This document shows positions 1 through 49,071 of a DNA stretch of 49,071 bases, piece after piece. Position numbers and translations under genes: made by a program. The stretch comes from a virus. Within the stretch, counting starts at the first letter, position 1. Every line of letters begins with the position of its first letter. The notes under the pieces are model-generated. The model saw nothing but the letters and a program-made list of their open reading frames with translations, did not search any database and was not told the origin of the DNA. The stretch lies in IMG/VR virus record IMGVR_UViG_3300027909_000030, positions 1-49,071 of that record. The stretch is one strand, 5' to 3'.

Positions 1-330
1 GCGGGCCGGCTCGAACGTGTGCGAGCCCAGGAAGGAGTCGACGAGTTCGCGGGCCTCGAACCGGACGGCCTCGGAGAGCATCTTGAATTCCTTGTGGGCG
101 CCGCGGTTCTTCCACTGCTCCTCGAGCAGGGACACGCCCTTCGCCATGTCGGACGCCTGCCGGGACTCGACGAGATGGTCGATGTACGCCTTCGACCACT
201 CCGCGAAGAAGCCCCCGAGGAGCGCGAGGTAGTGCTTCGGCTGCTGAATCTTGTCGATGTAGACCGCCTTGAAGCCGAGCGGGCAATTCTCGAACGAATC
301 GAGCCGGGTGTGCGAGACAGCCATTCTCAT
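1..330 (-). CDS. RecB/Cas4-like PD-(D/E)XK nuclease, N-terminal part, runs off the left edge
   Basis: About 110 residues are visible and the gene continues past position 1. The N-terminus reads MRMAVSHTRLDSFENCPLGFK. The pattern S-x-T/S-R-L-x-x-F-x-x-C-P-x-x-F-K is typical of the first helix of RecB/Cas4-family (PDDEXK_1) exonucleases, where the Cys can ligand an iron-sulfur cluster or zinc. The catalytic GxxD and ExK motifs would lie beyond the window, so activity cannot be confirmed. A second in-frame ATG lies two codons on, at 324. The start overlaps the stop of the preceding gene by four bases. Such enzymes usually serve phage recombination or replication, which fits its place in the early-type unit at the left end. 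Confidence 0.6.
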   Translation of the reverse strand, partial: MRMAVSHTRLDSFENCPLGFKAVYIDKIQQPKHYLALLGGFFAEWSKAYIDHLVESRQASDMAKGVSLLEEQWKNRGAHKEFKMLSEAVRFEARELVDSFLGSHTFEPAR

Positions 331-578
331 TGGGACGCCCCCTTCTGTAGTTTGTACGCCAGCCAGTAGCGGACCAACTTCGTCGCCTCACCACGCTCCG
401 CCCAGACCGTCTCAGGGTCGCGCTGCCGCCGGCAGTAAACCATCGTCGGGGCGTTCCCGCGCTTCAGTCGGAGCACCTCGAAGTCGCGGCGCACGGGGAG
501 GCTGGTGTAGCCCATGCGGGTAGCGAAGTCGAGGAAGTCGTCGAGTTCCGCGTCCTTGAACGTCGCGGTGTCGGGCAT
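327..578 (-). CDS. Hypothetical protein (83 aa)
   Basis: A small mixed-charge protein with no membrane segment or signal peptide. It begins MPDTATFKDAELDDFLDF and has a basic, aromatic middle (VRRDFEVLRLKRG) and a WLAYKLQKG tail. It sits between the RecB-like nuclease and a conserved phage protein, with one-base and four-base overlaps on either side, so it is almost surely translated as part of the same operon. I do not recognise the family. Codons are strongly G/C-ending, as in its neighbours. Confidence 0.6.
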   Translation of the reverse strand: MPDTATFKDAELDDFLDFATRMGYTSLPVRRDFEVLRLKRGNAPTMVYCRRQRDPETVWAERGEATKLVRYWLAYKLQKGASQ

Positions 579-934
579 CAGAACGGCTCGTCTGGAGGAA
601 CGAGGAGCGGCTCTTCCTCGTTCTCGACGTCAGCGGTTCTGCTCGGCAACGCGGGGGTCGGCGGTAGCTCCCACTGCTTGACCGGCTCCGGTCGCGACGC
701 CAGCGCAACGCGACGCGCCATCGCCTCGGTCGTCGGCGTCATGGCGTAGACCGAGGACGGCGCGAAGAACTGGGTGGCGATGGGGGTCAGTGCCTCGGCA
801 GAATCCATTTCAGGCCCCGGGACGTCGATCCGCAGGAAGCCAGCGCCAGCGATCGTCTGCTCGGTGACGTATCCGGCCAGCCTCCGGTGCCCCATGAGTT
901 CCACGATGTACCAGCCTGCGAAGGTGTCGCTCAT
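578..934 (-). CDS. Conserved phage protein, MSDTFxGW type (118 aa)
   Basis: The start was placed at the ATG giving MSDTFAGWYIVELMGHRRLAG, because a longer in-frame extension would overlap the preceding gene deeply. The N-terminal half (GWYIVELMGHRRLAGYVTE, then GFLRIDVPG) resembles a small family I recall from many siphovirus and podovirus genomes, of unknown function. The C-terminal third is proline- and glutamate-rich and probably disordered. The start overlaps the upstream stop by four bases. The name rests on remembered sequence similarity only, with no catalytic motif visible. Confidence 0.65.
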   Translation of the reverse strand: MSDTFAGWYIVELMGHRRLAGYVTEQTIAGAGFLRIDVPGPEMDSAEALTPIATQFFAPSSVYAMTPTTEAMARRVALASRPEPVKQWELPPTPALPSRTADVENEEEPLLVPPDEPF

Positions 935-1203
935 GCAGTTTTCCTTTCTCGGTGCCGCTGCGTTTCCTTCTCGCAGAAGTCGGCGATGTCGCGGAGGCAC
1001 TTCCGTTCGTAGATAGTCCCCGCGAAAGGGTAGAAGGCATAGCAGCGCCAACGACCGAACCATCTGACTTCTCCGAGTGACGCGCCCATGCCGGTAGTCC
1101 TCACGATCCAGATCCGCGTCTTGCCGCTTGACGATGGTGCCGGACCGTCGAAGTCAATGAATGCCCCGCTGTGGTATGGAACCGCAGGGCCAGTGTCGCT
1201 CAT
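931..1203 (-). CDS. Hypothetical protein (90 aa)
   Basis: The N-terminal half is acidic and glycine-rich (FIDFDGPAP), followed by an aromatic, probably beta-rich centre (RIWIVRTTGMGASLGEVRWFGRWR) and a basic C-terminus (CEKETQRHRERKTA). It has two cysteines but no zinc-finger spacing. It is packed directly between the MazG-like gene (one-base gap) and the MSDTF gene (four-base overlap). Function is unknown. Confidence 0.6.
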   Translation of the reverse strand: MSDTGPAVPYHSGAFIDFDGPAPSSSGKTRIWIVRTTGMGASLGEVRWFGRWRCYAFYPFAGTIYERKCLRDIADFCEKETQRHRERKTA

Positions 1204-1204
1204 C

Positions 1205-1540
1205 TCAGAACCCCAAGCGAATCGCGCTACCGCGCTTCTCTGACACGCGGTTGAACTTGTCTCGGACCGCGACGGCCAGATCGATCCTGGCCCGGGCCGC
1301 CAGCAGGTCGCAGTAGATGATCACGTCGGCGAGTTCCTCGGCGAGCGCGTCCACGCTTCCGGTGCCGTCCTCGCGGATGATCTTCTTGACTGCGTTGCAG
1401 ACCTCGCCCGCCTCTCCGATCATCGCCAGCGCCCACCGTTCCAGGGACCACGAGTCAGGATCGTGGAACGCTTCGGCGCAGCGCGGGACATTCGCTTGTC
1501 GCAGGTCGTGAAAGGACAGGTGTTCAGTAGGGTACCCCAT
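1205..1540 (-). CDS. mazG-like: MazG-like nucleoside triphosphate pyrophosphohydrolase (111 aa)
   Basis: MazG enzymes hydrolyse NTPs to NMP and pyrophosphate; phage versions are thought to adjust nucleotide or alarmone pools. Residues 38-60 read MIGEAGEVCNAVKKI and residues 69-83 contain EELADVIIYCDLL. These match the two metal-binding helices (E-x-x-E, then E-x-x-D) of the all-alpha MazG fold. About 110 aa is the size of a single-domain MazG-like protein. The start is the ATG at 1540, giving MGYPTEHLSF; upstream in-frame sequence looks like the shadow of the neighbouring gene. It lies just downstream of the RDF-like gene in the same unit. Confidence 0.75.
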   Translation of the reverse strand: MGYPTEHLSFHDLRQANVPRCAEAFHDPDSWSLERWALAMIGEAGEVCNAVKKIIREDGTGSVDALAEELADVIIYCDLLAARARIDLAVAVRDKFNRVSEKRGSAIRLGF

Positions 1541-1542
1541 CG

Positions 1543-2682
1543 TCAGAACCCCAGCATCGGATCTGGATCGTCCGCGGAGTGGGGCGGCTCGTCCACGTCC
1601 GGCGGCCCCGTGATGAGCGTCTGCTGCTTCGGTGGCGTCGCGGGCTTCGGTGCGGGCGTCGCCTGGACGGTCGTGGACACGGGCACGACGACCGCTTGCG
1701 CCGCCGCCTTCTTCTTCGCGATGATGCCGTCGAGTTCCCGGTCGATCAGCGCCACGTCCCCGCGCATCTTCGCCTTGAGGAGTTCGAGTTGCCCGACCGT
1801 CAGGCCGGCCGCCGCCGCCTTCTCGACGAACGGGTCGGGGGCCTCGGGCTCCTCGGGCATCGGCGGGAGGGCCGCCTGCGCGCGCCCGGGGAACAGGTCT
1901 TGCGGCCGATCGGACGTTGCGTCGACGAGGAAGGTATCCCGCATGAACGGCGGCGCCGGGATCATCGGCAGGTTGTGGTGGTCGATGATCCGCAGGTGGA
2001 GGACGTGCTTCACGACCGACTTTCCCTTGAGTTCCGGCGGCATCATGACGACCGGCTCGCGGGTCAGCTCGAATGGCTTGAGCGCGATGTGGCCGCCGTA
2101 GATCGAGCGCATCCAAGTGATCGCGTCCTGCACGTTGCCGAACGCCCAGAGCGACGATGTCTCGATCTGGTAGACGCCCGACCACGAGACCTGTGGCAGG
2201 AGGACGTTGAGTCGCCCGACTTGGCGGCAGCCGCGGTTTTCGTAGTAATTACACGCGCGGAATGGACAGGCGAATTCAAACATCTCGCCCTCGTCCGGCC
2301 GCTCGTCCGGCGGCATCTTGCTCACGACGGCGTGTCCCTGGGCATCGCGCTCCCCGACGTACAGCCGCGTCGCCGTCTCGCCGTCGCTCGAGCAGAACAG
2401 GATGCTCTTGGGCGAGCCGTCCGGCATCTTCTGTTTCGAGGACGCCTTCCACGCTTCGAGCCGCGTCGGGAAGTTGATCTCCGGGTCGTCGGTGGCGAAC
2501 ATGGCGATGAGCTTCTTCGGCGTCTCGCCGTAGACGGTCTTGACTTCCGGCACGTCGGTCAGGACGAAGTGGTCTGTGTCGGTTGGATATTCTTTTCCGG
2601 AACTCCCCATCTGCTTCACGCCGAGCCGGATCTTCCCGAGCCGCGGGAGCTTCGGTGCCCTGTCGGTCAGTCCCTTGATCAC
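1543..2682 (-). CDS. Recombination directionality factor-like protein (379 aa)
   Basis: A GTG start gives MIKGLTDRAPKLPRLGKIRLG, followed by DHFVLTDVP, VKTVYGETPKKLIAMF and FPTRLEAWK. This series resembles the phage family annotated as recombination directionality factor-like, named after phiC31 gp3. In temperate actinophages that protein controls a serine integrase. Relatives also occur in phages with no integrase, and none is visible here, so the role may differ. CPFRACNYYENRGCRQVG (about residues 137-155) could bind zinc. The last 110 residues are proline/alanine-rich with a helical stretch. The 3' end abuts the MazG gene. Confidence 0.55.
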   Translation of the reverse strand: MIKGLTDRAPKLPRLGKIRLGVKQMGSSGKEYPTDTDHFVLTDVPEVKTVYGETPKKLIAMFATDDPEINFPTRLEAWKASSKQKMPDGSPKSILFCSSDGETATRLYVGERDAQGHAVVSKMPPDERPDEGEMFEFACPFRACNYYENRGCRQVGRLNVLLPQVSWSGVYQIETSSLWAFGNVQDAITWMRSIYGGHIALKPFELTREPVVMMPPELKGKSVVKHVLHLRIIDHHNLPMIPAPPFMRDTFLVDATSDRPQDLFPGRAQAALPPMPEEPEAPDPFVEKAAAAGLTVGQLELLKAKMRGDVALIDRELDGIIAKKKAAAQAVVVPVSTTVQATPAPKPATPPKQQTLITGPPDVDEPPHSADDPDPMLGF

Positions 2683-2683
2683 G

Positions 2684-2881
2684 TCAGCCTCTTTTCTTCG
2701 GGGTCAACCCGAGTTCGCGTAGGGCCCGTTCCTCTCGTTCGCGGACGATCTCGCGTGCCTCGTCTTCCTCGTCTGGACGCAGCCTATCGAGCCTGTACCA
2801 GCGCAGACCGATCTTGACGTAGGCACCGCGGTCGAATTCGATGACGTCGGTGAGGGTCTTCGGCCCGGAGAATGTCGGCAC
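2684..2881 (-). CDS. Hypothetical protein (65 aa)
   Basis: The GTG at 2881 gives MPTFSGPKTLTDVIEFDRG, just two bases after the stop of the preceding gene. A beta-rich N-terminal half (YVKIGLRWYRLDRL) is followed by a long charged helix (EEDEAREIVREREERALREL) ending in KKRG. No Shine-Dalgarno motif stands out, so translation may be coupled to the upstream gene. Family not recognised. Confidence 0.5.
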   Translation of the reverse strand: MPTFSGPKTLTDVIEFDRGAYVKIGLRWYRLDRLRPDEEDEAREIVREREERALRELGLTPKKRG

Positions 2882-2883
2882 CG

Positions 2884-3135
2884 CTACGCCGCGCCCTTCT
2901 CGTCCCGCTCCTGCAGGCGCAGGAGGTCCAGCTTGAGGCCGATCTGCTTCGCCTCGAGCGCCAGCGCCCGGGCCCTGGGCTCTGCGGCCGCGGCCATCTG
3001 CGCCTTCACCTTCTCGAGGCGCTCCTTGAGCCGCTCGCGCTTCCGCTCCCGGTAGTAGTCCCTCTGGTACCGCTGCAGGTGGGCGCGGTTCTCCCGCTTC
3101 CACCGCTCGATCCGGCCTTCGGTCTTTCCGCTCAT
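2884..3135 (-). CDS. Charged coiled-coil protein (83 aa), first gene after the tandem promoters
   Basis: Almost the whole protein is a highly charged helix (WKRENRAHLQRYQRDYYRE, RERLKERLEKVKAQ, then LALEAKQIGLKLDLLRLQE), suggesting a coiled coil or nucleic-acid-binding helix. No recognisable domain. It is the first gene downstream of the two promoter/operator sites at 3150-3249, with a GGAG ribosome-binding site about eight bases before the ATG. The promoter-proximal position and basic N-terminus make a regulatory role possible, but nothing in the sequence proves it. Confidence 0.6.
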   Translation of the reverse strand: MSGKTEGRIERWKRENRAHLQRYQRDYYRERKRERLKERLEKVKAQMAAAAEPRARALALEAKQIGLKLDLLRLQERDEKGAA

Positions 3136-3149
3136 CAGTCATGTCTCCG

Positions 3150-3180
3150 ATAATACCCATTCTTGACGGAATGTCAAGAA
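3150..3180 (-). promoter_or_regulatory. Promoter with overlapping palindromic operator (site 1)
   Basis: Read leftwards, the -35 is TTGACA (3177-3172) and the -10 is TATTAT (3155-3150), 16 bases apart: a near-consensus sigma70 promoter. The -35 lies inside an inverted repeat with arms TTCTTGAC and GTCAAGAA separated by five bases (3160-3180), so a dimeric repressor bound there would block polymerase. The next start codon is at 3135, leaving a leader of roughly 10-15 bases. Confidence 0.7.
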
Positions 3181-3220
3181 CTATTCGGACGCCCCCGAAA
3201 GCCCGTCGTGCAAGGGGTGG

Positions 3221-3249
3221 AAGATACGCCATTGTTGACGGGTTGTCAA
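3221..3249 (-). promoter_or_regulatory. Second promoter with the same operator-like palindrome (site 2)
   Basis: Read leftwards, the -35 is TTGACA (3249-3244) and the -10 is TATCTT (3226-3221), with 17-base spacing. The palindrome TTGAC-N5-GTCAA (3235-3249) covers the -35 as in site 1. Both sites share TTGACA-NN-CCGTCAA-N-AATGG. The palindrome centres are about 72 bases apart, close to seven helical turns. This promoter starts just past the terminator and reads through site 1. Confidence 0.65.
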
Positions 3250-3257
3250 TACACAAG

Positions 3258-3299
3258 AAAACGCCCGCCCCGGTGGACACCACATCCCCGAGGCGGGCG
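3258..3299 (-). terminator. Rho-independent terminator ending the virion/lysis unit
   Basis: On the minus strand, CGCCCGCC (3299-3292) pairs with GGCGGGCG (3269-3262) to form an eight-base-pair GC stem. The loop contains a smaller GTGG/CCAC pairing. TTTTCTT follows immediately. It lies between the outer-membrane-like gene and the tandem promoters, separating the long late transcript from the left unit. Confidence 0.75.
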
Positions 3300-3333
3300 C
3301 TAACGCGAGGCCGGTGCGAATGGCCGCGCTAGA

Positions 3334-3816
3334 TTAGAACCGAATCCCGATTCCCACGTTGCCGGTGATATGCGTCAGGTCCTTGCCGGCGCCCGCGATC
3401 GGCGCCGAGGCGTAGACCCGGATGAAGCCGCCGGGACCGATCTGTAGCTTCAGCCCGGCAACGCCGTTGACGGCGTACCGTTCCAGCCCGGGAATGTCCT
3501 TCACCAGATAGAGGCCGTTGCCTCCGAAGAACGGCCCGCTGTGGTTCGTCCCGAGGAAGTTGAACTCGAGGACGGCCCCGACCGCGTCATCCTCGCCGCT
3601 CGAGAGGTGGATCTGCGGCCCGAGGACGGCGTACCCGGCGTCTCCGATGGGCATGGCGAGCTGGCCGTCGATGAGCCAGAGCGTCTCGCCCTCGCCCTTC
3701 GGATCGTAGTAGGTGCCGGAGGCGGCGAGCTCGGATTTGGCCGGGACGACCCCGGCATGGGCGAGGACGGGCAGGAGCAGAGCGAGCAACGCGGCGAACA
3801 CGACGAGTCGTTTCAC
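3334..3816 (-). CDS. Secreted, outer-membrane beta-barrel-like protein (160 aa)
   Basis: The GTG at 3816 was chosen because it follows an AAGGGGGA ribosome-binding site and gives a clean signal peptide: MKRLVVFAALLALLLPVLA, cleaved near AHA-G (about residue 22). The mature part is a run of short alternating strands with Gly/Asn turns (GYAVLGPQIHL, GAVLEFNFLG, GLYLVKDI, GFIRVYASAP) and ends GNVGIGIRF. A final Phe after alternating hydrophobics is the recognition signal of BAM-assembled outer-membrane proteins. It is the last gene before the terminator. A role in superinfection exclusion or envelope remodelling is inference. A periplasmic beta protein is the alternative. Confidence 0.6.
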   Translation of the reverse strand: MKRLVVFAALLALLLPVLAHAGVVPAKSELAASGTYYDPKGEGETLWLIDGQLAMPIGDAGYAVLGPQIHLSSGEDDAVGAVLEFNFLGTNHSGPFFGGNGLYLVKDIPGLERYAVNGVAGLKLQIGPGGFIRVYASAPIAGAGKDLTHITGNVGIGIRF

Positions 3817-3851
3817 GGGATCCCCCTTGGGTACTACGTTCACTGCGAAGG

Positions 3852-3925
3852 TGGTGGCCGACCCGGGAGTTGAACCCGGCTGCGCGGGTTATGGGCCCGT
3901 TGACCGTCCGATGGTCCAGTCGGCG
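3852..3925 (-). tRNA. tRNA-Met (CAU), initiator-like, CCA encoded
   Basis: A 74-base cloverleaf. Acceptor strands CGCCGAC and GTCGGCC pair at six of seven positions, then ACCA. D arm GACC/GGTC, anticodon stem ACGGG/CCCGC with loop CCCATAA, T arm CCGGG-TTCAACT-CCCGG. Three hallmarks of bacterial initiator tRNA are present: an unpaired position 1-72 (C-C), A11-U24, and three consecutive G-C pairs next to the anticodon loop. Odd features are C at position 33, which is normally U, and an unpaired 27-43. It lies in the 116-base gap between the 53-aa membrane protein gene and the signal-peptide gene, and is presumably processed from the lysis transcript. Confidence 0.8.
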
Positions 3926-3932
3926 CCGAGAA

Positions 3933-4094
3933 CTACTTCTTCCACGCCTGGAACAGGTCGACGGCTCCCTGCGCCCCGATGTACGTCGGGGCCGCGATCT
4001 TCAGGAGCGGGATGATCGGCGGGTACAGGATGCCGACCGTGATGGTTCCGATGAGGGCGAACAGTTTCCGCGAATTCCACTTGCCGAGCTTCAC
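3933..4094 (-). CDS. Small membrane protein, holin-associated candidate (53 aa)
   Basis: The GTG at 4094 overlaps the preceding stop by four bases and is preceded by GGGAGGTGA, an excellent ribosome-binding site. The sequence starts MKLGKWNSRKLFALIGTITV and has a basic N-terminus, then a hydrophobic stretch at about residues 11-34 (including ILYPPIIPLLKI), and a short amphipathic tail ending AWKK. Position directly after the larger membrane protein in the lysis cassette suggests a second holin, antiholin or pinholin-like subunit. That is inferred from context. Confidence 0.6.
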   Translation of the reverse strand: MKLGKWNSRKLFALIGTITVGILYPPIIPLLKIAAPTYIGAQGAVDLFQAWKK

Positions 4095-4501
4095 TGGTCA
4101 CCTCCCGTGGTTGCCGGCGCCGTGGCCGGTTCCTCTGCTGTCTTCAAGAACGGCAGGCGAGATCCTAGCACCTTCCGCAGGACGAACGCTATCTGATCCG
4201 CGAACAGGTCCGCCCCGGCCCCGAGCATGATGCCGACCTGGGGCGTGTACGGGATTCCCACGTTGGCGAAGCTGCTGGTTCCCGGGGCGAGCGCGACGAT
4301 GTCGTCCAGCCACTCGGCCCACCAGGCCACGCAGAACAGGGCGTCGACGGTGAGGTTCATGACGAGGTGCGGCAGGCCGATGTCCCAGTAGCCCAGCCAA
4401 CGATTCCATCCGGTCGCCTTCTGGTTCTTGGCGACCCAGGCGGCCCACTGCCACAGGTTCGACAACAGCACTCCGATGATGAACGCCCCCCACGGTGTCA
4501 T
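4091..4501 (-). CDS. Putative holin (136 aa)
   Basis: The ATG at 4501 follows GGAGGCAGAG. Hydrophobic stretches occur at about residues 3-24 (WGAFIIGVLLSNLWQWAAWV), 44-68 (LPHLVMNLTVDALFCVAWWA) and weakly 84-105, followed by a charged C-terminal tail rich in Ala, Thr and Pro. Two or three membrane segments plus a hydrophilic tail next to an endolysin gene fit a holin, which forms the inner-membrane lesion that starts lysis. No named holin family is recognised, so this is a topology and context call. Confidence 0.55.
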   Translation of the reverse strand: MTPWGAFIIGVLLSNLWQWAAWVAKNQKATGWNRWLGYWDIGLPHLVMNLTVDALFCVAWWAEWLDDIVALAPGTSSFANVGIPYTPQVGIMLGAGADLFADQIAFVLRKVLGSRLPFLKTAEEPATAPATTGGDQ

Positions 4502-4511
4502 GCTCTGCCTC

Positions 4512-4790
4512 CTACGGACACGGAGTCCGGAACTGCCGGCGTTTCGTGGTCCACTCCATCAGGTCGTCGACCTTCCCCTCGGTGCGGCAGACATCGGCGC
4601 GCACCCCCTTCACGTCCCACTTGATTGTGTTCACGTCGAGGCTCACCGACGCCTTGAAATCCTCCAACTTCAGGATGCGGTCATTCTGTGCCGCGGCGTA
4701 CCCGCCGAGCCCGAGGAGGATGATCGCGTAGAGAGCCTGCATGATCCAGAAGGTGAGGCGCTTCGAGCCACCGTTCCCATTCTCGGTCAC
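4512..4790 (-). CDS. Membrane-anchored coiled-coil protein of the lysis cassette (92 aa)
   Basis: A GTG start overlaps the preceding stop by four bases. A polar N-terminus (TENGNGGSK) leads into one membrane segment at about residues 12-34 (FWIMQALYAIILLGLGGYAA), then a helical, heptad-like part (NDRILKLEDFKASVSLDVN, KGVRADVCRTEGKVDDLMEW). The layout resembles small phage membrane proteins that accompany holins. Antiholin, holin accessory or spanin component are all possible. Two cysteines lie in the soluble part. Confidence 0.5.
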   Translation of the reverse strand: MTENGNGGSKRLTFWIMQALYAIILLGLGGYAAAQNDRILKLEDFKASVSLDVNTIKWDVKGVRADVCRTEGKVDDLMEWTTKRRQFRTPCP

Positions 4791-5083
4791 GGGGACACCA
4801 GTTGGGGTTCGGCGGTCTGTCGCCGGATCTCGTCCATGACCATGCGCTGCAGGCGGTCCTTGTCGATCGGCACCTTGAGTTTCACGTTGCCCCCCTCCAA
4901 GATCTCAACCTTGACCTTCAGGACGCCGATGTCGACTTCGTTGGTTCCCACCCGCGACTCGACCGCGGATGTGCGGGCCTCTGCGGCGGTGAAGCGTGCG
5001 GCGATCAGGTACCCGACGGTGCAGCCGATCAGGAAACACAGAAAGAGCAGCGTTGTGAGGAGCCCGCGGCGGCGGCTGCTCAT
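4787..5083 (-). CDS. Spanin-like membrane-anchored protein (98 aa)
   Basis: An arginine-rich start (MSSRRR) precedes a hydrophobic stretch at residues 7-29 (LLTTLLFLCFLIGCTVGYLIAA, split here only by reading), then a coiled-coil-prone, mixed-charge region to the C-terminus. LIGC fits a lipobox, which would suggest an outer-membrane spanin, but the membrane segment continues past the Cys, which favours an inner-membrane Rz-like anchor. It sits directly after the endolysin gene with four-base overlaps on both sides, the usual spanin position. Confidence 0.5.
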   Translation of the reverse strand: MSSRRRGLLTTLLFLCFLIGCTVGYLIAARFTAAEARTSAVESRVGTNEVDIGVLKVKVEILEGGNVKLKVPIDKDRLQRMVMDEIRRQTAEPQLVSP

Positions 5084-5595
5084 GCCTCGACTCCTCCGAG
5101 GTGCAGGAGGTAGTGCGCCTTCGCCTTCTTGATGTAGTCGACCGGGATGATGCCGTCGCGGGCCCGCCCGCTGTTCCAGGCGTCGAAGGCTTCCTCGGGG
5201 AGCGCGTCCGGGATCTTGTCGAACACCCGCGAGTTCAGGATCTTCGTCAGGTACTCCGCGCAGACCATCGGGTCGCGCAGCCGCACCGGGTCGTCGGAGA
5301 AGCCGTGTTCGTTCGCCGTGATGTAGAGGATCTGCCATGGTCCGAATGACGAGTGCGCGAGGCAGCCCCAGGGCACGGACAGCCGATGGAGGGCTTCGCT
5401 TCCGATGTAGTACTTCCCGCCGTAGCAGTACGCGGGCTCGTGGAGCGTCGCGCCCCATCGCGCGCCACCGTTCGTCTCGTTGTCGCAGATGGCGCGCATG
5501 AGCGCAATCGGGTTCACGCCGGCTGGCACGCGCAGGGACGAGGCCCAGTGCTCGATCGCCTTGGAGATGGCGTCCTTCACGTCAGCGTCGGTCAT
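5080..5595 (-). CDS. Endolysin, lysozyme/transglycosylase-like (171 aa)
   Basis: Starts MTDADVKDAISKAIEHW at an ATG overlapping the giant gene's stop. Residues 35-60 contain LMRAICDNETNGGARWG, in which the Glu after CDN is placed like the catalytic acid of SLT/lysozyme folds. AHSSFGPWQILY (about residues 85-96) resembles the S-x-G-x-x-Q-I/L motif of that fold. There is no signal peptide, so export would need the holin. A C-terminal DAWNSG and a basic helix close the domain. Exact glycoside hydrolase family not assigned. Directly followed by the membrane lysis genes, supporting peptidoglycan cleavage at lysis. Confidence 0.65.
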   Translation of the reverse strand: MTDADVKDAISKAIEHWASSLRVPAGVNPIALMRAICDNETNGGARWGATLHEPAYCYGGKYYIGSEALHRLSVPWGCLAHSSFGPWQILYITANEHGFSDDPVRLRDPMVCAEYLTKILNSRVFDKIPDALPEEAFDAWNSGRARDGIIPVDYIKKAKAHYLLHLGGVEA

Positions 5596-8500
5596 GGATT
5601 GGCCTCCTCGGGGTTGCCCGGGGACAGCAGTCGGTTGATCATGCCACGTCCTGTCTCTGGCGGCGCCAGTTTCATTGTCGTGCGCCACCACCGTTCGGCC
5701 ATCTCGTTCTTCTTCCGGTAGATGTCCTCCTGCTTCGTGCGCTTCTCCTCCGGCGACAGGTTGGGGTTGGCGTCGATCGTCTTCAGGATCGTATTGAAGC
5801 CGGTTAGGGCCGCCGCGAGCCCGCGGCCGGAGGCGTAGATCCGGAGCGCATCGGCGCGGTCCTTGAAGAGCGGCCCCGTCTGTCCGGTCATCAGGAGCTC
5901 GGGCAGACGGCCGGTCTTGTAGACGAGTTCGGCTTCCTTGAACACGTCGTAGAAGCGGTTGACGTACTCCCCCGACGCGCGCGGATAGGCCGTGCGGAAC
6001 CGACCGAAGAACGGGTTGGCGTGGGCCGCCGTCCCGGCAGCCGGCTCGGCACCACGCACCATGTCGGCGACACGGAGCGCCTGCTCCCCCACCGTCCCCA
6101 GCTTCCCGCGGATCTCGTGTTGTAGGACCGCCGGCGGAACCTTGATGGCGCGGCCGAGGTCGATGGCGCTCTGTGTCGTCCAGGGCCAGTAGGTGTACTC
6201 CGGCAGGCGCCCCTCGGGGTAGACCGGGCGGCCGGTGTACAGGTTCTCGTTCGCCCATATCTCGAGTTCGCTTCGGAAGGCGTTCGGGACGACGCGCGGG
6301 ACCGGGTTGAGGTCCTGCACCATGTCGCGCGCCAGCGCCCGGTACGTCGCCGGGTCCTTGTCCGCCATCCGGTCGAGCGTGGCCCAGATGCCCGACACCC
6401 ACCAGCCGTAGATGTGCGGCAGCTTGAACTGGAAGGGCTCCTGCTTCGGATCGGGGTGATGAACCGTCCAGTAGTTGTCCTTGACGTTGCGCGGCAGGTT
6501 GCGCCACTGCTCCTCGTTCTCGTCGTCCCGGCGGTTCCAGGCCCACACGGCCATCGCCAAGGGGGTCAGCAACAGGTTGAGCCGCCAGGCCAGCCGGATC
6601 GGGTGGTGGCGGATTTCCCGGGCGACGCGCTCCTGTCCGATCATGAAGGGCGCGAAGAAGGACGCAACGCGGGTGATGCGGGCCGTCAGCCAGCCCTGTC
6701 GGCCGAAGTTGATGTCCGACTCGCGCGCGATCTTGCCGACCTCCATCATCTCGTTGCGGCCAGTCGCTTCCCGGAGCCCGGCTGCCTGGGCCGCGGCCTG
6801 CCTCGTCGTGTGCTCGAACACCATCCCGGCCTTGGCCGAGTAGGCCAGGAAGTACCGGGCGATGTTCATCGGGTTCATCCACCAACGGGGCGCCTCCCCT
6901 GCGGCCCTGAGCATCTTCAGCCGCATGAGGTTCCCGAGGGCGCGCGGGTCGAGGCCCATGTAGGTCGACATCCCCGTCGGCGCGCGACGGTACTTCTGCG
7001 CGAGTGGACCACCACGAACCTGCTGCGAGAAGGCGCTCGGCAGCTCCGCGACGTACTTCGCGGCGTTCTCGCTCTGAATCGCCGTCGAGAAGAGTTGCGG
7101 GAAGATCTGGCCCAGCCAGAACGTCGGGTCGTAGACCGCGACGCCGCCGCGGTGAATGCGCGCGAACCCGCCCATCCACTTGCTGATGGCGTCGTCGGGG
7201 ATCAGGTCCATCCCCTCGATGGCCCGATACAGGTCCGGGTCGAAGTAGTAGAGCTCGCGCTTCCCGTTGACCCAGACCCAGTCGTACGGGGCCTTCGGCT
7301 TCATCCAGCTCGGCAGGTAGACGGTCAGGTAGTGTTCCGCGAGAGCGTCGTCCACGAGCGCCGGGTCGACGCCGGCCTGGATGAGCTTCGCCTTGACGCG
7401 GTCGAGGCTCAGGTGGACCGGGTACTGCTGCATCGGGACGCGGTGGACGAGGTCGCCGCCGCCCGGCATCATCTTCGCCATCCTGATCAACGACTGGGCC
7501 GCACGGTTGCGCTCCGCCAGGTCGATCGCGAGGAACGTCATCCTCTGGTACGCCTCGAAGATCGGCATGAGGTCGCGCGTCGAGCCCTTCCGCTTGTAGA
7601 GGCCGGTGGACAGCCCGGCGACGCGGGCCCCGCCTGCCTGTCCGGCCGGGCGGTTCCCGAGGTCGTCGTCCATCACGCGCAGCCAGGGGCGGTAGTCCGG
7701 CTCGTCCTTCATGAACTTCTGGGCCCGGGCGTCCGACACGAGCCCGCCCCAGACCTGGTATCCGAGGAGCGCCCCGCGGTACTTCTGCAGTAAGGCGGCC
7801 GCGCGCCGGAACTCCTTATTCGTGCTGAACTTGTTGATGGCCTTGTCGACCCAGGCGTTCTCGATGCCGACGCTCTCCTCGACGTTCTCGCCCTTCGTGT
7901 CCCGCAAGTCCCTAGCGCGCAGGGACGTCGTGTACATCTCGAAGTCGCGCCACTTGTCGTGGGTGAGGTCGGCGATCTGCAGGAGCCCGGGAATCGTCGG
8001 CGGCAGGTCCGGCCTGTCTGGTCTGACCGGGCCGTGCTCAAGGAACGTCTCGATCGTCTGGAACCTGCTCTGTAGGGCGGAGAACACCTCGCCCGACCGC
8101 CACTCCATCGGCAACTGTTCCTTCGGGATGCCCATGCCGCGCGCGGCCTTCTCCTCGAGCCACTCGGTCATCGTCGCGGACCAGTACAGGGCGCGGTGGA
8201 CGCGACGGAACGGGGTCGCGGCGCCGACGTGCCCGGTAGCGCCGTAGGTCGTGCGGAACATTGAGCCGAACTGCTCCTCCCAGGGCGAGCCCTTGAACGT
8301 CTCGTACTCCTGCCGGAGCGCCTGCATGTGGGCGAGCACCTGGTCGGTGCGCGGGTCAGCCGCCATCCTCGCCTCGAACCACGGGTAGAACTTCGGGGCG
8401 ACGCGCTGGGCCTTGGCGTTGTCCGTGACGTACATCCGGACGAATTCAGCCAGCCCCTCCGGGAACGGGTCGCGCCCCTGCGATGGTGTCGCCAGCGGTA

Positions 8501-11500
8501 GGAGCTCGCCACGGAACCGGCGCATCTCGGCGTTCGATACGCTGCCAAGGTCGCCGCTCGGGTCGAGCCCGAACAGGATCTCGTCGAGGAAGTGGCCCGA
8601 CTCGTGGACCGCCGCCTGGATGTCGTGGGCGGTGCGCCGGCGGGCATACTGCTGGCCCGGCCAGTAGCGCGCCTTGACGTTCCGCCCCGCCATCCCCATG
8701 CGGCCGATGAAGCTCTTGAGGCCGATGTTGCGGAGGTAGTCGTTGAGCATCTGGTTGCGGCTCTTGATGCGCGCCTTCTCCGTGACGCCCAGCTTGTCCC
8801 AGATGGTCCACAGCCAGGGCCGGCCGGACGGCTTCACGGGACGGCCGGGGACTCGAAGGGCTGGCGACGGTCCGGCCATGTCCCGCGGCTCCGGCTCGGC
8901 GCCAGGGAGCTTCCCCTGCCGCCGCTCAACGTCCTTCTTCTCCTCGAGCCCGAAGAGCGTGTCGTCGCTCCACTCGATCGGGTTCGTCTTCGCCTCGATC
9001 ATCCGACGCTGGATGGCGAGGAGGCGCTGGCGTAGGAGTTCCTGCTGCGTGACGAGCTTCGGCCGGTCGGCGAACATCTCCGACTGCGACGCCTTCCCGG
9101 TCTTCGGGTCGGGCGGTGACTCCAGGATGAGGCGGTCGGCCGCCTCGATACCGACAGGGCGCTCGGCTGGCTTGAGGATCTGCCGGCGCAGGTCGGTCAC
9201 GATGCCGTCGATCATGCGGATGTCCGACTCGATCTCGTTGATCTGCTCAAGCCGATCGGGCCAGTCCGATCGCTTCCGGATCTGGTCGACCTCGTTCTGC
9301 AGGCGCGCCCGTTCCCGGCTCATCCAGCCGATGACGACCTGCGGCTCCGTCTTCTCCCCGACCATGGCCCGTGCCGTCCCGCCGTTGCTCCCGTTGGCGT
9401 CGAGCTCGGGGAACATGAACCGCTCGAGCTCGTCGGAGTTCGGGTTCTCGACCTCCCCGGACACGGCGGCCCCCATCATCCGGCTCAACCAGGCCATGTT
9501 CGTCGCGATCTTCCGGTCGCTCGGCGTGTCGTTGAACAGCCAGAGGATCTCGGCGCTGCTCTGGGAGCCCAGGCGGAAGCCGCGGCCCATGACCTGCTTC
9601 GCCGTCGACGCGGTGTAGGGGGTCGACACGATGTAAGACACGCGGCGGTGCGTCCCGATCTTGTCCTGCAGGTTGAGGGCCTCGGCGCCGGCGGCCATGG
9701 TGATGATCCCGACCTTGGCCTTCCCGTCCATGATCTGCTTGATGTTCTTCTCGCGCTGCATCCCGCCAGCGACCTCGTCCCCGGTGATCTTCACGGCCTC
9801 CGGGAAGGCGTCCTGAATCAACCGGACGGGGCTCGGCACCGCGATCGGCGGCGTCACCCTCTTGAGCGCCTCGAGAATGAGCGGCATCTTGCTCCCGGCC
9901 GGGTAGCGGTCGGGGTCCTCTTCGTAGCGGTTCCACCAGTTCTCGACGCTGCTGTCGTTCTTGCGGAGCAGGAAGAACAGGACCGTCTTCCCGTTCGCAA
10001 CGTCCTTGCGGGCGCGCTCGATCGCGGCCGGGAGCTTGTGGGCCTCGTCGTACGACCGGCGGAAGAAGTGCTGGATCCCCCGGAGCATCCTGAGCATCGC
10101 CCGGTCGTTGTTCATGACGGCCTCTTCGAGGAAGCCGTCGAAGACGCCGTTCATGCGGGTGTACGCCTCGGAGTTCTCCTGCGTCAGGGGGACGAGCACG
10201 TTCTCGCTCGTCAGGGTGATGGCCTGGCCGTTCGAGTTCTTGATGTCGGCGAAGTCGATCTCGTTCTTCCCCATCCGCCCCTGCTTCACGAGGGCCTCGT
10301 GCATCTTGCGGACCTTCGCCGGCGTCAGCCCCTCCCACCGCTCCTTCTCCGGGTTGAACCGGATCTGCATCGTGTCCTCGAGCCACTTCCGCCAGTTCGT
10401 CCACAGGCCCAGCCGGGTCAGGTAGCCGGTGTGCAGGATCGACTCGAACGGCGTCGCCGAGAGGAACAGGACGTTCTTCGCGTAGTCCGGGTGCGTGATG
10501 CTCTCGCCAGCCACGGCCCCCCGCGTCTGGCCGGTGTACCAGTTCTTCAGGGCGTGGCTCTCGTCGAAGACGAGCAGGTCGGGGTGGTACCCCTCGACGA
10601 GCCCCAGGGTGTTCGACGCCTGGAGGATCTGCAGTCGGGCGTAGGTGACGAAGTTGACGACGCCCTTCTCCGCCCGAAACGTCCCCTTGACCTCGTGGAC
10701 CTTGAGGCCGAGCGGACCCAGGACGTCGGCGAGCCACTGCTTCATGATGCCGGGATTCCGGGCGACGATCATGACGCGGGCGTTCGGGTTCTTCCTGAGC
10801 ATCGAGTCGATGACGAGGCCGGTCGTCAGGGTCTTCCCGGTTCCGGTGCCGTCCCCGTTGACGTAGGCGTGCCCCTTCTCGAAGGCCATGGTCGCGCGCG
10901 CCGCCTGCTCGACCTGGTGCTTCATCGGCCGCTTCCCGCCGAACTTCTTCTTCATCTCCTCGAGCCGCTCCGGGGTCGAGTACTCGGCGTGGAACGCCTT
11001 CCCGGCGCCCGTCAGTTCCGGCAGGAGCTCGCGGCTGATGGTCGCCACGCCCGGGTCGGTCTGGCCCCGGTCGAGGGTCGGCGCTACCGCCGGAGCGGGC
11101 CCCGGGCGGCCTGCCGATGCTGCGGCAGTTGCCGTCCCTGCCGGTCCTGGCGCCGACGGAGGTGCCGGGCGAATTCCTCCAGGAACCTCTCGAGGTCCTC
11201 GTCCTCCGGCGGGTTGTACGCGACCCCCAGCTCCCGTTCCTTCGGGTCGTTCGACGACTGGCAGAGTTCCTGTAGCGACTGGTCCACGTTGCCCCTCCTG
11301 TGGCGTGATGAAGCGCCGCATCCCGGGCAGGCGGGTCAGAAGCCGCCACAGCCCCGGGACGTACTGCTGGATGTTCGGCCCGAATTCCTGCGACAGGGCC
11401 GTCTCGAGCCGTTCCTGCGTGATCGCCCCCTTCGCAACGTGGTAGGCGCCGGCCGTGAAGACCAGCTCCTTGATCTCGTCGTCGGCGTCCTGGTACGGGT

Positions 11501-14500
11501 CGCCGGTGCGGGCCCGCTCCGCCATGTTGCGGGGGCCGCCGCCTGGGGCGTAGTACCGCGCGCCGGCCGACCGCCCCACGATCGGCACGCGGTCGAACTC
11601 GTCGAGCGTGATGGTCTGGCCGCCCTGGTCCTCCGGGCCGCTCGAGAGCGTGATGACGCCCGGAGCCTTCGACGTGACGGTGTAGTAGTTCCCGTCGCCG
11701 GTCGTGAAGGACTCGCCTTCCTTGAGGTCTCCGGCCGCGACGTCCGTCGTCATGGACGCCAGTTCCGGGTCGATCTTCCCGAAGCCCTTCCGCTTCCCGC
11801 TGACCTTCGGCGCGGTCTTCCCGCTCAACTCGGTGATCATGCGGATGATTTCGTTCCGGGCCTCGATGGCGTCCCCGCCGGCGAACCCCTTCTCGGCGGC
11901 CATCTGGGCGGCCTCGTCGAGACGCATCCCGCCGTCCGTCCGCACAACGAGCCCGGAGCCCCAGTTCTTGTTGACACCCGCGAGGATCTCGTTGAAGGTC
12001 TTCAGGCTCTCCTTGTATCCGGGCTTCGTCGGGTCCTCGCCGACGAACGTCCGCTGCAGGCTGTCGCGGGAGATCGGCCCCTGCTCGAGGATGACGTTCC
12101 ACCAGTGGCCGAGTTTCCCTTCCATCGCGGCGAGACGCTTCTGGCGCCCCTTGGCGGCCCCGGACGGCCCGGCGGGCTTCGGTGGCTCCGGCGGCGGCTG
12201 CCCCTTCCCCTTGGCCTCCCGGAACTTCTTGATGTACTCCTGTTCTTCGGGCGTGATGAAGACGTTCTGGCCGGGTGCTGGCGGGCGCGCCGCGGCCGCG
12301 TGGTCGATGGCGTCGGCCACGAGGCGCTCCTCGTCCCGGTTGAGCGGGGCGAACTTGTCGATCTCAAGGAACCCCTTCTGCCCGCCGCCCTTGACGTACT
12401 TCGTGGCGAAGGCGGCGACCTCGGGGCGGATCTTCGTCAGGTCGATCTCTCGCGCGCCGGGCGCGCGGCGTTCCGTCGGGGCCGGAGCGGCCTGGACCGG
12501 AGCCGTGGTCGGTGCCGTTTCAGCTGGCGGCGCTTTCGTCTCGGGAGTCGCGGCGGGCGCACCGAGGCGGGCCCGGAGCCGGGCGGCGGCGTCCTTGTAC
12601 GTCGTCTCGCTCGGCACGTCCGGCCGGACGGTCTCCGGCGGCTTCGCCGTGGCGGCCTGGATGTCCTCCTCCGTGACCGTGGTGGCAGGCTGGGCCGGCG
12701 CCGTCTGACGCCCCGGTGGCGGCTGGGCGATCCTGTCCTCGATCGCCTTCAGGATGAGCTTCTGCGGCGCGCCCGGGCGCTCGTACGTCGCCCTCTCCTC
12801 CGGTGTCGCCGCGTCGAGGATCCGCTTCTCCCGGGCGGCCTCCCGGCGCGCGACCCCGACCTCCCCGAGCCGCTGCAGGTCATCGACCGTCCCCTGCGCC
12901 TGGATCTCCGCCTCGGTGATCCACGGCTTCATCGTCCGGACGCGCTCGATCGCCAGCTGCCGCTCCGACGCCTGGCCGAGCGTCGCCGACGTTGCCGGCC
13001 CCAGGAGTGGCGGCGTCTGCGCTGGCGGCGGGATCCGTGGCTGAACCGCCGTTGTCTCGATGCCGAACTGGGCGCTAAGTCGGTTGATTTCCATGATAAT
13101 ACGCGACATCTTCGCCGCGTCGTTCGGCCCCGCGACCCCCGTGTCGATGCGCGCGCCGATCCTCTCGGCCTCGTCCACGAGCTTCGAGAGCTGCTCCTTG
13201 GCGAACAGCCGGTTGGCCTGGGCGATTTCGGTCTGGGCGGCCCCCGGGGGCTCGACGGCGGCGGGCGCGCCTGTCGGTGCCGCCCCGGGCGCTCCGGGCC
13301 CGGCTGGGCCGCCCGGAGGCGGCGGAGGGCGCGTTCCTGGCGGCCCGGGCGGTTGACCTTCCGCTCTCGCGCGCCTCGACGCGGCGTAATCGTGGATGCC
13401 GGAGAACAGGATCCCGACGATGGCGCCGGCGCCGGCCGACTGAAGCGCCTGGTCGTTCCAGCCGCGCTCCGGGTCGTAGAGGTGCTTCGCCGTCAGGTTG
13501 CTCATGACCTGCTGGACGAACTCCTGCCCGCCCTCGTCCGCGGCCGAGAAGAGCGCGTTCTTGACGTAGCCGATGACACCCGGGGCGAGCCCCTTCCTCG
13601 ACAGGATGCTCTCGAGCCCGAGCGCCTCCGAAGTGCCCCACAGGGCGTTGAGCCCGGCCGCGGCCATCGCGGTGTCCGGGTCGGCGCCCGCCTGGATTGC
13701 CTCGTGATACGCCTGCGGGCCGGCGAACACGGCACCGGTCGCCATGATCGCCGCCCGGGAACCGCCTGCGGCGGCCCCGACGCCCCAGAACAGGAGGGTC
13801 GAGCTGATCGCCTGCGGCAACACGGTGTACATAAACGAGTTACGCAGCCGCTCGTCGTTCGGCAGGTACTTCTCCATGTAGTCGCGGATGATCTGGGAGT
13901 ACTTGTAGGCCGCCACGTCCTCCGGCTTCAGCGTCGGGTTCTCCTTGAGCGCCTTCTCGACTTCCCCCTGGAACGTCGCGTCGACCTGGCCGCGCGCCTG
14001 CGGGCCCGGCCGCGCGAATCCCGGCCCGCCCGGGCGCATCGCCGTCATCGCGAAGTTGTCGATCGCGGTGGCGAGGATGCCCATGCTCTCGCCCACGGAC
14101 GCGGCGAACTCCGGGACGACACGGAGGGCGCTGATTCCGGCCTGCTTCGCCTTCTCCCCGGGGGTCGGCTCGGGCGGGAGCTGCTGGACCGGCATGCCAC
14201 GCTCGGCCATGTACTGCTCGCGCGCGCCCTTGGGCATCGCCATCAGGTCCGTGAGGTTCTGCGGGCCGGCGCGCTGGAGCGGCGGCAAGGCGAGCGGCGG
14301 CCCCGGTTCGGCCTCGACGGTGGCCGGTGGCGGCTGCTCGACCGCGGGCGGCGTCGGTTCCGGTGGCGTCGGTTCCGGTGGCGTCGACGGCGGCCCGGCC
14401 ATGAAGTTCATGACCTCGTCGAAGTCATTGAAAACTCTGGCCCGGGGTCCTCCGGTGATGCGCGCGACGTAATCTGCCGTCACGGGGTCGAACTGACCGC

Positions 14501-14939
14501 CGGTCGCAGCGGCCCCGGCAGTTCCCAGCTTGTGAGCCGCGACCGCCATGTCGTAACGGCCCCCGAACATATCGAGATGCCGACGCAGCCGGCGCATCGC
14601 CGCGTCCGCCGCCTGAGCCGGATCGTATGGGTCGATTCCCTCTTCCTGGGACGTCCCGTCGAGGAACTGGTAGAGGCCCTTGGCGCTGCTCTCCCCGTTC
14701 GGTGGCACGGCGCGCGGGTTGAAGCCGCTCTCGCGGTAGGCCAGCGCACGACCGATGTCCTCGCGCACCCCGTACCGGCCGGCCGCTTCCCGGATCAGGT
14801 CGTCGTACGGGCCGGTCGGGACGCTCGGGCCGGAATTGTAGGGGCGGGAATCAACCGGGCGGGGCCCCGTCGCGGGCTCGCCGAAGAACTCCATGACGTC
14901 GGCGAAGTCCCGGCGGTTCCGATCCTCGGGGCTCGACAC
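5592..14939 (-). CDS. Giant polyvalent virion protein: transglycosylase, SNF2-like helicase, HExxH peptidase-like and LPD38-like regions (3115 aa)
   Basis: Presumably packaged in the capsid and ejected with the DNA. A lytic transglycosylase domain (about residues 43-140) has the catalytic Glu in YRESGF (E70) and SSAKGLYQF. A hydrophobic Gly/Ala-rich region follows at about 365-470, then proline-rich linkers. A superfamily 2, SNF2/strawberry-notch-type helicase follows: Walker A GDGTGTGKTL near 1361, DESH near 1457, motif VI MGRGFRLGSQ near 1784. HESGH at 2112-2116 with GLAEF near 2161 resembles a zinc metallopeptidase. The C-terminus (about 2690-2850, SDINFGRQGW) looks LPD38-like. Codon-position signal drops at residues 1218-1285, where another gene is nested. 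The layout recalls giant proteins of Bcep22-like phages and P1 DarB-type antirestriction proteins. Confidence 0.75.
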   Translation of the reverse strand: MSSPEDRNRRDFADVMEFFGEPATGPRPVDSRPYNSGPSVPTGPYDDLIREAAGRYGVREDIGRALAYRESGFNPRAVPPNGESSAKGLYQFLDGTSQEEGIDPYDPAQAADAAMRRLRRHLDMFGGRYDMAVAAHKLGTAGAAATGGQFDPVTADYVARITGGPRARVFNDFDEVMNFMAGPPSTPPEPTPPEPTPPAVEQPPPATVEAEPGPPLALPPLQRAGPQNLTDLMAMPKGAREQYMAERGMPVQQLPPEPTPGEKAKQAGISALRVVPEFAASVGESMGILATAIDNFAMTAMRPGGPGFARPGPQARGQVDATFQGEVEKALKENPTLKPEDVAAYKYSQIIRDYMEKYLPNDERLRNSFMYTVLPQAISSTLLFWGVGAAAGGSRAAIMATGAVFAGPQAYHEAIQAGADPDTAMAAAGLNALWGTSEALGLESILSRKGLAPGVIGYVKNALFSAADEGGQEFVQQVMSNLTAKHLYDPERGWNDQALQSAGAGAIVGILFSGIHDYAASRRARAEGQPPGPPGTRPPPPPGGPAGPGAPGAAPTGAPAAVEPPGAAQTEIAQANRLFAKEQLSKLVDEAERIGARIDTGVAGPNDAAKMSRIIMEINRLSAQFGIETTAVQPRIPPPAQTPPLLGPATSATLGQASERQLAIERVRTMKPWITEAEIQAQGTVDDLQRLGEVGVARREAAREKRILDAATPEERATYERPGAPQKLILKAIEDRIAQPPPGRQTAPAQPATTVTEEDIQAATAKPPETVRPDVPSETTYKDAAARLRARLGAPAATPETKAPPAETAPTTAPVQAAPAPTERRAPGAREIDLTKIRPEVAAFATKYVKGGGQKGFLEIDKFAPLNRDEERLVADAIDHAAAARPPAPGQNVFITPEEQEYIKKFREAKGKGQPPPEPPKPAGPSGAAKGRQKRLAAMEGKLGHWWNVILEQGPISRDSLQRTFVGEDPTKPGYKESLKTFNEILAGVNKNWGSGLVVRTDGGMRLDEAAQMAAEKGFAGGDAIEARNEIIRMITELSGKTAPKVSGKRKGFGKIDPELASMTTDVAAGDLKEGESFTTGDGNYYTVTSKAPGVITLSSGPEDQGGQTITLDEFDRVPIVGRSAGARYYAPGGGPRNMAERARTGDPYQDADDEIKELVFTAGAYHVAKGAITQERLETALSQEFGPNIQQYVPGLWRLLTRLPGMRRFITPQEGQRGPVATGTLPVVERPEGTGAGGRVQPAGGRGPREVPGGIRPAPPSAPGPAGTATAAASAGRPGPAPAVAPTLDRGQTDPGVATISRELLPELTGAGKAFHAEYSTPERLEEMKKKFGGKRPMKHQVEQAARATMAFEKGHAYVNGDGTGTGKTLTTGLVIDSMLRKNPNARVMIVARNPGIMKQWLADVLGPLGLKVHEVKGTFRAEKGVVNFVTYARLQILQASNTLGLVEGYHPDLLVFDESHALKNWYTGQTRGAVAGESITHPDYAKNVLFLSATPFESILHTGYLTRLGLWTNWRKWLEDTMQIRFNPEKERWEGLTPAKVRKMHEALVKQGRMGKNEIDFADIKNSNGQAITLTSENVLVPLTQENSEAYTRMNGVFDGFLEEAVMNNDRAMLRMLRGIQHFFRRSYDEAHKLPAAIERARKDVANGKTVLFFLLRKNDSSVENWWNRYEEDPDRYPAGSKMPLILEALKRVTPPIAVPSPVRLIQDAFPEAVKITGDEVAGGMQREKNIKQIMDGKAKVGIITMAAGAEALNLQDKIGTHRRVSYIVSTPYTASTAKQVMGRGFRLGSQSSAEILWLFNDTPSDRKIATNMAWLSRMMGAAVSGEVENPNSDELERFMFPELDANGSNGGTARAMVGEKTEPQVVIGWMSRERARLQNEVDQIRKRSDWPDRLEQINEIESDIRMIDGIVTDLRRQILKPAERPVGIEAADRLILESPPDPKTGKASQSEMFADRPKLVTQQELLRQRLLAIQRRMIEAKTNPIEWSDDTLFGLEEKKDVERRQGKLPGAEPEPRDMAGPSPALRVPGRPVKPSGRPWLWTIWDKLGVTEKARIKSRNQMLNDYLRNIGLKSFIGRMGMAGRNVKARYWPGQQYARRRTAHDIQAAVHESGHFLDEILFGLDPSGDLGSVSNAEMRRFRGELLPLATPSQGRDPFPEGLAEFVRMYVTDNAKAQRVAPKFYPWFEARMAADPRTDQVLAHMQALRQEYETFKGSPWEEQFGSMFRTTYGATGHVGAATPFRRVHRALYWSATMTEWLEEKAARGMGIPKEQLPMEWRSGEVFSALQSRFQTIETFLEHGPVRPDRPDLPPTIPGLLQIADLTHDKWRDFEMYTTSLRARDLRDTKGENVEESVGIENAWVDKAINKFSTNKEFRRAAALLQKYRGALLGYQVWGGLVSDARAQKFMKDEPDYRPWLRVMDDDLGNRPAGQAGGARVAGLSTGLYKRKGSTRDLMPIFEAYQRMTFLAIDLAERNRAAQSLIRMAKMMPGGGDLVHRVPMQQYPVHLSLDRVKAKLIQAGVDPALVDDALAEHYLTVYLPSWMKPKAPYDWVWVNGKRELYYFDPDLYRAIEGMDLIPDDAISKWMGGFARIHRGGVAVYDPTFWLGQIFPQLFSTAIQSENAAKYVAELPSAFSQQVRGGPLAQKYRRAPTGMSTYMGLDPRALGNLMRLKMLRAAGEAPRWWMNPMNIARYFLAYSAKAGMVFEHTTRQAAAQAAGLREATGRNEMMEVGKIARESDINFGRQGWLTARITRVASFFAPFMIGQERVAREIRHHPIRLAWRLNLLLTPLAMAVWAWNRRDDENEEQWRNLPRNVKDNYWTVHHPDPKQEPFQFKLPHIYGWWVSGIWATLDRMADKDPATYRALARDMVQDLNPVPRVVPNAFRSELEIWANENLYTGRPVYPEGRLPEYTYWPWTTQSAIDLGRAIKVPPAVLQHEIRGKLGTVGEQALRVADMVRGAEPAAGTAAHANPFFGRFRTAYPRASGEYVNRFYDVFKEAELVYKTGRLPELLMTGQTGPLFKDRADALRIYASGRGLAAALTGFNTILKTIDANPNLSPEEKRTKQEDIYRKKNEMAERWWRTTMKLAPPETGRGMINRLLSPGNPEEANP
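11084..11287 (-). CDS. Nested out-of-frame small gene inside the giant gene (67 aa)
   Basis: A GTG start preceded by AGGAGGGG with four-base spacing opens a frame coding MDQSLQELCQSSNDPKEREL, then an acidic helical part (EDEDLERFLEEFARHLRR) and a basic Arg/Gln tail. By hand count 59 of its 67 codons end in G or C, as in real genes here. The giant frame over the same bases gives 28 of 68 and a low-complexity Gly/Pro/Ala sequence. The signal flips back just after the TAG. It could be a true overprinted gene, or the remnant of a separate gene whose neighbours have fused around it. No function is known. Confidence 0.6.
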   Translation of the reverse strand: MDQSLQELCQSSNDPKERELGVAYNPPEDEDLERFLEEFARHLRRRQDRQGRQLPQHRQAARGPLRR

Positions 14940-14940
14940 G

Positions 14941-15981
14941 TTACGGGTAGTACGGCTGGGAAGGTGCGACGGGTCCGGGCTGCTGTCCGCCGGCCTGGGC
15001 GCCCGCCTGGCGCTTCTCGTAGGCGGCGATGGCCTGGTCCTGCTGCTCGGCCGTGAGGTTCCTGAACTTCGCGTAGATGTCGGGGGTCATCCCGGCAATC
15101 GCCTTGCGGCGTCTCTGGAGGGTCGCCCTGCGGCCCTGGATATCGTTCACGATCTGGCCTCGCCCAGGATCGGTGACCGGCATGTAGGCACCGAACGGGT
15201 CCGACGTCGCCTGTAGGTACCGGCCCTCGTCGGCCCGGATCTCGCGGTCGATATCTTCCATGGCCGCTTCCTTGGTCGCCGGTGCCTTCTTGGCTCCCTC
15301 CTGCGCCTTGAACTGCGCCAGCGCCTTCCACTGCGGCTTCGTGTACGGGTAGTCGGCGTTCCCGACGTCGGCCTGCGCCTTCTCGACCTTGTCGACGTAG
15401 TCGAGCTCCTGGCTCGGGCGGTTCTCGACGGCCCTTCTGGCCCGCTCGTACGACCCAGCCTTCTCGAGGTCCGAAGCGACCCCCGCGGCGGCCGACCGCC
15501 GGCGCTCCCCGATCTGCGCCTCCGCCATCGCCCGCTCGTACGGCTCCCGGTGCTGCGAGACGATCATCTCGCGCTGCCACGGCTCGCGCGCGGCCAGCAT
15601 CCCTAGCTTCTCCCTCTTCGAGTACGGGGCGGGCTCGGGCAGGCGGTACGGCTGCGTGAGGCTCTGGAGGTACTGGTCGGCGATGTCCCGGTAGCGGCTC
15701 TCGGGGGCACCCCCGGTCTCCGGCACGCGCTCGGCCTGCTGCGGCGGCCCCGTCGGCTCTTCCTCGGCGCCCATGGCCTGAGCGTACGGACCGGGGGATG
15801 TTCCACGAGGAACCGCCGGGGGGTAGTTCCGATCTCGGAGTCGGCCCATGAGGCCCATCTGCCGGTCGTCGACGGGCGCGGGCCGCGGGCCGCCACGGAT
15901 CATGTCCTCGTAGCCGCCGACGATGTCCTGGCCGCCCGGCTGAAAATCGGAAGGGTCGAGGAAGAACGGTGATCGCGCCAT
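14941..15981 (-). CDS. Putative internal virion protein (346 aa)
   Basis: Begins MARSPFFLDPSDFQPGGQD. It is proline/glycine-rich for the first 110 residues, then mainly helical and charged (EKLGMLAAREPWQREMI, AEAQIGERRRSAAAG, ATLQRRRKAIAGMTPDI), ending in a Gln/Ala-rich tail. No signal peptide or membrane segment. It lies just before the giant transglycosylase gene and after another alanine-rich virion-type protein, the usual position of ejected internal proteins in short-tailed phages. No family recognised; the call rests on context and composition. Confidence 0.5.
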   Translation of the reverse strand: MARSPFFLDPSDFQPGGQDIVGGYEDMIRGGPRPAPVDDRQMGLMGRLRDRNYPPAVPRGTSPGPYAQAMGAEEEPTGPPQQAERVPETGGAPESRYRDIADQYLQSLTQPYRLPEPAPYSKREKLGMLAAREPWQREMIVSQHREPYERAMAEAQIGERRRSAAAGVASDLEKAGSYERARRAVENRPSQELDYVDKVEKAQADVGNADYPYTKPQWKALAQFKAQEGAKKAPATKEAAMEDIDREIRADEGRYLQATSDPFGAYMPVTDPGRGQIVNDIQGRRATLQRRRKAIAGMTPDIYAKFRNLTAEQQDQAIAAYEKRQAGAQAGGQQPGPVAPSQPYYP

Positions 15982-15984
15982 CGC

Positions 15985-16932
15985 CTACCCGTAGACGTTC
16001 CGCTGGTCCTTCTTGCTGACGAACGGGTTGTTGTCGGTCCCCTGCAGCCACAGCCAGTCACGGTAGGCGTCGCCGAGGCCCTGCGTGACTCCGGTGAGCG
16101 TGGACGGCCGCGGGACGTACTGGTAGGGGGCGCCGAGGCTGGCGCTGATCTGGGCCGACCGCGTCTGGTTGGCGGCGTCCCGGGCCGCCCCTTCGTTCTC
16201 CGACCAGTACCGCCTCATGTTCTCGCCGATCTGCGCCTGGCGGCCCGTCCGGATGGCGCTGCGGCCGGCCAGCGCGAGACCGCTCCCCGAGAGCCCCCGG
16301 CGCGCGACGTCGGTGTCGAACGCCTGCATCGCGTTCTGCTCCCCGATCGCGGCGCGGTCCTGCTCGCCGACGAGCCACGGCCGGTTCGTGTCCTGAAACT
16401 CCTTGCGGTACCGCTCGTAGTTCGCGATGTACGCATCCGGTGACGCGAAGCCGAGCGTCTCGGCCCGCTGCCGCTCGATACCCTTCTGGACGCCCTTGGC
16501 CTGCTTGGCCCCCGCGCGCGCCTCGAGGAATCCCTGGACGACCGGGATGCCATGGAGGATGAGCTGCTTCCAGTCGAAGCCACCGCCGGGCTGCTGACCG
16601 CCCCCGCCTGGCTCGCCGTTCCCGAAGTCCATCCCGCCATTCGGCTGAAACGGATCTGTGTTGCCGAAGTCGAACGGGGTGGGGTTCTGGTTCACGAACG
16701 TCGGCGGATTGCCGGTCGGGAAGTTCTGCGCGCCGGGCGGCTGGTAGTTCGGCGAGCCCCCGCTCGGCAGCGGCGCGCCGCTTCTCTGCTGCATCAGGCT
16801 GGCCGCCCTGGAGGGGTTCGCGGCGGCCCAGGCGTTCCACGCCGCGTCGATCGCCTGGCGGTTCTGCTGATAGAGCTGCTGCAGGTACGGCGTGTTGTAC
16901 ATCCACGGCGGGCGCGGGATCTGCTCAGGCAT
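15985..16932 (-). CDS. Putative internal virion protein, T7 gp14-like position (315 aa)
   Basis: Starts MPEQIPRPPWMYNTPYLQQL, with a Pro/Asn/Gly/Gln-rich first 120 residues, followed by FDWKQLILHGIPVVQGFLEARAG and a helical, Gln/Ala-rich region with QNAMQAFDTDVARRGLSGSG and a conserved-looking RSGLALAGRSA pattern. The pattern of a short amphipathic segment followed by Ala/Gln/Gly-rich helices resembles small ejected proteins that line the DNA translocation channel in podoviruses. A sigma70-like promoter candidate lies 57-84 bases upstream. The preceding gap of 90 bases is unusually large for this region. Confidence 0.5.
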   Translation of the reverse strand: MPEQIPRPPWMYNTPYLQQLYQQNRQAIDAAWNAWAAANPSRAASLMQQRSGAPLPSGGSPNYQPPGAQNFPTGNPPTFVNQNPTPFDFGNTDPFQPNGGMDFGNGEPGGGGQQPGGGFDWKQLILHGIPVVQGFLEARAGAKQAKGVQKGIERQRAETLGFASPDAYIANYERYRKEFQDTNRPWLVGEQDRAAIGEQNAMQAFDTDVARRGLSGSGLALAGRSAIRTGRQAQIGENMRRYWSENEGAARDAANQTRSAQISASLGAPYQYVPRPSTLTGVTQGLGDAYRDWLWLQGTDNNPFVSKKDQRNVYG

Positions 16933-16988
16933 CGTGGCGCTCCGCGGGTGAGGTCAGTCGGCCCGTCGGCCGGGTGGTCTCTGGGGTG

Positions 16989-17016
16989 ATTCTACGCCAT
17001 TTCCGGGCCAGTGCAA
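16989..17016 (-). promoter_or_regulatory. Candidate sigma70 promoter ahead of the internal virion genes
   Basis: Read leftwards: TTGCAC (17016-17011), 16-base spacer, TAGAAT (16994-16989), in one of the few real gaps between genes here. The spacer ends AAATGGCG just before the -10, like the AATGG(C)G block ahead of the -10 in the two promoters at 3150-3249. No TTGAC-N5-GTCAA palindrome is present. Confidence 0.45.
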
Positions 17017-17022
17017 GTCGCC

Positions 17023-17280
17023 TCACGACGCATTGCCTCCCAGGCCCGGCTCGTTCGCTGCGATGTCCGCCTCGAGCGCGCCACGCAGCCCGTTGAACTG
17101 CGAGACACGGTTGCGGAGCGCCGTCAGCCGCGTCCCCTCGTAGGTGATGTCCTGCTCGTCGCCATTCTCGAAGCGGAGATGGACGACGACCCTGTTTGAC
17201 TTGTAGTTGACTCCGACCCACTCGATCTCGTAGGTGTTGTCGTCGGGCCGAACGCGCGTCTGTGTCAGAGTGACGGTCAT
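17023..17280 (-). CDS. Hypothetical small protein (85 aa)
   Basis: Starts MTVTLTQTRVRPDDNTYEIE and is predominantly beta-strand (WVGVNYKSNRVVVHLRFENG, DITYEGTRLTALR), with a helical end (LRGALEADIAANE). It lies between the repeat-containing tail fibre gene (four-base overlap) and the promoter candidate, so it is likely a small tail or chaperone-like protein. No family recognised. Confidence 0.55.
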   Translation of the reverse strand: MTVTLTQTRVRPDDNTYEIEWVGVNYKSNRVVVHLRFENGDEQDITYEGTRLTALRNRVSQFNGLRGALEADIAANEPGLGGNAS

Positions 17281-19037
17281 GCGCTGCTCCCATCCACGAT
17301 GAGGCCCGTGGCGGCCAAGGCGGTCAGCAGGGAGGCGAGGGCCGCGTTCCCGCCCCGGCTGCCGGTGACCGTTGCCTGCGTGACCGGCGCCGTGGCGTAG
17401 AACCCCACGTTCGCGCCGTCATGGTTCAGGGCGCCGTCGATCTCAGCTTCGCCGGTCGTGTGAACCTTTCCGGTGATCTGGACCTCTCCGCTCCCCACGA
17501 GGTCCGGGTCGATGATCATGTTCGTCCCGTCGTAGGAGATCGTCGCGTCGTTCCCCGTCCCGAACTTCATGAGGACGTTGTCGTCCATCCGGGTCGGGCC
17601 CTTGAAGTAGACGTGGCCGGTCCCGACGACATCCGGATCGATGATGAGCTCGGTCCCGTCGTAGTAGATCTCGGCGTCGAGGCCCGTGCCCAGAATGTGC
17701 TTGGAGTTGTCGTTCATCACGGTGCCGGTGAAGAAGGAGGCATCGTTGCCGAAGAAGGACCACTTGTTCGTCCCGACGCCGTGGGCGGCAGCGTAGAAGC
17801 CGACGGCCGTCGTTGGCGTCCCGGTGGTCGCTCCCAGAGCGTAGTAGCCGGTCCGCTGTCCCGTCCCGCGCGGGAGAGCGCCGCAGTAGAACCCTTCCGT
17901 ATTGACAGCCTCGCCGCCCGGGTCTGCCGTGCTGCTGGGGTCAACCCACACGCCCCGGCGGATGGTGTCGCCAATCGTTGGCATCATGAAGCGGGCGGTA
18001 TAGGCGTTGGTGACCGTGCCGAATGTGCCGACGGTGGGCCAACCGCTGATGCGGACTGCGTAGATGTCGGTGATGACCGTGCTCGCCCCAGAGGGGCAGG
18101 CCATCGCTCCGCTCAACAGGCCGATCTCGGTCCAAGTGTAGGCGTTGGACCCCATGCTGCCGGTGCTGTAGACCAGCCGCATCACCTGGACCGTTTCTCC
18201 CGAGTAGGTCGGCAGAGTCGAGGTCTGAGTGATGTTGAACTCGCCCGAGCGGTGCGTGATGCCGGTATAGGTGGTCGCAACGTTGTAGGTGACCTGGCTG
18301 AACAGGCCGTGACTCAGCACGGTGCCGACATTCGATGTCTGGGCGCTGAAGTTGACGACTCGGCCGATGACGGCTCCCGTCGCCCCTCCGGCGCCAGCCC
18401 AGAACGGGAACGTGATCTGATCGCTCGCGGAGCGCAGGTTGAGAACCCCGAGGCTCCCAAGTACGGTGATGTCCGTCCCGTCGTCGGATGCCGTCACCGT
18501 GGCGAGGCTGCCGAGCGTCTGGAGGGTCGGAGGAAACTTGTGGACGTGATCGCGTCGCGCCGCGAAGGCCGCCGACCCTGTCGCCGCAGCTGACGCCAGA
18601 GCTGCTGGCACCGTCGTATCGAATATCGGCAACGTCGCGTCCACGCGCACGAGGCTGTTGCTCGAGCCTTCCGCGGCCGCCGTCCCGAGCGTGAACGCCG
18701 GTGCCGCCGTCGCGACGTCGTGACTGTGGTCGTTCCGGGAGAAGGACGTTCCGACGCCGACCGAGTTCGACGACGTGCCACCGAGGATGGAGATCGGCGC
18801 CGCGGTCGCGAGCGGGTCGGCCCCGCCCGGGCGGTGCGTCGGGGCGTGCAGTCCGACGCTCGAGGCGCCGGTCGAGAGCGTGATTTCCTTGATAGCCCGC
18901 TGCGAGTCGCCGAGCGATAGCAGGATCTCGACGATGGCCGCGTCGACCTCCGCGCCCCAGCGGTTCACTTCGTTCGGCGACGTGAACGCCTTCAGGCGCT
19001 TCTTGTGCGCGCGCGGGATGCGGATCGTCGTCGTCAT
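17277..19037 (-). CDS. Tail fibre protein with histidine-containing repeats (586 aa)
   Basis: Starts MTTTIRIPRAHKKRLKAF with a basic helical N-terminus. LHAPTHRPGGADPL (about residue 65) is a repeat motif widespread in phage tail fibres, and FSRNDHSHD and ARRDHVHKF repeat the D-H-x-H theme. Such histidines typically line metal-binding trimeric rods. The C-terminal part holds two internal repeats, AEIYYDGTELIIDPDVVGTG and ATISYDGTNMIIDPDLVGSG, and closes with GFYATAPVTQATV and a leucine-rich GLIVDG tail often found at the ends of virion fibre proteins. The whole resembles a trimeric beta-rich fibre. It lies next to the nozzle gene. Confidence 0.65.
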   Translation of the reverse strand: MTTTIRIPRAHKKRLKAFTSPNEVNRWGAEVDAAIVEILLSLGDSQRAIKEITLSTGASSVGLHAPTHRPGGADPLATAAPISILGGTSSNSVGVGTSFSRNDHSHDVATAAPAFTLGTAAAEGSSNSLVRVDATLPIFDTTVPAALASAAATGSAAFAARRDHVHKFPPTLQTLGSLATVTASDDGTDITVLGSLGVLNLRSASDQITFPFWAGAGGATGAVIGRVVNFSAQTSNVGTVLSHGLFSQVTYNVATTYTGITHRSGEFNITQTSTLPTYSGETVQVMRLVYSTGSMGSNAYTWTEIGLLSGAMACPSGASTVITDIYAVRISGWPTVGTFGTVTNAYTARFMMPTIGDTIRRGVWVDPSSTADPGGEAVNTEGFYCGALPRGTGQRTGYYALGATTGTPTTAVGFYAAAHGVGTNKWSFFGNDASFFTGTVMNDNSKHILGTGLDAEIYYDGTELIIDPDVVGTGHVYFKGPTRMDDNVLMKFGTGNDATISYDGTNMIIDPDLVGSGEVQITGKVHTTGEAEIDGALNHDGANVGFYATAPVTQATVTGSRGGNAALASLLTALAATGLIVDGSSA

Positions 19038-19038
19038 G

Positions 19039-21027
19039 CTACAGGGCCTTCCCCCACGGCTCGACCTCGGCTTCCATCGACGACACCGACCTGTCCGTCC
19101 CGGCCACGTTCTCGGAGATCTTCACGCGGACGTGCGTCCCGGAGTTCCAGATGCCGCCGCGGTACGTCCTCGTCTTGGACCGCTCGACCGTCGATGTCCC
19201 GAACGCCTCGGTGCCGGCATTCGTCTGCTTCGAGACGTTGGTCATCGTCACGGGCCGGAGCTGGTCGCGCTTCGACAGGGCGTACTCGACCGCCGGGGCG
19301 TCGTCGTCCGTCCCGTCCATCGCCAGGAAGACCCGGCCGACACGCTTCCGCGACGTCTCCGTCCCGAGGTTCTGGTCGCCGGTCTCCGCTTCCCAGTTGA
19401 TCGTCCCCTGGGCGTTCTCGTACAGGCTCGCGTCGGTCGGTTCCTGGTCCTCGAGGTAGACGTTGCCGCTCGAGGCGGTGTCCCCCGTGTACAGCCGCGT
19501 CTCCGTGTTGACCTGGTGCGCCACGGCCGCCGCCCCCGCCCGGAAGTGAATCGGCCCGGTCCACTTCCCCAGACCGTTCTCCTTCATGTGGAACGGGTGG
19601 TAGTGGTAGATGAAGGCGATGTCGTTGGTCAGCGACGACGCCGACGGCACCATCAGGACGACGATGAAGTACTTCGGGAACGCCTTGGCGATGGCGAGGT
19701 TCATCGCGTCGAAGTTGACGAGGCTCCGGTCCCAGTTGAGGTCCTGCCCGATCGGGATGGTCTGGTAGCCGTCGGTCACGAACGGCCCGCGCGAGCTCAG
19801 GTAGAACAGCCGGTTGTTCGGCGCCCCGACCCCGAAGTTGACCACCGACCGCTTCGCGACGCAGCCGTGGTCGTCCGTGACGAGCTGGCGCGACGCCAGG
19901 CCGACTCCGAACCCTGGATCCGTGACTCTCGGGAGTGTGTCGTGCCGGAAGATGCTGTTGAGCGTGAAGGCGATGAGCCGGTCGTTCGCGACCCCCATCC
20001 CCGACACCTTGTCGCCGCGGGCGTTCTCCTCGCGCAGGAAGTGGACGGGGGAGAACTGCTCCGGCTTGTCCGACTGGCTGTAGTAGATGTCCTGCGGGAA
20101 CGACGGGATGCCGGAGACGAGCAGGCTGTTCTCGAACATGCAGATGATGTCGCCGTTCGGGGGCGTCCCGTTGACCGTGATGTAGTTCCCGGCGAGGGGC
20201 GACCCCACCATCGGGAGCGTCGGCCGGGTCGACAGGAAGGCGTCGTCGACAGTGTCGAAGCCCCAGACGTCGTTGTTCGTGGCCGCGGGCGCGCCGGCGT
20301 CCGTGTTCGTCCCGTCGTAGTAGTACGAGGTCACGGTCTGGCTGGCGATCTCGGCCAGGAGGTAGAAGACCGAGCCGCCCGACTGCGTCCTGTAGATCCG
20401 GAACTTCGTCACGGTGTTGACTCTGGCTGGCAGCGTCAGTTTGAACGTGTCGCCCGCCGCCGTGGATGCCTTCACCACGACCGTCGATGACGCGCTCTCG
20501 ATATCCAGCGTGGGGTCATACTCGGTGTAGGCGTACTGGAACGTCGTCCCGGTCGGGTACAGGGTGTCGGTGTTCGCGAGGATGGAGACGGTCGGAGCCC
20601 CGGGGCTCGTCAGGCCGAGGTCGCGGGTGTTGCCGGTGCCGGTCCAGACCTGCGGCGTGTTGATGCCGTCGAACCAGTAGGCGCGGTCGGCCCCGTTGTA
20701 GTAGGCACACTCCGCGCGCCCGGCCGCGGACGCCAGCGTCTTGCGCGTCGTCCAGGCCCCGGTTGCGCCGACTGGTGCCGTCGCGAGCGTCGTCCCAGCG
20801 GCGCCGACGAGGAAGGCCCCGGCGCTTCGGAACTGGATGAAGTCGAGCCCTGCGATCCCAGCCGACCCGAAGGCCCCGAACAGCGACCGGCCCCAGATCT
20901 TGTGGAGGTCGATGGACTCGGGGCGGTAGTACGAGTTCCGGCCGATGCGGAGCTCGCCCGGCTTGAGGCCGTCGGGCGACGACCCGAGGTTGATACCCTG
21001 GTCGAAGCGAATCGGGACGGGGTGCAT
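19039..21027 (-). CDS. Tail nozzle/tubular-like virion protein (662 aa)
   Basis: Starts MHPVPIRFDQGINLGSSPDG with the D-x-G-I/L-N motif common at the N-terminus of podovirus tail nozzle proteins. It continues with WFDGINTPQVW, a fibronectin-like insert (FQYAYTEYDPTLD, VTKFRIYRTQSGG) and blade-like repeats (NDRLIAFTLNSIF, NNRLFYLSSRGPF), consistent with a beta-propeller. Length (about 70 kDa) fits P22 gp10-type or T7 gp12-type nozzles. It would cap the short tail below the adaptor and contact the tailspikes encoded next door. Family assignment is by layout; detailed homology is not tested. Confidence 0.6.
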   Translation of the reverse strand: MHPVPIRFDQGINLGSSPDGLKPGELRIGRNSYYRPESIDLHKIWGRSLFGAFGSAGIAGLDFIQFRSAGAFLVGAAGTTLATAPVGATGAWTTRKTLASAAGRAECAYYNGADRAYWFDGINTPQVWTGTGNTRDLGLTSPGAPTVSILANTDTLYPTGTTFQYAYTEYDPTLDIESASSTVVVKASTAAGDTFKLTLPARVNTVTKFRIYRTQSGGSVFYLLAEIASQTVTSYYYDGTNTDAGAPAATNNDVWGFDTVDDAFLSTRPTLPMVGSPLAGNYITVNGTPPNGDIICMFENSLLVSGIPSFPQDIYYSQSDKPEQFSPVHFLREENARGDKVSGMGVANDRLIAFTLNSIFRHDTLPRVTDPGFGVGLASRQLVTDDHGCVAKRSVVNFGVGAPNNRLFYLSSRGPFVTDGYQTIPIGQDLNWDRSLVNFDAMNLAIAKAFPKYFIVVLMVPSASSLTNDIAFIYHYHPFHMKENGLGKWTGPIHFRAGAAAVAHQVNTETRLYTGDTASSGNVYLEDQEPTDASLYENAQGTINWEAETGDQNLGTETSRKRVGRVFLAMDGTDDDAPAVEYALSKRDQLRPVTMTNVSKQTNAGTEAFGTSTVERSKTRTYRGGIWNSGTHVRVKISENVAGTDRSVSSMEAEVEPWGKAL

Positions 21028-23453
21028 CAGGTCACGTTCGAGAAGCCGGTTTCAACCCAATCGGCGACGGTAGAGTCGAAGCGTACGCGCAAGCTGTCCC
21101 TTGGGCCGATGGCCCGCGACGCCGCCCCGAGACGCAAGTTGCTGCTCGCCAGAGAGCCCTGGTCCTGCACGGTGATCACGTCCGTCGGGTCCACGTTCAT
21201 GATTTCGATTTCCTGCCCGTTGTAGTAGCCGTCGAGGATAGTCGGCGCGCTCGTCAGCGTGTAGGAATTGTCGGCCGTCAGGAGTATCCGGTCGGCGCTT
21301 GGCGTGATCGCGTTGCCGACGGCCGTGATGTTTCGCGTGATGCCATCGTTCGGGACGTTCCGGCGCAGGAATACGCCAGTCGCCGTCCCGAGGGGGCCGG
21401 TGATGCCACCCGTGGCGTTGCCACGGCAGTCGTTGTCCTCGATGATCGAATCGTTGGGACCTGGGTTGCCGCCGCTCCCGATGATGATCCCGTAGTCCTG
21501 GGTCTGGGTGCCCTGGTCATCGAAGCAGCGGTTCCCGCGCACCGTAATGTTCTGGATGGTTCCGCCGTAGTTGGGGCCGACATTGATGCCGTAGGACTTG
21601 AGGGCGGCGCTGACCCCGTTGTTCTTCGAGACGTTGTTCACGATCTGGACGTTCTTGCAGGCGTAGACGGTGTTCGGCCCGATACTGATGCCGCCCTCTT
21701 GGGAAGGCGTGGGGGCGCTGGCAGACGTGTCCTGCTTCACGCAACGGTCAACCTCGTTGGGTCCAACGACCCCATCCTTGGCCCCCACGACGAGGATCCC
21801 GTCCCGTCCGCAGTTCTTCACCACGTTCCCGGTCACCGAGAAGCCAGCGATGCCAGTCCCAATCGCGATCCCGCGGAACTGATCGGCCGGTTGAGCCCCA
21901 GAGGAGTCGAGTCCGTTGATGGAGTTCCCTGTCACAGTCACGCCGGTCATGTAGTACACGCCGGTAGTGATAAGGCCACCGAGCGCGATGGCGCTGTCCG
22001 CCAGCGACAGGGCGAATCCCCTGACAGTGTTCCCGGTGACGGACACGGCGTCGATGGTCCCGGTGTCGCCGGCGTTGATCGCGCCTATCGCCATCGCCGT
22101 CTTTCCTGAATCCACGATGGCATTGCCAGATACGTTGATCCCAACGATGCTCGCGGCGCCCTGAATACGACAGAAGATGTTGGACTGCGCGATGTTCTTG
22201 AGCCGATTGCGCTGCACGGCCCAGTTGTACAGCGTGCCGCCGAGCGACCCCTCCAGCTTGATAGCGCCCCACCCGTCGATCGCGTTCTCTGAGGCATCGA
22301 CGTTGTCGCAGTCGAACACCTGGAACGAGTTGTAGGTCTGCTGACCGCCGGGACCTACGACCGTGTTGTCCTTCACTCTGATGCGCGCGCCCTTGCTGGC
22401 GCTCGTCTGCACCTTGACCAGATCGGACACGCGGTTCGTGAGGTTGATCCAGCGGTTGCGTTCGATGTCGATGTCGGTGCAGCCGCCCGTGAGTTCAATG
22501 TCCCTCACGGTGGTCGCGCGGCTGTTGTTGTCGAAAGTGATGTCGCGGATGCTCACACGCGACAGGGCGCTTCCGGCGTCCTTGAAGATGTTGACGCCGT
22601 CGAGCGATGCGCCGCGCTGAATGGTCGCTCCGTTCCCGATGATCGTCAGGTTGCTCTTCAGGGTAATCGCAGCGGTCGGCAGGTAGATAAGCGGACCGCT
22701 CAGAACAACGGTGCCACCGGCCGACAGATCGTTGATCGCCTCTTGGATTCCACCCGTGGACGACCCTGACGCGAAGGAGTCGGCGAACCGCACTTCTCCA
22801 GCCATGACGCCGTTGTAGCGCATGAAGTTGCGCTCGACGCCGAGGTTGCGCCAGGACTTCAACTTCGCCCCCGCCACCGTCATCGCAAACCGCGTGTCCT
22901 CGGTGTGCGCGACCGCCGTCGCCCCGTCCCGCTCGCCGCTGTACACGACCGACGGCGCCTCCCCCGCGATCACGACGACCTGGTACAGCCGCGGTGTCGC
23001 CCCGGCACCCGACGCGAGGATGTGGTACGCCCCGCCCTCCGTCCAGAGTGGCGTCAGGCCGCCCGACGTCGCAATCGACCCGAAGGCGTCGGAGGTCAAC
23101 GGTTGCGACACGGAGGCCCCGCCCTGGTCGTCGGAGTAGATCGTCGGCTGATTGTTCGACGGGACGATGCGCTGGTTGTTCAGGACCGACAGGACGCCGA
23201 CGAAGCCGCTGATCTGCATCGTCGTCAGGGTCACGGCCGTCACCGAGAAGACCGTCGCGCTGTCGTTCTCGAGGAAGACCGTGTCCCCAACGATGATTTT
23301 TCCAGGGTGACGAATTGCCAAGGTTAAAGGCGCCGATCCGCTTTGCGAGCCGTCGATCGTCGCCCCCTCGCGGAACACTTCGACGGACGCGCCGACGACA
23401 AGATTCGACTGCACGTCCATGAGGGTGTGGTCGAGAGGTCCGAGCTGCGGCAT
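21027..23453 (-). CDS. Tailspike with right-handed beta-helix (808 aa)
   Basis: Residues 1-220 form an attachment region with PTIYSDDQGGASVSQPLTSD, strikingly like the fibre gene at 27774-29042. A NNLTIIGNG-type cap region (KSNLTIIGNGATIQRG) then leads into many pectate-lyase-like coils with N-x-(V/I)-x-(G/D)-N ladders (VSGNAIVDSG, VTGNTVRGF, VTGNSINGL, VTGNVVKNCG). The C-terminus has TADNSYTLTSAPTILDG and ends with a beta domain. Such spikes bind or degrade surface polysaccharides and set host range. The catalytic residues cannot be assigned by eye. Confidence 0.75.
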   Translation of the reverse strand: MPQLGPLDHTLMDVQSNLVVGASVEVFREGATIDGSQSGSAPLTLAIRHPGKIIVGDTVFLENDSATVFSVTAVTLTTMQISGFVGVLSVLNNQRIVPSNNQPTIYSDDQGGASVSQPLTSDAFGSIATSGGLTPLWTEGGAYHILASGAGATPRLYQVVVIAGEAPSVVYSGERDGATAVAHTEDTRFAMTVAGAKLKSWRNLGVERNFMRYNGVMAGEVRFADSFASGSSTGGIQEAINDLSAGGTVVLSGPLIYLPTAAITLKSNLTIIGNGATIQRGASLDGVNIFKDAGSALSRVSIRDITFDNNSRATTVRDIELTGGCTDIDIERNRWINLTNRVSDLVKVQTSASKGARIRVKDNTVVGPGGQQTYNSFQVFDCDNVDASENAIDGWGAIKLEGSLGGTLYNWAVQRNRLKNIAQSNIFCRIQGAASIVGINVSGNAIVDSGKTAMAIGAINAGDTGTIDAVSVTGNTVRGFALSLADSAIALGGLITTGVYYMTGVTVTGNSINGLDSSGAQPADQFRGIAIGTGIAGFSVTGNVVKNCGRDGILVVGAKDGVVGPNEVDRCVKQDTSASAPTPSQEGGISIGPNTVYACKNVQIVNNVSKNNGVSAALKSYGINVGPNYGGTIQNITVRGNRCFDDQGTQTQDYGIIIGSGGNPGPNDSIIEDNDCRGNATGGITGPLGTATGVFLRRNVPNDGITRNITAVGNAITPSADRILLTADNSYTLTSAPTILDGYYNGQEIEIMNVDPTDVITVQDQGSLASSNLRLGAASRAIGPRDSLRVRFDSTVADWVETGFSNVT

Positions 23454-23454
23454 C

Positions 23455-26400
23455 TCAGCTCCCAGGCGGCACGAACTGGCGGTAGAAGACGGTCACTCGG
23501 ATCTGGCCCGCAGAGGGCGTTCCGGTTGTCGTCACCCTGATCTTCGCCGCGGCCGCCTGCACGGGGCCGAGGTTCGCGGTCGCCACTGTCGGGTCGGCGT
23601 GCAGCAGGCCGACGACGGTCGTCCCCGCCGTCAGGCCCGTCTGGACCGCCGTGAAGCGGCCCGCCTGCGTCGCGTCACCGAGCTTCCAGTTCGTCGCGAC
23701 AGTGATCGTCGTCGTCACTCGAGCCACGACGGCGTCGATGATGGCGTTCGCCGGCAGGAGGTTGGCCGAGGTGTCCGTCGTCGTCCCGGAGGTCGAGAGC
23801 GTCAGGAGCTCCGACGCCTGGCCGCGCACCCACTGTCCCGTGTCGGGGCTCTGCACGATGTCGGCCTGGGGACCGTAGATGTCTGTCTGCGTCGCGCTCC
23901 AGACGTTCTGGCGCTGCGTGATCGGCAGGACATACTGAGCGACGGACTGAGACGCCGTCGTCACGGAGGTCGTCACCGGAGACCCGGTCACGGTGGCGAG
24001 TTCGTTGCTGGCGAGCGCGTAGGTCTGGTTCGTGATCGTCGACCCGCTCGCCATCCCGGCCCCTACCGTCACGACCATCTGGACGGTCGCGGAGGCCCCG
24101 GCATTCACGGCGCCGATATTCCACGTCACGACACCGCCGCCGAGCGTCCCGCCGCCCGTCGCAGACACGAAGGTCGTGTTGGTCGGGACGGTGTCGGTGA
24201 TGACGACGCCAGTCGCCCCGGCCGTCCCGGTGTTCGAGTAGGCAATCGTGTAGGTGATGTTCGACCCCGCGAGTACGGGGTCTGGCGCGTCGCTCTTCCC
24301 AAGAATCAGAAAAGGGAGCGAGGTCACCGTGGTCGTGTCGGAGACCCCGATGATTGACCCCTGCTCGTTGCTCGTGATGGAGTACCCGACGTTCGTGATG
24401 ACCGTGCCGTTGGCGAGCGGCGATGCCACCTGCGCGACGAACTGGACTGTACCGGATCCTCCGGCGATGACGGTCCCTAGAGTCCACGTCACGATGCCAC
24501 CACCGAAAGAGCCGCCCGCAGTCGCCGAGACGAAGGTCGTGTTCGTCGGCACCGTGTCCCTGATGACTACGCCGGTCGCGTCGGCCCCTCCCGTGTTCGA
24601 GTACGCCAGCGTGTATGTGATGTTGTTGCCCGCGACCACCGGATCGGGCGTGTCGGTCTTGCTGATCGTCAGATTCGACGCACTCCCAGCGGCATACTCG
24701 TCCGCCCCGATGTCCCACGAGGACCCAGCCTTGGCCTGGTTGTCGGCATAGGAAGGGAAGCTGTGCGCCGAGGTGATGGTGTTGTTGATGTCGGTCGTCT
24801 TGCCGGAAGGCAGTCCGGTTGCCGTCCCGGCGTCTTTCGCAGGACTCGAGGTCTGAATGTGATAGTCCTTGCTGCCGAGGTTCGCGAACAACGGATCGTT
24901 GCAGATGCTCCCTGAGCAGTTGCCGGAGCATCCTGCGTTGAGGTTGGCGCAGGTGTAGGTCGTGGGAGTGCCGGCGACCGGGATGCGGATCACCGGGTCG
25001 GTCCCCGTGTTCGAGGCGCTGTTGTTCGTGAAGGTCGTCGTGCCGGTCATGTCGAGGTCGACGGCCCGCGAGGAGTTCGTCTGTCTCAGGATGTTGTTGA
25101 CGATCTTGGTATTGGAGCACCTGGCGACGCCGCCTGAGCAGTCGGAGTTGATTGCGTTCCCTGTTGGGGCGTAGATCGTGTTGTTGTAGATCTGCGTGCC
25201 GTCGAGGTTGTTGGCCCCGGACAGCCGGAATCGGATGGCCGCACCGTCTCCCCCGCCGCCGTAGTCGCAGTCGCTCAGAATGTTGTTGAACAGGATGTTG
25301 CTGTTGACGTTCCCGCCGGTCGACTCCAGACGGAAGCAGGAGTCGTAGATGTGGTCCATCACGTTGTCGCTGATGACCCAGTTGGAGGATGCGTTCTCCA
25401 GGATGATGCCGTGCCCGGTGAACGATCCGGTGCCCATGCGAGCGATGAAGTTGCCCCGCACCACGCTCCCGGTGTAGTTGTCGTTGCCGCTGCCGCCTCC
25501 GTGGTCACCGAGGATCATCCCCGACGGCGAGCCAAGGGCGCGCGGTCCCATCACCGAGACGTCGGCGGAGTCGTGGATGTAGTTGTCGGTGATCGTGAAG
25601 ACCGTCGCGCCAGAGAGGACGGCCTGCGTATGGATGCCCTCGCTGCCAAGGTAGGCCATGTCGTTGTGGTCGATGGTGACGTTGTTCGCGCTCCCGTTCG
25701 AGGCGACGCCGTAGTCGCTCCCGCTCGAGGCTATCTTCGAGGCCCCGTACCACAGGTGGTTATCCCTGATCGTGATGTTCGAGGCCGAGTCGAGAGAGAT
25801 GTGGTAGCGGGACGTGACTCGTATCCACAGTCCGCGGATCGTCAGCCACGAGCTAGAGTTGAGGACGATCCCGAACCCGTTGTTGTTGAACACGACGTAG
25901 GGCTTGGGGTTGCCGCTCTCGTAGGGAGCCGTCCCGGACCCAGTCGCGCCCCATCGCACGAACAGGTTGTTGACGCCCCCCTCGTCGCTATAGGAATCGT
26001 ATTGGGCCGCAATCCCGCCGATCGTGGACATGCGCGGGGTCATGGAGCCGTCTGGCTTCTGCGCGTAGAGCGCCAAGTCCATCGAGCCGCCCGGGTTGAC
26101 GTACCAGACCGTGTTGCAGGCGAAGGAGGCTGACAGCCCGGCGCACGGGGCATTGCACGATCCGGCGCTTCCGGAGCAGGCCGTCCATGTCCCGCTGAAG
26201 CTCGCCGGGTCGTCCGTGCCGTCGATGTAGACAGCCTCCTCGGTGGCGGCACCAGAGGCGGTCCACCCGTTCGCCTCCAGAATCGCAGCCGTGCCGCTGG
26301 CACACGCGATGTTGATCGAGATCTGGTCGTTCGTGGTGTAGCGCCCATCGGTCGTCCCGGCCGCGTGGTTCGAGCCGTGCGTCGCGTGAACGCCGCGCAC

Positions 26401-26592
26401 CTTGTAGGTGTTGCTGCAGGCCCAGGTGACGTTTTGTAGGGTCTTCCATGGGCCGACGCCGCCACCAGATGAGGCGCAGTCAATGGCGGACCCGTCCCCG
26501 TTGTTCGTGCAGCCGGAGTCGATGTACTTCGTTGCCGCCCAGGCCGGAGCCGCCAGGAGGAAGAGCGCGAGGAGGATCGGAAGTCGTTTCAC
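23455..26592 (-). CDS. Chimeric secreted beta-helix/DUF11 protein with phage fibre C-terminus (1045 aa)
   Basis: The GTG at 26592 overlaps the upstream stop and follows a GGGGGTG site. It gives a signal peptide, MKRLPILLALFLLAAPAWA, cleaved after AWA; the longer in-frame extension is a shadow of the next gene. Residues about 20-570 are a Cys-containing right-handed beta-helix (NVTIDHNDMAYLG, WVISDNVMDHIYD, KIVNNILRQTN). Two near-identical DUF11 repeats follow at about 590-830, each with D-(T/A)-P-D-P-V-(V/L)-A-G-(N/S)-N-I-T-Y-T and DTVPTNTTFVSAT. The last 160 residues (WSATQTDIYGP, ANWKLGD-type strand, QIRVTVFYRQF) look like a phage fibre tip domain. Confidence 0.65.
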   Translation of the reverse strand: MKRLPILLALFLLAAPAWAATKYIDSGCTNNGDGSAIDCASSGGGVGPWKTLQNVTWACSNTYKVRGVHATHGSNHAAGTTDGRYTTNDQISINIACASGTAAILEANGWTASGAATEEAVYIDGTDDPASFSGTWTACSGSAGSCNAPCAGLSASFACNTVWYVNPGGSMDLALYAQKPDGSMTPRMSTIGGIAAQYDSYSDEGGVNNLFVRWGATGSGTAPYESGNPKPYVVFNNNGFGIVLNSSSWLTIRGLWIRVTSRYHISLDSASNITIRDNHLWYGASKIASSGSDYGVASNGSANNVTIDHNDMAYLGSEGIHTQAVLSGATVFTITDNYIHDSADVSVMGPRALGSPSGMILGDHGGGSGNDNYTGSVVRGNFIARMGTGSFTGHGIILENASSNWVISDNVMDHIYDSCFRLESTGGNVNSNILFNNILSDCDYGGGGDGAAIRFRLSGANNLDGTQIYNNTIYAPTGNAINSDCSGGVARCSNTKIVNNILRQTNSSRAVDLDMTGTTTFTNNSASNTGTDPVIRIPVAGTPTTYTCANLNAGCSGNCSGSICNDPLFANLGSKDYHIQTSSPAKDAGTATGLPSGKTTDINNTITSAHSFPSYADNQAKAGSSWDIGADEYAAGSASNLTISKTDTPDPVVAGNNITYTLAYSNTGGADATGVVIRDTVPTNTTFVSATAGGSFGGGIVTWTLGTVIAGGSGTVQFVAQVASPLANGTVITNVGYSITSNEQGSIIGVSDTTTVTSLPFLILGKSDAPDPVLAGSNITYTIAYSNTGTAGATGVVITDTVPTNTTFVSATGGGTLGGGVVTWNIGAVNAGASATVQMVVTVGAGMASGSTITNQTYALASNELATVTGSPVTTSVTTASQSVAQYVLPITQRQNVWSATQTDIYGPQADIVQSPDTGQWVRGQASELLTLSTSGTTTDTSANLLPANAIIDAVVARVTTTITVATNWKLGDATQAGRFTAVQTGLTAGTTVVGLLHADPTVATANLGPVQAAAAKIRVTTTGTPSAGQIRVTVFYRQFVPPGS

Positions 26593-27050
26593 TGGCACAC
26601 CCCCTGCGACCCGATGTTCTCCATCGAGTTCGCCGCGTAGCAGTGGCAGATCGCCCCGTTCGTCAGGTGGAAGATTTGGCCCGGCGTACAAGTCGCCGGT
26701 GCCGTGGCGAGCGGCGTCAGGGTCAGGGTCGAGGCGCTCCCTCCGGCTGCCCCGGCGGCAGCATAGAAGCCCGTGGACGTGTTGCAGGCGTACAGGTTGA
26801 CCCCGCTCACGCAGACCTGCCCCGTGGCCGTGCAGGAGACGATCGTGCAGTCGGCGGCCGTGCGGAGCCCGGAGACACCCCCCGTGACGCTCAGGCCGCC
26901 GGAGAAGGTCTGGGCCGCGATGAAGTTGTTGGCGACCTCGAGTGCGGCGTAGGTCTTGAACACCGCTCCGAGGGACACGAGACATCCGGCCCCCAGAATG
27001 GCCCCGGCGAACAGCAACGCGACTGTCCTACCTGCGTGGCGGATTTCCAC
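26589..27050 (-). CDS. Signal-anchored small tail-associated protein (153 aa)
   Basis: MEIRHAGRTVALLFAGAILG begins a basic N-terminus plus hydrophobic segment (residues 8-30), with GAGC as a weak lipobox-like site. ANNFIAAQTFSGGLSVTGGV is the kind of shaft motif seen before tail fibre repeats. The remainder is Gly/Ala/Thr-rich with at least seven cysteines (CTIVSC, CVSG, YACN, CTPG, CHC), unusual for virion fibre proteins. It overlaps the preceding gene by 23 bases and the next by four. The membrane/secretion signal together with the cysteines suggests it enters the envelope and forms disulfides, in parallel with the next gene. Confidence 0.5.
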   Translation of the reverse strand: MEIRHAGRTVALLFAGAILGAGCLVSLGAVFKTYAALEVANNFIAAQTFSGGLSVTGGVSGLRTAADCTIVSCTATGQVCVSGVNLYACNTSTGFYAAAGAAGGSASTLTLTPLATAPATCTPGQIFHLTNGAICHCYAANSMENIGSQGVCQ

Positions 27051-27486
27051 TTCCCCCTCCTCCCGGCTGGGCTGGCGGTCCCGTATCGGTCCATCGGCCG
27101 CCGACTACCCTCATCTTGTGAACGAGCCCGTCGACCGTTGACTGGATCAGCATCCCGTTCGGCAACAGCACGTCCGCGATGGCCGTCTGCGCCGCTGGCG
27201 GACCAGGCGTCTGGTCCATGTCCTTCCACTCGCTCTCCGGCCCGCTCAACTGGAACGTGTGGAACATCCCGTCGTCGCCCAGGATGACCAGCGCCGACCC
27301 GACAGAGATCCCGTCGAACGGGCTCACCTGGGCGGGCGGCGAGATACCCACGACCTCGTCCCAGATCCCGCCGATCACCCCGAACCCATGCAGCGTCCCG
27401 AACTCGTCCGGTACCCACAGGTAGTTCGAGACGAACACCAGCGTCAGTTCCGCCGGCGGCGCGATCGGCAGGATGAGCAGGCCCAT
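27028..27486 (-). CDS. Hypothetical tail-region protein (152 aa)
   Basis: The start MGLLILPIAPPAELTL was chosen because it overlaps the upstream stop by one base in the TGATG pattern used throughout. The protein is beta-rich with repeated short strands and Trp/Phe-Gly turns (YLWVPDEFGTLHGFGVIGG, ALVILGDDGMFHTFQL, LVHKMRVVGGRWTDTG), suggesting two to three blade- or sandwich-like repeats. It ends in a Gly/Pro-rich tail. No family recognised. Position between two tail-fibre groups suggests a minor tail component. Confidence 0.5.
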   Translation of the reverse strand: MGLLILPIAPPAELTLVFVSNYLWVPDEFGTLHGFGVIGGIWDEVVGISPPAQVSPFDGISVGSALVILGDDGMFHTFQLSGPESEWKDMDQTPGPPAAQTAIADVLLPNGMLIQSTVDGLVHKMRVVGGRWTDTGPPAQPGGGGSGNPPRR

Positions 27487-27764
27487 CAGACCTCCGCGGG
27501 AGTCCCTTCCGCCGGAGTCGGTCCCGTCAGCTTTGCGGTCTTCGCGCTCTTCTTGAGGCGCCGCCGCGCTGCCGCCTCTCCGCCGGCCGCTTCGTTCTTC
27601 TTCGGCTCCATGACGACGACGTTGGCCCCGCGGTCGACCTTCTTGATCTCCTCTTCGAGTTCGCCGAGGCACTGGGCGAGCGCGCCGGCCTGCGCGCTGT
27701 CCTTCGCCTGGATCGACCCGACGGCGTTGTGGCAGATGACGAGCGAACTCTTGGACAGGGGCAT
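27486..27764 (-). CDS. Hypothetical protein (92 aa)
   Basis: Begins MPLSKSSLVICHNAVGSIQA, followed by a helix (ALAQCLGELEEEIKKVDRG) and a lysine/alanine-rich, probably disordered C-terminus (AAARRRLKKSAKTAKLTGPT). An AGGAGGACCG ribosome-binding site precedes the ATG. The helical pairing region and basic tail could mediate protein or nucleic-acid contacts. Nothing more can be read. Confidence 0.5.
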   Translation of the reverse strand: MPLSKSSLVICHNAVGSIQAKDSAQAGALAQCLGELEEEIKKVDRGANVVVMEPKKNEAAGGEAAARRRLKKSAKTAKLTGPTPAEGTPAEV

Positions 27765-27773
27765 TCGGTCCTC

Positions 27774-29042
27774 CTATTTGATGACGATGTACGAGAAGCC
27801 GTACTGCTGACCAGCCACTGGCGCGGTATGGTGATTGAATACGGCCGCGGTGGCACCACTGGGCTTGCCGTCCCAGCCCTCACCCAGAGCCGCTGGCGTG
27901 GTATTCGCGCCGTCTACACAGACAAGCACCACGGGATTCGTCGTGAACGTGCCGTCCTTGAACGTCAGCACCACGGCGGCATCCGCTGATTGGCCCGTGC
28001 CGGAACTCACCACATAGATGGTTCCACGCGTATCCGTGGAGCCTGCTTGTACGTTCTTCGTGGCCGTCGTGCCCCAGTTGCCGCCAATAGTGATATCGGC
28101 GGTCGTGATGGCCGTCCCGCCGGTCGCGCCGATGCGCTTGAAGTTGGCGAGGCTGGCCGTCGCCGCAATGTCCCCAGCCGTGATCGTTGCTCCTCCGGCC
28201 GCCACGACCAGTCCGGCCCGCAGGGTTGCCACGCCCGCGTCCGAGACCAACAGGTTGTCGGCGCTGTTCGCGTGATTGCGGACCGAGAAACTCGTCGCCC
28301 CAGGAATGATCCGCGACGCTGCGGCTCCGAAGGTCAGATCGTTCAACGTAATGACGATCCCACCCGAGTCGATGGTCAGGGGCCCGATGACATGATGCGC
28401 CGGGACGACCGGCTCAAGGGCCGCCTGCAGCCCGACGTACCACTTCTCGACCCCGGCCGACAGCAGCCGCTCGAGCTTCGACCCGGACACCATCGCCCGT
28501 AGCGTGTCCTTCTGGAACGCCACGGACGACGCAGACGGGAAGATGTTCGAGACGACGAGCTCCTGCCCCTCCGGGACGACATCCTGAATCAGGCGCGGCG
28601 AATAGACCTTGACGATGCCAGGCGTGTAGAGGTCGTACGGGACGATGGGGGCCCAGCACTCGATCGACCCGTTCGCGTCGGTCTGGAGCGGCTGCGTGAT
28701 GGTCTCGCCCCCCTGCGCGTCGTTGTAGACCGTCGGCAGGTTCGTCGTCGGGGTCAGCCTGGCGTCGTCCGCGACGTTCGAGAAGCCTCCGGCGCCAACG
28801 ACGATGGTCGTCGCTGCCACGGACGACACGGCGCGCGTGACGGAGGTGTCGGTCCCGACCTGGAGCTGGTCAGCCGGCGAGTCGGTGATGCCGCCCGGGT
28901 CGTTGACCGTGAAGGACGTCTGGGCGCCGGAGTGGAGGCCGTTGACGGTCGCTCCCTGCTTCCGCACAGTCACGGCGAGCCCGACGATGGGGCGGCCCTG
29001 GGAGTCCTGGAAGGTTCGCTGGATACGCCCGTACTGTGCCAT
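27774..29042 (-). CDS. Tail fibre protein sharing its attachment domain with the tailspike (422 aa)
   Basis: The ATG at 29042 follows GAGGAGCGGCG. Residues 1-185 match the N-terminal module of the 808-aa tailspike in order and spacing: (V/L)xVTVRKQGATV, then LPTVYNDAQGGETITQPLQT, then DLYTPGIVKVYSPRL. This region probably docks both proteins on the same tail site. The shaft (TIDSGGIVITLNDLTFGAAA) is followed by GTAITTADITIGGNWGTTAT. The C-terminal domain (GQSADAAVVLTFKDGTFTTN, ending QQYGFSYIVIK) resembles fibre-tip domains with an S-x-D-x-A/R motif. No beta-helix lyase is present, so this may be a binding fibre rather than an enzyme. Confidence 0.6.
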   Translation of the reverse strand: MAQYGRIQRTFQDSQGRPIVGLAVTVRKQGATVNGLHSGAQTSFTVNDPGGITDSPADQLQVGTDTSVTRAVSSVAATTIVVGAGGFSNVADDARLTPTTNLPTVYNDAQGGETITQPLQTDANGSIECWAPIVPYDLYTPGIVKVYSPRLIQDVVPEGQELVVSNIFPSASSVAFQKDTLRAMVSGSKLERLLSAGVEKWYVGLQAALEPVVPAHHVIGPLTIDSGGIVITLNDLTFGAAASRIIPGATSFSVRNHANSADNLLVSDAGVATLRAGLVVAAGGATITAGDIAATASLANFKRIGATGGTAITTADITIGGNWGTTATKNVQAGSTDTRGTIYVVSSGTGQSADAAVVLTFKDGTFTTNPVVLVCVDGANTTPAALGEGWDGKPSGATAAVFNHHTAPVAGQQYGFSYIVIK

Positions 29043-29051
29043 CGCCGCTCC

Positions 29052-29810
29052 TCACCACAGGTCCATAGCTCGGGGCCTAGCGGCTGGATTCAGCCAGTTC
29101 ATGCCGCGGGCTGCGATTTCCTCGATATTCACCAAGCGCAGATCCTCGTCCCCGGCGTTGTCCTCGTCTGCGCGCTTCATGTACTGATAGTCGCGCTCGA
29201 AAAGGTCCCCCCAATATTTCGCCGCCTCGAACTGGCTCAGGGTCGCCATCATCTTCGCCTGGGCTCCGTTCGTCACGACGCTCTCGTAGTGGATGGGGAG
29301 GTCGATGGTGTCGTTGTCCTGGGTGAGCCGCCCGATGAGCTTGAAGTAGTTGATCGAGATCGTGTAGGCGGCGTCGGGGGCCGGGAACAGGCTAACGGTG
29401 CCGTCCCGGAAGGCATTTTTTATCGTTAGGACGTAGGGGTAGCCCGAGATGTCCCTCTGTGATGTGAACAACGTGTCGAAGTTCTTCTGTCCCAAAACCG
29501 AGAGCTGATAGTCCAGGCTGTCGACTTTACGAGCGTTGTATATTTTGAGGAACTCTGCAGGCAAATCGTATTCCTGCTGCCCAGGAACAGTCGTGATGTC
29601 CGGAGACTGGACCACGTTGAAGAGCCACGATTGCCGCCGGTTCAGGTCGTCGATGATGTCGTTCATGAACTTCGCCGCGAGGGCCTCCATCGCCGGGTCG
29701 TCCTTCACCCCAGCGATTGTGGCGATGTCCCCCCGCAGCATGGCGAGCGTCTTCGTTCCGGAGCCCGGGAAGGTCGCCGTCGCCGACGGTACGATGATGG
29801 TGCCGCCCAT
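29052..29810 (-). CDS. Head-tail adaptor / tail tubular protein A-like (252 aa)
   Basis: Starts MGGTIIVPSATATFPGSG. Residues 25-75 form helices ending DDLNRRQSWLFNVVQS, a pattern seen in podovirus adaptors (T7 gp11/P22 gp4-like), followed by PGQQEYDLPAEFLKI and KIYNARKVDS. A long helix, FEAAKYWGDLFERDYQYMKRADE, near the C-terminus is typical of the adaptor's membrane-distal helix. It lies on the tail side of the capsid genes and would bridge portal and nozzle. The call rests on motif layout and position. Confidence 0.6.
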   Translation of the reverse strand: MGGTIIVPSATATFPGSGTKTLAMLRGDIATIAGVKDDPAMEALAAKFMNDIIDDLNRRQSWLFNVVQSPDITTVPGQQEYDLPAEFLKIYNARKVDSLDYQLSVLGQKNFDTLFTSQRDISGYPYVLTIKNAFRDGTVSLFPAPDAAYTISINYFKLIGRLTQDNDTIDLPIHYESVVTNGAQAKMMATLSQFEAAKYWGDLFERDYQYMKRADEDNAGDEDLRLVNIEEIAARGMNWLNPAARPRAMDLW

Positions 29811-29813
29811 GCC

Positions 29814-30002
29814 TTACTCCCGCGGTGGAGCTGCGTTCGACCCCGCCGGCCTCAGATCGTCGTCCTCGATCATCGCGTCCACCAGATCTGCGATCTGCGC
29901 TCCCGGATTCGGTTCGCCCGGAACGGCACCTCGCAGGTCTGGCGGGCTCTCTTCATCGAACACCACGGCCTCGCCGTTCCCCTTCCCGATGATGTGGATC
30001 AC
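29814..30002 (-). CDS. Small acidic protein (62 aa)
   Basis: The GTG at 30002 overlaps the glycosyltransferase stop and is preceded by GGAGGGGGC. Sequence: MIHIIGKGNGEAVVFDEESP, then an acidic helix (QIADLVDAMIEDDDLR) and a disordered end. The acidic composition and lack of hydrophobic core suggest a small adaptor or scaffold-like factor. Function unknown. Confidence 0.5.
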   Translation of the reverse strand: MIHIIGKGNGEAVVFDEESPPDLRGAVPGEPNPGAQIADLVDAMIEDDDLRPAGSNAAPPRE

Positions 30003-32035
30003 GCCCCCTCCGCAACGGCCACCGGGGCGGCCGGCCTCCCCGCCTCGACTGCCGGTTCCTGCCCGCCGGCGTACACCCGCTCGTAGCACTCCATCCAGCG
30101 GCCGATCTCCTTGTCGAGGTCGTGGTACTCGCGCGCGTACTCGTAGGCCCGCTGCCCCAGGACCGCCCGGAGCTCGGCGTCCTTGACCAGCGCGTCCATC
30201 TTGTCCCGGAACTCCTCCTCGGTCGTGTAGGTCAGCGCGTTCTCGCCGTCGTGGCAGCAGTCGTAGGGGCGCGTGTCCCCCTGGACGACCGAGGGGATCT
30301 TCAGCGCCGCTGCCTCGAGGAACTTGATCGGCGACTTGAACGTGTTGAACTTCATCTCCGGGAGCGTCGGGTTCGCCAGCGGGATCACGGCCAGGTCGAT
30401 GGCGGCGGCCCCCAGGCGCCAGGAGAACGCCTCGACGTGGACCCACTTCGACTCCTCGACCTTGTTGAGGTCGATACCCCGGAGCGGCCCCCTGTAGAAC
30501 GCCCCGAGCAGGACGAGCCTCACGTCCCGGTCGTTGATGTAGCGGGTCAGCCAGGGCCCCACCGCCGCGATGTCGTGCCAGTGGTTGTCACCGCCCCACC
30601 AGCCGATCCGCACCGGCCCGTCCTTCTTCCGGTCGAAGTGCTCCTTCATCACCGGGTAGAGGGAGAAGTCGATGCAGTTCGGCAGCATGTAGACGTTCGG
30701 GTTGATCGTCCGGAAGTACTCTGCGAGCGGCTGCGTCGTGGTCGTGAGCGCGTCGCACAGGGACATGATCTCCATGTGCCTGAGCCGCTGCTCCCGGTTC
30801 TTCCGGAGGTCGAAGTTGTTCTCCCCGTCCCGCCACAGCCACGCCTCGTCACCGTTCGCGGCCGTGATCTTGATCTCCCGGGTCCCGAGGCCGCGGTAGG
30901 CGTCCGACCAGGGCGACAGGTGGATCGGGTGGTCGTCGTACTCGTAGATCATCCGGAACGACCGCTCCTTCCCGAACGACGCGATAACCTTCACGGACTC
31001 GGAGCAGTGGCTCTGCCAGATGGTCACGTCCGCCCGGTCGATGACCCCCATGACCGTCGCTTCCGGGGCGTCGCCGTGAATGATTTGGACGTTGGCGAGG
31101 CGCTTCTCGAGGATCTTCCGGGCGATGAGGTCCATCCTCCACCAGGCGATGCCGGCCCCCTTGCCGCCCGGGAAGAAGGCGATGTTCAGGTTGTCGTATT
31201 TGATCGGCCCGAACCGCTTCTCGACCGGGTGCCCCGTGACCTCCTCGAGCTTGTTGTTCAGGATCCACTTGTCCTGGAAGATCTTCAGGTTGGCGACGAC
31301 CCCGTGCTTTCCGGTCTGCCGGTGGTTGGCCGACTGGCTCTCCAGGTGGATCGCCACCGCCTTGTGCGTGACGAAGCAGCGGTAGTCGATCGTGCGCGCG
31401 CGCAGGCAGAAGTCCACGTCCTCGTAGTTCCAGCAGAAGTCCGTGTCGAGGCCGCCCAGGGCCTCCCAGACCTCGCGGCGCACGAGCATACAGGCCCCCG
31501 TCACGGCGTCGAAGTACTCGCTGCGCTCCGACTGCGGCGTCTCCGGCCCGTCGCGCTTCTGGTAGGCGACGTGGTACGGGATGCCGTGCGCGTTGAAGAC
31601 GACGCCGACGTGCTGGATCTCGCGGCTCGGGAACAGGAGCTTCGCGCCGACCACCCCGACGTCGGGCTTCTCCTCCATGACCTTCAGCATCTCCGCCAGC
31701 GTGTCTTTCCGCACGATGACGTCGTTGTTCATGAGCAGGAGGTACTTGCCCTTCGACTGGAGCGCGGCGAAGTTGTTGATGGTCGAGAAGGTGTGGTCGA
31801 TTTCCTCGTTCGTCACGCGGAACAGCCTGAATTCCGGGTACCTGTCGTGGACGTACGGGCCAGCGTCCGCCGTCTCGTGCTCGACGATGACGACCTCGGC
31901 GTCGATTCCCTCGAGCCCGGTCTTCAGGGCGGACAGGCAGTTCTTCAGCATCGGCAGCTTCCCGCGCGTGGCGATCAGCACCGAGAGCAGGGGGGTGTGG
32001 GTCTCAGCCTGCGGTTGTTCGACTTCGTGACTCAA
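29999..32035 (-). CDS. Two-domain glycosyltransferase, GT2 fused to GT4-like domain (678 aa)
   Basis: Residues 15-250 are a GT-A (family 2) domain: LLSVLIATRGKLPMLKNCL, the DxD-equivalent NND at 103-105, GACMLVRREVWEALGGLD and WNYEDVDFCLRA, the usual acceptor/catalytic block of rhamnosyl- and galactofuranosyl-type enzymes. Residues about 280-660 are a GT-B part with GPVRIGWWGG, DVRLVLLGAFYRG and an FKSPIKFLEAAALKIPSVVQ donor-binding region. So one chain may add two different sugars. It lies between capsid and adaptor genes. Targets could be the capsid, tail proteins or host envelope polymer; the sequence does not tell. Confidence 0.8.
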   Translation of the reverse strand: MSHEVEQPQAETHTPLLSVLIATRGKLPMLKNCLSALKTGLEGIDAEVVIVEHETADAGPYVHDRYPEFRLFRVTNEEIDHTFSTINNFAALQSKGKYLLLMNNDVIVRKDTLAEMLKVMEEKPDVGVVGAKLLFPSREIQHVGVVFNAHGIPYHVAYQKRDGPETPQSERSEYFDAVTGACMLVRREVWEALGGLDTDFCWNYEDVDFCLRARTIDYRCFVTHKAVAIHLESQSANHRQTGKHGVVANLKIFQDKWILNNKLEEVTGHPVEKRFGPIKYDNLNIAFFPGGKGAGIAWWRMDLIARKILEKRLANVQIIHGDAPEATVMGVIDRADVTIWQSHCSESVKVIASFGKERSFRMIYEYDDHPIHLSPWSDAYRGLGTREIKITAANGDEAWLWRDGENNFDLRKNREQRLRHMEIMSLCDALTTTTQPLAEYFRTINPNVYMLPNCIDFSLYPVMKEHFDRKKDGPVRIGWWGGDNHWHDIAAVGPWLTRYINDRDVRLVLLGAFYRGPLRGIDLNKVEESKWVHVEAFSWRLGAAAIDLAVIPLANPTLPEMKFNTFKSPIKFLEAAALKIPSVVQGDTRPYDCCHDGENALTYTTEEEFRDKMDALVKDAELRAVLGQRAYEYAREYHDLDKEIGRWMECYERVYAGGQEPAVEAGRPAAPVAVAEGA

Positions 32036-32540
32036 CGAGGCCCTCCTTTCTGATGACGGTTCGGTTTCCCTTCGGCTGGAGGGCTTCGAGCTCGGCCCGG
32101 ATGAGACTGAGCGGCACGCAGCAGTACTCCGGGTAGTTGAGCGCCTCCTTCAGGACGTTCCGCATGTCGTTCCAGTAGTCCGGGTCCTGCAGCTCGACCT
32201 GGCGGCGCAGGACGAGGCTCATGGGCGGCGAGAAGAACCGCATCATCCGCGACGGCCCATGCGCCGGGATCCCCATCGAGTTCCGCGACTTGACCGTCAG
32301 CCGGGCCGTCTCGCGCGCCTCCGCGCAGTTGGCCGCGACGACCAGTGCGTCACGGTACTCGTTGTAGATGTCCGCCCACCCGAGCCACTTGTCGTCGTCG
32401 AAGAACGGCGCGAGGTTCCCCTTGGGCGCCTCGCGCTTCGCGAGTTCGGTCGCGAAATGGCCTTCCTTGGTTCGCAGCAGCCAGTCGCGCACCGCGGCGC
32501 GCACCGTGAGGTAGCTGGGACTCTTGTTTTCGGTCGGCAT
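32004..32540 (-). CDS. Hypothetical head-module protein (178 aa)
   Basis: The ATG at 32540 follows GAGGAGACAG. Starts MPTENKSPSYLTVRAAVRDW with helical, charged parts (LLRTKEGHFATELAKRE), ALVVAANCAEARETARLTV, SLVLRRQVELQDPDYWNDM and a basic, Ser/Arg-rich end. It overlaps the following glycosyltransferase start by 32 bases. Located directly after the capsid gene, it could be a head-completion or decoration-type protein. No family recognised. Confidence 0.55.
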   Translation of the reverse strand: MPTENKSPSYLTVRAAVRDWLLRTKEGHFATELAKREAPKGNLAPFFDDDKWLGWADIYNEYRDALVVAANCAEARETARLTVKSRNSMGIPAHGPSRMMRFFSPPMSLVLRRQVELQDPDYWNDMRNVLKEALNYPEYCCVPLSLIRAELEALQPKGNRTVIRKEGLVESRSRTTAG

Positions 32541-32560
32541 CTGTCTCCTCCGTAGAACCC

Positions 32561-32621
32561 GGCCGGGGCGGGACACCCAACCCCGGCCGGGGAACTACAT
32601 GGCCCGCTCTAGTTGAGCGGG
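32561..32621 (-). terminator. Hairpins at the end of the major capsid gene (attenuator/terminator candidate)
   Basis: Read leftwards, CCCGCTC-AACTA-GAGCGGG (32621-32603) folds across the capsid stop codon. It is followed by two copies of CCCCGGCCGGG(G), which can pair with each other through an 11-base-pair GC stem. Only TTCTA follows, so this is not a strong intrinsic terminator. It may slow polymerase or protect the abundant capsid message from 3' exonucleases. Confidence 0.45.
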
Positions 32622-33493
32622 AAGTTGCCCGTGCCCGTCGCGTGGCCCGAGACGTACGAGTTGGCGGAGGGGTGCAACGCGATCAGCGTCCACTCCCCTT
32701 CGACCATCGCCCGTTCGCTCGAACCGATCTTCGCGAGGGGGACGTTGCGTGGCGGCCGGAGGAACCCGAGCAGCCACTTGTCGCTCTGGATCATCATCGT
32801 GACGCCCTGGACGTTGTTCGCCCCGGAAGCCGCGGAAGAGAACCACCTGTGCGGCAGCACCTTCACGTTCCCGAAGTCGGACATGTAGAAGTCCACGACG
32901 TTCACGACCGTCCTCTCGGTCAACGGAATGTTGCGCCGAGAGTTCGCGCTCCCCGCAAAAGCCGAGGAGATGGTGTTCTTGACGCTCGCGGTGCAGAGGA
33001 CGTAATCCGCGAGGCCCCCGGTGACCCAGATGCTCTGCAGGCGGGCGTTCAGATCCGCCTCCTGCAGCGCGCTGCCCGCGGCCGTGGTGTTGGCCGTGTT
33101 GCTGGAGAAGCCCTTGAGCCAGAAGAAGAGTCCCCTGGCGCAACGAGTGGAGGCGGGAGTTCCCGTCGCGGCCGAGCCGTTGACGATCTCGTACTCGACG
33201 TCGCGCTTCCACTGCTTGACGGCCTTCGCCATCTGGTACCGGAGCTCGTCCCTGATGCCGGCGGGATTGACGGCCCGCTGGGTGTCCGACACGTCGTACG
33301 ACTCTCGGCTGATCTGAGCGAAGTTGGAGAGCCGCACACGCGGCGTGACGGACTGGAACGACGCCGAAGAACCGTCGGCGACGGCGTTGGACGTGGCCTG
33401 ATCCAACAGATCCGTGAGCCACTCGACCTGGACGTTGTTGATCTTCGTCTTCCGGAGCATCGTGAACAGAGGGGTATCGACTGGCGAGAGAAT
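32609..33493 (-). CDS. Major capsid protein, exon 2 (residues 31-324)
   Basis: Encodes ILSPVDTPLFTMLRKTKIN through NVPLAKIGSSERAMVEGEWT to the end GNFPLN. The order SPxxTP-(L/F), WLTDLLD, MAKAVKQWKRDVEYEIVNG, a glycine-rich middle and a KWLLGFLRPPRNVPLAK-type strand resembles HK97-fold major capsid proteins of the SU10/DUF5309 type. This exon has no start codon of its own in a plausible place: its upstream frame is open but encodes only a shadow of the intron's HNH gene. Joined to exon 1 it gives a normal 324-aa capsid protein. The splice junction is inferred from intron pairing and homology, not proven. Confidence 0.75.
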   Translation of the reverse strand: MLSPVDTPLFTMLRKTKINNVQVEWLTDLLDQATSNAVADGSSASFQSVTPRVRLSNFAQISRESYDVSDTQRAVNPAGIRDELRYQMAKAVKQWKRDVEYEIVNGSAATGTPASTRCARGLFFWLKGFSSNTANTTAAGSALQEADLNARLQSIWVTGGLADYVLCTASVKNTISSAFAGSANSRRNIPLTERTVVNVVDFYMSDFGNVKVLPHRWFSSAASGANNVQGVTMMIQSDKWLLGFLRPPRNVPLAKIGSSERAMVEGEWTLIALHPSANSYVSGHATGTGNFPLN

Positions 33494-34323
33494 CGGCTGT
33501 GTTCTTGCGGGCTTTCTATTTCCCGCTCCCGCCGGTTCCCCGGCGGCCCAGGTCATGTCTTCACCCGCGAGTAGCGGGCGCAGCGCGCTTGTGCGTCTCA
33601 TCCCTGTTCGGGGTACACGCTGACCGTCACACCTTCCGGCGGCATGTTTCATCCACCGGCTCGGCTCGGCGTTGCCCGGGGCCGTTAGGCTCTTGGGGTG
33701 TTCGCCGAATTCACGCTGTTTTCTGCGATCTGAAGGTGGTGTAGTGACAGGGCTTGCAGAGAGTCCTGCCGTTCGAGACATCCCATCGGAGATCGGGGTA
33801 GTCCTTGTACGGCTTGATGTGGTCGGCCTGGAGGTCGCCGCCACGTCGGCCGCAGAATTGGCAGGTGTGGTTGTCTCGGGCCAGGACGGCCCGCGACCAG
33901 TCTCTCTGTTCCTTGCACGAGCGCGCCCGTGCTCCTCGCGCCCGCCGTCCTTCAAGCCCTCCCGTCCATCGCGGATTGTTAGGGCCGCTCCCCCACTTGT
34001 ACCCGGGACCGCACTTCCGGCTGCAGTACTTCCGGAACTCGAACCCAGGCTGGATGGTGAACTCGCGGCGGCAGCGTTGACAATGCTTGAGGCGAACAAC
34101 ATCGCTGCGCCAACGAGGATGATCGGGACCGTACCGCACCGGAAGGTTGTTGACCGTCCGCCTGCGGACTTTGACCATGAGCCGCGCCTTGCACGCGAAC
34201 GAGCAGACGCGCGGCCGTTTCGCTGGCACCGATCGGTACCCGACGACATGGTTTCCGCAGATGAAACAATCGTATTCAACCTTCACTCCTCAGATCGTAG
34301 CACCATGCCCCGTTTCAGGAGCC
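33494..34323 (-). other. Predicted group I intron interrupting the major capsid gene (830 nt)
   Basis: The 5' splice site lies after codon 30 (ACT). P1: exon CACU (34327-34324) pairs with GGUG (34304-34301), giving the conserved U-G wobble at the splice point, extended by GCUCC/GGGGC with a six-base loop holding an in-frame stop. P10: exon-2 start AUUCUCU (33493-33487) pairs with GGGGCAU (34311-34305) with one mismatch, and the last intron base is G. Core candidates: P6 CCGGUGG/CCGCCGG, P7 GGUCA (33625-33621)/UGACC (33555-33551), P8 CCCGC/GCGGG with GAAGACA between it and P7, and P9 CCGCCGG-GGAA-CCGGCGG. P3-P5 were not resolved. Confidence 0.7.
33711..34286 (-). CDS. HNH homing endonuclease inside the capsid-gene intron (191 aa)
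   Basis: A GTG start follows TGAGGA within the intron, 38 bases after the 5' splice site, so the enzyme is translated from unspliced RNA in its own frame. Several CxxC pairs (CFICGN, CQRCRREF, CSRKCG) precede an HNH domain at about residues 128-185: RDWSRAVLARDNHTCQFCG, ADHIKPY, VSNGRTLC and PCH. The zinc-ribbon units near the N-terminus may recognise the target. Such enzymes cut intron-less alleles of the same gene so that repair copies the intron. The expected target is the intron-less capsid gene at this position. Confidence 0.75.
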   Translation of the reverse strand: MKVEYDCFICGNHVVGYRSVPAKRPRVCSFACKARLMVKVRRRTVNNLPVRYGPDHPRWRSDVVRLKHCQRCRREFTIQPGFEFRKYCSRKCGPGYKWGSGPNNPRWTGGLEGRRARGARARSCKEQRDWSRAVLARDNHTCQFCGRRGGDLQADHIKPYKDYPDLRWDVSNGRTLCKPCHYTTFRSQKTA

Positions 34324-34413
34324 AGTGATCACGTCCAGAAGATCTTCCCTGTTCGCGGCGCCGGTGAACGAAGAGCCGGAGACGCCCAGTTCGTAGGTCG
34401 TTGTGGTAGGCAT
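34324..34413 (-). CDS. Major capsid protein, exon 1 (residues 1-30)
   Basis: The ATG at 34413, preceded by GAGGGATTTCTTCA, encodes MPTTTTYELGVSGSSFTGAA then NREDLLDVIT. This matches the N-terminus expected of SU10-type capsid proteins, in which a DLLDVIT segment is followed directly by a SPxxTP segment. Without splicing the frame would end two codons later at TGA (34317-34315). Nothing suggests that a 32-residue peptide is itself functional. Confidence 0.7.
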
Positions 34414-34425
34414 TGAAGAAATCCC

Positions 34426-35583
34426 TCAGTTGATCGGGATGTCCTCGCCGAACCCGCGCTCCTTGAAAACATCCGTGACTGCTCGCATTTCGTCACGGCT
34501 GTCGGAGCGGCTCCGCCACAACCGATTCATGGCGGGGGTATTCGAGTAGTCCGTGATGGCCCCGTTGTTCGGCCTGCGTGCGGTGCCCACTCCACCGGAA
34601 GGCAGAGACCCGGAGTTGCCCGGGGCCGCGTTCTGCGCGGGTATCCCGTTGCCTCCGGGGACCTCGGTGAGTTCCCTGTAGAAGCTGGCCGCGTCGATGG
34701 CCGCCTGCCGATCTCGCGCTCTGTCGAGAATCATGCTGAGAGATCGGGCCTGCGGCAGAGAGTCGTACAGGTCCCGGTCACGGAAGTAGATCTCGTCCAT
34801 GAGCGGGGCCAGTTTTTCGATCTCCGCCTGATTGCTCTTGCGGAGGTCGTCGGCCTTCTGTTGTTCCATGACGCGACGCTGGGCGTCGCTGTAGGCGAGC
34901 AGGTGGCTCTGGACTACCTTGCCGGTGATGCGCTCGACGACTCGTTCGATGATGGGCTCCGGGTCCTGAAGGAACTGCTCCCCCGTGGCTCGGACTTCCC
35001 CTCCCGTCGGGATCGTCGGATCCGGCTGTCCAGGACGCCGGTACTGCGGCGCGACCTCGGGTCTCCCCTGCTCCAGCATCGACAAGATCCGATTGTTCTG
35101 GTCGCGGAGGGCCGCGATTTCGCCGCGATAGCCGGCGGCTTCCTGTTGTGCCCGCGTCCGCGCTGCGTCTGCGTGGACGTGGGACTCGGCGAGTTTCTCG
35201 AAGTTCTGACCGTACTTGAGGCGGATCGTTTCGATCCGCTCCTCGATCGGTCGCTTCGAGAGATCGGCACCGTTCTGTGGGGCCGTGTCCACCCTCTGAG
35301 GGATGGGGGCCTGCGGAGGCTGCCCGGTATGCCCTGCGGGCGCGGGAGCCTGTGGTGCTGCGGGCGGGGCGGCCTGGTGCCCCATGGCCCTCGACAGCGT
35401 GTCGACCTCAGCGTCGAGTACCGCCCGTACCTCTGGGATGTCCTCGGGCCTGCGGGCGTTGAGAGCGCCGTAGCCGGCGTCCTCGAGGCCCTGCTGGAAA
35501 GCCTCCGGGGGGATCCCCTGATTGCCGTCCTCGGCGCGCGCGGCGCCGCCCTGCGGAAAAGCTGGCAACTGATCAAAACCCAT
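34426..35583 (-). CDS. Capsid scaffolding protein (385 aa)
   Basis: Located just upstream of the capsid gene. The second ATG (35583) was chosen because CGAGGAG is spaced seven bases from it. Gln/Ala/Pro-rich N-terminus (MGFDQLPAFPQGG, AAPPAAPQAP), a long helical coiled-coil region (RLKYGQNFEKLAESHVHADA, LRDQNNRILSMLEQG), acidic patches (QFLQDPEPIIERVVERITG) and a polar tail with FKERGFGEDIPIN. Composition and position are as expected for a scaffold expelled from the procapsid. No obvious protease domain. Confidence 0.65.
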   Translation of the reverse strand: MGFDQLPAFPQGGAARAEDGNQGIPPEAFQQGLEDAGYGALNARRPEDIPEVRAVLDAEVDTLSRAMGHQAAPPAAPQAPAPAGHTGQPPQAPIPQRVDTAPQNGADLSKRPIEERIETIRLKYGQNFEKLAESHVHADAARTRAQQEAAGYRGEIAALRDQNNRILSMLEQGRPEVAPQYRRPGQPDPTIPTGGEVRATGEQFLQDPEPIIERVVERITGKVVQSHLLAYSDAQRRVMEQQKADDLRKSNQAEIEKLAPLMDEIYFRDRDLYDSLPQARSLSMILDRARDRQAAIDAASFYRELTEVPGGNGIPAQNAAPGNSGSLPSGGVGTARRPNNGAITDYSNTPAMNRLWRSRSDSRDEMRAVTDVFKERGFGEDIPIN

Positions 35584-35642
35584 GTTCATTCTCCTCGCCG
35601 TGTCCCGCTAGCGCGGGGGGCTCAGATTGTTCAGTACAACAA

Positions 35643-35695
35643 GCGGCGCTGTTGCTACGCCCCTACCCGCTGGGCGCCGGTACCAACAGCGCCGC
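35643..35695. repeat. 12-bp perfect inverted repeat in the gap before the scaffold gene
   Basis: GCGGCGCTGTTG (35643-35654) and CAACAGCGCCGC (35684-35695) form a perfect stem with a 29-base loop. Read leftwards it is followed by TTGTTGT, giving a weak terminator-like shape. It lies in the 149-base gap between the 67-aa protein and the scaffold, and may set relative expression of portal and capsid genes. A second small stem, CCCGC-GCTA-GCGGG, lies nearer the scaffold start. Confidence 0.5.
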
Positions 35696-35738
35696 CCTCT
35701 CGGAGAGTGAACCAGCCGTCGCTGGGCTCAAGCTACCT

Positions 35739-35942
35739 TCAATCCTGCTCGTGGTGGCGGATCGGAATAACGAGCGATCCGTCGCGACCGTAGTGTCCGC
35801 TGAAGCGTTCCCAGAGCAGGCGGTCCATGTGCTCTCTGCGTTCGTCTTCGAGACGTTCTTTCAACCGAATTTCCTCATACTCCTCTGGCGTGAGGATCTC
35901 GTTCGGGTCGAATTCTATTGGCTCGCCATGTTCGGTGTCCAT
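35739..35942 (-). CDS. Small acidic hypothetical protein (67 aa)
   Basis: The ATG at 35942 is used; an in-frame GTG lies five codons earlier, and neither has a clear ribosome-binding site. Sequence MDTEHGEPIEFDPNEILTPE, then a helix (YEEIRLKERLEDERREHMDR) and RFSGHYGRDGSLVIPIRHHEQ. The highly charged helix suggests a coiled-coil factor. Follows the HNH gene within three bases. Family not recognised. Confidence 0.5.
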   Translation of the reverse strand: MDTEHGEPIEFDPNEILTPEEYEEIRLKERLEDERREHMDRLLWERFSGHYGRDGSLVIPIRHHEQD

Positions 35943-35944
35943 GT

Positions 35945-36457
35945 TTATCGTTTGCACCCGCCCACGAGACGGAATGACCAGCCCCTTTCATGGGGGCAGA
36001 TGCCAGTGCGTCGCCTTCCCCAGTTACAGTTCATGCACATCAGGGCGTAGTCGTCTTTCGGCCACCCGCGCCTCTTCAGGTCGGCCAGGATTTTGTCTGG
36101 TCCACCAAGGCGTCTTCGATGGGCCGATCCGTCTCGTCTCTTGTGCTCGATCGTGAGAAATCCGGGATTCTGCTCGCCGCAACATTCGCACCTGCCGCCG
36201 TACGCAGCCATCATCTCTGCACGGACCGCTGCGGCCTTGAGCCTTATCTTCTGCCGGATCTCGCGTCCCCTGGCGCGCTTGTATTTCGCGTAGTAGTACC
36301 GCGCCTTGTCTGGGTTGGCGGCCCGCCACGCACGCAGTCTTTCTCGGTAGGGCTCGGCGTTCCGTGCTCGCCGCATTTTCGTGCGCGCACACAGGCGGGC
36401 TTTGTTCCGGCGATAGTACTCTCGCTGGTAGTCCGCGTTCTGTTGCTTGGTTCTCAT
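35945..36457 (-). CDS. Free-standing HNH endonuclease (170 aa)
   Basis: A long basic helical N-terminus rich in Arg/Tyr (YQREYYRRNKARLCARTKMR, KARYYYAKYKRARGREIRQK) is a DNA-binding arm seen in phage HNH proteins. The nuclease fold follows at about residues 85-150: CECCGEQNP, LTIEHKRRDG and ALMCMNCNWGRR, giving two CxxC zinc pairs around the catalytic His. It is inserted between the portal-side small gene and the scaffold block by clean ATGA overlaps. It does not interrupt a recognisable coding sequence, so it is probably a free-standing homing-type endonuclease. Confidence 0.7.
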   Translation of the reverse strand: MRTKQQNADYQREYYRRNKARLCARTKMRRARNAEPYRERLRAWRAANPDKARYYYAKYKRARGREIRQKIRLKAAAVRAEMMAAYGGRCECCGEQNPGFLTIEHKRRDGSAHRRRLGGPDKILADLKRRGWPKDDYALMCMNCNWGRRRTGICPHERGWSFRLVGGCKR

Positions 36458-36789
36458 CTCGCCGCCTCGTAATTTACACCAAAATCATGTCCCTCGAGTT
36501 CCTCGGGCTGTCTCTTGGCCTCTTCGTTGGCAAGGTGCTCCTGCCACGCCGCCGCGATGTAGTCGTCGCGGTCGATCATCGCCTTGAACGCCTGGCACCG
36601 GCCCTCGGCCTGGTGGCGCAGGCGGTCGTCGGTGATCTCGCCCAGGGCGAGGCGGCTCGAGTCCTTGCGGTACATGAGCTCGGCCCACCCAAGACGCCGG
36701 GCGTGGCCCGCGTGCGCTCTCAGGCTGTACTCCTCCTGGAGCGCCTGCAGTTCCTCGTCCGGGTTGACCTCTTGCGGCTTCGGTTCCAT
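36454..36789 (-). CDS. Hypothetical helical protein next to portal (111 aa)
   Basis: Starts MEPKPQEVNPDEELQALQEE and is almost all helical and charged (RAHAGHARRLGWAELMYRKD, DRLRHQAEGRCQAFKAMIDR, AAAWQEHLANEEAKRQ). The ATG overlaps the portal stop by one base in the TGATG pattern. Position suggests an accessory head protein or scaffold-like factor. No family recognised. Confidence 0.55.
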   Translation of the reverse strand: MEPKPQEVNPDEELQALQEEYSLRAHAGHARRLGWAELMYRKDSSRLALGEITDDRLRHQAEGRCQAFKAMIDRDDYIAAAWQEHLANEEAKRQPEELEGHDFGVNYEAAR

Positions 36790-38810
36790 CACCGCGCTCC
36801 GAATGGTCCTGTCACGACGCGCCCGCCACCAGGCGCGCGTTGTTCTGGCCGCTGCGCGCCTCCCTGCGGCCCCTCTGCCGGTCCGGCCGGAGCCATCATC
36901 GCCGCGGCCTCCGGGCCCGTGCCCATCCCGCGCGCGTCGGGCGTCACGCTGAGTCCCGGCAGCTTCATGAAGTACTGGTCTGGGTCCTGGTCGAACGCCC
37001 GGAACAGCGACTTCACGAACCCGATCGGGTTGAATCCGGCCGCGAGCATGATCGGGAGGAACGGCTGGACCGCCTGGGCCAGCTGCGACAGCTCCATGCG
37101 CTTCACTTCCCGGTTCATCCCCTCGAGCGCCCCGGAGATGCTGTAGATGAAGTCCTCGTTCTCGGCCGCGAGGTCGCTCGGGCCAAGCTCGAGAGCCATC
37201 ATCGAGTCCGGGACGTCCGGGTTCACGACCTGGATGTACTGGGGGATCGGGAGGTACTGGCGGTCGAGCCCGAGGATGAAGTAGATCAGGCCCGGGCGCC
37301 TCCGGCTCCAGCCGAACAGCTCCATCGCCTGCGTGACGAGCTCGCACTGCAGCCGCTTCCCGCCGAAGCCCGCCTTCATCTGGTGCTCGCCAAGGGTACG
37401 GACGGAGCCCCCGCTCTGCCCCATCATGGTCTCGTTGATCGACACGGCTTCCTGCACCATGCCCCAGACCTGCGCCTGCTCCTGGTAGCTCGAGGCGGTG
37501 ACGTCGCCGAGCTGGAGGCGCTGCACGATCTCCTGCGGATTCCCCAGGGTCTCGATGACGCCGAAGGGCTGGCTGACCATCCGGCGCTTCCACCCGGCCG
37601 GCATCCGGCCGCCGTCGACCCCGATGAGTCCGTTGATCGCGGCCTTGACGTTGTCGAGGCGCATGTTGACGATTTCGTTGCCGACGTAGATGAGGTGCTC
37701 GATCGGCTCGACCTTCCCGGTGCCCCAGAAGTCGTTCGGGTTCGGGATGCAGTTCATCTCGACGTAGGACTTCATGCCGTGGTCCCAGGGGATCGCCTGA
37801 TTGAAGCCGATGGCCTTGCGGTTGGCGACCGCGATGAGCCGCTCCTTCGGGTTCAGGCCGACGGCCTCCTCCACGGCGGCGAGCTGCGGGTCGATGAGTT
37901 CGTCCGGGACGGAGCCCTGGTACTCGATGATCTCGACGAGGCGGTCGAACGGGTCGCGCCCCTGTTCGGTGTCGTCGTACTTGTCCATGAAGAGGCGCTT
38001 GGCCTTGTACTCGTTGAGGTCCTGTTGCTGCGTGTCGCCGATGGCTGACACGGGCTGGCCGCCCAGACTTTCTCCCCAGAGTTCGTTCTGCTCAAGGGCG
38101 GTCAGCTCGTCGACGGTGAGCCAGTAGCGTCGGCAGATCCATCGCATTCCGCCGGCACCGTTGATTCTCTTGAAGCCGGGCTGCACGAAGACGTCGGTGT
38201 TGTCGAGCGGCTCGAACCGAATGCGGTATGCCTTCTGCTGAGTGGTCTTCCAGGTGAGTCGGCTTATGGGGCCGAGGGTGGTGGGAAGATTGACGCGCTC
38301 CCGGTACCTCAAGACGTTCTGGTCCCATTCGGGCGCGACGAGAGCGATGGCCTTGCCGTAGCGTTCGGCACGCCTGAGCATCTCGGCGCCGTTCTCGACG
38401 ATGTTGATGTCGTCGTCGAGCCGCCAGTTGATGTGGGCCTCGCGGTGGTCTGCGACGTCTTCCATCCCGCCGCGGCGGCTTGCGACCTGGATGATCGGCC
38501 TGACCATGAGGAGCTGCAGGAACTTGATCGCGGCGGACTGTTCTGCGGCGGCGAGAGCGTAGGGCAGGTAGGCGTTGGACTTCCAGTCGTACGCCTTCTT
38601 CTTGCTGATCATGGAGATCAGCTTCTCGTAGCGGTAGAACCGCTCGAACATCCCCTTCTGGCGGGCCTCGGCCTGCTCGAAGCGGGTGTTGACGACGCGG
38701 GCGATGCGCTCGAATAGGGAGCCGGTGATCGGGAACGTGCCGCCGGCGGTCTGGGTGATCCGGAGGAGTGGGTCCCCCTGCCCGACTTGCGGGTACGAGA
38801 CCTCGGCCAT
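36789..38810 (-). CDS. Portal protein (673 aa)
   Basis: Forms the dodecameric channel at the capsid vertex through which TerL pumps DNA. At about 74 kDa it has the size of podovirus portals. Features include FRYEKLISMISKKKAYDWKS and an AAEQSAAIKFLQLL helix early on, a stem/crown helix-rich middle (DNVKAAINGLIGVDGGRMPA) and a proline/Gly-rich C-terminus. NPNDFWGTGKVEPIEHLIYV (about residues 357-376) is characteristic of the SU10/T7-like portal wing. It lies upstream of the scaffold and capsid genes in the usual order. Confidence 0.75.
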   Translation of the reverse strand: MAEVSYPQVGQGDPLLRITQTAGGTFPITGSLFERIARVVNTRFEQAEARQKGMFERFYRYEKLISMISKKKAYDWKSNAYLPYALAAAEQSAAIKFLQLLMVRPIIQVASRRGGMEDVADHREAHINWRLDDDINIVENGAEMLRRAERYGKAIALVAPEWDQNVLRYRERVNLPTTLGPISRLTWKTTQQKAYRIRFEPLDNTDVFVQPGFKRINGAGGMRWICRRYWLTVDELTALEQNELWGESLGGQPVSAIGDTQQQDLNEYKAKRLFMDKYDDTEQGRDPFDRLVEIIEYQGSVPDELIDPQLAAVEEAVGLNPKERLIAVANRKAIGFNQAIPWDHGMKSYVEMNCIPNPNDFWGTGKVEPIEHLIYVGNEIVNMRLDNVKAAINGLIGVDGGRMPAGWKRRMVSQPFGVIETLGNPQEIVQRLQLGDVTASSYQEQAQVWGMVQEAVSINETMMGQSGGSVRTLGEHQMKAGFGGKRLQCELVTQAMELFGWSRRRPGLIYFILGLDRQYLPIPQYIQVVNPDVPDSMMALELGPSDLAAENEDFIYSISGALEGMNREVKRMELSQLAQAVQPFLPIMLAAGFNPIGFVKSLFRAFDQDPDQYFMKLPGLSVTPDARGMGTGPEAAAMMAPAGPAEGPQGGAQRPEQRAPGGGRVVTGPFGAR

Positions 38811-38811
38811 G

Positions 38812-39102
38812 TCAGATCGCTCCGAGCGGGTCGACCGCCTCCGTCACTTCCGGGACAGGCTTGGGCCGTTCGGCCTTGCTGACGAACTGGCGGTTGCCGC
38901 ACTTCGGGCAGGGAGTGAACGCCTCCGCTTCCCAGGTCTCGCCGCAGACAGACTTCGACGTCGCGTCGAAGCGGCGGCAGGTCAGGTAGAGGAGGATCTT
39001 CTTCTGGGGAGCCTGTGTGGCGGGGTCTACGGGCGCGAGCGGGCCGATGTTGGAGACGCCGCCGTAGAGCGCGAGGTCGCGCTCCATGTCGCGCCGGACC
39101 AT
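38812..39102 (-). CDS. Zinc-ribbon protein upstream of portal (96 aa or longer)
   Basis: The listed ATG gives MVRRDMERDLALYGGVSNIG. In the last third, CRRF and then CG, CPKCG spaced about 30 residues apart suggest a zinc ribbon. The upstream frame is open to a CTG at 39156 that would add 18 residues including RIEFDCAWSDQKLR, which looks like real protein, and lies four bases after AGGG. The unusual 104-base gap ahead of the ATG also favours the longer form. Function unknown. Confidence 0.5.
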   Translation of the reverse strand: MVRRDMERDLALYGGVSNIGPLAPVDPATQAPQKKILLYLTCRRFDATSKSVCGETWEAEAFTPCPKCGNRQFVSKAERPKPVPEVTEAVDPLGAI

Positions 39103-39206
39103 GCGGAGCTTCTGGTCCGACCAAGCACAGTCGAATTCAATCCTGTAGCGGGGCAGTTACCCTGCACGCTCCGCGGGTGTGCGTTGTGTCCCCGTCGGGA
39201 CGAGGT

Positions 39207-39566
39207 TCACTTCTTCCCCTTTCGCTCCGGCAGATTGTGGGCGTGGTCGTTCTTGGTGAACTCCTTGCCGACGCTCCGGGGGATGCCGATCTTGCTGTGC
39301 CCCTCGGCGGCCGCGTACATCGCCCGCCTCTGCGCCTTGGAAACCGGAGGGTCAATCGACTCGCTTCCGCCGGGCATCGGGTTGATCGTGCCGTCGGCCA
39401 TCAGCTCCATCGTGTGCATGGTCGAATTGCCCATCGAGAGCGTGTTGCCCTCGCTGTCGGGCGGGTAGATCTCCTGCACGGTCTCGAGGTCTCCGTCGAT
39501 CTTCTCGTTGAGATTCTCGAGATCGCGAGCATTCATGCCGGTCGTGGGGTACTGGTAGTACTTCAT
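39207..39566 (-). CDS. Hypothetical protein (119 aa)
   Basis: Starts MKYYQYPTTGMNARDLENLN. The remainder mixes acidic helices (GDLETVQEIYPPDSEG) and a basic C-terminal tail (SKIGIPRSVGKEFTKNDHAHN then PERKGKK). The conserved-looking KAQRRAMYAAAEG-(H)-SKIGIP pattern matches a motif I recall near the C-terminus of several phage structural-region proteins annotated only as hypothetical. It is the second gene after the promoter at 39,960. Confidence 0.55.
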   Translation of the reverse strand: MKYYQYPTTGMNARDLENLNEKIDGDLETVQEIYPPDSEGNTLSMGNSTMHTMELMADGTINPMPGGSESIDPPVSKAQRRAMYAAAEGHSKIGIPRSVGKEFTKNDHAHNLPERKGKK

Positions 39567-39577
39567 GGGCCACCCCC

Positions 39578-39907
39578 TCAGAAGTTCGAGTGGTTCGGCC
39601 CGCCGTCCGTCGACCCCAGGGGCGGTCCCTCGAGGTTGTCCGGGTTCGGCGTGGTCGCCGGCCAGCCGCGGGTGGCTCCGAACGCGGCGAGCGGGGCGTT
39701 GTTGTAGCTGCCCTCCTCGGTCGCATTCGAGTACTCGGACTCGGTGGAGACGCCCTTGTCACCAGCGGCTCCCTCGCCCTCGATCGACGCGGCGTCGTAG
39801 CCGCCGGTCGTCGGAGCGTACTGGGCGCTGCACGCGGGCGCGCCCGTCTTCCCGGTCGCCGGAAGGCTCGTTGCCGCTGGATCCGTCGGACCTGAGTCTT
39901 TCGCCAT
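39578..39907 (-). CDS. Low-complexity hypothetical protein (109 aa)
   Basis: First gene after the promoter/operator near 39,960; an AGGAGG ribosome-binding site lies inside a small CCTGT-CC-ACAGG palindrome that could partly hide it. The protein is rich in Ala, Gly, Ser and Thr with scattered Asn/Tyr (DKGVSTESEYSNATEEGSYN), so likely disordered. It has no hydrophobic core. It might be a virion decoration or unstructured packaging factor; nothing more is supported. Confidence 0.5.
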   Translation of the reverse strand: MAKDSGPTDPAATSLPATGKTGAPACSAQYAPTTGGYDAASIEGEGAAGDKGVSTESEYSNATEEGSYNNAPLAAFGATRGWPATTPNPDNLEGPPLGSTDGGPNHSNF

Positions 39908-39950
39908 GACGTGTCCTCCTGTGGACAGGAACCTGTGCTATCTGCGGCTG

Positions 39951-39980
39951 AGTATGGGCTTGACTTTAGCGTCTGTCAAG
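39951..39980 (-). promoter_or_regulatory. Promoter with a CTTGAC/GTCAAG inverted repeat
   Basis: Read leftwards: TTGACA (39979-39974), 17-base spacer, CATACT (39956-39951). CTTGAC and GTCAAG (39959-39964 and 39975-39980) form an inverted repeat with ten bases between the arms, compared with five in the left sites. It should drive the unit that runs through portal and capsid. A shared regulator with the 3150-3249 sites is inference. Confidence 0.6.
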
Positions 39981-40042
39981 TACGGCACGAACGATGCCGC
40001 TGACCGTGCGTTGGAATCCGCTTCGGCGCGGCGCGTCCCGGC

Positions 40043-40324
40043 TCAGGCGAGCCCGTGATTCTTGCTCGTCTCGGGCGTGACTGGCTCGAAGACCAGGTAG
40101 TACTCCTGGCCGATGTTGAATATGGCACCGACCGTCGGAGTGACCTGCATCTCGAGGTTCCCGCTTGGAGTGTACGGCCCGAAGATGTCGTCCTTCACGG
40201 CCGACAGCTTCACGCTTGCCGTAGCGTTCGGCTTCTCGACCCCGTCTACTTTCGCCGAGGTTGCCACGCGCTCCGACTTCTCCCAGCAGCGGAACTTCGC
40301 TAGGACACGCTGATTCGCCTCCAC
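40043..40324 (-). CDS. Conserved small phage protein (93 aa)
   Basis: The GTG at 40324 follows AAGGAGGTGATCATA, the strongest ribosome-binding site in this part. The protein is beta-rich (VLAKFRCWEKSER, ATASVKLSAVKDDIF, GNLEMQVTPTVGAIFNIGQE) and ends YYLVFEPVTPETS. This combination (AKF, VKLxAV, PSG, Y-Y-x-x-F-x-P) matches a phage family known to me only as hypothetical. It is followed by a 135-base gap holding the promoter. Confidence 0.6.
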   Translation of the reverse strand: MEANQRVLAKFRCWEKSERVATSAKVDGVEKPNATASVKLSAVKDDIFGPYTPSGNLEMQVTPTVGAIFNIGQEYYLVFEPVTPETSKNHGLA

Positions 40325-40356
40325 TATGATCACCTCCTTTCGGATTGGGATTTGAG

Positions 40357-40599
40357 CTACTCGACGCGCTCCGGCCAGTGCCAGGTGCCGGGCTTCTTCG
40401 TCTCGTCCTGCAGCAGGCCGCGGTTGAAGAACTGGCCCGTCGGGTTCAGCACGCACAGGCCGACTTTCCCGGTCTCCTCGCCGTGCGCCGTCAGTTCTGT
40501 CTCCGTGACGACGGCGGCCCTGCACACGCCCGACGGGAATTCTCCGCCCGGCGTTCCGTACGCGACGTAGTGAACGATTCGACCTACCGATGGCTTCAT
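40357..40599 (-). CDS. Conserved phage protein, IVHYVxYGTPGGE type (80 aa)
   Basis: Starts MKPSVGRIVHYVAYGTPGGE, followed by CRAAVVTETEL, CVLNPTGQFFNRG and TWHWPERVE. The pattern recurs as a small domain of unknown function in many actinobacterial and proteobacterial phages. A GAGGAGGAGCGC ribosome-binding site precedes the ATG. Probably a compact beta domain; conserved Cys/His/Trp positions suggest ligand or metal contacts but no activity can be assigned. Confidence 0.65.
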   Translation of the reverse strand: MKPSVGRIVHYVAYGTPGGEFPSGVCRAAVVTETELTAHGEETGKVGLCVLNPTGQFFNRGLLQDETKKPGTWHWPERVE

Positions 40600-40609
40600 G
40601 CGCTCCTCC

Positions 40610-40804
40610 TCAATTCGGTTTCTGCACGGGGCTGTGCGGGTAGCACCATCCGTGGATGCCGATGTTCCCCTGGTTGTCGGTGTGCGTCCAGACGACCTCT
40701 GCGTGGCTCAGGCAGCCGTGCTCAAGGCAGCGGACCTCGTGCAGGTGGATCGCCTCGTTCGTGTGGTAGGCCGCCTTGATCGCCGCCGGGATTCCCGCGT
40801 TCAT
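40610..40804 (-). CDS. Hypothetical Cys/His-rich protein (64 aa)
   Basis: Starts MNAGIPAAIKAAYHTNEAIH. The sequence CLEHGCLSHAEVVWTH followed by WCYPHSPVQKPN supplies three cysteines and several histidines spaced like a small zinc-binding module. One-codon overlap with the previous gene. Function unknown. Confidence 0.55.
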   Translation of the reverse strand: MNAGIPAAIKAAYHTNEAIHLHEVRCLEHGCLSHAEVVWTHTDNQGNIGIHGWCYPHSPVQKPN

Positions 40805-41001
40805 CCCAGGTCCTTGACGTGCTTCTGCAGGTCGGGCTGCCGGATGATCTCTGGCGGGTCGGTCGTGATCTCGGCCATCTCTTCGGGCGTCAGCCGGTAG
40901 GACAGGATCTTCAGCGCGTGCTCCGGGTTGTCGCCGTGGCCGAGCTTCTTCTTCCCGTTCTTCAGCGTGAACAGGTAGATGTGGTGCGATTTGAGTTTCA
41001 T
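40801..41001 (-). CDS. Hypothetical small protein (66 aa)
   Basis: Begins MKLKSHHIYLFTLKNGKKKL with a beta-strand start, then HALKILSYRLTPEEMAEITT and a Lys/His end. Its ATG overlaps the radical SAM gene's stop by four bases. LTPEEMAEI looks like a small helical pairing motif. No recognised family. Confidence 0.5.
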   Translation of the reverse strand: MKLKSHHIYLFTLKNGKKKLGHGDNPEHALKILSYRLTPEEMAEITTDPPEIIRQPDLQKHVKDLG

Positions 41002-42335
41002 GGAAACGGCGTCTCCGCGATCTCCCGCTCGTACCGGCCCCGCAGGAGATCGTCGTAGAAGCGGTAGTCCACGCCCTTCACCTTCGGCTGGCCGGCGTAC
41101 CGCTGGTGGTCGTCCTTCTCCATCAGGCTCTTCCCTTCGGCCATCAGCTGATAGCCCAGGGCCGACCCCGCGTACGGCGCGTAGTACGCCAGCGTCGGGA
41201 TCGGGTCCTTCATGCGCCGCCACATCTTCATCGTCCGAAATGCGTCCTCGCGCGACTCCCCGGGAACCGCGAACATGATGTTCGCCCAGAACCGCGGTCG
41301 CTGCTTCCCCTTCGCCTCGAGGTCGTCGCCGATGTCGTTGAGCAGGTCGATCGCGAAGGCGTTGTCCTCGGCGGTGCATTCCTTATTTAAAACATCGAGC
41401 ACTTTATCGCTGCCGGACTCGAAGCCGATCGAGACGGTTGTCCAGTTGGTCTCGCGCACGAGCGCCTCGAACAGGTCCGGCCACTTCCGCACGAGATCCG
41501 CCCTTGCTGCGGCCCAGTACGGCCACGGACGCCGCGCCCTCCTGGGGTACTTCTCGATGAATTCCTTGAGCCACTGTGGCTGACTGAAGAAAAGACTGTC
41601 ATGCATGACCGTCGATCCGAGCGGTCCGTATTCCGCGTCGAGCCAGTTGAATTCATCGATCACCGACTCGACGGAACGCCGCTCCATTGGCTTGATGTAG
41701 CTGATCTCATTACAAAACGAGCATGAAAACGGGCATACCCGGCTTGTGATCGTTGTTGCGACAGGCGCCGGTCCCCAACCACACGATGCCTCGAGCGGAT
41801 AGGTCGGCGCCTGCGGCGACGGCGGGAGAGGTTTCGGCCAGAGCATCCTGTCCATTCTCGGCCAGTCTTCCATCCGGGCCGACTCCGGTCCATCGAACAT
41901 CTTCGGGAAGTCGCCGTGGTTCTTGACGAGGTCGACGATGGCCTTCTCGCCAGGCCCCTTGCAGATGTGGTCGAATTCCTCGACCGCCTCCATCTCCTCC
42001 GGGGCAACGCTCGCGTGCATTCCGCCGACGAGCACGATGCCGTTCGGGTTCATGTCCTTGAAGGCGCGCGCGATCATCTTGGCCGGGCCGAAGCGGTACG
42101 AGCGGACGTTCATGATGATCATGTCGTAGCCGAAGAGGTTCGGCCAGAACTCGTTCCAGTCTTTGCAGAGGCGTGTCGAGGCGATGTCCGTCTGAATTCC
42201 CGCCTCGTGGAGGATCGTCCGCAGGAGACAAAGCCCATGGTCTTGCCACATAGCATCGATCGCCCCGGGGCCATGTTTCCCCAGGAGGCCGCCGAATTCT
42301 CCAAGATCAACGAACAAGATCTTCTTCTCGGTCAT
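40998..42335 (-). CDS. B12-binding radical SAM enzyme (445 aa)
   Basis: The N-terminal 150 residues are a Rossmann-like B12-binding domain (MIIMNVRSYRFGP, GIVLVGGMHASVAPEEME). The radical SAM core carries C-x3-C-x2-C as CPFSCSFC (about residues 200-207), which holds the 4Fe-4S cluster that cleaves SAM, followed by VSIGFESGSDKVLDVLNKE and the strand FWANIMFAVPGESREDA. Such enzymes methylate unactivated carbons or rearrange sugars and natural products. Context between two sugar-enzyme genes suggests a sugar-modifying role. Substrate unknown. A GGAGG site precedes the ATG. Confidence 0.75.
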   Translation of the reverse strand: MTEKKILFVDLGEFGGLLGKHGPGAIDAMWQDHGLCLLRTILHEAGIQTDIASTRLCKDWNEFWPNLFGYDMIIMNVRSYRFGPAKMIARAFKDMNPNGIVLVGGMHASVAPEEMEAVEEFDHICKGPGEKAIVDLVKNHGDFPKMFDGPESARMEDWPRMDRMLWPKPLPPSPQAPTYPLEASCGWGPAPVATTITSRVCPFSCSFCNEISYIKPMERRSVESVIDEFNWLDAEYGPLGSTVMHDSLFFSQPQWLKEFIEKYPRRARRPWPYWAAARADLVRKWPDLFEALVRETNWTTVSIGFESGSDKVLDVLNKECTAEDNAFAIDLLNDIGDDLEAKGKQRPRFWANIMFAVPGESREDAFRTMKMWRRMKDPIPTLAYYAPYAGSALGYQLMAEGKSLMEKDDHQRYAGQPKVKGVDYRFYDDLLRGRYEREIAETPFP

Positions 42336-43225
42336 CGGACGTGCCTCCATGTCTTTCCGCTCCGCGCGGCCCATATTGCTGACTCGCCTACGCCGTACTC
42401 CGCAGCTAGGCGCACGCAGGACTCCGTCCGCCCTCGTATTTGCCGAACCTCTGCCTCTGTCAGTCTGGCGGCGCCGGATCTCTCGCCTCTGGCGCGGGTT
42501 GGCGTGATGCGATTCTTCTCGACGGCGTCTCTCGTGTTGTCGGCGGCCGCGCCGAGAAACAGGTGCTCCGGGTTCCAGCACGACGGGCGGTCGCAGCGGT
42601 GGCAGACAAACAGCCCTTCTGGAATTGAGCCACGGAACACCTGCCAAGAGATTCGATGTACGAGCTTGGATCCGCCGGCATTCACAAGACCGTATCCCGC
42701 GCGGTTCTTGGCTCGCGTCCAGATCCAGCACCCGTTCTGGTCCGGCTGCGGCATGTACGGCTCAAGTCGCTCGCGCAGGCTATGGTACTTGAGTGGCCGT
42801 GTGCGATGGTAGTGTGTGGCGTGCCTGAGATCCAGGAGTTGCCTCCTGTTCTCTTGTTCTACCGGCTCCTGCACGACGCTGTTGGTTCGGATGCCCTGCG
42901 GGCAGTTGCGTCTTTTACGTACCATCTCGCGCTGGTTTTCTTTTTGTGTCCCCAGCCGGAGGTGTTCCGGTCTCACGCAGCCACGGTTATCGCAACGGTG
43001 GCGAAGAACCATCGTCTCCCCGCCGTCGCCGGCAGGCACCGGACCGTTCTCCATTTGCCATGCAACGCGGTGGGCGCTGATGAACACGCCCCTCTTCGTG
43101 CCGTTCTTGACATAGAAGTTCCCGTATCCAGTCGTCGAGCGTGCCCCGACCCACAGCCAACAGTGATCCGTCTTGACCACCTTCGGCCAGAACCTATCGG
43201 CTACCGTCGGGTCGCCCAGTATCAT
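42332..43225 (-). CDS. Tandem HNH endonuclease (297 aa)
   Basis: Two HNH units in one chain. The first, about residues 8-110, has PTVADRFWPKVVKTDHCWLW, GYGNFYVKNG, VAWQ, LRHRCDNRGCVRPEHLRLGT. The second, about residues 140-235, repeats CWIWTRAKNRAGYGLVNAGG, HRISWQV, VCHRCDRPSCWNPEHLFLGA. The C-terminal LAAEYGVGESAIW helix-turn-helix resembles the repeat-recognition module of homing endonucleases. It sits cleanly between the glycosyltransferase and the radical SAM gene, so it probably targets the locus rather than an intron. Confidence 0.7.
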   Translation of the reverse strand: MILGDPTVADRFWPKVVKTDHCWLWVGARSTTGYGNFYVKNGTKRGVFISAHRVAWQMENGPVPAGDGGETMVLRHRCDNRGCVRPEHLRLGTQKENQREMVRKRRNCPQGIRTNSVVQEPVEQENRRQLLDLRHATHYHRTRPLKYHSLRERLEPYMPQPDQNGCWIWTRAKNRAGYGLVNAGGSKLVHRISWQVFRGSIPEGLFVCHRCDRPSCWNPEHLFLGAAADNTRDAVEKNRITPTRARGERSGAARLTEAEVRQIRGRTESCVRLAAEYGVGESAIWAARSGKTWRHVR

Positions 43226-43227
43226 GT

Positions 43228-43857
43228 TCAGAACTCCGGCCTTTCTCTCCAGCCGTAGTGGCACGAAAAGTTCCCCGAGTGGGCGTACGTCGCCCCCGCC
43301 TTCACCCACCGCTCGATTCTACGCCCGTCGATGCCCCGGAGCTTGGGGAATTCTCGCGGGTCGCACTCGTCGATGCGGAAACCGCCCCATTTCGCGATGC
43401 AGTTCCGCCGGAACAGGATCTCGTTTGTGTCGATGAAGCCGAACTCCGGGCGGTCGCTGTCGCGCCGGAACGCCTCCTTGCCGGTGATGAGGTCGTCGCA
43501 GATGGACGACGACCAGACGAAGTCGGCGCCGGTCTCGCTCATGAGCTTCGCGAGGGTCTCGAGGTGGTCGGGCTCCCACCAGCAGTCGTCGTCGAGCATG
43601 GCGACCCAGGGGGTGTCGGCCATGGCCTCGACCAGGTTGTACGCCTCGACGATGTTCGGCTGGGGCGGGGTCATCCAGTCGATGCGGATGGGGACGGTCG
43701 ACGGCTTGGGGAGGTCGATGATCGGGGAGCGCATGAGTTGTTGGAAGAGGATGCAGTGGCGCGCGGGGGCCAACGTCTGTCGCTGGACGGACTCGACGGT
43801 CTTGGGGAGCGAGGAGCGGTTGACCGTGGCGGTGCAGACGGTGATGGGCTGGATCAC
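43228..43857 (-). CDS. Small GT2-like glycosyltransferase (209 aa)
   Basis: The GTG at 43857 follows GGAGGG. A single GT-A fold: ITVCTATVNRSSLPKTVESV near the start, the nucleotide-sugar DxD as VAMLDDDCWWEP (DDD at 89-91), then FVWSSSICDDLITG and FGFIDTNEILFRRNC, which fit the acceptor loop of family-2 enzymes. About 210 residues is shorter than most GT2 enzymes but the core elements are present. Next to the mutase-like gene, it is the likeliest user of that product. Confidence 0.6.
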   Translation of the reverse strand: MIQPITVCTATVNRSSLPKTVESVQRQTLAPARHCILFQQLMRSPIIDLPKPSTVPIRIDWMTPPQPNIVEAYNLVEAMADTPWVAMLDDDCWWEPDHLETLAKLMSETGADFVWSSSICDDLITGKEAFRRDSDRPEFGFIDTNEILFRRNCIAKWGGFRIDECDPREFPKLRGIDGRRIERWVKAGATYAHSGNFSCHYGWRERPEF

Positions 43858-44162
43858 TCGGCCCTCCATTCCAGGATGGCCGCTTCGGTGCTGCGCCCCA
43901 GGAGGAACCTGCCGAGCTTCCACGGGGCCACTAGGATCTCGCGGATCTTGCATGAGAGTGGGACGTCCGGCAGGCACAGCCAGGCGAGCGCGGCGCGCGT
44001 ACAGCCACGGAAGGCAAGTTGCCTGAGCGACGCCAGTGCGTATCGACAGACGTGCCACCGTCGCCCAACCCTGTTCGGGCATTCGCGCACCACGAACAGG
44101 ATCGCGATGCGTCGGGTGAACGACTGCGGCGACCGGATCTGCATGACGATGTGCTCGCTCAC
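43854..44162 (-). CDS. Cys-rich small hypothetical protein (102 aa)
   Basis: A GTG preceded by GGAGGGAAA overlaps the preceding stop. Sequence MSEHIVMQIRSPQSFTRRIA with a hydrophobic patch (AILFVVREC), then CRYALASLRQLAFRGCTRAA, LAWLCLPDVPLSCKI, giving five cysteines and a basic character. Possibly membrane-associated through short hydrophobic helices. Translationally coupled to the sugar enzymes on both sides, so a helper role in that pathway is possible. Family not recognised. Confidence 0.45.
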   Translation of the reverse strand: MSEHIVMQIRSPQSFTRRIAILFVVRECPNRVGRRWHVCRYALASLRQLAFRGCTRAALAWLCLPDVPLSCKIREILVAPWKLGRFLLGRSTEAAILEWRAE

Positions 44163-45127
44163 TTTCCCTCCGCAATGAGGCGGCGCCAGCATGCAGCCGC
44201 ACGGTAGGCATACTCCCAGTAGCTGCCGAGTCGCGACAGTTCCAGATGGATATCGGTGAGCGCGAAGGCGAGAGAATCCCCGTTGACCGGACACGCAGCA
44301 ACGGCCTGCCACACCCTCTCGTTCTCGACGATGCCCGGCGCCTCCAGTTCCGCGTTCCGTTTCGCGTCGCTGGCCCGGACGTGGTGGATACACGGCGAGC
44401 CGGACCTGACGGCCCACCCCATCGCGTCGCACGCCTTTTTCATGATCAGGCCGCACCAGATGTCGTCGAATCGGTGGAACGGCTGGCCCTGTCCCATCGG
44501 CAGGTTGTACATCGCCGGCAGGAGCTCGGGACGGAAGGCGATGTTCATGGCGGACATGGGGAAGAGGGTCCCAGGCGGCACCTGGCGGGTCTGCGGGTCG
44601 AACCGGATGTCGCGGAGGCCCGTGCGGAGCTGCGTCTCGCCGTCGATGTCCGGGACGCCGTTCCAGAGGCCGTGGTTGAGCATGGTGCGGGCCGTCGGGA
44701 ACTTCTTCGGGTAGCCGCGCGGCAGGACGTCAGGGTAGCCGAGCGACTCCATGGTGTCGAACATGGGGAGCACGTCGCCGGTTACTTCGAGCGCCAGATA
44801 GTGCTTCACGAGGAACTCCGGGACGTCCGGCAGGCAGTCGTCGTCGAGGTTGACGATCATGTCGAGGCCCGGGATGCGCGAGGCCACCAGGTTCCCGTAG
44901 TTCCGGATCCCCGCGCTCCGTCGCGGGATGATCCAGGCGTCGTCCTTCAGGTCGGCATCGATCTCCTTCCACGAGACGTGCGTCACCCAGTCGGGCAGCG
45001 CGAACGACTTCTCGGGGTTGTCCTCGACGACGATGACGCGATGGTCGCGGAACTCCGGCTCCCAGGCGGCGAGGAAGTCCTTGGCGCACTGCTCGCGGAT
45101 CGTGGGGACGACGATGCAGGCGCGCAT
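44159..45127 (-). CDS. Reversibly glycosylated polypeptide / UDP-arabinopyranose mutase-like protein (322 aa)
   Basis: Plant RGP/UAM proteins (GT75) interconvert UDP-arabinopyranose and UDP-arabinofuranose and carry a transient sugar on Arg. Here the start CIVVPTIREQCAKDFLAAW, then HRVIVVEDNPEK, the metal site IVNLDDDCLPD (DDD at 95-97) and the late block FRPELLPAMYNLPMG / FDDIWCGLIMKKACDAMGW follow the RGP order closely. The Arg-rich IIPRRSAGIRNYG precedes the metal site as in RGP. A general GT2 enzyme is the alternative. It heads the sugar gene cluster. It would supply an activated pentofuranose-type sugar if the assignment holds. Confidence 0.65.
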   Translation of the reverse strand: MRACIVVPTIREQCAKDFLAAWEPEFRDHRVIVVEDNPEKSFALPDWVTHVSWKEIDADLKDDAWIIPRRSAGIRNYGNLVASRIPGLDMIVNLDDDCLPDVPEFLVKHYLALEVTGDVLPMFDTMESLGYPDVLPRGYPKKFPTARTMLNHGLWNGVPDIDGETQLRTGLRDIRFDPQTRQVPPGTLFPMSAMNIAFRPELLPAMYNLPMGQGQPFHRFDDIWCGLIMKKACDAMGWAVRSGSPCIHHVRASDAKRNAELEAPGIVENERVWQAVAACPVNGDSLAFALTDIHLELSRLGSYWEYAYRAAACWRRLIAEGK

Positions 45128-45480
45128 CAGTACTGCTCCGGAATCGGAGGCAGATTCTTCATGCGCCCGACCGTCTGCGATGGCAGTGTTCCCGGAGCTG
45201 GCGGGTCGATGTCGATTGCCTTGAGCAGTCCGCCGGTCAGCCAGATCTTCTCCGCGAATTCATTGAGAGCCTTCTCGACCCTGCAGGCAGCGCAGTGCCT
45301 GGCACAGATGAATTCCTTGGGCGGCTTCTCCCCGAGGTTCACCAATACGCGCCGGTTGTAGCGCCACCGTTTCGTCTTCAGGTGATTGCCCATACAGGCC
45401 CCAAGCCCGGGCGCTCGGATCGTGCCGAAGTCCGACTCGTAGAAGTCTACCGTGGGCACTCCGACGATGTGCGCCTTCAT
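45127..45480 (-). CDS. Hypothetical protein with CxxC-rich centre (117 aa)
   Basis: Starts MKAHIVGVPTVDFYESDFGT, with APGLGACMGNHLKTKRWRYN and ICARHCAACRVEKALNEFAE in the middle, which supplies CxxC-type spacings. The latter half is Pro/Ile-rich. It resembles small iron-sulfur or zinc-binding accessory proteins by composition only. It overlaps both neighbours by a few bases in the mutase operon. Confidence 0.45.
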   Translation of the reverse strand: MKAHIVGVPTVDFYESDFGTIRAPGLGACMGNHLKTKRWRYNRRVLVNLGEKPPKEFICARHCAACRVEKALNEFAEKIWLTGGLLKAIDIDPPAPGTLPSQTVGRMKNLPPIPEQY

Positions 45481-45611
45481 GGCTGCTTCTGCCCGTACAG
45501 CGCCGTGACGGCCGCGAGCACCTTCGCGCGGTCCTCCGCGTCGTCCAGCTTCTCCAGCGCCTTGATGATCTGCCTCTGGATCTTGTGCAGGTCGAAAAAA
45601 CTCGCGGGCAT
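45477..45611 (-). CDS. Very small helical protein (44 aa)
   Basis: The ATG at 45611, with an AAAGGAG site seven bases upstream, gives MPASFFDLHKIQRQIIKALE, KLDDAEDRAKVLAAVTALYG and a QKQP end. Predicted to be one or two amphipathic helices, typical of small helix-hairpin accessory proteins. The strong ribosome-binding site and coupling to the next gene support translation. Confidence 0.55.
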   Translation of the reverse strand: MPASFFDLHKIQRQIIKALEKLDDAEDRAKVLAAVTALYGQKQP

Positions 45612-45622
45612 CGGGGCTCCTT

Positions 45623-46132
45623 TCAGGGTTTGGTTCTGGCCTCTATGTCTGTCCACGACTGCCTTGTCGCGATCCTGTGAATCGTAGAATGGTTGACTCC
45701 GTACCGTCGCGCTAGGATGCGTTCGCTGCATCCCTCTCGCGCCGCTGCCCTGATCGAGATTACGTCCTCGGGACGCAGTTTGGCGTGCCTGTTGTCTTCG
45801 GACTTTGCGGTCCTGCCTTTGGCCGTGCGGTCTCGGCAGTTGTCGGCCAGCGTCCCCAGGAACAGGTGGTCCGGTCTGACGCACACGCGCACGTCGCATC
45901 GGTGTAGAACGCAGAGGCCTCGGGGCACGTCCCCGTAGGCCAGCTCCCACGAGAGGCGATGAACCAGCACGGACGGCGACCGGGTGGCGCGGGCCCGGTC
46001 GGTGATCGAGCCGTACCCGTTGCTCATCACGCAGCCCGTCCAGATCCAGCAGGTCCCGGTCTTGCGGACCTTCGCCCAGAACCTCTGCTCGAGAGGAACC
46101 AGAATGGTCCCCGGCTTTCTTCCTCGCGGCAC
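45623..46132 (-). CDS. HNH endonuclease with helix-turn-helix C-terminus (169 aa)
   Basis: The GTG at 46132 follows GGGGAG and lies two bases after the TerL stop. Residues 14-110 contain FWAKVRKTGTCWIWTGCVMS, NGYGSI, HRLSWELAYG, LCVLHRCDVRVCVRPDHLFL, the zinc HNH core, followed by DNCRDRTAKGRTA. The end, LAR-x-YGVNHSTIHRIA (about residues 143-158), is a DNA-reading helix-turn-helix. Same architecture as the second half of the tandem HNH gene. It lies immediately after TerL without interrupting it. Confidence 0.7.
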   Translation of the reverse strand: MPRGRKPGTILVPLEQRFWAKVRKTGTCWIWTGCVMSNGYGSITDRARATRSPSVLVHRLSWELAYGDVPRGLCVLHRCDVRVCVRPDHLFLGTLADNCRDRTAKGRTAKSEDNRHAKLRPEDVISIRAAAREGCSERILARRYGVNHSTIHRIATRQSWTDIEARTKP

Positions 46133-46133
46133 G

Positions 46134-47804
46134 TCAGTTCTCCCCTGTTCCGGCCCAAGGGCTCTCGGTCCAGGAAGCGTCCCTCCACCAGTCAGCGCCT
46201 TGACCCACCTCTTCAACCATGGCGCCTCGTATAGCCGCTATGTGGTCGCATAGGTATTGAAATCCGTCAAACACATGGTCATAAAAGTTGTCTTTCATAG
46301 GCAACATTTTGTCGGCGCGCCCGAGCGTCGATTCCGGGTAGTGGTAGCCACCGAGGAACCCCTCCTTGACGTAGCGCATTTCCTGGGCCGGCCCGGGAGA
46401 GATCAGCAGCCCTGGCGTCCCGTCGGAGCGCGGCAGGAGCAGGGCCCGGATGTTCTCGACGAGATCGCGCTTGCGGCCCGTCGTCGGCTTTGTCCGTAGT
46501 TGAAAGCCGAACGTCATGAGCGTCAGCCGATCGGTCTCGCCCTTCGTGTTGTGGCCTTCCGCGGAGGGGTCGCCGAAGTCGAACGCCTGGATCGGCGCGA
46601 CGGTCGTCATCATCGACGCGATCCTGGCTCCGTCGATCTCCTTCCCCTCGAGATCGCGCAGCGGGACGGTGATCATTTCCTTCGCGTCCTTCGTCTCTGG
46701 CGTCTTGTTCAGGTGAAAGAGGGTCCGGCGAATGACCTCCTGACAGACGAGTGGCAAGGCCATGCGCTTGAAGAACACCTGGTCGAACCAGACGAGCTGG
46801 CCGCGATGGTTGTGCTGCGCGAACGAGACCGCCTGACCGTTGTAGCCGAAGTCCCAGCCGCGATAGATCGGCATGAACGGGTTGATCCGGTAGTTCCGGT
46901 CGAGCATGTGCAGCCCTTCCATGAACTCCTTGGCGTACACCCCCTCGCCCGGCTGCAGCGAGAAGTCGAGCTCGTTCTCCTGCCGGTAGTAGTTGACGTT
47001 GGTGTAGCCGCGTCGGGCCTCGATCTGGTAGGCCGGGGACCGCTTGTCGTCGTCCGCGGTGTAGTGGAGCGCGACGAGGAACATGCCTTTCTGGTTCTGG
47101 TAGCCGTACAGGCCGTCCATGACCTGCGGCCACTGCTCCCACTTGTCCCACGGGAGCCGCTCGTCGGCCTGCTGGTAGCAGAACTCGCGGCCGTTCGGGG
47201 TCGTGACGCCCCAGAGCTTGCCGCCGCCCCGGATCGTGGGGAGCGCGGCGGTCCAGGCTTTCTCTCCCTCCGGGTGGCGCGCGAGTTCGTCCATGAACAC
47301 GGCGGAGGCGGTCAGGGAGCGGATGACGTCTTCTCCCTGGGGAATGGCGATGATCGTCGAGCCGTTCTCGTAGACCTCGGTCGATTTCGATTCCTCGAGC
47401 ACGACCGGCTGCAGGTGGGCCGGGAGGCGCCGGCGCATGTAGCGGATCCGGCCCATGAGGGCCTTGGTGCCCTTCGCGAGAACGTCTTCCTCGCGCTTCC
47501 CCTGCGCGACGCAGAGGCGGCCGTCCTTGGTGATGGCCTCGTGGAGCAGGAGCCAGCAGAAGAGCCAGGACATCATGAGCTGTCGGGACTTCATGACCAT
47601 GCCGACGCTCGATTGCTGGTAGAGGCGCGTGAGGGCCCGGAGGTATTCCTTCGCGGGGAACGGCTTGCAGGCGCCTTCCTCGGCGTGCTCGTCCTCGGTC
47701 ATGACCATGCCGTGTTCGATGGCGAACCAGGGGTCGGCGTCGAACTGGGCCTTTTCGGCTTCGCGGAGGGCGCGGACCTGAAGTTCGGTTTTCTCGGCGG
47801 TCAC
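46134..47804 (-). CDS. terL: Terminase large subunit (556 aa)
   Basis: The DNA packaging motor: an N-terminal ATPase and a C-terminal RNase H-like nuclease that cuts concatemers. Walker A is the variant MKSRQLMMSW (about 71-80) and Walker B is SAVFMDELARH (MDE at 171-173). The nuclease begins MPIYRGWDFGYN (first Asp about 318) and continues to KMLPMKDNFYDHVFDGFQYL near the end. A GTG start overlaps the upstream stop. No small terminase subunit is recognised nearby. Confidence 0.9.
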   Translation of the reverse strand: MTAEKTELQVRALREAEKAQFDADPWFAIEHGMVMTEDEHAEEGACKPFPAKEYLRALTRLYQQSSVGMVMKSRQLMMSWLFCWLLLHEAITKDGRLCVAQGKREEDVLAKGTKALMGRIRYMRRRLPAHLQPVVLEESKSTEVYENGSTIIAIPQGEDVIRSLTASAVFMDELARHPEGEKAWTAALPTIRGGGKLWGVTTPNGREFCYQQADERLPWDKWEQWPQVMDGLYGYQNQKGMFLVALHYTADDDKRSPAYQIEARRGYTNVNYYRQENELDFSLQPGEGVYAKEFMEGLHMLDRNYRINPFMPIYRGWDFGYNGQAVSFAQHNHRGQLVWFDQVFFKRMALPLVCQEVIRRTLFHLNKTPETKDAKEMITVPLRDLEGKEIDGARIASMMTTVAPIQAFDFGDPSAEGHNTKGETDRLTLMTFGFQLRTKPTTGRKRDLVENIRALLLPRSDGTPGLLISPGPAQEMRYVKEGFLGGYHYPESTLGRADKMLPMKDNFYDHVFDGFQYLCDHIAAIRGAMVEEVGQGADWWRDASWTESPWAGTGEN

Positions 47805-48037
47805 GGTTTCTTCTTGCTGGATGAGAAGTCGCTGGCCTTGGGGCAGGTAGAGAAGTGCGTCACGAACGCTCCGTGGTCGCGCACGGCTGTATGCGGCGTG
47901 TTGTCCGCGTCGAATCCGGTCGCAGTATAGACCGGCGCGCGCGGATCCAGCGGGACGCTCACCTTGCTCCCGTCCTCCTTGTAGACCTCGACCCAGACCA
48001 TCGGTTTCCCGCAGCCCTTACACGGCGTCGTCTTCAC
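47801..48037 (-). CDS. Zinc-ribbon small protein (78 aa)
   Basis: The GTG at 48037 gives MKTTPCKGCGKPMVWVEVYK, a CxxCG knuckle, then KVSVPLDPRAPVYTATGFDA and HFSTCPKASDFSSSKKKP, so a third Cys lies far downstream. Such ribbons upstream of TerL occur in several phages and may bind DNA or RNA. Overlaps the start of TerL by four bases. Confidence 0.6.
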   Translation of the reverse strand: MKTTPCKGCGKPMVWVEVYKEDGSKVSVPLDPRAPVYTATGFDADNTPHTAVRDHGAFVTHFSTCPKASDFSSSKKKP

Positions 48038-48279
48038 GTCCTGAACCTCTGCGGCACGGTGCCGCTCTCGTAGAAGGCGCGCTTCTCGTCGTTCGTCCAG
48101 CCCGCGAACGTCGATTCGGTCGTCGCCACGGGCGGCGGCATCTGGGTCGCGATGATTTCCTCTCGGATGGTACCGGAGAGGCGCCTGCGCTGGGCGAAGT
48201 AGCGTTGCGCGATGTCGAGGGCGGAGCGACGCTTCATGGGGGGGCGCGACTTCTGCCGGGAGCGGTAGGGCTTCTTCAC
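48034..48279 (-). CDS. Basic hypothetical protein (81 aa)
   Basis: The GTG at 48279 follows GGAGGCAGC, giving MKKPYRSRQKSRPPMKRRSA; an internal ATG at 48237 would make a 67-aa form with no strong site. The basic N-terminus is followed by helices (LDIAQRYFAQRRRLSG, TIREEIIATQ) and FAGWTNDEKRAFYESG. Possibly nucleic-acid-binding, since it lies just upstream of TerL, but there is no recognised small-terminase or HTH motif. Confidence 0.5.
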   Translation of the reverse strand: MKKPYRSRQKSRPPMKRRSALDIAQRYFAQRRRLSGTIREEIIATQMPPPVATTESTFAGWTNDEKRAFYESGTVPQRFRT

Positions 48280-48491
48280 GCTGCCTCCGGGCCGGTCTGC
48301 TGCTCGGCGTAGACCGGCTTCCCGCCCGGAAGAGAGCGGACGTGGCGGAAGGTCGAGCGCGCGTACTGGACATTGCCGCGCGCGTCCTTGGAGAGGAAGC
48401 GGCGGATCTTGACGGTGTGCGGGTAGCCGCCGTCGTGGTCGAAGGAGACGATTTCGGTCTTGCCGTTGATGTACTCGAGAACGACGGTCAT
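48276..48491 (-). CDS. Hypothetical beta-rich protein (71 aa)
   Basis: Starts MTVVLEYINGKTEIVSFDHD and is short and mostly beta strands, TVKIRRFLSKD, NVQYARSTFRHVRSL, GKPVYAEQQTGPEAA. Strongly conserved-looking start overlaps. Reads like a small DNA- or protein-binding fold, not recognised. Confidence 0.5.
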   Translation of the reverse strand: MTVVLEYINGKTEIVSFDHDGGYPHTVKIRRFLSKDARGNVQYARSTFRHVRSLPGGKPVYAEQQTGPEAA

Positions 48492-48727
48492 GGTCTGCAC
48501 CAAGCCCGGAAGCCGTCGAGGATGCGACGGAAGAAGCCGCGGCGCATCGTGCAGTCCGGTCCCGCGCTGACGACGCAGGCGTCGCAGAGCGGTTGCATGT
48601 GTTTGTCCGTCTGGATGAGACCCGCTGGCACGACCGGAATTCTGGCTGTGCAACCACAGAGGCACCAGCAACGGAATGCAGCGCCCGTATCGGGAAGTCC
48701 CCAGCGTGGGGCCATGACGTAGGTCAT
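48488..48727 (-). CDS. Cys-rich zinc-binding protein (79 aa)
   Basis: The ATG at 48727 overlaps the preceding stop by four bases; a second ATG four codons on is possible. Contains CWCLCGCTARIPVV and later CDACVVSAGPDC, so at least seven cysteines in zinc-finger-like spacing. Ends in a basic FRRILDGFRAWCRP helix. A zinc-binding regulator or chaperone is plausible; no family recognised. Confidence 0.55.
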   Translation of the reverse strand: MTYVMAPRWGLPDTGAAFRCWCLCGCTARIPVVPAGLIQTDKHMQPLCDACVVSAGPDCTMRRGFFRRILDGFRAWCRP

Positions 48728-48951
48728 GTCGGCGGCTCCGGGAGCGGTCCGCCCTCGACGCCCCCGCAGGCTTCCATCTTGAGGGCGTGGCGGACGTTCT
48801 CGATTGTACGCTCGGGGAAGCCGCACCAGCGCAGAATCGCGTCCTCGACTTGATCTGCCGTGTAGACCTGTGTCCCGCCCGGCTTCGTGCAGGTGGGGCA
48901 GATGACGATTCCGGCGCGGCCGCACTTCTCGCACTCGACGACCTGGCTCAC
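48724..48951 (-). CDS. Zinc-ribbon protein (75 aa)
   Basis: The GTG at 48951 overlaps the preceding stop (GGTGAGC) and gives MSQVVECEKCGRAGIVICPT, so CxxCG and CPxC form a treble-clef-like ribbon; the remainder is helical (YTADQVEDAILRWCGFPERT, IENVRHALKMEAC). The longer open frame upstream is a shadow of the next gene. Confidence 0.55.
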   Translation of the reverse strand: MSQVVECEKCGRAGIVICPTCTKPGGTQVYTADQVEDAILRWCGFPERTIENVRHALKMEACGGVEGGPLPEPPT

Positions 48952-49064
48952 CGTCTCCGCCTCCGTCCCCACTTCCCTTCGCGCATCGCCGCGACCGTCC
49001 CCTGCTTGCCGCGGCAGGATACGCTGATTTCGCACAGACGGCAGATCGGCCGTGTCGTCTTCAC
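48948..49064 (-). CDS. Small CxxC protein at the right edge (38 aa or longer)
   Basis: The GTG at 49064 gives MKTTRPICRLCEISVSCRGK, then GTVAAMREGKWGRRRRR. CRLC and C provide three cysteines resembling a half zinc ribbon, with a strongly basic tail. The frame stays open to the window edge, so the true start may lie outside. Confidence 0.4.
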   Translation of the reverse strand: MKTTRPICRLCEISVSCRGKQGTVAAMREGKWGRRRRR

Positions 49065-49071
49065 GATGTTC

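Follow-up and report, generated by a model that had tools for sequence, protein, structure and literature searches.

Organization of the interrupted capsid gene

The window, which is the whole 49,071-nt stretch of viral DNA analysed here, has one SU10-type major capsid gene, found on the minus strand in two pieces separated by an 830-nt group I intron. Exon 1 (34413-34324) has 30 codons, translated as MPTTTTYELGVSGSSFTGAANREDLLDVIT, with its own ATG and a GAGGGA motif, and exon 2 (33493-32609) has 294 codons plus the stop and begins with ILSPVDTPLF. The intron lies between them (34323-33494), having T as the last exon base before it and G (33494) as its own last base. Reading on from exon 1 gives GGC TCC TGA, an in-frame stop at intron nucleotides 7-9. 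Joined in phase 0, the two exons give a 324-aa protein of the SU10-type major capsid family (PF17236), which scores 251 bits against 236 bits for exon 2 alone and covers positions 6-287 of the 292 in the profile; exon 1 supplies exactly the 30 residues that exon 2 is missing. The initial annotation, made from the sequence alone, had placed the exons and intron at these same positions, with a stop two codons past DLLDVIT and a compatible frame resuming after 830 bases, and all of this was reproduced.

Continuous relatives, which the initial annotation had named as a check, are common. The nearest capsid relative (L001, 65% identical) is one unbroken gene that reads REDLMDVINIISPTDTP, with no insert and no intron match. 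Similarly, five GenBank phage capsid proteins align without gaps across the exon junction, and about 76 of the 80 best metagenomic capsid loci are continuous at this point. Interrupted loci among those 80 are L078, L086 and L097; L050 was rejected as an interrupted locus, being irregular but having no intron. Alignment to the relatives shows that both exons retain the frame and the conserved residues. A search with exon 2 in bacterial genomes gave no match.

The scaffold-like gene is a separate gene upstream of the capsid gene, in the window as well as in the relatives. Between the scaffold and portal regions there is also a free-standing endonuclease VII/HNH-like gene (35945-36457, minus strand; phrog_1035, 1e-5). 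Just downstream of the capsid gene, the window encodes a 678-aa protein with two glycosyltransferase domains (29999-32035, minus strand), and a TPR/glycosyltransferase-type gene is likewise found behind the capsid gene of L007.

The intron contains the gene for an HNH endonuclease (33711-34286, minus strand), which has 191 codons plus the stop and was recognized by its HNH domain (PF01844, 1e-7 in a profile search). Residues H156, N172 and H181 are invariant across five intron-encoded HNH proteins, and the matches of the protein by tblastn in phages were all partial and fell in HNH genes. The 3' end of the gene extends into the P2 and P3 helices, with the stop codon overlapping P3. The ribosome-binding site previously ascribed to this frame stands in part: an SD-like GAGGAG exists, but the earliest possible start codon, a GTG at 34286, shares bases with it instead of following 5-9 nt behind, so the site is weak.

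Intron core, splice sites and peripheral helices

The Rfam model for group I introns, RF00028 (Intron_gpI), gave no match at gathering or relaxed thresholds, either with the whole sequence or with the 3' part only. The initial annotation had counted the lack of a significant Intron_gpI score against the intron; on this point its expectation failed at every threshold, while a purpose-built model does match. The gathering threshold describes the detector and not a biological property: RF00028 recognizes the first intron of L007 (55.8 bits) and introns of L008 (74-88 bits), whereas the L003 capsid intron, at 45.1 bits, falls below the cut-off of 50. The Rfam model has been described as incomplete for phage introns (PMC11878797). 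Folding of the full 861 nt with RNAfold was uninformative for the core.

After RF00028 had remained silent, relatives were sought with a core pattern from the P4 region, which led to tRNA introns and to L007. A covariance model, R1, was then built from ten intron cores out of the 18 contigs described below, with the window excluded. R1 has a single match in the 49-kb window (33718-33549, minus strand; 52.3 bits), over the full model length, with an E-value of 7.8e-16 that is rough because the calibration was short; the same model gives 30-98 bits to bacterial and viral introns that had been detected in other ways. The match delimits the core from P3 to P7 (33549-33718).

The core includes, all on the minus strand, the P3 5' strand CAGCGUG (33712-33718), which pairs with CGCGCUG (33587-33581), the P4 5' strand UUCGGC (33704-33709), which pairs with GCCGAG (33670-33665), and P6/P6a (33632-33664), in which CC(GAG)CCGGUG pairs with CGCCGG(AA)GG, as placed in the core alignment. 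The P7 5' strand A(C)GGUCA, with the guanosine-site G (33621-33627), pairs with UGACCU (33555-33550) in both R1 and the alignment, and R1 gives a P7.1-like hairpin GCGU/ACGC between P7 and P3 (33593-33620). P8, CGCCCGC-UACUC-GCGGGUG, is followed by J8/7 AAGACA (33562-33580) and was read from the sequence, three of its pairs being in the core alignment.

In the 94-column alignment of P3, P4, P6, P7 and P8, all 30 pairs of the window core are standard and none is broken. Fourteen of them are doubly changed with respect to the commonest pair (three in P3, four in P4, three in P6a, three in P7 and one in P8). Window segments were placed by hand where R1, without P3, slipped by two bases, and this placement favours the P3 structure, while P4, P6 and P7 are independent of it. 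Across the 14 aligned sequences, 420 of 420 cells are paired and double changes occur at 20 of the 30 pairs; none of 500 shuffles was as good, and slid partners were 27-49% paired. Three P7 pairs change together (A-U to G-C, C-G to U-A and U-A to C-G), and the G-C of the P7 guanosine site (core columns 57/92; 33625/33551 in the window) is invariant in the 14 sequences, with the bulged C also conserved. The independent covariance model and the compensatory base changes identify the element as a group I intron; together with exon continuity and the homologous introns described below, they bear out the initial annotation of a group I intron with an HNH gene splitting the capsid gene. Extra helices between P7 and P3 (P7.1/P7.2) are a feature of group IA introns, and from the hairpin at the P7.1 place the intron most likely belongs to subgroup IA (IA1 or IA2).

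When the splice sites were shifted from -6 to +6, only the junction given here combined an exon-final T with an intron-final G, the terminal base given in the initial annotation. The P1 hairpin (34301-34327, minus strand) pairs the exon CACU (34327-34324) with the guide GGUG (34304-34301), an exon-guide pairing of only 4 bp, and is extended by GGCUCC/GGGGC, folding at -11.3 kcal/mol (z -2.65); it has the proposed U-G wobble at the 5' splice site. For a possible P10, the guide GGGGCAU (34305-34311) was set by hand against exon 2 AUUCUCU (33493-33487), giving six of seven pairs with a single U-C mismatch. Folding predicts P9, with a GGAA tetraloop, at 33529-33546 and a P9.1-like hairpin, GCGGG/CCCGC, at 33507-33526. 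The P6, P7, P8 and GNRA-capped P9 helices listed in the initial annotation are all present, to which P2, P3, P4 and the P7.1-like hairpin can be added.

In P2, the 5' strand CGAUCUGAGG (34288-34297, minus strand) overlaps the SD-like GAGGAG of the HNH gene, and the 3' strand CUUCAGAUCG (33726-33735, minus strand) lies within the 3' end of the same gene. The pairing is modest by itself, being matched by 30 of 5000 mononucleotide shuffles. Stems of 10-12 pairs at the P2 place are also found in the capsid introns of L100, L007 and L003, and less clearly in L101, L103 and L116; because these stems are shared, the HNH gene of the window is placed in the P2 loop. The L107 intron has a bare P2 hairpin with no gene. 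With the SD-like GAGGAG in its 5' strand, P2 folding may restrain translation of the HNH gene.

Related introns in bacterial flagellin and phage capsid genes

A search pattern was taken from the unusual P7 of the window, A(C)GGUCA/UGACCU, and the J8/7 motif. The window-type P7 was found in nine Bacillaceae flagellin-type introns (L121-L123, L125, L126, L128-L130 and L132) and two viral contigs; the match at P7 is not independent, since the pattern was derived from the window, whereas the rest of the core is. The host gene was read from the translated flanks in L121, L130 and L132 only, and it is flagellin in these three. All nine bacterial cores, the nearest RNA relatives of the window core, are nearly identical to the window at P3-J3/4-P4, J6/7-P7 and J8/7-P7 (GTGAATTCGG, GAAGGTGTGACGGTCAG and GTGAAGAYATGACCTG), including the unusual P7; however, they are located in a flagellin gene on a bacterial chromosome and not in a phage capsid gene. 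Self-splicing is cited in PMC3984707 for flagellin introns of thermophilic Bacillus, which may be other loci than L121-L132. Pattern matches in L124, L127 and L131 are chance, having no R1 match. In each of the viral contigs L119 and L120, at least two group I cores follow one another, and one of them has the window-type P7. Blastn searches of 50,697 phage records with the intron, and with its core alone, found no homologous intron.

Introns at nearly the same place are present in other SU10-type capsid genes. The phage contig L007 has an HNH intron there, and the best relative of the window HNH protein, in L003, is also encoded by an intron of a capsid gene. A pattern from the L078 and L097 cores retrieved 18 contigs, 11 of which are capsid genes interrupted at or near REDLxD^V. 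The capsid introns of uncultured phages include those of L100-L103, L107, L110-L112, L114-L116, L007 and L003, and share with the window the gene, the short N-terminal motif and an HNH gene between P1 and P3 (absent from L107). With the D^V boundary taken as 0, about ten contigs have their intron at 0, L007 at +2, the window at +9 and L003 at +24 nt. Relative to the intron in the window, the others lie 9 or 7 nt upstream or 15 nt downstream, and no second intron was found at exactly its position. Their cores and HNH proteins have also diverged, with HNH proteins 26-46% identical to that of the window and an L007 core of different build, having no room for P7.1. Second introns, with LAGLIDADG-like genes, were seen deeper in the SU10-type capsid genes of L007 (3880-4479) and L003 (4741-5409).

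The differing positions, HNH proteins and core builds suggest separate intron arrivals; alternatively, the four insertion points may come from sliding of one intron. Tentatively, and with the balance of probability against it, the motif REDLxDVIYNISPxDTP could have been colonised repeatedly and independently, the introns being maintained because each HNH protein attacks, during co-infection, the capsid genes of phages without the intron. An intron endonuclease attacking a co-infecting phage has been reported for phage PhiPA3 (PMC11620839). In the 50,697 phage records, blastn with the L100 core retrieved related cores at genes for DNA polymerase, portal and RNA polymerase, as well as at unannotated places; none of the matches is annotated as a capsid gene.

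Proposed splicing and homing, and comparison with known systems

Here it is proposed, with high confidence, that the element is a mobile HNH group I intron, with its gene in the P2 loop, inserted after codon 30 of the only SU10-type capsid gene found, and that it splices and homes. Folding, guanosine-dependent splicing and restoration of the reading frame are general behaviour of group I introns, and splicing of the capsid intron is very likely. Translation of the capsid precursor would stop after two intron codons, and this early stop would keep ribosomes out of the intron core; early stops in group I introns have been discussed before (PMC3984707). The U-G pair of P1 would set the 5' splice site, a guanosine bound in P7 would cut the exon, and P10 would align exon 2; a final cleavage, behind the last G of the intron, would link DVIT with ILSP. 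Capsid alleles that have no intron are presumably nicked or cut by the HNH protein close to the conserved motif, and the intron would then be copied into them. P2 would hide the start region of the HNH gene. As one SU10-type capsid gene was found in the record, the phage would need splicing for its supply of capsid protein, provided that the record is complete. Splicing would also have to be very efficient, since hundreds of capsid copies are needed per particle in a short time.

The intron could instead be degenerate and no longer splice, in a defective phage or one that makes its capsid otherwise, which is improbable. Its P7 departs from the usual phage GACUA/UAGUC, it is missed by Rfam, P1 is short and the HNH start is odd. 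However, decay would break core pairs, and all of these are preserved, even the six in P3 and P7 that are changed on both sides; the window-type P7 is common to many bacterial introns, and the exons keep their frame and conserved residues. There is very little to recommend a second alternative, in which no intron exists and translation of the capsid protein begins within the insert. Ahead of exon 2, its frame indeed has no stop for about 260 codons, back to 34279 and across most of the intron. The resulting 556-aa ORF (34279-32609, minus strand) has a long N-terminal extension, and an automatic gene caller would therefore report a false capsid protein of this length. The relatives, however, begin with the exon-1 sequence, for which the window has a start and GAGGGA of its own and exactly the residues required; the extended frame runs over both the HNH gene and the RNA core, and the scaffold-like gene is a separate one upstream. 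Equally hard to credit is an assembly chimera or contamination that put the HNH gene into the capsid gene of this metagenomic contig, as the boundaries are exact to the codon, with splice-site bases, and the arrangement recurs near the site in at least ten other contigs.

The intron proposed here as splicing and homing has known counterparts. Group IA introns with homing endonucleases, of the T4/SPO1 type, are best known from genes of DNA metabolism. In general plan only, they resemble the window in having a self-splicing intron with an endonuclease and a P7.1-type insertion (PMC2988022, PMC11878797). In LittleE, of the Cluster J mycobacteriophages, splicing of a capsid-gene intron was demonstrated in infected cells by RT-PCR and protein N-terminal sequence (PMC3706429). 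Like the window, LittleE has an intervening sequence of about 820 bp with a putative homing endonuclease gene in the major capsid gene, where the exon ends in U and the intron in G; by description, the two differ in that the endonuclease of LittleE is encoded on the opposite strand, with a likeness to LAGLIDADG noted in the text, and in that the intron type is given as "most likely group I" (PMC3706429). PMC3706429 also cites a further capsid-gene intron, in Tuc2009. No report of introns in SU10-type capsid genes was found in the open-access literature. Capsid-gene introns are already known, and what is new is the recurrence of HNH introns at one SU10-type capsid motif.

With several differing introns at one 24-bp motif, it can be tested whether homing favours capsid genes as targets and whether phages use such introns as weapons against each other. 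Additionally, GC-rich introns of phages can escape the Rfam group I model, and the capsid genes that contain them are then prone to mis-annotation.

Further clusters of group I introns were observed in other viral contigs. Four cores lie close together in L008 (5195-6926, minus strand). In another capsid family, Phage_cap_E, about a dozen group I introns apparently interrupt the gene over a span of 5-6 kb (L104, 658-5343; L105, 123-4481; L109, 549-3781; and L108, record positions 80021-85569; all minus strand). The large exon of this split gene is 59% identical to the capsid protein of Synechococcus phage S-CBWM1, and its exons are as short as about 30-60 nt. At least eight exon pieces in L104 match the intact S-CBWM1 protein and follow its order, and in the 279-kb L108 record 13 of the 15 model matches are inside the split Phage_cap_E locus.
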